Source: Rhodopirellula europaea 6C (GTDB lineage: Bacteria > Planctomycetota > Planctomycetia > Pirellulales > Pirellulaceae). Taken from it: 36,347 nucleotides of DNA. Location of the stretch: assembly GCF_000338295.1 (NCBI RefSeq), contig NZ_ANMO01000203.1, positions 1 to 36,347 of the forward strand. Direction: 5' to 3'. Each line of letters begins with the position of its first letter. Position 1 is the first letter of the stretch. The position numbers and the translations under genes were made by a program. Positions 1 to 36,347 of the stretch are shown piece by piece. The notes under the pieces are model-generated. The model had not been told where the DNA came from. It was given only the letters and a program-made list of their open reading frames with translations, and ran no database searches.

Positions 1-2
1 TT

Positions 3-527
3 GTGCCGTGTGTTGATCTGCCGAAAAGCGGCACCAGAAAACTGCACAACATCCTCCCTTTGCAAGGGCCGAGTAAAGCGAGAAGAGGGCAGGGCCTGAG
101 CTCTGCACTCACCCTTTCGCTTCTTCTCTTGCTCGCCGGCTGCAGCACGGACGACGCTCCCAAAACATCGAATTTTGAACACGATCACGTCGTGTCATCG
201 CACTGGCCCGAAGACCTCGCCGATTTGTCGAGCAAACTCCGCTCTCGCATCTCCGCGAACAACGATTTTTCAGACGAACCATTGCGTCATGAAATTGAAG
301 ACCTCGTCGATTGGGTGGGCGAAGTGGCCGCGGACACGAATTTGTCGGAAGCCGATTGGATTCCGCTGTACGAGAGCAGCCAAGCCGTCTCGGCAAACCT
401 GAAGGCAACGAAGGAACCGTTCTCCAACAACGACCTGAAACAAATTGAATCGCTTTGCCAACTGATCGACGCGTCGATCGCAAAAACCCCTGACCAACTC
501 GCCAGTTTGAAGGCAACCGGATCATGA
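3..527 (+). CDS. Putative lipoprotein of unknown function (5' end uncertain)
   Basis: The reading frame is open to the window edge, so the start is not certain. A GTG at 3 and a TTG at 60 are both possible. The TTG start gives a conventional signal peptide: basic residues (KARR), a leucine-rich core, then the lipobox LLAGC with the lipidated Cys at residue 28. The rest is a charged, mostly helical domain of about 125 residues with no motif I recognise, expected in the periplasm or on a membrane surface. Its TGA overlaps the ATG of the permease (ATGA, 524-527), so the two are probably translationally coupled and may work together. No enzymatic residues are evident. That it is a lipoprotein gene is fairly secure; its function is unknown. 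Confidence 0.7.
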   Translation: MPCVDLPKSGTRKLHNILPLQGPSKARRGQGLSSALTLSLLLLLAGCSTDDAPKTSNFEHDHVVSSHWPEDLADLSSKLRSRISANNDFSDEPLRHEIEDLVDWVGEVAADTNLSEADWIPLYESSQAVSANLKATKEPFSNNDLKQIESLCQLIDASIAKTPDQLASLKATGS

Positions 528-2158
528 GCCAACCGATTTCAATCATGTTGATGGGCGGACTCGTTCGCGTCCTTCAAGGCTTCGCTGCCGCGGCGCCGAC
601 GTTTCTGGTGGGCATGCTGATCGCTTCGATCATTCGGTACTACCTGGGCGACAAAGGCACGCGAAGGCTCTTCGGCGGTGACTCCCTGCGGTCACTACCA
701 CAATCGTGGTTGGTCGGAATGCTGTTGCCCGTTTGCTCGATTGGCGTGCTGCCGATTTTGCGTGAGATGCGTCGGGCGGGTGTGAAGCCTGGTGCGATGT
801 CGGCGTTCGCGCTTTCCGCTCCGTTGTTCAATCCGCTCTCGCTGCTTTACGGGCTCACGCTCAGCCGCCCGATGGTGATCCTGCTGTTCGCATTTGGTTC
901 GCTGGTCATCGTCACTGCACTGGGGTTGTTCTGGGACTCAATCGAAAAATGGTCCAACCGCAAAGAGACAGAAGATGAGCCTGCAAACCAGCATGATTCG
1001 GAAACGAACGGCACCGTTGATGCCGAATCCAAAGATCACCTGATTGGCTTGCGACGACTCGCTGCGACGTTCGTTCACTTCTCCCGAGAACTGACGGGCG
1101 TCAATCTTGCTTTGACCATGTTGGCGTTGTCTGGTCTCGCAATCCTGGCGACGGTCCTGCCATATGGAGCGATGCAGCACTCAGTGGAACGCGATGATTG
1201 GTTCGCGCCTCTCACAATGCTCGGGGTCGCGATTCCTGTATATGCGACACCGATGTTGGCAATGAGCCAACTCGGCATGATGTTCCAACATGCCAATTCC
1301 CCTGGCGCCGCGTTCACGTTGTTGATCTTGGGCACGGGCATGAACTTGGCAACACCGTTCTGGTTTGGCAAGAACTATGGATTCAAAGCCACCGCGTGCT
1401 GGACCGCTTCTTTGATAGTGATCGTGCTGGGCATTTCATACGCGATCAATCGACCACTCGTTCCGCCGGGCGTCGAACCTGCCGGGCACACACATGCCTT
1501 CGACATCTACGCCAACCCGATGTCGATTCACCACAGCCTCGGCGCAAACGCTTTGTACGATTTGGTTGTCAAGGAACTGGACTTCAGCGTCATCGCTGCG
1601 CTCTCCGCACTAGGCGTTTTTAGCCTGATTGGCATCGGCTTGCGTTTGATGAAAACCGATGAGGCTTGGTTAGTGAGCACCGCCAAAGCTGATTCGTTCG
1701 CGTCCTCTCTTTCATCGCAAGACGCACAAGCTCGAAAGGGACTCGACATCGTTGTCCCGCCGGGCGTCATCGGAGCGACCATGTTGGCGGGACTGGTCGC
1801 GATGAGCGTCGTTGCCTGCTTCGCCTACTACCCATCAGCCGATGAATGCCTGGACGAAATCAGCATGGCTCGGGCCGAATGTCTGGCAGCCGCCAATAGC
1901 GGCCAAGCCGAACACGCGTTGTACTGGTTGCCGGTTTGGGAAGACTGGAGCCGCCGGATGGAAGTCGGCACATTCATACGCACGGGCCAGATTCGGCCCT
2001 ACCAGCGGATGCAGGGCTATTTGATTCGCAAGAAGCTTGAACTGCTCGAGCACGAACTGGAACACGACCCATTTGAACTGGAAGAAACGCAACAGGTCGT
2101 GAGGAATATTCTGGCGACCAACTCCCGCTGGGTGCGGTCATTTCGGCCCGAACCGTGA
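524..2158 (+). CDS. ArsP/YraQ-like permease (DUF318 family)
   Basis: This 544-residue polytopic membrane protein resembles the ArsP_1/DUF318 permease family (PF03773, COG0701), whose best known members export organoarsenicals or are uncharacterised permeases. The N-terminal half has the family hallmark of a PVCSIGVLP turn followed by an LREMRRAG helix and an APLFNPLSLLYG segment. A second group of hydrophobic segments lies around residues 190-310 and further ones around 350-370 and 420-440. The usual CSCG motif reads CSIG, so the second Cys of the pair is missing and substrate chemistry may differ. The last 100 residues are hydrophilic and charged, unlike short family members. It overlaps the upstream lipoprotein by 4 nt. 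The substrate is unknown; family membership is by eye. Confidence 0.75.
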   Translation: MSQPISIMLMGGLVRVLQGFAAAAPTFLVGMLIASIIRYYLGDKGTRRLFGGDSLRSLPQSWLVGMLLPVCSIGVLPILREMRRAGVKPGAMSAFALSAPLFNPLSLLYGLTLSRPMVILLFAFGSLVIVTALGLFWDSIEKWSNRKETEDEPANQHDSETNGTVDAESKDHLIGLRRLAATFVHFSRELTGVNLALTMLALSGLAILATVLPYGAMQHSVERDDWFAPLTMLGVAIPVYATPMLAMSQLGMMFQHANSPGAAFTLLILGTGMNLATPFWFGKNYGFKATACWTASLIVIVLGISYAINRPLVPPGVEPAGHTHAFDIYANPMSIHHSLGANALYDLVVKELDFSVIAALSALGVFSLIGIGLRLMKTDEAWLVSTAKADSFASSLSSQDAQARKGLDIVVPPGVIGATMLAGLVAMSVVACFAYYPSADECLDEISMARAECLAAANSGQAEHALYWLPVWEDWSRRMEVGTFIRTGQIRPYQRMQGYLIRKKLELLEHELEHDPFELEETQQVVRNILATNSRWVRSFRPEP

Positions 2159-2225
2159 CAATCGCTATTGAGCGAGACTACAATCGAGGGCGGTCGGACC
2201 GGACTGACGCACCCTCTTTCTGCGG

Positions 2226-3263
2226 ATGATCCGTTTCATGTTGGTAGTCAAAAAAAGCAAACCCCGTGCCTTCACGCTGGTCGAACTGCTGGTGGTCATC
2301 TCGATCATTGGCGTTCTGGTGGCGATGTTGCTGCCTGCCGTTCAATCGGCACGCGAAGCCGCACGCAGCACCGATTGCAAGAATCGCATTCGACAGTTGG
2401 CACTTGCCACGCACATGCACCACGACGTGCTCGGCTACTTTCCGCCGGCACGATATGAATCGCGTCCAGACGCGAATCCCGCCGACCAATGCGGCCTGGA
2501 AACTCCCACGTGGCTGGCCCGTGTGATGCCTTATATCGAGCAAGCCTCGCTCGGTAGCCAATGGGATTTTTCCAAACCCTGGCATCGACACCCCGAGAAC
2601 GTTCGAACGGTCGTTCCTGACATTTTCCTCTGCCCCTCACGACGCTCAGGAACACAACCAACCGGCACTCGGGAACTCCGTTCAACAGAAACCGGCGGTG
2701 GCGGTCGGCTACCTTGCGGTTGCCCACTTCCACCACGTCCTAGTGATGTATCAGTGAATGTCGAAGGAGCCCTTTGCGACTACGCCGGCAACCATGGCGA
2801 CTTGTCGCCGGGCGCGACCGGAGCTCCCACCGACTTTTACTATGGCGGAAATGGAACGGGCGTCATCATCAGTGTGCGACCGGAGTGCAAAGAAGGCAAA
2901 GCAATCGCACCGTCCGATCGCATTCGCATGGCTTCTGTCACCGATGGAACGTCGAGCACGTTTCTGTTTGGCGAAAAGTATGTTCCGCTTGATCGCCTCG
3001 CGAAATTCCCCGAAGACTCACCCGCCTACGATGGCGACCACCTGCCGGCATCCAGTCGCCTGGCAGGTCCTGGCTTGAGACTAGCCAACGGGCCCAGCGA
3101 TGTTCTCGCCGACATGTTTTCGTTTGGAAGTTGGCATCCCGCCGGCGTTCATTTCGCTTTGGTCGATGGCAGCGTGCGTATGTACAACCCGTTCACGGAT
3201 ACCAAGGTCCTGGGCTCGCTTGCCAACCGCCGTGACGCCCGAGTGGTGGAACTGGAACAATGA
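2226..3263 (+). CDS. DUF1559 domain protein with prepilin-type N-terminus
   Basis: The protein starts with a short basic leader followed by AFTLVELLVVISIIGVL, the type IV prepilin cleavage/methylation signal with the conserved Glu at +5, and then a long hydrophobic helix. The following segment (LPAVQSAREAARSTDC) and the C-terminal motif around HPAGVHFALVDGSVR are the diagnostic ends of DUF1559 (PF07596), a family greatly expanded in planctomycetes. Length (345 aa) is typical. These pseudopilin-like proteins are thought to be processed by a prepilin peptidase and exposed on the cell envelope; their individual roles are unknown. The stop overlaps the start of the next lipoprotein gene (ATGA), a common planctomycete pairing. 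Start ATG 2226 is used; a second ATG (residue 5) is closer to the leader. Confidence 0.92.
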   Translation: MIRFMLVVKKSKPRAFTLVELLVVISIIGVLVAMLLPAVQSAREAARSTDCKNRIRQLALATHMHHDVLGYFPPARYESRPDANPADQCGLETPTWLARVMPYIEQASLGSQWDFSKPWHRHPENVRTVVPDIFLCPSRRSGTQPTGTRELRSTETGGGGRLPCGCPLPPRPSDVSVNVEGALCDYAGNHGDLSPGATGAPTDFYYGGNGTGVIISVRPECKEGKAIAPSDRIRMASVTDGTSSTFLFGEKYVPLDRLAKFPEDSPAYDGDHLPASSRLAGPGLRLANGPSDVLADMFSFGSWHPAGVHFALVDGSVRMYNPFTDTKVLGSLANRRDARVVELEQ

Positions 3264-3664
3264 TTCATTTCAGATTGGCGTTGCTGTTGTTGGTGGCGAC
3301 ACTATCGGGTTGCTCAAGCCAACAACCTGCCACGGGAATCGTGGAGTACACCGACGGTGATCCGGTGCAGTCCGGAAGCATTGAATTTCGCTCACTCAAA
3401 ACAGGAGATCGTTACGCCGGAAAAATCGCGAGCGATAGAGCATTCACGCTACGCGACCAAGACGGGAACGAATCTCTTCCCCCTGGCGATTATGAAATTG
3501 TCGTCGTGCAAATCGTGATGACGGAAGACGTCGCCGCCGCGGATCATCAGCATGGGAGGACCGTTCCACGACGCTACGCCGACTACTACACCAGCGACTT
3601 GCGATATTCCAACCAAGCTAATCGTACAACGCTCATCCGTGTAGAACTCGACCCGACTCATTAG
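3260..3664 (+). CDS. Small lipoprotein, DUF1559 partner type
   Basis: This 134-residue protein has a clear lipoprotein signal: basic/hydrophobic N-terminus and lipobox TLSGC with Cys18. The mature part begins GIVEYTDGDPVQSGSIEF, a pattern (G-V-Y-DG-PV-G-I-F) seen in the beta-sandwich, carboxypeptidase-regulatory-like lipoproteins that planctomycetes often encode next to DUF1559 genes, followed by an LPPGDYEIVV strand. It overlaps the DUF1559 gene by 4 nt and presumably acts with it at the cell envelope. There is no catalytic motif. The region after residue 95 (HQHGRTVPRRYADYYTSDL) is typical of the group. Function unknown. Confidence 0.82.
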   Translation: MIHFRLALLLLVATLSGCSSQQPATGIVEYTDGDPVQSGSIEFRSLKTGDRYAGKIASDRAFTLRDQDGNESLPPGDYEIVVVQIVMTEDVAAADHQHGRTVPRRYADYYTSDLRYSNQANRTTLIRVELDPTH

Positions 3665-3978
3665 TTCGAACCGCATATGGCACGCACCTATCGAAAGCCA
3701 TGGTTGCTTCCAAGCCGCGATGCAACATAGTCCTGACGATGCCAACCATGCGTGGTCAAAATGCCAGCATTGCCCCCGAACTCGTCAGCCTCGCATCCAG
3801 TATCTGTTTGACACTTAGCGAAATCTGATGGCGCAATCTCGAACTCGGATGCTATGAAGTGATGAGGAATGCCATCACTCAGTATCGATACAAGAAGGTG
3901 TTCGCAGCGCACGGGACAGCACCATGTTTGGGGCTGTTTCCTGACATGGTGTAGTGCACTGATCCCACGGACACTTCC
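3665..3978. other. Intergenic stretch without a recognisable gene
   Basis: Between the small lipoprotein stop and the IS3 remnant I see no reading frame with recognisable protein character. A minus-strand frame stays open across 3688-4143, but it is antisense to the recognisable transposase tail at its start and has no motif. The stretch may hold decayed element DNA. Confidence 0.4.
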
Positions 3979-4134
3979 GATTCGTGTAAGTTTCTGTGGC
4001 TTGACGACGCAAAGAAGAAGATCGAAGCTTGGCGAGTTAACTACAACGAACATCGACCCCACAGTGCTTTGGGCAACCTGGCCCAAAAACTTCGCTTCAT
4101 CTGGCCGGGCGTGCCCGGCCAGATGAAGCTCTGA
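3979..4134 (+). pseudogene. IS3-family transposase OrfB, C-terminal remnant
   Basis: Read in the frame of 3979, the translation contains LDDAKKKIEAWRVNYNEHR followed by PHSALGNL, the very conserved end of the integrase (rve_3) core of IS3-family OrfB, which includes the DDE glutamate region and the final PHSALG motif. The frame ends at TGA 4132-4134. Everything upstream in the same frame is unrelated, so only about 50 codons remain and there is no start. The usual tail (a P-EF-A motif) is replaced here by sequence encoded by a perfect hairpin. This is a dead fragment of an insertion sequence. Confidence 0.85.
4094..4129. repeat. Perfect 17-bp inverted repeat (hairpin)
   Basis: GCTTCATCTGGCCGGGC (4094-4110) is followed by a GT centre and then its exact reverse complement (4113-4129). 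The stem is GC-rich and would form a strong cruciform or RNA hairpin. It lies inside the last codons of the IS3 transposase remnant. It is not followed by a T-run, so it is not a typical intrinsic terminator. It could be a REP-like repeat or part of the element's own end. Confidence 0.85.
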
Positions 4135-4232
4135 TTCTCTCACTGGCCCTGTATCAGGAAAGGGAAGCAGGTCACTGAATGCAGCAATCTGCGATCACTT
4201 CTATCGCACTGTTCACCCGTCGAACGCGGCGG

Positions 4233-4598
4233 CTATTTAAATGGAGCGTCAACCAAGAGTCGAGTGATCAATGAACGGATCACCTCCTCGTTCAAGTCAT
4301 CTAGATGAAAGACGTCGAATGGCTGAACACGTCCACCCTTGAACATCTCCACCGCCATCTGATTTCCGTTCGGTTTGAAAACAATGCCGAATCGATGTTT
4401 CGTGCTATTCGATCGCATCGACCACAGAGTCAAACCGATTCCAAGACCGGTCAATCTGCGGTGCCACTCGATTGACGCGTTTGCTTTCCCCGCTTCCTCG
4501 ATTTCACTTCGACACCGCGACAGCACGTTATGGATCAAGCCATGAACGGCGACACTGGTGTCTGACAAGCTATCGGCAGATTTTTCATCGTTTTGCAC
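4233..4598 (-). CDS. Hypothetical protein, paralogue of the adjacent upstream gene
   Basis: This 121-residue soluble protein belongs to no family I recognise. It aligns through its whole length with the product of 4650-5012. Shared features are an N-terminal helix with pattern L-(I/V)-x-x-V-L-x-(R/K)-C-(R/Q)-(S/A)-E-I-x-x-A-G, a central region with a glycine-rich strand, an aromatic/hydrophobic strand (GIVFKP versus SIWFFP), and a C-terminal FD-x-DDL-(N/D)-E signature followed by a helix containing LITRLL or VSRFIS. No signal peptide or membrane segment is present, so it is probably cytosolic. The two genes are in tandem, 51 bp apart, indicating duplication. The gene sits next to IS debris, in an accessory-looking region. 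Confidence 0.6.
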   Translation of the reverse strand: MQNDEKSADSLSDTSVAVHGLIHNVLSRCRSEIEEAGKANASIEWHRRLTGLGIGLTLWSMRSNSTKHRFGIVFKPNGNQMAVEMFKGGRVQPFDVFHLDDLNEEVIRSLITRLLVDAPFK

Positions 4599-4649
4599 GC
4601 GTGTTCTTTTGGCTTCCGCTGTGGTTTGAGAAGAATTTGCAGGTGGTTG

Positions 4650-5012
4650 TTAAATCAGTTCGCTGATGAAGCGAGACACGTGCTCCCAGATAAACCGTTC
4701 GTCAAGATCATCGGTGTCGAAATAACTCAGAGCACGCTCTTTGTGGGAAAAGCAGGACTCGATGGCCACCAGATCAACATCAGGAAAAAACCAAATGCTA
4801 GAAGGCTTGCCTGCCCCCGCTGGCTCCGGGTGACGAACTATTAGCCCATACCCTCGAACATTCCGCTTGACGATTGACTCAACAGCAGCACGCCATTCAC
4901 CGGCCGAATTGATCTCGGCCTGACACTTTTCCAAAACAGCCGAAACAAGCATGTCCGGAGATTTCTTGGATACGTCCACTCTTCGTACATCGATTTCGTT
5001 GCGGTCTCTCAT
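4650..5012 (-). CDS. Hypothetical protein, tandem paralogue
   Basis: The frame is open up to 5123, but alignment with the neighbouring paralogue (4233-4598) favours the ATG at 5012, which leaves equal-length N-termini (about 26 residues before the conserved helix). The protein, about 120 residues, carries the shared pattern VLEKCQAEINSAG and the C-terminal FDTDDLDE motif followed by a helix. Residues between the two motifs differ strongly, with a distinct GAGKP-containing insertion. No catalytic motif, signal peptide or membrane helix is visible. No Shine-Dalgarno sequence is evident, which is common in planctomycetes. The function is unknown; the tandem arrangement suggests a pair such as two subunits or allelic variants of an accessory system. 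Confidence 0.55.
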   Translation of the reverse strand: MRDRNEIDVRRVDVSKKSPDMLVSAVLEKCQAEINSAGEWRAAVESIVKRNVRGYGLIVRHPEPAGAGKPSSIWFFPDVDLVAIESCFSHKERALSYFDTDDLDERFIWEHVSRFISELI

Positions 5013-5123
5013 GTGATCGAAGAAAGCTGTTGTGAGCGATTGATTACGTTCTACTTGCGGAACTAGCAACTGTCGGGCCAACCGGCCATGTCCTCTGCAG
5101 ATCGACAATCGAGCAGCGATCAC

Positions 5124-5600
5124 CTCTCAGTTGCACTTCAACACTTCTACCCAGGCTCACCAACGCGACGTCACGTCGCACCATTGCCGGTCAGACCGCA
5201 GGTGACTGGTCGACCAACGGAATGCGGCGAGATGCAGAGAATGCAAATGGAGCCTGACGGAGTCGGGGCACGACTCCGCCAGGCAAACTCGGCGACATGG
5301 GGCGCATGGTCGCCAAGTGTTCGCGAAAGGCGGAAAGCACCGCGGTGCCATGTACCATACGCACCTATCAAGCCCTGGGGATCATTGACAACCGGCGGAC
5401 ACTCATAGGCGACGTCTGCGACCGCACGCGAAGGCCACTCAACCGATGATACCGGGCCGATGACACCGGGCCGAACACGAAAAGATCCAATCGTCCTGAT
5501 TCGTAACTCCGTGTTGATTCCCACGCACCGAGTCCCTCTCGAAAAAGCGTCGCGTGAATGAGGCCTGGTATAAAAATCAAGACAACGAGCGGCCCGGCGT
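5124..5600. other. Stretch without a supportable gene; short 14-bp tandem repeat
   Basis: Several frames are open here on both strands but none has a recognisable motif or convincing start. A 14-bp unit CCGATGAYACCGGG occurs twice in direct tandem (5443-5456 and 5457-5470, one mismatch). The stretch continues the degenerate accessory DNA begun at the IS3 fragment. Confidence 0.4.
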
Positions 5601-6269
5601 TTGCTACCCAAGACGCCACCTGATGCGGGGCTCCGCAGGCTGCTGTTCAAGCAACCGATTCCGCGAAGGGACACCGTTGAACAAGCAGCAGCACACCTTC
5701 AAGAACGACGATCTGAGCACCGGGAAACGCATCGAAACGCCGTTCACCAACAGGAGGGGATCAGTCGAAACGGACTTTGGCTTGAAGTCTTCCAGCGGAC
5801 TTTGCGTGGAATGGATCATCAACAAGCATGGACTAAGATGCCGACGAAACGCTGTGACCGATGTTCGGCTCAAACGACATCTCTCGAAACGAGGAATAAG
5901 CCTTCCGGTTTGGCTAAACGGCCCGGCACCGTTCTCGCACTGGATTTCTCGATTCGAACAACAAAGTCGGCCGGCAACTTCTCGATGAGTACGACGCTGA
6001 CTACGGGGCCGATCAATCCTAGATTCCGGACGCGCATGACCATCGCATTCGAAGCCGACCGACGGGATCGCGGGCAAGAATGGAAATTCCCCGCGAGTGA
6101 CCTGACGATTGCATTGGTTGCTCGATTGAATGGAGTTGGTGTTGAGCGACGGGCGTTCTCGGGGAACTTCATGAGTGTTTCGAGAGAGCACCTTGAGCAG
6201 AACCGGCGATCTCATTCCTCTGACCGCGTTTACAACATTCGGAACTTCACGTTAGTACGAGAAGACTAG
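5601..6269 (+). CDS. Doubtful ORF, unknown (222 codons)
   Basis: This is a long frame ending 9 nt before the antiporter start. The translation is very rich in Arg, Thr and Ser, lacks a signal peptide or membrane segment and has no motif I recognise. The second half (from about residue 110) looks more protein-like, with alternating hydrophobic residues around FPASDLTIALVARLNG. An overlapping minus-strand frame (5604-6215) is of comparable length, so neither can be preferred on length alone. It may be a decayed gene. It is listed so that the stretch is not left blank. Confidence 0.25.
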   Translation: MLPKTPPDAGLRRLLFKQPIPRRDTVEQAAAHLQERRSEHRETHRNAVHQQEGISRNGLWLEVFQRTLRGMDHQQAWTKMPTKRCDRCSAQTTSLETRNKPSGLAKRPGTVLALDFSIRTTKSAGNFSMSTTLTTGPINPRFRTRMTIAFEADRRDRGQEWKFPASDLTIALVARLNGVGVERRAFSGNFMSVSREHLEQNRRSHSSDRVYNIRNFTLVRED

Positions 6270-6278
6270 GATGCAACG

Positions 6279-7538
6279 ATGAGTATCGAACCGGTGACCG
6301 CTTGGTCGCTCCTCTCTGGGCTGATCTTTCTACTTTCTGCGTTGGGTCGAGGGCCGATGCGACGTTGGCCGGTGTCGATGCCAGCAATCTTCTTGCTGGT
6401 CGGTGCTGCCATCGGACCATGGGGTCTAGGGTTACTCGATTTCGAATTGATCAAGCATGTCAAAGTGGTGGAATCGGTGTCCGAAGTCGCCGTCCTGATC
6501 AGTTTGTTAACAGCAGGATTGCAACTCAAACCACAATGGCACCACTACTTGAGGGCACCCATTCCAATGGCATCCGTGACGATGGTCGTTACGATCGCTG
6601 GAGTCGCTGTGGTCGGGATGATGATGCTGGACTTGCCCCTGGGAGCCGCCATCTTGCTGGGAGCGGTTCTTGCGCCGACGGATCCAGTGCTGGCGAGTGA
6701 CGTTCAGGTCAAACACCATCAAGACACTGATCGATTGCGATTCGCGCTCACCGGCGAAGCTGGACTCAATGATGGAGCCGCTTTTCCATTCATTATGCTT
6801 GGACTGGGACTGCTCGGGCACCATCAGCTTGGCGAATACGGTTGGCGTTGGATCACGGTTGATCTTTTTTGGGCCACCACAGCAGGACTTGGTGTCGGTT
6901 GGGTGAGTGGTTACTCGGTCAGCCGCGTCGCAGTATGGATCAGACGCCAAGCTAATTCGCCTGCCGCCTGCGAAGAAGCACTGACCCTGGGGTTGATCGG
7001 GCTGAGCTATGGGGCAGCACTTTTGCTGCACGCTTACGGATTTTTGGCTGTCTTTGCCGCAGGCGTCGCGATGAGACGTTACGCGGAACGTCAATCCGAT
7101 GACGAGCAGCCTGACAAGCTGATGCACACGGTGACCGAAGTGAATGACCAATTTGGCCATATCATCGAAGTCGCCGTCGTCGTGCTGGTGGGTGTTCTCG
7201 CAACCTCCTACTGGACGATGACAAGCGACTGGTGGATTGCGATGCTCGTATTCTTCCTGTTCCGACCATTCGGGGTGTTGCTCGCACTGGCAACCAAAGA
7301 CATTCGCTTCTCGCAAAAAATCCTGATCTCTCTTTTTGGCATTCGCGGAATCGGATCGCTCTACTACCTGAGCTACGCGATCAGTCACGGGTTGGAGGAG
7401 CCCATAGCCAACCGACTCACGGGAATCGTTCTCACCACAATCACGCTTTCCATCATGATCCACAGCAATGCTGCATCCCTGATGATGCGAAGGTATGCAG
7501 AAAAAGACGACACCAAAACAAGTGCTGCCAGCAACTGA
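6279..7538 (+). CDS. Cation:proton antiporter, CPA1 family (Na+/H+ exchanger type)
   Basis: The 419-residue polytopic protein has about 12 hydrophobic segments. It carries the CPA1 hallmarks: an LLTAGLQL segment (helix 3 region), APTDPVLA around residues 132-139, and GEAGLNDGAAFPF around 159-171, which contains the Asn-Asp pair expected for electroneutral CPA1 exchange. A later RGIGSLYYL segment matches the conserved arginine helix. These proteins exchange Na+ or K+ for protons across the cytoplasmic membrane and support pH and salt homeostasis. It stands alone, 9 nt after a doubtful ORF. The C-terminal cytosolic tail is very short (about 15 residues), so there is no regulatory domain. Ion specificity cannot be read from the sequence. 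Confidence 0.9.
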   Translation: MSIEPVTAWSLLSGLIFLLSALGRGPMRRWPVSMPAIFLLVGAAIGPWGLGLLDFELIKHVKVVESVSEVAVLISLLTAGLQLKPQWHHYLRAPIPMASVTMVVTIAGVAVVGMMMLDLPLGAAILLGAVLAPTDPVLASDVQVKHHQDTDRLRFALTGEAGLNDGAAFPFIMLGLGLLGHHQLGEYGWRWITVDLFWATTAGLGVGWVSGYSVSRVAVWIRRQANSPAACEEALTLGLIGLSYGAALLLHAYGFLAVFAAGVAMRRYAERQSDDEQPDKLMHTVTEVNDQFGHIIEVAVVVLVGVLATSYWTMTSDWWIAMLVFFLFRPFGVLLALATKDIRFSQKILISLFGIRGIGSLYYLSYAISHGLEEPIANRLTGIVLTTITLSIMIHSNAASLMMRRYAEKDDTKTSAASN

Positions 7539-7545
7539 TAGCTTT

Positions 7546-7784
7546 TCAATCCAAGCCTCGAATGGGTTGCAAGTCCGAATGCGATTCGTTCGACACCGCT
7601 TCGCCATCTCTTTCTCCATCCAAGATTGCGTCGCTCCGACGGCTGCAGGGAGGCGGACAGTTCTCGTCATCAAGTGCTTCGCAAAAGAAAAGCGTCGCGT
7701 CGCCCTTTGGAGTGAGGCGGGCCAAGGTACCTTGGTTGGAAATTCCCAGCAGAATTCCAAAATGAACCAAAGAGATAGAAGCAA
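7546..7784. repeat. Possible planctomycete dispersed intergenic sequence
   Basis: The minus-strand frame through this spacer reads RLTPKGDATLFFCEALDDE, and another minus frame reads RATRRFSFAKHLMTRT. From memory, very similar phrases recur as short hypothetical proteins in Rhodopirellula genomes, which would suggest a dispersed repeat rather than a gene. This rests on recall only. No stable gene, terminator or promoter is evident here. Confidence 0.3.
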
Positions 7785-8246
7785 ATGGGACAACTTCACG
7801 ATGTGGGCGAGGCCGATGGCTGGCGATGTTGGCTGTGCGATGAACCGGTCGATCCAGACATGTCACCCAACGATCCGCGTGGCGCGAGCTTGGACACTCG
7901 CATCAGCAAGGGACGGGCCAGGAAAAAGAAACAGGAAAAGGGTGAATTGCCAACCGAACGACTTGCTCACAAGAGTTGCAACACAGGCAAAGGATCAAAT
8001 GATCCAGTTGTGCCCTGGCCTGCTCATTTGATTGTTGTCGATCCCGCTCCGATCATCGCCGCGGCCGAACGATTGGAGCGAAAGGGTGGCCGCGAGGCGA
8101 TGGCTCGTTGCCCGACCCGACAAGACGCCGATGCGGTCGCCGAGTGGCTCATCGATCGACTTTCGCGTCTCACGCCGGGACTAGAAGTGCAACCAGAAAT
8201 CGCGAGCACCGGTGGCCAGCATCTGGTCAGCCTGCGGACATCGTAA
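7785..8246 (+). CDS. HNH-like protein with degenerate catalytic motif
   Basis: The 153-residue protein has the layout of a small HNH nuclease: a WRCWLCDEP knuckle (Cys15, Cys18), an SLD segment at residues 36-38, and ERLAHKSCNTGKG (His62, Cys65, Asn66), which matches the second half of the HNH motif, where the zinc ligands and the HxxCN element lie. In active HNH enzymes the central Asp is followed by His (DH). Here it is Thr (SLDTRI), so the general-base histidine is missing and the protein may bind zinc or DNA without cutting. The C-terminal 70 residues (KGGREAMARCPTRQDADAVAEWL) form an additional domain I do not recognise. Its role is unknown. No linked restriction or toxin genes are seen. 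Confidence 0.6.
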   Translation: MGQLHDVGEADGWRCWLCDEPVDPDMSPNDPRGASLDTRISKGRARKKKQEKGELPTERLAHKSCNTGKGSNDPVVPWPAHLIVVDPAPIIAAAERLERKGGREAMARCPTRQDADAVAEWLIDRLSRLTPGLEVQPEIASTGGQHLVSLRTS

Positions 8247-8594
8247 AATCAACTCGCTGCGAACAGCCCGCACACCATCAAGATTGGAAGCATGAATGTT
8301 GTTGAACTCTGGCATCTCCTTCATCACCTGCGATTTCTTCGGCAAATGATTCGTGTCGTTCGGGCAATCCACTAGCGTTGCCCAACTGCGGTCGGGATGC
8401 CCGTTCCGCCTGAAGGTTGAACCCATCCAAGTGACGTCCGAGGCGGAAGCCGTCGTAAAAGAGAAACAATGGCATGCGATGTTCAAGGACGAGCGGAACC
8501 GATGTGAGTCGTTCAAAACAATCGCGAATGATGCTGAAAACCCATTGATGTTTCATTGGTATCGCTACGAGAACGACACCGAAGCGTCTACCCG
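8247..8594. other. Intergenic stretch without a recognisable gene
   Basis: Overlapping frames exist on both strands (for example minus 8278-8556) but none shows a known motif, signal peptide or convincing start. I see no terminator hairpin after the HNH-like gene. Confidence 0.4.
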
Positions 8595-8762
8595 ATGAGT
8601 GTGAAAGGATTGATGACGGTCCTGCGTGTTCTGCCCGATGACCTCTACGACTTGGTGATGAACAGCGACCAAGACGTTGAAAAGGGAGCCGTGTTTGCTG
8701 AGATTGTTCGGCGATTCGGGGATCCGTCGAAGTATGAAGCCGCGCCGAAGATGATGATGTGA
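8595..8762 (+). CDS. Small ORF, unknown (55 aa)
   Basis: This short frame starts with ATG at 8595 and is acidic and helical, with a VLRVLPDDLYDLVMNS segment followed by EKGAVFAEIVRRFGDPSKY. Composition is protein-like and it begins with a plausible GAAAGG-rich context, but no family is recognised. The ATG at 8556 in the same frame would add 13 residues that look less natural. It could be a real small protein or a fragment of a larger decayed gene. Confidence 0.3.
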   Translation: MSVKGLMTVLRVLPDDLYDLVMNSDQDVEKGAVFAEIVRRFGDPSKYEAAPKMMM

Positions 8763-8838
8763 AGCAGACTGACGTTGATGGCGATCGCCCGCTAAAATTG
8801 GCGAACTATCGCGGCAAGCCCAACCGAAGTCTCCACGA

Positions 8839-9117
8839 ATGCTCTCCGAAGACGAGAAAAAGAAGCTCGCCCACCGACTCCGCCGGATCGCCGGTCAGGT
8901 AGCGGCGGTCGAGCGAATGATCGACGAAGACGCTTATTGCGTCGACACCCTGATGCAAATCTCGGCGGCGACCGGTGCGCTCGACAAGGTCGGCCGCTTG
9001 GTCCTCGAGAACCATCTGAAGACTTGCGTTCGGAATGTGATGACCACCGGCGACGCGACGGAAGTGGATGCGAAACTGGAGGAGCTGATGACTGTCTTTC
9101 AAAAGTACAGTCGATAG
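8839..9117 (+). CDS. csoR: CsoR/FrmR-family metal-sensing repressor, Cu(I) type
   Basis: The 92-residue all-helical protein matches the CsoR/RcnR/FrmR family (DUF156). The N-terminal helix carries the signature HRLRRIAGQVAAVERMI. The Cu(I) ligand triad of CsoR is intact: Cys34 (in AYCVDTLMQ), His59 and Cys63 (in ENHLKTCV). Members are tetramers that bind operator DNA as apo-protein and release it on binding Cu(I). It stands at one end of the copper locus, on the opposite strand to the DUF305 gene, with stops only 9 bp apart. It probably controls the divergent efflux promoters; a candidate operator lies at 18418-18434. Cysteine spacing favours copper over nickel or formaldehyde sensing. Confidence 0.93.
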   Translation: MLSEDEKKKLAHRLRRIAGQVAAVERMIDEDAYCVDTLMQISAATGALDKVGRLVLENHLKTCVRNVMTTGDATEVDAKLEELMTVFQKYSR

Positions 9118-9126
9118 GTTCTCTGC

Positions 9127-9570
9127 TTAACCCTCGAGTTCCGCGATCAACTGTTTCATCTCGGCGATTTCTCTTCTCTGTGCTTCGATGATTTCGTCAG
9201 CCAGTTTGCGAACACGCGGGTCTGAGATGTTCGCCCGCTCACTGGTCAGGATTGCGATGGAGTGATGCGGGATCATTGCCTTCATCCAAGATACGTCGTC
9301 CACCGTTTGCTGACTGCGAACGAGGAACAACGACGTCGCGAAAACGATCGCGCTGCCAACAAAAATGCCGATGTTCGCCTTCTTGCTTTTGTACATCCCA
9401 AACATGAACGCGAGCATGACAATTGCCATCGTCGCTCCCATCAAGATCGCCATGTAAAAACGAGTTTCGCTCCAGAAGACGTGATCCAGCGAGTAGGTGT
9501 TCAGGTACATGAGTCCGAGCATTACGACGGAGGAGGTCGCAATCATGGCAGCAAAGGTTCGGTATTTCAT
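9127..9570 (-). CDS. Membrane protein with C-terminal DUF305 domain
   Basis: This 147-residue protein has three transmembrane segments (about residues 7-23, 39-58 and 67-84) and a C-terminal four-helix DUF305 (ferritin-like) segment with WMKAMIPHHSIAI, where His102-His103 and nearby Met residues are the characteristic metal-binding positions, followed by the ISDPRVRKLADEIIEAQRREI helix pattern. DUF305 proteins are common in copper and silver resistance loci and are thought to bind Cu(I) in the periplasm. It is the last gene of the reconstructed minus-strand copper operon, downstream of the triple-TRASH protein, separated by a GGGAGTT-type repeat. It converges with csoR. Confidence 0.85.
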   Translation of the reverse strand: MKYRTFAAMIATSSVVMLGLMYLNTYSLDHVFWSETRFYMAILMGATMAIVMLAFMFGMYKSKKANIGIFVGSAIVFATSLFLVRSQQTVDDVSWMKAMIPHHSIAILTSERANISDPRVRKLADEIIEAQRREIAEMKQLIAELEG

Positions 9571-9666
9571 TGTTTTGACGAAGTAGGGGAAAGAAGGCAG
9601 GGGTGGCGTGCCGCTTCAACGCTGCCAAAGACAAAGCATCGGTCAGGACACCACCCCCGCGTGGAT

Positions 9667-9748
9667 TGGGAGTTGGGAGTTGGGAGTTGGGGAGATGGGG
9701 AGTTGCTTTTCTCCCAGACTCCCCTTCTCCCAGACTCTTTCACTTCAC
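9667..9748. repeat. GGGAGTT repeat with inverted arm (copy R1)
   Basis: GGGAGTT occurs three times in tandem, followed by GGGGAGATGGGGAGTT, a GCTTTT centre, and then TC-rich CTCCCAGACTCCCC blocks that are inverted copies of the same motif. The array ends exactly at the stop codon of the triple-TRASH gene. It belongs to the repeat family dispersed through the copper locus and could form an imperfect hairpin in mRNA between that gene and the DUF305 gene. Confidence 0.85.
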
Positions 9749-10849
9749 TCAGCGAAGCTCAGGAGCATCGACTCCTTGTGACTTCAGAACAGCCAGATAC
9801 TTCTGTGGCTCAGCGGCGATCTTTTTCGCGCAACCGGGACAACATATGTAGATTGCTTTGCCATCGGCGTTGACTTTGTAGGGGCCGCCCATAGCGTCGA
9901 GTGGTTCGTCCATCACGGGGCATTTCTTCTGTGCCGCAATGAACCGCTTATCGGCATCGGACACTTTGAACACGCCGGGGCGGACTTGTTCGGTGTTCGT
10001 CGCGACAACGCTGGCGGGAGACGCAGTCTTGTAGACCATCGCCAGATACTTTTCAGGTTCGGATTGAACCTTCTTGATGCAGCCTTTGCAGCATAGGAAC
10101 AACGGTTTTCCACCGACCAAGAGTTTGATCGGTTGGCCCATTCCGCCGAGCGGTTCGTCCATCACGGGGCAGACCGCTTGCTTGGTGATGAGTGCCGCAT
10201 CTGATTCGGTGAACTTGACGACTTCGACTTTCGGCCTGGCTTGGATGAACTTTTCAGGATTGGCTTTCAATGCGTCAACGCATCCAGCACAGCAAACGAA
10301 CAATCGTTGCCCAGCCACTTCCACGGCGACGGGATTGCCCATGCTGCCGAGTGGCTTCCCGCTTACAACGCAGACCTTTTGTCGTGCGATCGCGACCGCA
10401 TCCAGTTCGGATTGCGCCGGCGAAAGAACCATCACATCTTGGTAAGCGAGGGTGTCGGGGGCCGCACCGACAAGTTGAACGTCGACCGTTAGTTGCCGAC
10501 CAACGACGCGGGACAGATCAACATCAGCTTTGAGTGCGTTGTCCTCACTGGGGAACAAGTCATAACGATAACGTTTGGCATTGCCTTCAACGGAAACACT
10601 CGCCACACCACGACTCTGTTGAACAGAAACGGGTTTGCCGCCCGAATCATAGAGGTAGACCTTTAAGCCGGCAGTGGTGACAAGCGTTTCTGCTTGTAGG
10701 TTGCCGACCGCTTTGAGGGTCCCTTTGTGCGGACCGGTGGTCGACGTCTGACGTTGCGAGTGTTGGTGGTTGCCCGCATCCGGTACCGCTTGCTGGGCAA
10801 ACAGCGTGGTCGGAAGAATTGCCAATCCTTCGCTGATGGACCCAAGCAA
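9749..10849 (-). CDS. Periplasmic protein with three TRASH/YHS-like metal-binding domains (5' end displaced)
   Basis: Three related domains of about 44 residues each end the protein (about 158-201, 225-269, 308-352). Each carries an N-terminal Cys in a CPVMDEPLGxMG-type motif and a CCxGC cluster (C186/C187/C190, C253/C254/C257, C336/C337/C340), typical of TRASH/YHS-like heavy-metal traps. The first domain reads CVVSGKPLGSMG. Residues 40-140 form a beta-rich domain (KVYLYDSGGKPV). Only a TTG start at 10849 is available, it lacks basic residues, and only half a signal peptide (LAILPTTLFAQQ) remains. The missing start, with SD and signal-peptide half, lies at 15754-15809. Joining 15809 to 10826 is in frame and gives 377 residues. 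In its present state it may not be exported or expressed. Confidence 0.85.
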   Translation of the reverse strand: MLGSISEGLAILPTTLFAQQAVPDAGNHQHSQRQTSTTGPHKGTLKAVGNLQAETLVTTAGLKVYLYDSGGKPVSVQQSRGVASVSVEGNAKRYRYDLFPSEDNALKADVDLSRVVGRQLTVDVQLVGAAPDTLAYQDVMVLSPAQSELDAVAIARQKVCVVSGKPLGSMGNPVAVEVAGQRLFVCCAGCVDALKANPEKFIQARPKVEVVKFTESDAALITKQAVCPVMDEPLGGMGQPIKLLVGGKPLFLCCKGCIKKVQSEPEKYLAMVYKTASPASVVATNTEQVRPGVFKVSDADKRFIAAQKKCPVMDEPLDAMGGPYKVNADGKAIYICCPGCAKKIAAEPQKYLAVLKSQGVDAPELR

Positions 10850-11447
10850 AGCGGCCAGCTATCCGCCTGGACCTCTGGAACTGCCCGACAACGAACCGGT
10901 CGTATTGACCGGCGAGAGTGCCGAGCAATTTGACCGAGCTTATGCCGCCTACTTTGCAATTCAGAAAGCTTTGGCCGCCGACCAAAGTCCTCCGCCGCTG
11001 GAGATGAACAAGCTCGATGAATCGCTGGGCATGGTGACGAGATTGGCGGACGTTCCCGATGAGGCTCAAAGTCATTTGCAAAGTGCCAAGCGATCCCTCG
11101 CACGAATGCAAGGTTCGCTGGAGCAGGTCCGGAAATCCTTCCGGCCGATCAGCCATTCGCTTCTCCGTGCGGCGACCATCGCTCGCGGCAAGCAGACGGC
11201 AACGAAGTTGGTTCACATGTACTGCCCAATGGTTCCGGGTGGTGGTGGCGATTGGATGCAACCTGAAGGCGAGCTGGTCAATCCGTATTGGGGCAGCGAA
11301 ATGCTTTCCTGTGGTGAAACGGTGAAGGAAATGGGAGTGAAGGAGATGGGAGTGAAGGAGATGGGAGTGAAGGAGATGGGAGTGAAGGAGATGGGAGTGG
11401 GGAGTGGCCAGACTGGTAGTGATGCGCTGCAAGGAGAATTGAAATGA
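10770..11447 (+). CDS. CusB C-terminal domain (DUF3347-like), detached by inversion
   Basis: The frame lacks a signal peptide. An ATG at 10836 is the most likely present start, but family-like sequence begins earlier, at PSLMDPSKAA (10827). Residues with the pattern FDRAYAAYFAIQKALAADQ and the end motif YCPMVPGGGGDWMQ/NPYWGSEMLSCGE match the DUF3347/metal-binding C-terminal domain that follows CusB-type adaptors in planctomycetes. The CusB on the opposite strand (15786-17357) stops exactly where this piece should begin (QLAGN, then PSLMDPSKAA). Joining them gives a 722-residue CusB. The tail is five VKEMG units from a 15-bp repeat. The stop overlaps the next gene start (ATGA). On its own it would be a cytosolic fragment, probably non-functional. 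Confidence 0.8.
   Translation: MPASGTACWANSVVGRIANPSLMDPSKAASYPPGPLELPDNEPVVLTGESAEQFDRAYAAYFAIQKALAADQSPPPLEMNKLDESLGMVTRLADVPDEAQSHLQSAKRSLARMQGSLEQVRKSFRPISHSLLRAATIARGKQTATKLVHMYCPMVPGGGGDWMQPEGELVNPYWGSEMLSCGETVKEMGVKEMGVKEMGVKEMGVKEMGVGSGQTGSDALQGELK
11322..11407 (+). repeat. 15-bp tandem repeat in the cusB 3' end (copy R2)
   Basis: The unit GTGAAGGAGATGGGA is present five times (first unit with one change), followed by GTGGGGAGTGG. In the cusB frame it encodes VKEMG repeats at the extreme C-terminus. It lies about 40 bp upstream of the four-helix-bundle gene and belongs to the same family as the repeat after that gene. Confidence 0.95.
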
Positions 11448-12448
11448 ATGAGCGAGTACGGTCACATCGCGATTTGATCGTTTTTCAAAAATCGTTTGCT
11501 GCTGGAAAACGCATCTTTGAATTGTCGAAGTCGTTTCCCCGTGAGGAGATGTATTCGTTGACCGATCAGGTACGTCGTTCGTCACGGAGTGTGAGTGCCA
11601 ATGTTGCAGAGGCATGGCGAAAGCGACGCTACGAAAAGCATTTCTGTAGCACGATGAATATTGCAGAGGCAGAAGCCGCCGAAACGCAGGTTTGGATTGA
11701 GTACGCTGCTGCGCACAGCTACCTCGATACGGACACGACGAAACAGGCGATCGAGTTCTACGACGAGATTTTGCGGATGATTGTCGCGATGATTCACGGC
11801 TCGTCGAAGTGGTGCGTCGACTTTAAGGCGGGAGTGAAGGAGTCGGGAGTGAAGGAGTCGGGAGTGAAGGAGAATGGGGAGACCTACAACATCGAGAATG
11901 ACTATCCCTTACTCGATCAACAACTTCTCTTAGCTCCCACCTCCCCTACTCCCACCTCGGAGCGAAGCGATGCCACCGAACACGGGCAGAGCCATCGCTC
12001 GGGCGACGTCGGCACCTCGGCCGGTCGCCATCAGAACGGGAACGAGTGCGACCAGCGTGGTTGCGGTGGTCATCAAGCACGGCCGAATTCGCCTGACGCC
12101 CGCGTCAATCGTTGCGGCTCGAATGTCAGCGACTGTGTTCAGTCGTCGTCGCGTGAAGACTTGATCGAGATAGGTAGCGATCACGACGCCGTCGTCAACT
12201 GCGATGCCGAAGAGGGCGATAAACCCAACCCAAATCGCGGTGTTCATTTCGGCTCCGTAGATCGCCAGAAGAATCATGCCGCCGCCAAAAGCGACCGGGA
12301 TTCCAGCGAACACGGCCAGCGTGATCGGAACGTGACGAAATTGCAGGTAGATGACCAACAAGTTGATAACGATGACCAGCGGCACCAACCACATCAGCCG
12401 ATTGTTGGCTTCGATTTGATTGCGGAAACTTCCGACGGCTTCGAGTGA
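11444..12448 (+). CDS. Four-helix-bundle protein, 23S rRNA intervening-sequence (IVP/Avd-like) family; 3' read-through
   Basis: Residues 1-125 match the four-helix-bundle family TIGR02436 (proteins first seen in 23S rRNA intervening sequences; distant relatives include Avd of diversity-generating retroelements). The motifs are RDLIVFQKSFA, FPREEMYSLTDQVRRSSRSV, ANVAEAWRKRRY and the final helix EILRMIVAMIHG. Such proteins are basic and may bind nucleic acid. Residues 126-145 are VKESG units from a 15-bp repeat. After about residue 176 the frame runs antisense to cusA, so that 159-residue tail is an artefact of the inner inversion. Undoing the inversion gives ...SERSDA and a TAG that overlaps the cusA ATG, a 177-residue protein. 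The start overlaps the cusB-part stop by 4 nt. Confidence 0.8.
   Translation: MNERVRSHRDLIVFQKSFAAGKRIFELSKSFPREEMYSLTDQVRRSSRSVSANVAEAWRKRRYEKHFCSTMNIAEAEAAETQVWIEYAAAHSYLDTDTTKQAIEFYDEILRMIVAMIHGSSKWCVDFKAGVKESGVKESGVKENGETYNIENDYPLLDQQLLLAPTSPTPTSERSDATEHGQSHRSGDVGTSAGRHQNGNECDQRGCGGHQARPNSPDARVNRCGSNVSDCVQSSSREDLIEIGSDHDAVVNCDAEEGDKPNPNRGVHFGSVDRQKNHAAAKSDRDSSEHGQRDRNVTKLQVDDQQVDNDDQRHQPHQPIVGFDLIAETSDGFE
11829..11958 (+). repeat. Repeat pair after the four-helix gene (copy R3)
   Basis: Three copies of the 15-bp unit GTGAAGGAGTCGGGA (11829-11880) are followed 50 bp later by inverted-sense CTCCCACCTCCCCTACTCCC (11934-11953). Together with R2 this repeat brackets the four-helix gene. The inverted arm stops 12 bp from the inner inversion breakpoint at 11970. 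Confidence 0.9.
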
Positions 12449-15400
12449 GTAGCCGGGCGGGAGGTTAAGTGAAGGAGTGGAGGAGTTGGAAGAAAAGGAT
12501 TTTGGCGTAAGCCCTCCTTCACTCCCAACTCCTTCACTCCCAACTCCCTCACTCCCAGCTCCCAACTGTGCCAACCGCAACTCCTCTTCAATCGCCGCGA
12601 TTGTCTCCAGATCTCCGGCTGCTCCGTTAGAGGAAAAAGAAACGTGAGCGATCAAACGAGCGTTCTCGCTGTTGATCGCACCCGGTCCCCACGTCGTTTC
12701 TAGCTTGGCCAATTCACCCAGTGGAACCACGGCGCCACTATGCGTAACCACTGGTAAACGATCGAGTTGTTCGACTCGCTCACGCAGATCGCGGTTGTAA
12801 CGCAAGCGGACGGGATAACGCTCTCGCCCTTCGACCGTATTGATCAGGTTCATCCCGCCGAGTGCAGTCTCGATGACTTGGTTCACCATCTGAGCCGACA
12901 TGCCGTACCGCGATGCGGCTTCACGATCGACGGTGAATTCGATGTACGGCTTCCCAAGAACGATGTCGGGATTGACCGTTCCTGAATTGACGTAGGGCGA
13001 TTGCTTGAGATGTTCGGATACCTGCATCGCTGCATCGGCGAGTGTTTGCAGGTCGTCGCCGTAGATACGAATCGCCATCGGGGCTTTGATGCCGCTTTGC
13101 AACATCACGACGCGGCCCTCGATGGGTTGAAGTGGCGAAGCGGGCGTCACTCCCGGCAGCGTGGCAACGCGGTTGATTTCATCCCAGACATCACGAGCCG
13201 TCACGCCGGGCCGCCATTGTTCGCGGGGTCGAAGCATGACGTAGGTTTCGACCATCGCGGCGGGGGCAGGATCGAGGGCCGAATCAATCCGGCCAATCTT
13301 GCCCAGAACGTCCTTGACCTCTGGGATTTGGCCGATCAACACGTCCTGCGTTTGCAGCATCTGCATTGACTGACTGAAGCTGGCCGCCGGGTAGAGCGTT
13401 GGCATGTAGAACCAACTGCCCTCGTCCAGTGCGATCCAGTCGTCGGTCTGAAGCCCGGTGAACGTATGCTTGAGGTCGACGTAGCCGGGCAATTCGTTGG
13501 GGCGGACGCCGAGTTTCTGGACGACTCGCTCAAACGGAGCGACGACAAATGGAAGTCCGAACCATCCGCCAAGTCCCATCAGGACGATGAACGATGGCAA
13601 TAGCCAAAAGGCGAATTTGTGCCGCAGGAACAGCGAGAGCGTTGGTCGATAGACCCAAACGATCGACCGACTGACGATGTTTTCATCCGTTGGTCGGACG
13701 CGTTCACGAGTCAACATCCAAGCAAGCCCGAAACCTACGGCGGCGGAGACAACCGTTACGAGACCGAGGGAAAGGCGATGGTCAAGGAGTGGGGGAGATG
13801 GGGAGTTGGGAGAGAAGGAGTGAAGGTAGTCAACCAACTGATGCCCCCAGACAAAAAAGGCGGTCAGGCCGAACAATGCGGCACCCGCAATCGCCGCTAT
13901 CAACGCGGTTTGCTTTCGATAGTTCGCACTGCGAAGCAGCAATTGGCAAAGCGTGGGAACGATCGTCACAGCCGCAATCAACGCCGCTGAAATGGCAAAC
14001 GTCTTGGTCATCGCCAGCGGCGCGAACAGCTTGTAGTCGCGACCCGTTAGGAAAAACACCGGCAGGAAGCTGACGATGGTTGTCGTGACAGCGGTAAGCA
14101 CGGCGGGCGCAACCTCCACCGCCGCATCGTAGATGACGTCGCTTCGCGAGCGGGGAAGCTGGGAGTTGGGAGTAGGGGAGTCGGGAGTAGGGGAGTCGGG
14201 AGTAGCAAGGACCGTACTCCCACCTCCTTCACTCCCAACTCCTTCACTCCCACCTCCCGATTCCCATTCCGCCAAGTGTTGATAGATGTTTTCGCTGACG
14301 ATAATTGCCATGTCGACCATCGTCCCAATCGCGATTGCGATTCCCGCCAGAGACATGATGTTCGCCCCGACGCCAAACACATTCATCGCGATGAACGACA
14401 GCAAGACGGCAATCGGAAGCGTGACCGCGACGATGAAGCTGCTGCGGATGTGCAACAGGAACAGCAGAATGACGACCGCCGTGATCAGGATTTCATCCCG
14501 CAGTGCGGTGGAAAGTGTCGCCACCGTTTCGTCGATCAGGCCGGTGCGATCGTAGATGCCCTTGATGGTGACGCCTTCGAGCGACGGTTCGATTTGAGTG
14601 ATCTTTTCTTTCACTCGTTCGATGACCGCTCGCGGATTCTCGCCGTATCGCATCACGACGACGCCACCGACCGCCTCGGCTCCGTTGTAATCGAGTGCCC
14701 CGCGACGAAAGTCTGGCCCGAGTTGCACGGCAGCAATGTCGCGAACTCTGACTGGTACGCCTTCTCGCTGCATAATGACGGCTTGCTCGATGTCTCGGAT
14801 GGCCTTTTCGGTGTCACCGTCGCTGCCGAGAAACCCCTTGCCGCGAACGATGAATTCCATACCGCCGGTTTCGACGGTCTTGGCTCCGACATCGAGATTG
14901 CTTCCACGTATGGCCGTCACGACTTGGTCGAGCGGGATGCCATGAAAACGAAGTTTGTCTGGGTCGACTTCAATTTGATATTGGCGAACGTAACCTCCGA
15001 TGGAAGCGACTTCGCTGACACCCTCGACGGCCTGCAAGTCGTACTTGATAACGAAATCCTGCAGACTCCGTAGGTCAGCCAGACTCATGCCATCCTTGGG
15101 CGGCACCAAGACGTAGTAGAAGACTTGTCCAAGCCCGGTCGCGTCGGGACCAAGCTGAGGCACAACTCCACCTGGTAGCTGGGCGGCAGCGGTGCCGAGT
15201 TGTTCGGACACTCGGCTGCGTGCCCAGTAGAAGTCCACGCTGTCTTTGAACGTGACTTGGACGAAGCTGTATCCGAACATGCTCTTGCCGCGGACCGATT
15301 CGGCTCCCGGCACCGCCAACAGCGAAACGCTTAGCGGGTAGGTGACCTGATCTTCGATGTCTTTCGGCGAACGCCCCGGCCAAGGCGTCAGTACGATGAC

Positions 15401-15556
15401 TTGGTTCTCGCCAATGTTCGGAATCGCGTCAATCGGAACACGGTTGTAGCTGATCCAACCGAAAACCGTGACGCCGATCGTCAGCAAAACGATCAACCAA
15501 GGTTCTTTAACGCAAAAGCGAATGATGCCTCTAAGCATGGCCGTCGAAATCGTCAC
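11930..15556 (-). CDS. cusA: CusA-like heavy-metal RND efflux pump, C-terminus cut off by inversion
   Basis: This is the inner-membrane proton-driven pump of a CusCBA-type system. The N-terminus (native ATG at 15538, MLRGIIRFCVKEPWLIVLL) and motifs such as SVSLLAVPGAESVRGKS, VASIGGYVRQYQIEVDP, AIGTMVDMAIIVSENIYQHL and GIAVDDGVVIATYL are typical of CusA. The current frame ends ...ALPVFGG followed by 13 foreign residues. The proper ending (MAVEIVTLFVVPVVYC..., 47 residues) lies on the other strand at 15537-15680, so the last transmembrane helix is missing and the pump is probably inactive as arranged. The repaired length is 1,236 residues. Three in-frame GGAGTGAA-type insertions occur, near 12.5, 13.8 and 14.2 kb. 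Confidence 0.9.
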   Translation of the reverse strand: MTISTAMLRGIIRFCVKEPWLIVLLTIGVTVFGWISYNRVPIDAIPNIGENQVIVLTPWPGRSPKDIEDQVTYPLSVSLLAVPGAESVRGKSMFGYSFVQVTFKDSVDFYWARSRVSEQLGTAAAQLPGGVVPQLGPDATGLGQVFYYVLVPPKDGMSLADLRSLQDFVIKYDLQAVEGVSEVASIGGYVRQYQIEVDPDKLRFHGIPLDQVVTAIRGSNLDVGAKTVETGGMEFIVRGKGFLGSDGDTEKAIRDIEQAVIMQREGVPVRVRDIAAVQLGPDFRRGALDYNGAEAVGGVVVMRYGENPRAVIERVKEKITQIEPSLEGVTIKGIYDRTGLIDETVATLSTALRDEILITAVVILLFLLHIRSSFIVAVTLPIAVLLSFIAMNVFGVGANIMSLAGIAIAIGTMVDMAIIVSENIYQHLAEWESGGGSEGVGSEGGGSTVLATPDSPTPDSPTPNSQLPRSRSDVIYDAAVEVAPAVLTAVTTTIVSFLPVFFLTGRDYKLFAPLAMTKTFAISAALIAAVTIVPTLCQLLLRSANYRKQTALIAAIAGAALFGLTAFFVWGHQLVDYLHSFSPNSPSPPLLDHRLSLGLVTVVSAAVGFGLAWMLTRERVRPTDENIVSRSIVWVYRPTLSLFLRHKFAFWLLPSFIVLMGLGGWFGLPFVVAPFERVVQKLGVRPNELPGYVDLKHTFTGLQTDDWIALDEGSWFYMPTLYPAASFSQSMQMLQTQDVLIGQIPEVKDVLGKIGRIDSALDPAPAAMVETYVMLRPREQWRPGVTARDVWDEINRVATLPGVTPASPLQPIEGRVVMLQSGIKAPMAIRIYGDDLQTLADAAMQVSEHLKQSPYVNSGTVNPDIVLGKPYIEFTVDREAASRYGMSAQMVNQVIETALGGMNLINTVEGRERYPVRLRYNRDLRERVEQLDRLPVVTHSGAVVPLGELAKLETTWGPGAINSENARLIAHVSFSSNGAAGDLETIAAIEEELRLAQLGAGSEGVGSEGVGSEGGLTPKSFSSNSSTPSLNLPPGYSLEAVGSFRNQIEANNRLMWLVPLVIVINLLVIYLQFRHVPITLAVFAGIPVAFGGGMILLAIYGAEMNTAIWVGFIALFGIAVDDGVVIATYLDQVFTRRRLNTVADIRAATIDAGVRRIRPCLMTTATTLVALVPVLMATGRGADVARAMALPVFGGIASLRGGSRGGGS
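12468..12565. repeat. In-frame repeat insertion in cusA (copy R4)
   Basis: AGTGAAGGAGTGGAGGAGTT is followed, after a 25-bp centre, by inverted blocks CTCCTTCACTCCCAACTCC in tandem. In cusA it encodes a low-complexity GVGSEG/SSNSSTPSLN loop just before the conserved LPPGYSLE motif in the periplasmic region. It keeps the frame and has no stop. Confidence 0.9.
13783..13827. repeat. In-frame repeat insertion in cusA (copy R5)
   Basis: AAGGAGTGGGGGAGATGGGG, GAGTTGGGAG and AGAAGGAGTGAAGG follow each other. In cusA it encodes LHSFSPNSPSPPLLDH between two hydrophobic segments. It is the shortest copy and has only one arm orientation. Confidence 0.85.
14152..14270. repeat. In-frame repeat insertion in cusA (copy R6)
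   Basis: GGGAGTTGGGAGTAGGGGAG and two GTCGGGAGTAGGGGA-type units are followed, after a short centre (CAAGGACCG), by inverted CTCCTTCACTCCCAACTCC blocks. In cusA it encodes a Gly/Ser/Pro/Asp-rich stretch (ESGGGSEGVGSEGGGST, then TPDSPTPDSPTPNSQLP) inserted after the conserved ENIYQHLAEW helix, in the cytoplasmic loop. Confidence 0.9.
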
Positions 15557-15680
15557 TCTGTTTGTGGTGCCCGTCGTCTACTGCGGCTTCAAAGAGTTCA
15601 AGATGAATTTCGGCTTAGCAGACCACCACTGGGCGGGCATCGAAGACACGCCGCGGGAGGAGCTCCCTCATGCAGCGTAA
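15537..15680 (+). pseudogene. Detached C-terminus of CusA (47 codons)
   Basis: From ATG 15537 this frame reads MAVEIVTLFVVPVVYCGFKE and continues to FKMNFGLADHHWAG, ending at TAA. This is the conserved last transmembrane helix and cytosolic tail of CusA-type pumps, which the cusA frame on the opposite strand lacks. It overlaps the native cusA ATG (15538-15536) on the complementary strand, as expected if the two halves meet at the inner inversion breakpoint. As it stands it has no promoter or SD of its own and is read in the opposite direction to the rest of cusA. Confidence 0.9.
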
Positions 15681-15741
15681 TCCATTGAATCAAATTCGTA
15701 TTCCTGGCACGCGACGGACGTGTGCCAAATCTTTCTGCTTC

Positions 15742-15809
15742 AGGAGAGCAAGAATGAACGCAACTACCCTTCCATTGCCGGCCCATCAAGCGCTGGCGGT
15801 ACTGCTAGC
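15742..15809 (+). pseudogene. Orphan start: SD, ATG and signal-peptide half of the triple-TRASH protein
   Basis: AGGAG (15742-15746) precedes ATG 15754 by 7 nt. The frame reads MNATTLPLPAHQALAVLLA, a hydrophobic signal-peptide core, and then runs antisense into cusB. It lies 74 nt after the CusA C-terminal stop, where the next operon gene would be expected. Joined to 10826 it completes the triple-TRASH protein signal peptide in frame (LAVLLA-LAILPTTLFAQQ), with a cleavage site near LFA-QQ. Confidence 0.82.
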
Positions 15810-17357
15810 GTTCCCGGCGAGTTGCATCTGCGAATCAATCAGGAAGTTGCCATTCGTTGCAACCGTTTCGCCCGACGACATGCCTTCCAAGATGACCGCC
15901 CGATCGTCCGTCATCGGTCCCACCGTCACTCGGCGAATTTCAAAACGACCAGGATCCGTTTCGACATACACGACGCTGTTCTCACCCGTCATCAACACGG
16001 CATCGCGAGGAACCGTGACAACTTGCTGTTTCGGCAATGGCTCGCTGGCGTAACCGAGTTTTGACGTGGGAATCAAATCCATGCCACAGATAGGGCAATC
16101 GCCCGGTTGCTCGCGGATTACCTGCGGGTGCATTGGGCTGATGTACTTTCCTGCGAGCGCCGGATCGTAGATTCGATCTTGGCGAATGGCTGGAACGTAG
16201 ACGCGTGCGGTCGCGTAGTCGCCCGGCTTTAACTTCGCATCCGGGTTCAGCATTTCGACCCGAATTTGAACGGTGCGGGTCTTGGAATTCACGGTCGGGT
16301 CGATGAAGGCAACCCGCCCGGTGAAGACTTCGCCGGGCAACGATGAGACTTCCGCTTCAACCTGTTGTCCGAAACGAATGCGAGCGGCATCGTCCGGAAA
16401 TAGATCGAGCATCAACCACACGGTCGACAGATCGGCGATGCGATAAATCTTGTCGCCCGTCTTGATGTAGTCACCTTCAACGGCGTGCTTCTCGATCACG
16501 GTGCCCTTGATCGGCGAGCGCACACGAATCCGGCTTTCAGCTTTCCCGCGTGAACGAAGCTCGGCGACTTGGTCCTCGGTAAAACCAAGCTCGATCAGCT
16601 TTTGTTTCGAGAGTTCACCCATGTTGGACGAACCACCCAATCGTTTCAGTTCGCTGCCTTGCACAGCGGTCAAGTATTCAACTTGGGCCGAATACAAGTC
16701 GGGACTGTAGATCAACGCGAGGTCATCGTTCTCTTCAACGGGCACACCGACATAGTTGGCGTAGAGCTTTTCGATGCGACCACCGACGTAGGCGGAGATC
16801 GTTGCCAACTTGCTCTCGTCATAGTCGACGGATCCGATGGTGCGAATGGTTTGCGAGACGGGACCAAGTTCGGCGGTTGCGGTTTGAATTCCAATCAAGC
16901 GACGAGCGGCCGGTTCGATCGTCACTGACATTCCATCACCGCCACCACCGCCGGTTGCTTTGACCAACTCCATTGCGCAAACCGGACAACGTCCCGGTTC
17001 ACTCGATGGCGGAGTACACATCATCGGACAGATATAGCGGTCATCCCCGGCGTTGGTGTTCGCGACAGAGGGCTTCGCCGAGTCAGCAACCGGCACCAAC
17101 TTCATCGCACAAATCGGGCAATTCCCCGGCTCGTCCTGCCGAATCTGCGGATGCATTGGACACGTATAAATCGTTTCTCCATTGTTGGAACCGGCATCGT
17201 CGCTTGTCGCGGCCATATCGCCGTTGCGAATCCAGCCCTGCCTCTGGGCCAAGCCAACAAGTGCAATGCCCAACACGAACACAGCCAACAAGACACCGGC
17301 ATGCGTAGCCGTCCGGCCAAGCCATTGAAGGCCGTTTAGCTTTGAGCGAATGTCCAT
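15786..17357 (-). CDS. cusB: CusB-like RND periplasmic adaptor with three heavy-metal-binding domains, C-terminus detached
   Basis: This is a membrane-fusion adaptor linking CusA to the outer-membrane channel. A membrane anchor lies at about residues 20-37. Two heavy-metal-binding motifs follow: YTCPMHPQIRQDEPGNCPIC (64-83, then AMKLVPV) and YICPMMCTPPSSEPGRCPVC (108-127). Barrel-sandwich and beta-barrel adaptor sequence follows (YVGGRIEKLYANYVGVPV, VEGDYIKTGDKIYRI). A third metal motif sits at 405-431, but its first Cys is Ser (YISPMHP). After QLAGN (residue 512) seven foreign residues and a stop replace the expected PSLMDP continuation, which lies at 10827 on the plus strand. The gene follows the metal lipoprotein and a long GGAGTGAA array. 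The truncated form keeps all adaptor domains and might still work. Confidence 0.92.
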   Translation of the reverse strand: MDIRSKLNGLQWLGRTATHAGVLLAVFVLGIALVGLAQRQGWIRNGDMAATSDDAGSNNGETIYTCPMHPQIRQDEPGNCPICAMKLVPVADSAKPSVANTNAGDDRYICPMMCTPPSSEPGRCPVCAMELVKATGGGGGDGMSVTIEPAARRLIGIQTATAELGPVSQTIRTIGSVDYDESKLATISAYVGGRIEKLYANYVGVPVEENDDLALIYSPDLYSAQVEYLTAVQGSELKRLGGSSNMGELSKQKLIELGFTEDQVAELRSRGKAESRIRVRSPIKGTVIEKHAVEGDYIKTGDKIYRIADLSTVWLMLDLFPDDAARIRFGQQVEAEVSSLPGEVFTGRVAFIDPTVNSKTRTVQIRVEMLNPDAKLKPGDYATARVYVPAIRQDRIYDPALAGKYISPMHPQVIREQPGDCPICGMDLIPTSKLGYASEPLPKQQVVTVPRDAVLMTGENSVVYVETDPGRFEIRRVTVGPMTDDRAVILEGMSSGETVATNGNFLIDSQMQLAGNASSTASA

Positions 17358-17365
17358 GATTTGAA

Positions 17366-17532
17366 GATGGGGAGTGAAGGAGTGAAGGAGTGAAGGAGTG
17401 AAGGAGTGAAGGAGTGAAGGAGTGAAGGAGTGTGGGAGTCTGGGAGTCTGGGAGACGGGGAGAAACGCTACTCGCAGACTCCCCTTCTCCTTGACTCCCT
17501 AACTCCCCTTCTCTTTCACTCCTTCACTTCCT
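17366..17532. repeat. GGAGTGAA octamer array with inverted arm upstream of cusB (copy R7)
   Basis: GGAGTGAA is repeated eight times in perfect tandem from 17371 to about 17434 (last unit altered), then TGGGAGTC units, GGGGAGAAACGCTACTCGC as the centre, and TC-rich inverted blocks (GACTCCCCTTCTCC, TTTCACTCCTTCACTTCCTC). The array fills the space between the lipoprotein stop (17516) and the cusB ATG (17357), and its last bases overlap the lipoprotein's codons. The central part resembles that of copy R1. Confidence 0.95.
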
Positions 17533-17809
17533 CAAACTTCTCCGCCTTCTCTTCGTCGCTCAACGCAGCCCACTTTTCCGGGCAGCCTTCGCAGCAGAAT
17601 CCGATCGTTTTGCCGTCGTATTCGGCCGTCAGTTCTTCGGTCGGCTCGCCGCCCATGATGGGGCATTCGGAATTGGCAAAGCTCATCGGCGTCGCCTCAA
17701 CTGGTGCCGTCACCGACGGTGCCGTTGTGGTCTGGTCCGTTTCACCACAACCGGTAATGGTTGCGGTAAGAAGCAGCATCAGAGCTGCAGGAATTGCATG
17801 ATGGCGCAT
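17516..17809 (-). CDS. Small metal-binding lipoprotein with TRASH/YHS-like domain
   Basis: The 97-residue protein has a lipoprotein signal with lipobox TITGC (Cys21) and a Thr/Pro-rich linker. Then comes a single TRASH-like domain with CPIMGGEP and, after a short beta hairpin (AEYDGKTIGF), the cluster FCCEGCPEKW. The Cys arrangement is the same as in the triple-domain protein of this locus. It is expected to be anchored at the outer or inner membrane and to bind Cu(I) or another soft metal in the periplasm, perhaps handing it to CusB. It lies between the Cys-rich secreted protein and cusB. The end of the gene runs into the R7 repeat. Confidence 0.85.
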   Translation of the reverse strand: MRHHAIPAALMLLLTATITGCGETDQTTTAPSVTAPVEATPMSFANSECPIMGGEPTEELTAEYDGKTIGFCCEGCPEKWAALSDEEKAEKFEEVKE

Positions 17810-17911
17810 GGAAGTTCTCTCTGTAGGACGACGGAAACAGTTCCGTCAGAAGGTATGGTGGATCGTTGATGATTCGTTTTGGTGAGCGCGCACGCTCCCC
17901 AACGATCTTCG

Positions 17912-18397
17912 CTAGATCCGCCAAACACAGAGAAAACGCTGAGAGAAATCAGCTCGACTTCCGAAAGAATCGTCGATGACTTGAGGCCGATCGAACGCCA
18001 GGGGCGTTTCGTCCAGAACAACAAAGTCCAGCATCGAAAGACGATTCACGAGCTCGCGAACGATTTGCTCGCGGTGATCCGTTCGGTCCATCGGTGGCGT
18101 GGATACACCGCAAGTGCATTGCGACACCGTCGGATGAGCCCCCGCTGGCACCAGAACTTCGATGCTCTTTTCGGGTTGCTGCTCTTGCTCCTCGGTGGGC
18201 TTTGTTTCATGCGTGCAGCAACAGCAGCGATCGCTCGCTGATTGCACCTCACAGCAACCACAACCCGGACACTTCTGCGTTTGCTCGCAAACCTTGTCCG
18301 CACAGTCGCCAGACATCGCCAGCGCAGCCATCGGCTGAATCGTCGTGCTGACGATCAGGCAAGCTGTAACGGCAATGTGGATTGTTGCGAGATTCAT
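17912..18397 (-). CDS. Cys-rich secreted protein, first gene of the copper operon
   Basis: The 161-residue protein has an N-terminal signal peptide (hydrophobic residues 8-20, possible cleavage after AALA). A very Cys-rich segment follows: CADKVCEQTQKCPGCGCCE and, a few residues later, RCCCCTH, with two more Cys in QCTCGV. The C-terminal 60 residues are ordinary and probably helical. Twelve or more cysteines in a small exported domain suggest metal chelation in the periplasm, like a metallothionein-type sponge, but I do not know a named family. The start is 21 bp from a palindrome resembling a CsoR operator. The gene overlaps no other convincing frame if cusC starts at 18509. Confidence 0.75.
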   Translation of the reverse strand: MNLATIHIAVTACLIVSTTIQPMAALAMSGDCADKVCEQTQKCPGCGCCEVQSASDRCCCCTHETKPTEEQEQQPEKSIEVLVPAGAHPTVSQCTCGVSTPPMDRTDHREQIVRELVNRLSMLDFVVLDETPLAFDRPQVIDDSFGSRADFSQRFLCVWRI

Positions 18398-18417
18398 TCG
18401 GAACGACCGGAGGAAAC

Positions 18418-18434
18418 ATACCCTAATAAGGTAT
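18418..18434. promoter_or_regulatory. Candidate CsoR operator between the divergent copper genes
   Basis: ATACCCTAATAAGGTAT is an imperfect palindrome with perfect ATACC/GGTAT arms. It resembles the TACCC...GGGTA type of CsoR operators known in other bacteria. It lies between the start of the Cys-rich gene (18397, minus) and cusC (18509, plus), and a CsoR of the Cu(I) type is encoded in the same locus. Binding here would repress both directions. Confidence 0.5.
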
Positions 18435-18508
18435 CTGCATTATCGCTGGGTGCCGAAAAGAGTGCAAGAGGAAACATCGTTACCAACGGAATCTTGGGTG
18501 CAACACGA

Positions 18509-20125
18509 ATGGGCCAGCATCGAGCAACAGCAGCGGAACTGATCCGGCGCAACAACCGAAAGTTGCTGGTCGTCCTGTTGCTCACACTGCCTGGGTGCCG
18601 AACGGCACGCGAATCCATTGTTTCCAAACCCGCCCTGCCGACGCCGAACTCATATGCTTCGATCGAGTCCCGCGATAAAGGCGACATCATTCAGGAGACT
18701 TCGGGGCATGGTCAGGGCGTCGAGAAAACTACCGATACAATGCTGGTGGGATTCCGAACCCATCAGGATGATTCCGAATTGGATGATCAGGACGCAGTCG
18801 TGTCATCTGAGCAAAGCAACAATGATGACATCGAGTTTCTAAACGACGGCGAGCGTCCGGACGTAGCGACGGAAAACACCTTCGCAGGTTTTTTGGATGG
18901 CGTCGAAGTCGAATCAACCGAGCCGGGAACTCCCGTGACGCTCGACGAACTGATCGCCACGGCCGTTGCATCTCATCCGTCAATTGCCGCTGCTCGACAA
19001 AAGGTCGCCGCCGCATCGCATCGCATTCCGCAAGCCACCTCGCTCGAAGATCCCGTCGTGGGCAACACGTTCTGGCCCATTCATGACCAAGCCCTTCAAA
19101 CGGCGGGCGGACGCATCGGTCACCAGTTCTCACTCAGCCAAAAGGTTCCCTGGCCGGAGAAGCTAGACGCTCGTGGGCAGGTCGCATACCGCGAAGTCCA
19201 AGTTGCTCGCGCAGAAGTCGCGCGACGGCAAATCGAAATCACCGAAGCCGTACGCTTGGCTTACTACGAACTTTGGCTCGCCGCCGAATTGTTGCGGATC
19301 GTCGATGACAAAACCGAGATCGTCGAAGACCTCATCGCGGTATCCGAAGCCCGCTACCGAACCGGTGGAAGTCAACAGGATGTGCTTCGTGCGGAACTCG
19401 AAGGTGATCGTCTGGCCGAACAACTGATTGCTCTACGCCGACAACGCGAACAAGCCCGAGCTGACCTTGGTGCCCTCGTTCGGATGCCGATGAACTACAT
19501 GCCTGTGGCGGCCGATGAACTCGATGTCGATGAAGTGGCACCGCAACTCGAACAACTTGTCGCCCAAGCGGAGCAATGCAATCCAACGCTGCAAGGACTC
19601 GCCGCCGAAATCGCTCGCGACCGAGCCAAAGAGTCCCTCGCCTGTTTGCAGCAGTACCCCGACTTTCAACTTGGTCTTGGTTACTCGATTGTCAGCGACG
19701 ATCACAACGTCCTCAGCCCCGTTGCGAATGGCCACGACAACATCAACTTCTCGATCGGCGTGACGCTTCCGATTTGGCGGGACAAGATCAACGCGGGCAT
19801 CAGTGAAGCAGCCCACGACCGCAGCAGCGCGACGCTACGCCGAGAAGCTGAACGCGACCGTCTGCGTGGAACGCTCCGCCGCCAAGTCGCCGCCGCCTAC
19901 GCCGCGATCGAACAACTTGAACTGTTGCGTACACGACTGATTCCACGGACCGAACAAACACTCACGATCAGCACGGCCGACTATCAGAACGAGAAAGCCG
20001 ACTTCACCGACCTCGTCGCCACCTACCGCGAATTGCTCGCCCTGCAAGTCCAAGTGGCCCGCACCAAAGCCACCATTGCCAGCACCCTCGCTCAAATCGA
20101 ACGAACCGTCGGCTGCCCATACTGA
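18509..20125 (+). CDS. cusC: TolC-family outer-membrane efflux lipoprotein (CusC-like)
   Basis: This is the outer-membrane channel of the Cus-type pump. The frame is open from 18242, but that part is antisense to the Cys-rich gene. ATG 18509 gives a lipoprotein signal with basic residues (RRNNRK), a Leu/Val core and lipobox LTLPGC (Cys30). An acidic linker of about 120 residues is unusual in length. The OEP domain follows from TLDELIATAVASHPSIAAAR, with a QKVPWPEKLDARG segment, a second repeat near VAQAEQCNPTLQGLAAEI, and the typical end LIPRTEQTLTISTADYQNEK...LLALQVQ. It is transcribed divergently from the cusB operon across the CsoR-like site. Together CusC, CusB and CusA would span both membranes. 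Confidence 0.88.
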   Translation: MGQHRATAAELIRRNNRKLLVVLLLTLPGCRTARESIVSKPALPTPNSYASIESRDKGDIIQETSGHGQGVEKTTDTMLVGFRTHQDDSELDDQDAVVSSEQSNNDDIEFLNDGERPDVATENTFAGFLDGVEVESTEPGTPVTLDELIATAVASHPSIAAARQKVAAASHRIPQATSLEDPVVGNTFWPIHDQALQTAGGRIGHQFSLSQKVPWPEKLDARGQVAYREVQVARAEVARRQIEITEAVRLAYYELWLAAELLRIVDDKTEIVEDLIAVSEARYRTGGSQQDVLRAELEGDRLAEQLIALRRQREQARADLGALVRMPMNYMPVAADELDVDEVAPQLEQLVAQAEQCNPTLQGLAAEIARDRAKESLACLQQYPDFQLGLGYSIVSDDHNVLSPVANGHDNINFSIGVTLPIWRDKINAGISEAAHDRSSATLRREAERDRLRGTLRRQVAAAYAAIEQLELLRTRLIPRTEQTLTISTADYQNEKADFTDLVATYRELLALQVQVARTKATIASTLAQIERTVGCPY

Positions 20126-20869
20126 ACGACCAACCAGAGCGTCTGAGCCTGTTCAATACAAACTCTGCCCACGATGCAATAGAAGCAACCACTTCCGCAT
20201 TCAATAGCAGGCTCCACCTCTGGCTAAGTCATCCGCGTTGTCAACCGGCAAACGAAGACCCAACGATTGGTTCTGCGATACGACAGAATGCATCTGCAAC
20301 CCTCATCTGCCTGGTCGTGGTGCATCGTGGGTGAAACAATTTCGGTGATTGAAGCCCAACACAGCCTTCGCCCACTTCCGACGAACGGTTCGCGTAGGAG
20401 CGGAATCGAACGAAGTACCAACAGCAACGCCTGAGCAAACCAGCGAAACTGCTCGACAGGATATGCAGACCAAGCGTGACAAGGTTGGCTGACAACGAAA
20501 TCAGCTGGAAGCGGTTCAAACTCTCGCTCGCACAGGCAAAGCATACGTCCCTTGGCCGAGAGAACACTGGATTGACCGCTCGTTAATCCAGCCCCGGCGA
20601 CAAGGGACCCCAAACGCAAATTCGCGACTTGGTGTTGATGCAAACGCTCAACTCCCAGGGCGAATTCGGCCCTGCAGCGGAGGAGGCGGTTCTTCCAACT
20701 AAAGAGGTGATCGGCGATCGGGGCACGCAAAAGTTTGAGCGTCGTCGCGAAAGCAGGTCTACAATCGATTGGGCGGGCGGAGGTACGTCAGAGATTCGCC
20801 AAGGTGTGTCCATGACCATCACTGACAGAAATAGACTTCGCGAGCTCGATACAGTAAGGAACACATAAA
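20126..20869. other. 744-bp stretch without a supportable gene
   Basis: Frames are open on the minus strand (20224-20730, 20583-20864), but their translations show no family motif, signal peptide or sensible start and they overlap each other. The stretch may contain decayed gene fragments. No repeat of the GGAGTGAA family, no IS end and no clear terminator after cusC is visible. Confidence 0.4.
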
Positions 20870-21343
20870 ATGAAGAATCTCCATTGGCTTTCCGCCCTGC
20901 TTCTTACCTGCTTGGTTTCGACGCCGGTGTTTGCCGAGCGGGCTTGGCAGGGATCGATCCATTTGATGGACGCTAACATTCTCTTCCATTTTGATGGATA
21001 TGGTTACGGCGATTGGCACACGATCGGTGGCCTCCGTTTCCCTGGCAATCGTTTAAGGGCACCAAGAAGAAACCTGGTGGACTTTCGCCTACTCCCCAGC
21101 AAAGAGGATCCCTTACGCACATCGATCAAAGCCCGCGTTGAAATCAAGATCGACGGCTACGAGGCCGCGTTCGACCGACTCGACTTCACACGTTCGAGTC
21201 GACACGCGGATTGGAGAATCGACCCGAGATTTATCCAACGCTTGAAAACAGAAGAAGCAGCAAAGCAGAGCACACAATCAGATCCGAAGGCAGCGATCCC
21301 TGTGTCCCGCCAACACGGAGGAAGCTTAGAAAAAGATGATTAG
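20870..21343 (+). CDS. Secreted hypothetical protein
   Basis: The 157-residue product starts with a good Sec signal peptide (MKNLHWLSALLLTCLVSTPVFA, here described by its ends MKN and VFA; cleavage after residue 22). The mature part is rich in Trp, Tyr, Arg and Asp (FHFDGYGYGDWHTIGG), with a beta-type pattern in residues 60-110 and a polar tail. No family is recognised. The stop overlaps the following FAD-oxidase gene by 8 nt, so they are probably co-transcribed and may act in the same process. The AAGG/ACAC context before ATG gives only a weak SD. Confidence 0.6.
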   Translation: MKNLHWLSALLLTCLVSTPVFAERAWQGSIHLMDANILFHFDGYGYGDWHTIGGLRFPGNRLRAPRRNLVDFRLLPSKEDPLRTSIKARVEIKIDGYEAAFDRLDFTRSSRHADWRIDPRFIQRLKTEEAAKQSTQSDPKAAIPVSRQHGGSLEKDD

Positions 21344-22682
21344 AAACTTTGGACGCAACCTAACAATCGATCCGGCAAGGTTCTGCTGTCCACGAACCGA
21401 GGCGGAGCTGCTCCATTTTCTTGATGACAACCGTTGCTCAAACATTCGGGTAATTGGTCGGCTGCATTCCTGGAGCCAAGTTCTTCAGGCCCATGATGCG
21501 GTCATCGATATGAGACACTTCGATTCGGTTGAGTTGGATCGGTCCGGGGAGGAATGGGCGGTTCGAGTAGGTGCGGGCTGCCAAATCAAGAAAGTGCTAG
21601 AGTCTCTGCAGTCACACGGCTTGACACTCCCAACGCTTGGTTTGATCGATGAGCAATCGGTTGCAGGGGCGATCGCAACAGGCACACATGGCTCAGGACG
21701 CCAGAGTCTGTCGCACTTTGTTCGCGCGATTCGCATAGCTTCGTTTTCAGGCGACCAGCGCAACGCAAAAGTTGATTGGATCCAGGCTAACGAGTCACCA
21801 CGTTTGCGAGCAGCTCGGTGTTCTTTGGGATGCTTGGGTGTGGTCACCGAGATCGAATTGCCCGTTCGGAAACAATACTCCATCGAAGAACATCTACAGA
21901 GATACGAGACCCTTGAAGAGGTTATTGCACAGGAGGCGGACTACCCATTGCAACAGTTCTATTTCGTTCCTTGGAAGTGGGACTACTTCGCGCAACATCG
22001 AGTAGAAACCGATCAAAAACGAAGTTGGCACGCGTCTCTCTATCGTTGGTTTTGGGCGTTGGGAATGGACACCATTTTTCACGTCATTGTCTGCCTGTTG
22101 GCGAGATGGCTACCCCGCCGATGCACCGCGTTCGCCTACCAGAAGTTAATTCCGCAATTGATTCCTAGAAACTGGAAAGTGGTAGACCGGTCCGACCGTC
22201 AATTAACGATGCAGCACGAGCGGTTCCGACACATCGAAGTCGAGTTGTTTGTTCCGGGCAAACACCTCAAAGGCTCGCTTCACGCGGCTCGTGAACTCTT
22301 AATGTCCTACGCAGCGAAGCCGGGCCTTGAGAATTACACTCACCATTATCCAATCTGTGTTCGTCGAGTCCTGCAGGACGATACGCTCATCTCACCCGCC
22401 TCAGGCGGTAACGAGCCGTGGTATACCCTCAGCTTCATCAGCTACGCCCGACCGGCGGAGCGAGAGAGCTTTGAAGCCTTTGCAACGGAACTTGTACAGA
22501 CGATGGGGGAACAGTTTGCTGCGAGACCTCATTGGGGAAAATTCTGCCCACTCACTTTCGATTCGGTCAACCATCTTTACCCGCAGTGGGACGACTTTGC
22601 TGCGATTGTGCAGATGAATGGTGCAGGAGATTCATTCGCGAACGCTTGGTTGCAGGGGCTGCTAAACCAAACGCAATCGTGA
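21336..22682 (+). CDS. FAD-binding aldonolactone-oxidase-like protein
   Basis: The 448-residue protein fits the VAO/PCMH flavoprotein fold with a C-terminal ALO-type domain. The N-terminal FAD-binding part includes RVIGRLHSWSQ (residues 38-48), where His44 corresponds to the histidine that carries FAD covalently in gulonolactone and alditol oxidases, then GAGCQIKKVLESLQSHGLTLP and VAGAIATGTHGSG (residues 109-121), which contacts the flavin pyrophosphate. The C-terminal half contains a HIEVELFVPG strand and ends with a PHWGKFCPLTFD segment like the PHWGK motif of ALO-family enzymes. It would oxidise a sugar alcohol, aldonolactone or similar polyol with oxygen or another acceptor. It has no signal peptide. 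It overlaps the upstream secreted protein gene by 8 nt. Confidence 0.85.
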   Translation: MIRNFGRNLTIDPARFCCPRTEAELLHFLDDNRCSNIRVIGRLHSWSQVLQAHDAVIDMRHFDSVELDRSGEEWAVRVGAGCQIKKVLESLQSHGLTLPTLGLIDEQSVAGAIATGTHGSGRQSLSHFVRAIRIASFSGDQRNAKVDWIQANESPRLRAARCSLGCLGVVTEIELPVRKQYSIEEHLQRYETLEEVIAQEADYPLQQFYFVPWKWDYFAQHRVETDQKRSWHASLYRWFWALGMDTIFHVIVCLLARWLPRRCTAFAYQKLIPQLIPRNWKVVDRSDRQLTMQHERFRHIEVELFVPGKHLKGSLHAARELLMSYAAKPGLENYTHHYPICVRRVLQDDTLISPASGGNEPWYTLSFISYARPAERESFEAFATELVQTMGEQFAARPHWGKFCPLTFDSVNHLYPQWDDFAAIVQMNGAGDSFANAWLQGLLNQTQS

Positions 22683-22740
22683 TCAGAATCTCCAACGCAG
22701 TTCAAGCGGTGCCATTGTGACTAGTCAAAATCAAGCCTAA

Positions 22741-22989
22741 TCCGCCACGAGGGAATCATCAGGTTTCCAGTTCGCCATCGCAGGCAGGATTGATTTTCTG
22801 AATGCGGATCATTGGGATGAGGTAAAGCAACGCGTCACGGCGCGCCCCGGCACGTCCTTGAACTTACGTCCAAGGATCTTTGCTACCGATAGCCGTGGCT
22901 TTTTGCTTGCCACTGTCGATGGAATTCCGCATTCCGATCCTTCAACAAAAAACGATCTGCATTTGATTCGGATTCCCGCTGATCAGTAA
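22741..22989 (+). pseudogene. Open frame without start codon, probable gene fragment
   Basis: From a TAA at 22738 the frame is open for 82 codons to TAA 22987 but contains no ATG or other convincing start. The translation looks like genuine protein: FAIAGRIDFLNADHWDEVKQ, then LRPRIFATDSRGFLLATV and LHLIRIPADQ. No family is recognised. It is most simply the 3' remnant of a gene whose front was lost in the space after the FAD-oxidase gene. Confidence 0.35.
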
Positions 22990-22991
22990 AA

Positions 22992-24662
22992 CTAGTCCGG
23001 GACGGCCTCTTTGGTCCAAGTGATGTTGTAGCGTGTTTGTCCCTTTTCATCGACGAACCACTGACGCCAGATCTCGCGATAAGCGTGTCGATGCGTTCCA
23101 AACACGCGGTTATCGCTGATACGCAGTTGACCTCGTCGATTGCGGAATCTTGGCAAACGTGGAGACTCTTCGGTCGTGTTGTGTCGAGCGAAAAACGTCA
23201 TGTTCTCCGGCAAGTCAATGAACTGGCCACGAAACTGGCTTTCGCCACCTTCGTTCCTACCAACAACGGTGATTGGGTACTTTCCATCAGCCACCTGCCT
23301 CTTGAATTCCGCGTCGTAGTCGCTGCTCGACATCCATGGGGTCCATTCAGCCGGCACCCAAGTTGTGGTGTCCGGCGCTTCCGCTACCGTCGTGGCCGCA
23401 TCATTCTCGCTCGAATCCTTCTGATTGATCGTGGTCCGGTGCATCCAAAGTGAAGGGAAATACGAGAACTCGTCGCTCTCCTGTGATGTTCCGACAACGA
23501 CAATCTGCCCATTGTCGCGGCCGAGATAGATTGGCTGGATCGGGGCTTGATCATTGGGCGGTACATCGGGGAAACGACTCACTCGAGTTCCTGTCTCGGA
23601 ATCGTAAACACTGATTGTTCTTTCATCGGCCACCGCAACAAGATCCCGACCGGCGGAGAACTCGACCTTCAAGACCCGCCAGGACGCACCGCCATCGGTG
23701 CGAGTAGGGAGCGTTGCTGTTTTCTTGCCGGTCCGCGTATTCCAGATCTCAACGCTTGAAGGGAACGCGAACACCACTCTCTCCGCATCGTCGCTGATGG
23801 CCAGGGGATGAATCCGTGGAAGCGCAGGAATTGCGTTTGCTTCAGATCTACCGGTTCGCATATCGAGCACGAAAATGGACCTTCCCTCATTCTTCGCTTC
23901 CGGTGTCGTAGCACCATTGTTGCCAATCAGAATCAATTGATTTCCGTCGATGCTGAAAGCCAAAGCCCTCTGATTCTCGAGAAACGGTTCCGAGTTATGC
24001 ATCTTGATTGGCAAACCGGTTTGCAAGTCAACGACACACGTTCGAAAAGACCGCGTATTGTCTCGACTGGATTGAGTTACAGTGAACGCGACAGACGATC
24101 CGTTGGGGTGCCAAACTGCTTTGGTCGGTCGCGAGGCGAAATGAAGCGGCAGATTAAGCAAAGGCCGGGTCGCCACCATCCGACTCTCTGAAATTGAATA
24201 GATGTCGGCAATCAATTGGTATCTCCCACGAGTATCCGTTCGCAGTAGGTAAATTCGATCTTCAGTTCCAAACGCATCGTCATACCGGCGTCGTTTAATC
24301 TCAGCGACTCGGATGCCTTCCCCGGACAACACCGAAACGCGATCGACGGTGACTTCGTCCCCGTTCAGATTCAATAGATACAGCGACTCACTGTTTGCCG
24401 GCCACCACCAACGCAATGTGCTGTCACCGGGCATCATCAACGCAGAAGCGACATTCTGACTGCTTTGGTCGGGAAGCTGTAACGTGAGCTTGCCGTGGGA
24501 TTGAATATCCAACTCTTCGAATTCGGCACGAGTTCTCAATGCTTGTTTTTGACGCACTTGACCAGCGTTCCAAGCGAGCCCGCCGATTGTCATCGCAATC
24601 AAGCAAGTGGTCGCGATAAGAAAGACAGCAACATCACGCCAGCCATTGTCCGTCCGACTCAT
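22992..24662 (-). CDS. Membrane-anchored WD40/beta-propeller-like protein
   Basis: The frame is open to 24929, but ATG 24662 is chosen because it overlaps the stop of the upstream gene (ATGA) and places a transmembrane segment (VAVFLIATTCLIAMTIGGLAW) near residue 10-30; the extra upstream residues are antisense-like. The roughly 556-residue product has a long extracytoplasmic region of repeated strands typical of WD40/propeller blades: VWHPNGSSVAFTVTQ, ALAFSIDGNQLILIGNNG, LAISDDAERVVFAFPSSVEI-W, LVAVADERTISVYDSETG. It ends with a basic 60-residue tail. It probably acts as a protein-interaction scaffold at the membrane. Its partner is likely the co-transcribed membrane protein. No enzymatic motif is seen. 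Confidence 0.75.
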   Translation of the reverse strand: MSRTDNGWRDVAVFLIATTCLIAMTIGGLAWNAGQVRQKQALRTRAEFEELDIQSHGKLTLQLPDQSSQNVASALMMPGDSTLRWWWPANSESLYLLNLNGDEVTVDRVSVLSGEGIRVAEIKRRRYDDAFGTEDRIYLLRTDTRGRYQLIADIYSISESRMVATRPLLNLPLHFASRPTKAVWHPNGSSVAFTVTQSSRDNTRSFRTCVVDLQTGLPIKMHNSEPFLENQRALAFSIDGNQLILIGNNGATTPEAKNEGRSIFVLDMRTGRSEANAIPALPRIHPLAISDDAERVVFAFPSSVEIWNTRTGKKTATLPTRTDGGASWRVLKVEFSAGRDLVAVADERTISVYDSETGTRVSRFPDVPPNDQAPIQPIYLGRDNGQIVVVGTSQESDEFSYFPSLWMHRTTINQKDSSENDAATTVAEAPDTTTWVPAEWTPWMSSSDYDAEFKRQVADGKYPITVVGRNEGGESQFRGQFIDLPENMTFFARHNTTEESPRLPRFRNRRGQLRISDNRVFGTHRHAYREIWRQWFVDEKGQTRYNITWTKEAVPD

Positions 24663-25774
24663 GCTGAAGCTCCGTTTGGCTTTTGACTTCGCATGCCGAT
24701 CATCTGCTTGACCAGATACGGCGCACGCCAAAACAATACCAGTGTGGCGACGAACTGCATCCAAAACAGTGGCCAGACACCCGCAGAGACTCGAATGAAG
24801 GGGGCAAACACATTGCCGCCACGCGGCCAATCGGGCAAAATGTAGATCATCACAATGACCATAAGCTGGCTCAGCCCGAAAAACTGAAAACGCCGCTGGA
24901 AAAACGGAAGCAAAATGAACTGAATCCAAAACGCCATCACGACTGAATCAGGCTCCACTTGGTAAGGTCCAAAGACATCACGTCCCACTGGCCACGATTG
25001 GCTGGCGACCAAACCCCAAACGAAGAACTGAACTACGAGGTAAACAGGAACTCTCCACCACCAATTCAAGCTTCGCATCTCCGACATCGTTGAGGCCTTG
25101 GAGGGCTTTGGAGGATCGGCAACGGAGACAGAGCCTGCCAATGTCGATTCGGTCGCGGGAGTCAATTTCATTGGCGGTGCTTCGCGGTCACCTACTCGCA
25201 GAATGACCCCACCAAAAATGATTCCCAAGGCCATCGCGACGACAAGAACGCCGATGACGACCGGACTGATCAACGCGAATCCCATCGAGGCCGCGCCGAT
25301 CCCCGCCAACACAATGTTCGCCGTCAGGATGGCGACCGCGATCGCGCTGGCGACCAACAGCACCCGATCCGGTTCCCGGACACACTTCGTCCAGCGAAGA
25401 ACCAGGACGACGAACCCTGCAAAGAACAATCCGCTGGTAAACCGCCAAAGCGTCGCGGCGAAGTGTACTTCAACGCTGTGCTCAGCTTCGATCGGCGCCA
25501 GCGGCCAGCGAACCGCTGTGGGAAGACCGCCGGACGAGCGAGGCGGATTCCAGATCGGGGCTGAACTTGTGAACGGGTTTCCAGATCCCGTAATTCCGAA
25601 AGCCCCATTGGTTTGCCACTGCTCACTGCCCGTATCGTAGTGATGACTCTTGCCGGTCCAAATCGGAAACAGCAAGCAAATCAATAGCCAGCCCCAAACA
25701 ACTATCAAATAGGCTCGTCGGACCATGCGTACCCGAAGCCCTTCTCTCTTCTCCATTTGAGAAACTGCGGTCAT
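24659..25774 (-). CDS. Hypothetical polytopic membrane protein
   Basis: The 371-residue protein has about eight hydrophobic segments: one near residues 20-38, a group at 108-200 (FFAGFVVLVLRW, VASAIAVAILTANIVLAGIG, VVIGVLVVAMALGIIFGGVIL), then a 50-residue polar loop, and four more at 238-355. A periplasmic loop of about 65 residues follows the first helix. No transporter or enzyme motif is recognised. It is the first gene of a two-gene minus-strand unit and overlaps the beta-propeller gene by 4 nt. ATG at 25774 or the internal ATG at residue 7 could be the start. Confidence 0.65.
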   Translation of the reverse strand: MTAVSQMEKREGLRVRMVRRAYLIVVWGWLLICLLFPIWTGKSHHYDTGSEQWQTNGAFGITGSGNPFTSSAPIWNPPRSSGGLPTAVRWPLAPIEAEHSVEVHFAATLWRFTSGLFFAGFVVLVLRWTKCVREPDRVLLVASAIAVAILTANIVLAGIGAASMGFALISPVVIGVLVVAMALGIIFGGVILRVGDREAPPMKLTPATESTLAGSVSVADPPKPSKASTMSEMRSLNWWWRVPVYLVVQFFVWGLVASQSWPVGRDVFGPYQVEPDSVVMAFWIQFILLPFFQRRFQFFGLSQLMVIVMIYILPDWPRGGNVFAPFIRVSAGVWPLFWMQFVATLVLFWRAPYLVKQMIGMRSQKPNGASA

Positions 25775-26235
25775 GGAATTTCAGCCTTCAAGAATCGACG
25801 ACAAAATGTTCTGTTCTTGATCAGAGCCCCCAGGCAGCAGCACACAGCGCTTTCGCATGACATTTCTCACGGATCGCCGGTGTCGTCTACATCCTGCACC
25901 GCGTCAATCCCTTCGCCTGACGGAACGGCAGCAAGATCCAATCGCCCAGGCAAATCTGCCCCGACGGTTCCAGCGGGCCTGGCGTTGTTCTGCGATCACC
26001 AATTCGATTGATGAATGACAACTGAGTCGCCTCTACGAAAGTGGACTAGGAATTGGTTGAGGGGCAGGGCGATTACGCAACACGGGGTGATCTGCGATAG
26101 AGGGTAGGGAGATACTGAAAAATAACTTCCCGGTTCAGCGAAAGTGATTTGTTTTGTAGTTGTATTTAGAGGGAGCGTCGTCGGCCTTGATGAAGTTGCC
26201 GTAGATGAAGTACTCGCTAGTGCTTCCGGAACGAT
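25775..26235. other. Stretch without a supportable intact gene
   Basis: This stretch continues into the IS630-like remnant. Upstream of the membrane protein I see no clear promoter. A minus frame (25996-26520) is open through it, but only its middle part (26245-26343) has recognisable homology, so the rest is probably decayed element DNA. Confidence 0.4.
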
Positions 26236-26349
26236 TTTGTGCAGCTTGAGCCCAAGGTCGCCTTCAAAGCCGACCATCGTCGCGATCATCTTCACCAGTG
26301 TTTCACTGCAGTGAGTGTTTAGACTGTCCATCACGAACCGGTCGGTTGC
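26236..26349 (-). pseudogene. IS630-like transposase remnant (DDE region)
   Basis: In the minus frame, DRFVMDSLNTHCSETLVKM followed by IATMVGFEGDLG matches the stretch around the second catalytic Asp of IS630-family transposases (pattern VxDNLNTHxSExLVxxxA..CGI...DLG). The Asp is kept (VMD). Flanking sequence is not recognisable in any one frame, which indicates frameshifts and decay. The size of the original element and its ends cannot be seen. Confidence 0.6.
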
Positions 26350-26782
26350 ATTTTCTCGACAATCGCATCGGTTACTTCTAGAAGTCGCTGCAGGGTGGAA
26401 GTGAGAATTTCGGGTCGAAAGTGCGGACAACTGCGCCGCCGCATGGATGAAGACCGCCGAGTGTGATGCCTGGAATTTTGCTGAAGAGCGATTTAGGAAG
26501 ACGCAGGGGATGTTGGACAAGCCGGGACTCGACGCATCCGATGCCGGAATTGCCTACGCTTTGGCCATGGTGGCCCAAACGGAAATTTTGTCACCCTGAC
26601 AAAATGATCAACGGTTGGTGCACTGAATCAACACCGGGCCCGGCGTAGTGGATCGCGGCGTCTTTCCGAGAATCACCATGTCATTTGTCCAACATCCGAC
26701 TTTTCGGGAGAGAGATAGTAAATCACACCCTCATCCGGAGATAGCCAAGTCGAAGGATGGCCAATTCACCGGGAATGGAGAG
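26350..26782. other. Upstream region of the DUF1552 operon, no gene
   Basis: No recognisable gene. It probably contains the rest of the decayed IS630-like element and the promoter of the operon that starts at 26783. A frame upstream of 26783 is open from 26648 but its translation has no signal-peptide or family character. Confidence 0.4.
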
Positions 26783-28054
26783 ATGAAACCACTCGACCGA
26801 AGACAATTGTTGCGTGGAACTGGAGCCATCGTGGCTCTGCCATTCCTGGAGTCCTTGGTGGCACCAAAAGCTGCGCATGCCGCAGAACGCTCGGCAGAAT
26901 CATCGATGCGGATGGTTTGCATTGGGCTCGAATATGGGCTCTACCCAAACGACTTTTTTCCTGAGCAAACCGGTCGCAATTACGACTTGCCTCGTTTGTT
27001 GTCTCCGTTGGCGGATTTGAAGAACGACTTCACCGTCTTCTCGGATTTGGATCATCCGGGCATCACAGGCGGGCACCAGTCGACGCACACGTTTCTGTCT
27101 GGCATTCGATCAGATCAAGCGAAGCAGTATCCGGAAGGAAACGTCACCGTTGATCAGCGGGCAGCCGAATTTGTCGGTGCGCAGACGCGTTATCAGTCTT
27201 TGCAAGTTGGGCTAGGCGGTGGAGGCGTTTCCTGGACGCGGAACGGCGTCGAGATTCCAGCGATTACGCGACTGCGAACGATGTTCGACGCTTTGTTTCT
27301 GGAAACACCTGAGTCGAAACGGAAGCGACAAGCCAGCGAGTTTGCCGTTAACCGAAGCATTCTGGATGTTGTTGGTGAAGATGCGGCGGCGCTCAGAAAG
27401 CGAATCAATGTCAGTGACTCGACGAAACTCGATGAGTACTTCACGTCGATACGGCAAGTCGAAAAGCGACTGGAACAATCAGAGGCTTGGCTCGACAAAC
27501 CAAAGCCGAAGACGAACTACAAGCTGCCAAAGCAACTACCGACCAGCTTCACCGAGGAGGTTGCGTTGTTCTATGACTTGATGAAGCTGGCATTGCAAAC
27601 CGATTCGACTCGTGTGTTGTCCATGGCCATTCACGGATGGACCGGCGATTCGGGACTGGCGGGAATCACAAAAGGCTATCACGACCTTTCGCACCACGGT
27701 CGCGATGAATCAAAACTGCAGCAACTCGGCGTCATTGAGCAATTCCACACATCGCAACTCGGGCGGTTCTTGAACGGACTAAAGCAATCACAGGTCTCCG
27801 ATGATGCATCGTTGCTTGACCGAACGATGGTGCTGATGGGCAGTGGCCTTGGGAATGCGAGTTCTCATTCCAATCGCAAGTTGCCTCTTCTGCTGGCCGG
27901 CGGTGGGTTTCGACACGGCGAGCACAAAGCGTACCCGGCTGAGGGAGGCCGCCAGACGCCGGCCTGCAATTTGTATCTGTCAATGCTGCAGCGATTTGGC
28001 GTGGAAACCGATCGGTTTGGGACTAGCACGGGAACGCTGGAGGGGCTGAGATGA
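26783..28054 (+). CDS. DUF1552 domain protein with Tat-type signal
   Basis: ATG 26783 is chosen over the upstream frame start (26648) because it is followed directly by a twin-arginine signal: DRRQLLRGTGAIVALPFLE, then cleavage after AAHA. The mature 390-residue protein matches DUF1552 (PF07586): GLEYGLYPNDFFPE, FTVFSDLDHPG, GGHQSTHTFLSG, SVDQ-like spacing at NVTVDQRAAEFVG, HLSHHG-type YHDLSHHGRD, and the end MGSGLGNASSHSNRKLPLLL. DUF1552 proteins are exported and regularly encoded beside planctomycete DUF1587/DUF1592 cytochromes; their enzymatic role is unknown. Its stop overlaps the next start (ATGATGA). The fold resembles alkaline-phosphatase/sulfatase-like proteins, which is inference. 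Confidence 0.92.
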   Translation: MKPLDRRQLLRGTGAIVALPFLESLVAPKAAHAAERSAESSMRMVCIGLEYGLYPNDFFPEQTGRNYDLPRLLSPLADLKNDFTVFSDLDHPGITGGHQSTHTFLSGIRSDQAKQYPEGNVTVDQRAAEFVGAQTRYQSLQVGLGGGGVSWTRNGVEIPAITRLRTMFDALFLETPESKRKRQASEFAVNRSILDVVGEDAAALRKRINVSDSTKLDEYFTSIRQVEKRLEQSEAWLDKPKPKTNYKLPKQLPTSFTEEVALFYDLMKLALQTDSTRVLSMAIHGWTGDSGLAGITKGYHDLSHHGRDESKLQQLGVIEQFHTSQLGRFLNGLKQSQVSDDASLLDRTMVLMGSGLGNASSHSNRKLPLLLAGGGFRHGEHKAYPAEGGRQTPACNLYLSMLQRFGVETDRFGTSTGTLEGLR

Positions 28055-29826
28055 TGAGTCGCGTTGGATCAAAACAGGCTGGTGGCCTGTTCTACGTGGT
28101 TTTGTCTGCCTGGGCACTGGCACCAAGTACAACCCTCGCCGTCGAAGCCAAGTTTGACACAAAGGCCTACGTGCAAACCCACTGCATTCGCTGCCACGGT
28201 GGGGAAGAACAGAATGCGGATCGACGATTCGATCGTCTTGGTGCTGAACCTTCGGACCATCAGACTGCCGATCGTCACTCCGCAGAGCAATGGCAGGAGA
28301 TCCTGGACGTCATCAATCTCGGTGAGATGCCTCCCGAGGATGAGCCACAACCAACTGCCGAAGAGACCAAGCGATTTGTCGCCACGGTTACGCGTCAACT
28401 TGAAGCGGCTCGTGAAGCCCTCGCGACTCGCGGTCAGGAAAGCTTTCGACGACTCAACCGATACGAGTATCGAAACACGATTCGCGATCTTCTTGGCATC
28501 AACATGGACTCGTTCGATCCGACAACATCATTCCCAGCGGACGATCGAGTCGACGGTTTCGACAACATCGGCGAGAGCTTGGTGCTGTCGGATTATCTAC
28601 TGCAGTGCTATCTGGAAGCAGCGTCTCGGAGCGTTGACAAAGCAGTTCAATCACGAGAGGTCGTCGCACCCATCAACAAAGTGCTCCGAGCCAAAGATTT
28701 CAGCAATCGAAAGTTCCTATTCCGTCCCGAGCAACGCTTCATCGTCAATCCAACGGGCGACTATGTCGATGTCGCGCACAGCGATCCATCTCTGGCAAGG
28801 CTGCATGCCAAGAGATTTCGCGGTGTTCCGGCGGATGGGTATTACACCATTCGCGTCCAGGCCGAAGGTGTCCATCGCGAACACCCATATCCGCCTGGCA
28901 CTTTGCGAGTCGATCGCGACGAGCCGATCAAAATGCAAATTATCGCATCGAACCCGAAAGTGGCTCCTCCGGGAACAGGACAGAACTCTTCGGACCGCAT
29001 CGTGGCAACCGTTTCGCTGGCCGACCACCAATCCAAGGTCTACGAATTCCGTACGTGGATGGACAAGGAATTCGTTCCAGTCATTCGCTACGCCAACGGG
29101 CCGATCAATTTCCGGACATCCTTGGTGAAACTGGTTAGGAAGTATCATCCTGAAACAAAAACGAGCAACTGGCTCGATGTCTTTTCGACCGAGCCTTCCG
29201 AAAACCTCGATGTCTGGATGTCTGACGCCTACCAGGGGCCTCGGATGCGAATCCATCAGATGGAGATTGCTGGGCCGGAACCCAAAGACGAAACAAAGCC
29301 GGATTGGTTCTCGGTTGCGCGAGAACGATCGCTTGAACCGTTCATGTTTCGTGCGTTTCGCCGACAGCCCCTCGATTCGGAAGTCGCTCGGTACGAGTCC
29401 TTTTTCCAATCACGTATGTCCGCTGGCGATTCAGAAGAGACCGCTTTTCTGACCACTTGTAAAGCGATCCTATGTTCGCCGAGTTTTCTGTATGTGGAAA
29501 CTCCTCCTGACGCAGCCCAAAGTGACAACCGTGCGTTCCAGCTCGCGTCCCGACTGTCCTACTTTCTGTGGAGCTCGATGCCGGATGAACAGTTGTTTCG
29601 CGCTGCTGCCGGCGGAAATCTCAGCGAACCGGAAACGCTGCTCGCCCAGACTCGTCGCATGCTGCGAGATCCGCGAGCGGAAGCATTCATCGAGAATTTC
29701 ACGAACAGTTGGCTGCGTTTGAATGAACTCGGTTCACAATCCCCTTGCGGTCGAGTTACTCATGACCTCGTCCACTACGAAGAATCTCAGCTAGCATCAC
29801 AAACAATCGTTTACATCCAAGGCTAA
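28051..29826 (+). CDS. Planctomycete cytochrome with DUF1587/DUF1592/DUF1595, probably C-terminally truncated
   Basis: A signal peptide (to about residue 30) is followed by a haem c motif CIRCH (residues 45-49) and MPP (in LGEMPPEDEP) as possible axial Met. Then come DUF1587 (RLNRYEYRNTIRDLLGI...FPADDRVDGFDNIGE), a beta-rich middle region, DUF1595 (FRRQPLDSEVARY) and DUF1592 (ASRLSYFLWSSMPDEQLF...FIENFTNSWLRLNEL). Family members normally continue with DUF1588 and DUF1585 to about 750-900 residues. Here the frame ends after 591 with a divergent tail, so about 200 residues or more are missing. These exported proteins are thought to act with DUF1552 partners in an oxidative or glycan-related process. 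The truncation suggests partial loss of function. Confidence 0.88.
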   Translation: MMSRVGSKQAGGLFYVVLSAWALAPSTTLAVEAKFDTKAYVQTHCIRCHGGEEQNADRRFDRLGAEPSDHQTADRHSAEQWQEILDVINLGEMPPEDEPQPTAEETKRFVATVTRQLEAAREALATRGQESFRRLNRYEYRNTIRDLLGINMDSFDPTTSFPADDRVDGFDNIGESLVLSDYLLQCYLEAASRSVDKAVQSREVVAPINKVLRAKDFSNRKFLFRPEQRFIVNPTGDYVDVAHSDPSLARLHAKRFRGVPADGYYTIRVQAEGVHREHPYPPGTLRVDRDEPIKMQIIASNPKVAPPGTGQNSSDRIVATVSLADHQSKVYEFRTWMDKEFVPVIRYANGPINFRTSLVKLVRKYHPETKTSNWLDVFSTEPSENLDVWMSDAYQGPRMRIHQMEIAGPEPKDETKPDWFSVARERSLEPFMFRAFRRQPLDSEVARYESFFQSRMSAGDSEETAFLTTCKAILCSPSFLYVETPPDAAQSDNRAFQLASRLSYFLWSSMPDEQLFRAAAGGNLSEPETLLAQTRRMLRDPRAEAFIENFTNSWLRLNELGSQSPCGRVTHDLVHYEESQLASQTIVYIQG

Positions 29827-29834
29827 CGGATACC

Positions 29835-30779
29835 ATGAACACAGCTCTCCACCTGCCAATCTTCCGCAGCATCCTTGTTGCTTTTCTTTGCATCGTATCG
29901 GGCCTGCCTGCAATTTCGGATGACAAACCATCTCGTGCTGATGGCAAAACGGTCATCCCCGAAGCCACACTCGATCAACTCGAGCAAACCCTCGACGTGA
30001 CGTTCGCAAAGTACGGCGACCGAACATTGCAATTAGACATCTTTCGCCCCAAAGATGCGCCTGGAATGCTACCGGCAATCGTATGCATTCACGGCGGCGG
30101 TTGGGGAAGAGGATCCAAGATCCATCATCGTAAAGTCGCTCAAGCCCTGGCAGCCGAAGGCTACGTCACTGCGTCGATCGACTATCGATTAAGTGGCGAA
30201 GCAAAGTTCCCGGCCCATATCCACGACTGCAAAGCAGCCGTCCGGTTTCTGCGGGCCAATGCTAAGGGCTACGGTATCGACCCTGAACACATCGGAGCAA
30301 TCGGCCACTCCGCGGGCGGTCATCTGGCGGCGTTATTGGCGACGTCTGGCGGTGTTGCTGAGCTCGATGGTGCCGGTGGTAACGCAGAATTCAGCAGTAC
30401 GATCCAAGCGGTGGTTCCCATGGGAGGTCAAACAGATTTCATGTCGGAACGAAACCGCGAAAAATCGGCGAGCGCAGCGATCTGGCAAGCGTTTCTCGGC
30501 GGGTCGCAAGATGAAGTCCCAGAAGTTTATCGCCTCGCTTCACCACTGGCCCATCTCGACAAGAACGATCCACCCGTCTGGCTGATTACGGGCGAAAAAG
30601 ATGACCCGAGTACTCGCGCCGACTCGCTGCGTCAAAAGATGGACCAATTGAGCATTGAAAACGGCCTGACCATCATCAAAGACGCCCCGCACCCATTCAC
30701 CGTCAAACAAATCTGGTTTGATCAGATGATGGAAGCGGCGGTCCCGTTCTTCGATCGAACGCTGAAGGACCATCAATGA
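29835..30779 (+). CDS. Secreted alpha/beta-hydrolase (BD-FAE/esterase type)
   Basis: The 314-residue protein has a signal peptide (residues 1-27, ending near LPAIS). It carries the esterase-lipase features: HGGGW at 86-90 (oxyanion hole), a nucleophile elbow GHSAGG with Ser159, Asp256 or Asp257 in LITGEKDDPST, and His286 in DAPHPF. The order and spacing match the BD-FAE/acetyl-xylan-esterase-like family common in planctomycetes, often called esterase/lipase or carboxylesterase. It likely removes acyl groups from polysaccharides or other esters outside the cytoplasm. It follows the truncated cytochrome gene with a 8-nt gap and overlaps the sigma-factor start (ATGA). Confidence 0.9.
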   Translation: MNTALHLPIFRSILVAFLCIVSGLPAISDDKPSRADGKTVIPEATLDQLEQTLDVTFAKYGDRTLQLDIFRPKDAPGMLPAIVCIHGGGWGRGSKIHHRKVAQALAAEGYVTASIDYRLSGEAKFPAHIHDCKAAVRFLRANAKGYGIDPEHIGAIGHSAGGHLAALLATSGGVAELDGAGGNAEFSSTIQAVVPMGGQTDFMSERNREKSASAAIWQAFLGGSQDEVPEVYRLASPLAHLDKNDPPVWLITGEKDDPSTRADSLRQKMDQLSIENGLTIIKDAPHPFTVKQIWFDQMMEAAVPFFDRTLKDHQ

Positions 30780-31306
30780 ATGAAGACTCCTCCAGTTACG
30801 AAACCTTCGTACGTTTGCTGATTGAGGAAGAGTCAGCCGTAAGAGCGTACGTACGCCGCCTCGTGCCGACGTGGCACGATGTGGAGGAGGTCGTCCAACA
30901 AACCAGTTTGATTGCCTGGAAAAAGTTCGATGAACTGGACGACATCGATCGTTTTGGTGGTTGGCTGATGATGATCGCTCGATTTGAGTCGTTGAAATAT
31001 CGACGTTCGCTGGCACGCAGCCCTCTGGTGTTTTCCGACAAACTCACGGAACAGTTAGCCGATGCAACCGGCACCATTGCTGCAGGAGACGCCGATCGAC
31101 AACAAGCTCTGGAACGTTGCCTGCAGAAGCTCGACCAAGCGAAACGGGACTTGATCCTAAAGGTACACAAACCGGGTGTCACTGTTCGCGAGTACGCCCA
31201 ACAGAACGATCGCCCCGAACAGGCCGTTTACAAATCCGTGCAACGGCTACGTCAACAATTGTTGAGGTGCATCAAACAAACGCTTGCAGACCAGGGATTG
31301 TCATGA
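30776..31306 (+). CDS. ECF sigma factor, planctomycete type
   Basis: The 176-residue protein is an extracytoplasmic-function sigma-70 factor. Region 2 includes VRAYVRRLVPTWHDVEEVVQQ and SLIAWKKFDELDDIDRFGGWL, a pattern of the Rhodopirellula/Verrucomicrobium-type sigma family (TIGR02989). The Region 2.3/2.4 end is FESLKYRR. Region 4 (residues 108-170) has ALERCLQKLDQAKRDLI, a YAQQNDRPEQAVYKSVQRLRQQL helix-turn-helix. It starts inside the esterase stop and overlaps the next gene (ATGA at 31303). It is expected to be controlled by the linked membrane-bound FecR/LamG protein. Target promoters are not identifiable here. Confidence 0.92.
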   Translation: MNEDSSSYETFVRLLIEEESAVRAYVRRLVPTWHDVEEVVQQTSLIAWKKFDELDDIDRFGGWLMMIARFESLKYRRSLARSPLVFSDKLTEQLADATGTIAAGDADRQQALERCLQKLDQAKRDLILKVHKPGVTVREYAQQNDRPEQAVYKSVQRLRQQLLRCIKQTLADQGLS

Positions 31307-32958
31307 ACGACCTACGATTCACGGAACTTGTCTCGGCTTGGCTCGATGGTTCGCTCAGTGAGACCGAGTCGGCGGAACTTCAGACAGCGCTGGAAAACTC
31401 CGCTGATCGACGCAGTGATTTTGTCGACGTGTGTGGTTTGGATGCCGACTTGCGATTGATGAGTGATGTACCGTGCCAACACGAAATGCAAGCGAATGCG
31501 TGTAACGATCGGCCTGTTGTTCACTCGCTTGCGATCCGTGCTTGTAAGTGGGGGCTCCTGGCAGCTACTTCCGCTGTCTTATTGTTCGCAATCGGCTACG
31601 GCATCGGACGCGACCGCAACAGCGATGCGACACAACATCTTGCGATGTCAGAGCCAGCATCCACCCCGCAGGACGAGACTGTCGAATCGGGCTGTGCGGT
31701 GCTGTCCCGTGTTGTGGACGCGAAATTCCCCGGTGACACGCAGTATGAGGAAGGTGACTCTTTGCAACCGGGGCAGTTCAAGCTGCTTTCAGGGGCGGTG
31801 CAAATCGACTTCTTCAGCGGTGCGACCATGCTCATCGACGACGCGGCAAATGTGAACTTGATTAGTTCCTGGGAAGCGGAGTGTGCTCACGGAAAAATCA
31901 CCATGCGTGTGCCTCCTCCTGCGATTGGTTTCCGCCTGAATCTGCCTGAAATGAAAATCGTCGATCTTGGAACCGAGTTCGCTGTCGAGGTCGACGGCGA
32001 CGATTCATCTCTGCACGTCTTCGAGGGCGAAGTGGAGGCACATGTCCCGGGCTCCCAAATGCAAGTCATCCGTGAAGGCAGTAGTCTCAAAAAGTCCACG
32101 GACAGCAGCGTCGTTGCGGGCGTCTCCACGCCAGCCAACTTTCCGAGTGTGGAAGAGTTTGAACGTCGCAGGGAAGAGTACTATCAACAAAAAACGAAAC
32201 AGTGGCGTGAGGCGATGAACAAAGTGCGTTCACATGAGCGCATCATTGGCTGTTATCAGTTCAGACGCTGGCCAGACAAGAAATGGGATCGGCTGGTCAA
32301 CAACTTTGCGATCCCCAAGCGTCGCTATAGCCACGGATCGGCAGTCGGTGCACGTTGGGTCGAAGGACGCTGGCCCGGTAAGCCGGCACTCGAATTCAAA
32401 AGCCCAGGTGATCGTGTCCGCATCAATTTGAAGAGAACTAAGTACCAGGGATTAACGATGGCGGCGTGGATTCGGGTTGACGGACTGGACCGCAAGTACA
32501 ACGCGTTGTTAATGTCGGATGGTTATGAAGACGGTGAACCACACTGGCAAATTGATCAATCGGGACGTCTGATGTTCTCGGTCAGCTACGATCGCTCCTC
32601 GCCTCCTGGAGGAAGAACAGACAACGGGAATCGCCAGAGTAAGGTTTTCTATTCACCACCTCTGTTTGGCGCAAGCGACAGACGCTGGCATCACGTCGCG
32701 GTGACTTTCGATGCAAGGACCAGCGAAGCCGTGCAGTATTTTGACGGTAAAGAAGTAAGCCGTGAAGGCAGCGATCATCATCATGAGGGTCGCAGCGTAA
32801 CATTCGGAACGTGTGAAATCGGCAACTGGGGGTTGCCCCTGGAGGGTGTACCATTCCCCATCAGAAACTTGAACGGACGCGTCGATGAGTTTTTGATCTA
32901 TCAAGAACCACTGTCGGGCGATGAGATTGCAGCCTTGTATGAGCTTGGATCGCAATAG
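31303..32958 (+). CDS. FecR-like membrane protein with LamG domain (anti-sigma partner)
   Basis: ATG 31303 overlaps the sigma-factor stop (ATGA); the longer frame from 31117 is antisense-like inside the sigma gene. The 551-residue protein has an N-terminal cytosolic anti-sigma-like segment (FTELVSAWLDGSLSETESAEL), one transmembrane helix at about 83-102, a FecR-type beta domain (LLSGAVQIDFFSGATMLIDDAANVNLI...VDLGTEFAVEV, residues about 160-260), a short coiled region, and a C-terminal LamG/concanavalin-like domain (about 380-545: WHHVAVTFDARTSEAVQYFDG, NGRVDEFLIYQEPLSGDEI). The outside LamG part would sense a ligand or sugar and control the sigma factor. This sigma/FecR/LamG pairing is typical of planctomycete sensory systems. 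Confidence 0.9.
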   Translation: MNDLRFTELVSAWLDGSLSETESAELQTALENSADRRSDFVDVCGLDADLRLMSDVPCQHEMQANACNDRPVVHSLAIRACKWGLLAATSAVLLFAIGYGIGRDRNSDATQHLAMSEPASTPQDETVESGCAVLSRVVDAKFPGDTQYEEGDSLQPGQFKLLSGAVQIDFFSGATMLIDDAANVNLISSWEAECAHGKITMRVPPPAIGFRLNLPEMKIVDLGTEFAVEVDGDDSSLHVFEGEVEAHVPGSQMQVIREGSSLKKSTDSSVVAGVSTPANFPSVEEFERRREEYYQQKTKQWREAMNKVRSHERIIGCYQFRRWPDKKWDRLVNNFAIPKRRYSHGSAVGARWVEGRWPGKPALEFKSPGDRVRINLKRTKYQGLTMAAWIRVDGLDRKYNALLMSDGYEDGEPHWQIDQSGRLMFSVSYDRSSPPGGRTDNGNRQSKVFYSPPLFGASDRRWHHVAVTFDARTSEAVQYFDGKEVSREGSDHHHEGRSVTFGTCEIGNWGLPLEGVPFPIRNLNGRVDEFLIYQEPLSGDEIAALYELGSQ

Positions 32959-33055
32959 TGGAAAAGGGCATCCAAATCGTGGCTTTGAGACCTCGTGCTC
33001 CATTAATCTGCAGACATCCGCGACATAGCCGATCTTCTCCGACCAGCAGGACAGG

Positions 33056-33514
33056 ATGCGGCGCACGACCATTGCCGCCGCGGCAGAGATCCTAAACGAG
33101 CTCGCCGCGGAAATGGAAGCGAAAGCCGCAGCGAGCAGCGAGCAAATGCCGACGGCAACCCCAAGGTATCGCCGGCCGAATTCGACCAAGACACAATTGC
33201 CCTCAACCTCGAGCGACAACCTCGCCGGCACCGACGTTGGCAACCAATCGAACGAGTCGGTCACTGGCAAGTTTGAATCTTACGGGCTGAACATCAGCGG
33301 CGGTGTTCAAAAACTCGATCCGATTGGTCTCGATGTACCCGCTGAAAAGCGGACGCAAGAACCTCGCGAAGAAGGCCCAGAAGTCATCGTCGCACCTAAA
33401 CTGCTCATCGACGACCAACTCGAAGATTCAATCGCCCAGCAAGATCCAGAACCAGAAGCGATCGCCGATACCGATCTGCAAAACATCAACGCTCGCCTCA
33501 TCGCCGTCGGTTAA
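33056..33514 (+). CDS. Doubtful ORF, unknown (152 aa)
   Basis: The frame begins with ATG 33056 and is Ala/Glu-rich at the start (AAEILNELAAEMEAKAAAS), followed by a long low-complexity, acidic and Pro/Gln-rich part. A basic cluster PRYRRPNS lies in the middle. No signal peptide, membrane helix or known motif is visible. It may be a remnant of a gene of which another frame holds a further piece (33522-33678 reads ESVERSSLGLSEDVQRAF). Listed with low confidence; nothing else convincing occupies 32959-33678. Confidence 0.3.
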   Translation: MRRTTIAAAAEILNELAAEMEAKAAASSEQMPTATPRYRRPNSTKTQLPSTSSDNLAGTDVGNQSNESVTGKFESYGLNISGGVQKLDPIGLDVPAEKRTQEPREEGPEVIVAPKLLIDDQLEDSIAQQDPEPEAIADTDLQNINARLIAVG

Positions 33515-33678
33515 CACTTGATGAAGTCCAATGAACTCGTCGCCAGTGGAACCGGAAACTCTAGTGAATCCGTTGAACGGTCCAGCCTCGGACTCAGCGA
33601 AGACGTTCAACGAGCCTTCGTGGACCTGCGAAAGACACACCCAAGCTCGCCGAGCGATCCACCAACGACGGCTGGTGA

Positions 33679-34560
33679 TTAGCTGATATCGACGGCCGCT
33701 TCTCTGACCAACCCCGAAAATGCTTCAGATGCGCGGCTCTCACCCAGCGAATTGCGACGAATCAAGCAGACAGATCGCTTGATGATCGGACGCTCGATGC
33801 GAACGGCGTGCAGCTTTCGTTTTGACAAGGCAAGGTGCGGAAGGATGGTTGCCGGACCGCCCGATTCGACAACGCCGAGACAACCCTCCACCGAGGTCAT
33901 CTCGATTGCAACCGTTGGGATCACGCTCGCCTCCAAGAACGCCGCGTCAACCATCCTTCGCGTGCAATAGTCACGGGTCAAAAGACAGAGAGGCGTCTCG
34001 TTCAAATCGACGACCCTCACCTTCTTTCGATTCGCAAAGGCGTGCCGTTTGTCAACGATCAATACGAATTGTTCATCGAACAACACTTCGTGAGACAGGG
34101 TTCGCTGGCCGACCGGTTCGAAGGAAACGGCGAGGTCCAGTGATCCATCGTGCAAACCCGATTCAATCTGAGAAGCCGACAATTCCGCTACCCGGACTTC
34201 GACCGCCGGAAAGTCTCGGCTGAACTGGGAAACCACCTTCGGTATTAAATAGGCACCGACGGTTTGCACCACACCCACGCGGAGCCGACCACGCAATAGC
34301 TCGTCAAATTCGTCGACCGCTGCTTGGCCCTCATCGAGGACGTTCAGTGCTTTTCTGGCGTACTGGAAAAACACGCTTCCCTCGCCAGTCAATCGAATGC
34401 CTCGACCGGCCCGCTCGAACAGGTCGCAGCCGAGTTCTTTTTCGAGGTCCTTCATTTGCTGCGACAAGGTCGGTTGAGAGACGAACAGTTCTTCCGCGGC
34501 CGCACGAAAACTGGCGTGTTCTGCGATGGCAATGAAGTAACGGAGGTGACGAAGTTCCAT
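33679..34560 (-). CDS. LysR-family transcriptional regulator (CynR/OxyR-like subgroup)
   Basis: The 293-residue protein has the classic LysR winged helix-turn-helix (MELRHLRYFIAIAEHASFRAAAEELFVSQPTLSQQMKDLEKELG, here residues 1-45) and a type-2 periplasmic-binding-like effector domain (RLRVGVVQTVGAYLIPKVVSQF onward). The signature CGP-type loop with Cys near CLLTRDYCTRR contains a pair of Cys (Cys196 and Cys202 by eye), so thiol sensing is possible but not shown. It is divergent from a CxxC thioredoxin-like gene. A perfect palindrome of LysR type lies 10 nt upstream of its start (34570-34586), consistent with autoregulation and control of the neighbour. Confidence 0.92.
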   Translation of the reverse strand: MELRHLRYFIAIAEHASFRAAAEELFVSQPTLSQQMKDLEKELGCDLFERAGRGIRLTGEGSVFFQYARKALNVLDEGQAAVDEFDELLRGRLRVGVVQTVGAYLIPKVVSQFSRDFPAVEVRVAELSASQIESGLHDGSLDLAVSFEPVGQRTLSHEVLFDEQFVLIVDKRHAFANRKKVRVVDLNETPLCLLTRDYCTRRMVDAAFLEASVIPTVAIEMTSVEGCLGVVESGGPATILPHLALSKRKLHAVRIERPIIKRSVCLIRRNSLGESRASEAFSGLVREAAVDIS

Positions 34561-34569
34561 GGTGTGTCC

Positions 34570-34586
34570 GATAGCCCATGGCTATC
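34570..34586. promoter_or_regulatory. Candidate LysR/OxyR-type operator
   Basis: GATAGCCCATGGCTATC is a perfect palindrome with 7-bp arms and a 3-bp centre. It contains T-N11-A and the pattern ATAG-N7-CTAT known from OxyR/LysR-type boxes. It lies between the divergent lysR and thioredoxin-like genes, 10 nt before the lysR ATG, where binding could control both. Confidence 0.6.
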
Positions 34587-34723
34587 AGTCCCTTCGGAAA
34601 GAAGTATTGGACGCATGTTTCCAGTGTACCTAGATTTGTGCGGGTCGCGACAATTTCTGTTTGCGATGGAAGGTGAATCACTTCGCCTTCTTCTTCGAAC
34701 CATCTCTTGAAAGGTGCATCACC

Positions 34724-34951
34724 ATGTCCAAAGCCGTCTTCTATCACGCTGGATGTCCCGTCTGTGTCTCCGCCGAACAAACTGTCGCAGACTCGCTGAA
34801 GGGCGATGTCGAAAAAGTGCATTTGGGCGAGCAGTCCGGTCGAGTCGCAGAAGCCGAAGCCGCGGGCGTCAAGTCCGTTCCGGCTCTTGTCATCAACGGG
34901 CAGCCGTTTCACATCAACCACGGTGCGGACCTGTCGGCTCTGAAGAGCTGA
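34724..34951 (+). CDS. Small thioredoxin/glutaredoxin-like protein (CPVC)
   Basis: ATG 34724 is chosen over the longer frame from 34661 because it gives a compact 75-residue thioredoxin-fold protein: beta strand KAVFYHAG, active-site CPVC (Cys11, Cys14), helix CVSAEQTVADSL, and a cis-Pro segment KSVPALVING as in thioredoxins. Such small proteins serve as thiol-disulfide carriers, perhaps in copper, sulfur or peroxide metabolism. It is divergently arranged with the LysR regulator and preceded by GAAAGG (34707-34712) as an SD candidate. It ends before a 276-bp spacer. The regulator and palindrome suggest redox-responsive expression. Confidence 0.85.
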   Translation: MSKAVFYHAGCPVCVSAEQTVADSLKGDVEKVHLGEQSGRVAEAEAAGVKSVPALVINGQPFHINHGADLSALKS

Positions 34952-35227
34952 TCAAAGGTCTCGGGTCGACGAACCGTCCAAGGGCGTCGCCGGAAAATTC
35001 TGGCACGTCCTTGCCCCGCATTCATCCACGGAAGAACCCAACCATGTCGCCACGCACATTCTTCCCCGTGCTGGCTTCCAGCTCTACTCACGACGACGGT
35101 ACCCGACGCACCTATCGCCGGCGTTTCGTCGCCTTAGCGATAGCGGTCGAGACTTTCGACATACTCAGTGGCGACCGAGACTATTGGCGACTTCGCTACC
35201 TCAGATCGTTAGGCCGCGTGAGTCACG
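34952..35227. other. Short intergenic stretch
   Basis: A 276-bp spacer between convergent genes. A plus frame (34714-35385) runs through it but is antisense to the oxidoreductase at its end and has no motif. No terminator with a T-run is evident. Confidence 0.35.
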
Positions 35228-36346
35228 CTACTCGTTCAATCGAACCGCTCGGCCGTCGCGGATGGATTGGGCCATTGCGGCCAACACTCGCATGTCGGCT
35301 AGACCTTCTTCCCCCGGCGTTCGCGGCTTTCGATCCTCCAAGATATCTCGTGAGAAATGATCCATCTCCGACGCGAAATGATTGACCTCGGCGATCTCGT
35401 GATGGGTCACCACCGAATGCGAATCCGCATGGCTCTTTTGATGTGTCATCAATCGCTGGCCGTTGTAGCTGAATGCCGGCGTCAGCTCGATCAAACCATC
35501 GGTACATGCGACGCGGTAGAAGTCATTGCGATGAGCGCCGAATCCGCAACTGATGTTGGCCAGAACGCCGGAGGGAAACCGCAGCACGCAAGAAACGCTT
35601 TCGGGCACTTCGCGAAACCGTGGATCGTCGGTGGGCTGGTGTGCTTGAGCAAACGCCTCAACAGGTTCTTCGCCGGTGACATAACGAGCCGCGTTGATCG
35701 GATAGACGCCCACATCGCCGACCGGCCCGCCACCTAGTTCCGCGGCCAATCGAATGTTGGGGGCTTCGACGTTGATACTGAAACTACCGTCGAACGTCTT
35801 GATCTCACCAAACCGTTTTTCATCGCACATCTGCATGACTTTGCGATTCAGTGGTTCGTAGTGCAGCCGGTAGGCGATCATCAACTTGCGTTTTGCCTCC
35901 TCGGCCGCGGAAATCATTCGCTGACACTCTTCGATGGACACCGCCATCGGCTTTTCGCACAGCACATGCTTCCCTGCCCGCAACGCGCGGACTGTGAACT
36001 CGGCGTGCATTGAATTTGGCAAGACGATGTAGACGACATCAATGCGGTCGTCTTCTAAGATCGTGTCGAAATTCTCGTAGTTGTAGATCGCGTTCTTTTC
36101 GATTCCGTAGGCTTCCGCAACGGTCTTTGCCTTGTCGGGATGGCCGCTCACCAGAGCGGTTGGCTCCGACAGATCGCACTGCCCGAAAGCGGGCATGATC
36201 TGCCCCAGAGCGAGTTGGCCGAGACCAACGACGGCCCAGCCAATTTTCTTCTTTGGCACCTTTGGCAATTTCAAATTCGGCGGCTGGTCGTTTGGCGGAG
36301 CGAGTGGCACTTGGTCGCCCGACTTGTTCAATGAGCTGCCGCCGAC
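35228..36346 (-). CDS. Gfo/Idh/MocA-family oxidoreductase (GFOR-like), N-terminus beyond the window
   Basis: The frame is open to the window end; TTG 36331 is only a placeholder start, since codons continue upstream (VGGSS before LNKSG), perhaps from a Tat signal peptide as in GFOR-like enzymes. The Rossmann domain begins IGWAVVGLGQLALGQIMPAF with the G-x-G-x-x-A-type NAD(P) fingerprint, followed by LPNSMHAEFTVRAL and CEKPMAVS, which carries the conserved EKP. The C-terminal half has GGGPVGDVGVYPINAARYV, close to the GFOR substrate motif. These enzymes oxidise or reduce sugars, often periplasmic in planctomycetes. About 370 residues are present, close to full length apart from the signal. Substrate unknown. 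Confidence 0.9.
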   Translation of the reverse strand, partial: VGGSSLNKSGDQVPLAPPNDQPPNLKLPKVPKKKIGWAVVGLGQLALGQIMPAFGQCDLSEPTALVSGHPDKAKTVAEAYGIEKNAIYNYENFDTILEDDRIDVVYIVLPNSMHAEFTVRALRAGKHVLCEKPMAVSIEECQRMISAAEEAKRKLMIAYRLHYEPLNRKVMQMCDEKRFGEIKTFDGSFSINVEAPNIRLAAELGGGPVGDVGVYPINAARYVTGEEPVEAFAQAHQPTDDPRFREVPESVSCVLRFPSGVLANISCGFGAHRNDFYRVACTDGLIELTPAFSYNGQRLMTHQKSHADSHSVVTHHEIAEVNHFASEMDHFSRDILEDRKPRTPGEEGLADMRVLAAMAQSIRDGRAVRLNE

Positions 36347-36347
36347 C

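Follow-up and report, generated by a model that had tools for sequence, protein, structure and literature searches.

The window analysed here, i.e., the whole stretch of DNA under study, is the complete contig C203 (36,347 bp) of G000, a draft genome of 7,191,307 bp in 273 contigs, with 99.93% completeness and 4.48% contamination. The region considered contains the genes for CusB and CusA, an outer-membrane efflux (OEP) gene, a gene for a four-helix-bundle protein (PF05635) and a gene for a protein with TRASH/YHS domains. The core of cusA scored 801 bits against TIGR00914, which is above the cut-off of 701 bits for CusA/CzcA heavy-metal RND permeases. The four-helix gene encodes a member of the 23S rRNA-intervening-sequence/four-helix bundle proteins, as it scored above the cut-offs of both PF05635 (100 bits vs. 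33.8) and TIGR02436 (96 bits vs. 24). The best named matches to cusA were from Rhodopirellula, the genome being that of a Rhodopirellula-like marine planctomycete, and no plasmid relatives of the island were found by megablast. Near the right end of the contig, positions 35099-36128 share 96-97% identity with the beginnings of two other contigs, C208 and C147; the protein encoded there was recognized as a GFO/IDH/MocA oxidoreductase rather than a transposase.

The window contains a copper-efflux operon in which four genes appear to have been damaged by two DNA inversions, one nested in the other. When aligned with its counterpart in the relative G006, the operon consisting of cusB, cusA and the TRASH-domain gene shows four cuts. 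The resulting segments are found in the order A-B-C-D-E vs. A-D'-C-B'-E in the native arrangement, which corresponds to two nested inversions, both balanced: an outer one of ~5 kb (10824-15812) and an inner one of ~3.6 kb (11970-15538). The segments and joints are as follows.

9749-10823, minus strand: segment A, body of the TRASH/YHS-domain gene, native first codons missing (YHS/TRASH matches; matches G006 downstream of 166470)
10824-10825, no strand: left outer joint, AA (comparison with G006)
10826-11339, plus strand: segment B, part 1, C-terminal domain of cusB, in the opposite orientation to cusB (97% identity with 162286-162785 of G006, where it immediately follows cusB)
11444-11969, plus strand: segment B, part 2, four-helix-bundle gene, native stop lost, frame continuing to 12448 (PF05635, TIGR02436, ORF list)
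11970-11973, no strand: left inner joint, ATGC (comparison with G006)
11974-15534, minus strand: segment C, core of cusA (ATG at 15538, minus) without the last 47 codons (TIGR00914; 96% identical to G006)
15535-15538, no strand: right inner joint, GCAT (comparison with G006)
15537-15680, plus strand: segment D, part 1, last 47 codons and stop of cusA, turned (contiguous with cusA in G006)
15754-15810, plus strand: segment D, part 2, initial codons of the TRASH-domain gene, turned (MNATTLPLPAHQALAVLLA, like the G006 start MNATTFPLLAHPTLVVLLA)
15811-15812, no strand: right outer joint, TT (comparison with G006)
15813-17357, minus strand: segment E, cusB lacking the C-terminal domain (HlyD_D23 and HMBD matches; 96% identical to G006)

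The locus on contig C44 of G006 is colinear and on one strand, with cusB, the part encoding the C-terminal domain of CusB, cusA, the tail of cusA and the TRASH-domain gene following each other. Identity to G006 amounts to 0.963 for segment E, 0.972 for B, 0.962 for C, 0.919 for D and 0.951 for A. In G006, cusA is intact, encoding 1168 aa with GGMAVEIV near the end, cusB is a single frame of 694 aa, and the native TRASH-domain gene encodes 383 aa starting with MNATTFPLLAHP. The TRASH start in segment D resembles that of G006 and is separated from the body of the gene in segment A. Since the partners of the outer joints adjoin each other in G006 (162286/162287 and 166470/166471), no bases were lost at these joints. 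Losslessness is shown wherever G006 allows a test; G006 has no four-helix gene between cusB and cusA, and the native joint between B and C therefore rests on those relatives that do have this gene. The sequences common to the joints are short, i.e., 4 bp (ATGC/GCAT) at the inner and 2 bp (AA/TT) at the outer ones. At a random junction, an overlap of at least 4 bp is expected with a chance of ~1.6% (0.016) and one of at least 2 bp with a chance of ~16% (0.156). The microhomology alone is therefore weak evidence; the comparison with relatives is strong evidence.

The inner inversion had already been reported in the first-pass annotation, and its description holds. The cusA frame on the minus strand ends with ALPVFGG followed by 13 unrelated residues in the ORF translation, the conserved ending MAVEIVTLFVVPVVYC is located on the plus strand from 15537, and the ends of the inverted segment are indeed ATGC (11970-11973) and GCAT (15535-15538). 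Reversal was said to restore the GGMAVE sequence of CusA, and these pieces are contiguous on one strand in the intact cusA of G006. Also the proposal that this inversion is nested in an outer one was borne out by the order of the segments and the joints relative to G006. Flipping the inner segment alone would leave cusA facing cusB, and the outer inversion (10824/15811) is also needed to obtain the G006 order. The observation is larger than first reported, with four cuts and a second, outer inversion besides the inner one.

The native position of the four-helix gene (11444-11973) is between cusB and cusA. The gene is present, in full or in part, in five loci of relatives (L038, L048, L058, L067 and L069) and is absent in G006. 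In L048, L058 and L069, its stop codon natively overlaps the start of cusA as ATGCTTAA, which is the kind of overlap with the cusA ATG that had been predicted to arise by reversal; the pieces of the window, when rejoined, would give ATGCTTAG. In L038, the letters of the overlap are identical, but the frame of the four-helix remnant stops earlier, and in L067, the gene is present without overlapping the start of cusA.

The comparison with relatives included 60 loci besides the window: 58 from a search for cusA matches, G006 and the paralog on C120. These loci are not all independent (the contigs of L034 and L035 are as long as G009:C21 and G011:C6; L044 and L045 have the same match coordinates). 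The tail was located directly downstream of cusA and on the same strand in 43 of the 43 loci in which both parts were found, and none of these showed the flipped form; in the remaining 17, one of the two cusA parts was missing at the search sensitivity used. The segments encoding CusB, its C-terminal domain and CusA were all present in 36 loci and in close order in 33 of them; in L080 and L081, the order is the same but the gap is wider, and L082 has cusA first. Tail and TRASH-domain gene were both found in 38 loci, with the latter closely downstream in 29 and the best TRASH match elsewhere or further off in the other nine.

All four genes would be affected by the rearrangement: the last helix would be missing from CusA, the C-terminal domain from CusB and the start from the TRASH protein, and the four-helix gene would no longer have its stop. 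In the assembled locus, a CusA with a complete C-terminal last helix is not encoded, as the tail lies apart and turned (15537-15680). The best 19-residue mean hydropathy is 2.06 in the lost segment vs. 0.76 in the new end, in agreement with the earlier claim that the last transmembrane helix is missing, and the lost segment aligns near the chain end of the sequence of the E. coli CusA structure. The cusB frame (15786-17357, minus strand) encodes 523 aa vs. 694 in G006; the C-terminal piece of cusB gave no Pfam match at an E-value of 0.01 and no NCBIfam match. Apart from the cuts, the frames of the operon are intact. The window cusA shows 95.6% amino-acid identity with that of G006 over 1117 codons, with a dN/dS of 0.20 and no further break, and the event, if real, is therefore probably recent.

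Because cusA, cusB and the TRASH-domain gene are cut and the four-helix gene reads through, the operon copy in the window is presumably inactive. The pump had been described as being in an OFF state; that it is dead is a fair inference, whereas ON/OFF switching found no support in repeats, a recombinase or a second orientation. A paralogous cusB-cusA-TRASH operon is located on C120 (L033, 5826-13244) in the native order, with stop-to-stop frames of 769, 1181, and 464 residues and with cusA DNA that is 71-76% identical to that of the window copy. This intact paralog may cover for the presumably dead copy, so that the strain may still export copper. A scan for promoters and terminators was uninformative, with fewer hits than the shuffle means (1 vs. 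2.9 and 5 vs. 9.2).

The explanation that best fits these sequences, with a probability of roughly 0.72, is that of a real, recent and inactivating complex rearrangement, in which two balanced, nested inversions would have affected an operon that originally had the usual layout on a single strand (cusB, four-helix gene, cusA, TRASH-domain gene). We infer that it took place in the cell, by reciprocal breakage and rejoining. Two lossless inversions sharing 2 and 4 bp and nested in one operon are rare a priori. How the ends were joined can only be guessed: possibly, subunits were exchanged between two breaks made by a type II topoisomerase. This guess is prompted by the 4-nt overhang, which would suit the 4-bp inner joint, and by the lack of a Ku match and of an inverted-repeat site; the 2-bp overlap of the outer joint is a poor match to such an overhang. 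Ku-dependent end joining is unlikely, as no PF02735 match was found in G000 in a search for which the control was positive in one of 14 genomes, that of Bacillus subtilis. Homologous recombination between the repeat arrays discussed below was rejected, since none of the joints lies in an array, although the inner left joint is within ~10 bp of one.

Among the alternatives, an artefact of assembly, scaffolding or library construction survives best, although it is unlikely: the cell would have a normal operon and the contig would have been joined wrongly. Such an error could be envisaged in a draft genome of this many contigs, at a locus crowded with 11 repeat arrays in 8 kb, one of which comes so close to the inner left joint, and none of the other loci compared shows the rearranged form. 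However, the joints are reciprocal, lossless where G006 can test them, and outside the arrays, and there is no N in the window. Furthermore, no colinear inverted block of at least 150 bp, the smallest size counted, was found in 563,621 bases aligned to G003 (171,426 of C11, 345,515 of C216 and 46,680 of C120), mostly core chromosome rather than islands; a genome-wide problem with chimeras is therefore unlikely. G003 is a close complete relative with 86-90% identity over long blocks (82-93% in the long blocks of this control). The alignment contained three plus-strand rows of at least 150 bp with 71-78% identity, which were read as paralogs: one, on C216, has its match ~370 kb away; the other two, next to each other on C120, match ~30-45 kb from the matches of their neighbors, in a region where C120 and G003 otherwise show no colinearity. 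Chimeras generated by multiple displacement amplification (MDA) are described, in an excerpt of PMC1855051, as inverted sequences with intervening deletions; on that description, an MDA chimera does not fit, as the joints are balanced without intervening deletion. None of the papers listed in the literature searches dealt with this locus by title or abstract, and the sequencing method of the genome was not found either.

Eleven purine-rich arrays (GGGAGTGAAGGAG type) are present in the window, all within 9668-17520 (303 per Mb of window), and their density elsewhere is 3 (C216), 5 (C11) and 27 (C120) per Mb, and 0-5 per Mb in three stretches of G003. Between cusB and the OEP gene, at 17370-17530, an array and an inverted partner are found (83-nt arms, 73% complementary, 16 nt apart), a pair that could form a large hairpin. 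Compared with its G006 counterpart, the window cusA has gained three insertions that keep the frame (differences in gap length of 69, 45, and 90 bp). When 13 selected CusA sequences were aligned, repeat-like inserts were seen in the linker after QHLA(D/E)WE in the window, L058, L069 and L052, and shorter, other inserts in L038, L043 and L047; in the second linker, before LNLPxGY, such repeat-like inserts were found in the window, L058 and L069, and in the third linker in the window only. A stricter search for repeats, covering 42 loci with both cusA parts, revealed arrays in the operon in three of the five loci with a full four-helix gene (the window, L058 and L069; not L048, where the flank is cut, or L067), in none of one locus with a four-helix remnant (L038), and in two of the 36 without the gene (L049 and L052). 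These numbers are only suggestive of arrays going together with the four-helix gene. A rather improbable extension would be that the gene and the arrays form a locally mutagenic element, whose repeats invade neighboring genes, entering the same linkers of cusA in frame in several lineages, and whose resulting breaks led to the nested inversions.

A phase-variable switch, in which both segments would invert reversibly to turn the pump on and off, is highly improbable, even though the inversions are exact and balanced with a short core, and reading the segment in reverse would give cusA an intact frame and start context. According to an extract of PMC11892184, invertons are bounded by inverted repeats of 10-40 nt. 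Repeats of that kind (~10-40 nt) are absent from the ends of the inverted segments, where the cores are of 4 and 2 bp only; the arms beyond them match at chance level (3/25 and 5/25 for the inner, 5/25 and 6/25 for the outer inversion). No recombinase was recognized among the window proteins scanned, which represent part of the window ORFs. A second orientation was found neither in the assembly nor in the relatives; in a search of the strain's own genome, with 40 of 57 candidates scored, only C203 and C120 matched (12 matches). A phase switch was rejected on site structure, on the relatives and on the lack of a recombinase recognized among the proteins scanned. A single replication-based event with several template switches between strands has equally little in its favor, since, for all the 2-4 bp overlaps at the joints and the purine-rich arrays nearby, the joints pair exactly, and template switching is expected to leave duplications or losses.

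If the two balanced inversions are real, the window shows, with unusual clarity, how a bacterium in which no Ku match was found can carry nested, balanced inversions that share hardly any homology, and a route of rearrangement that is rarely caught becomes testable. It also warns that an exact inversion is not always a phase switch. The crowding of arrays at a locus with the four-helix gene may be a more general phenomenon than the inversions.

With respect to known systems, the locus corresponds to a CusBA-type heavy-metal RND efflux operon, with the same gene families, order and strand as in G006 and most loci of the relatives and with a CusA above the TIGR00914 cut-off, but in the window, three of the genes are cut and a four-helix gene lies between cusB and cusA. 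It resembles invertons in showing an exact, balanced inversion that alters gene integrity, and differs from them in lacking the 10-40 nt inverted repeats; nor was a recombinase recognized nearby or a second orientation seen. Like MDA chimeras, it has short-overlap inverted joints within a span of 10 kb; however, it is balanced and has no intervening deletion, and the other parts of the genome that were compared showed no excess of inversions. Chromosomal inversion by illegitimate recombination shows the same 2-4 bp overlaps and absence of long repeats at the joints; what sets the window apart is that a single 5-kb operon underwent two such events, balanced and nested, in a genome with no Ku match.
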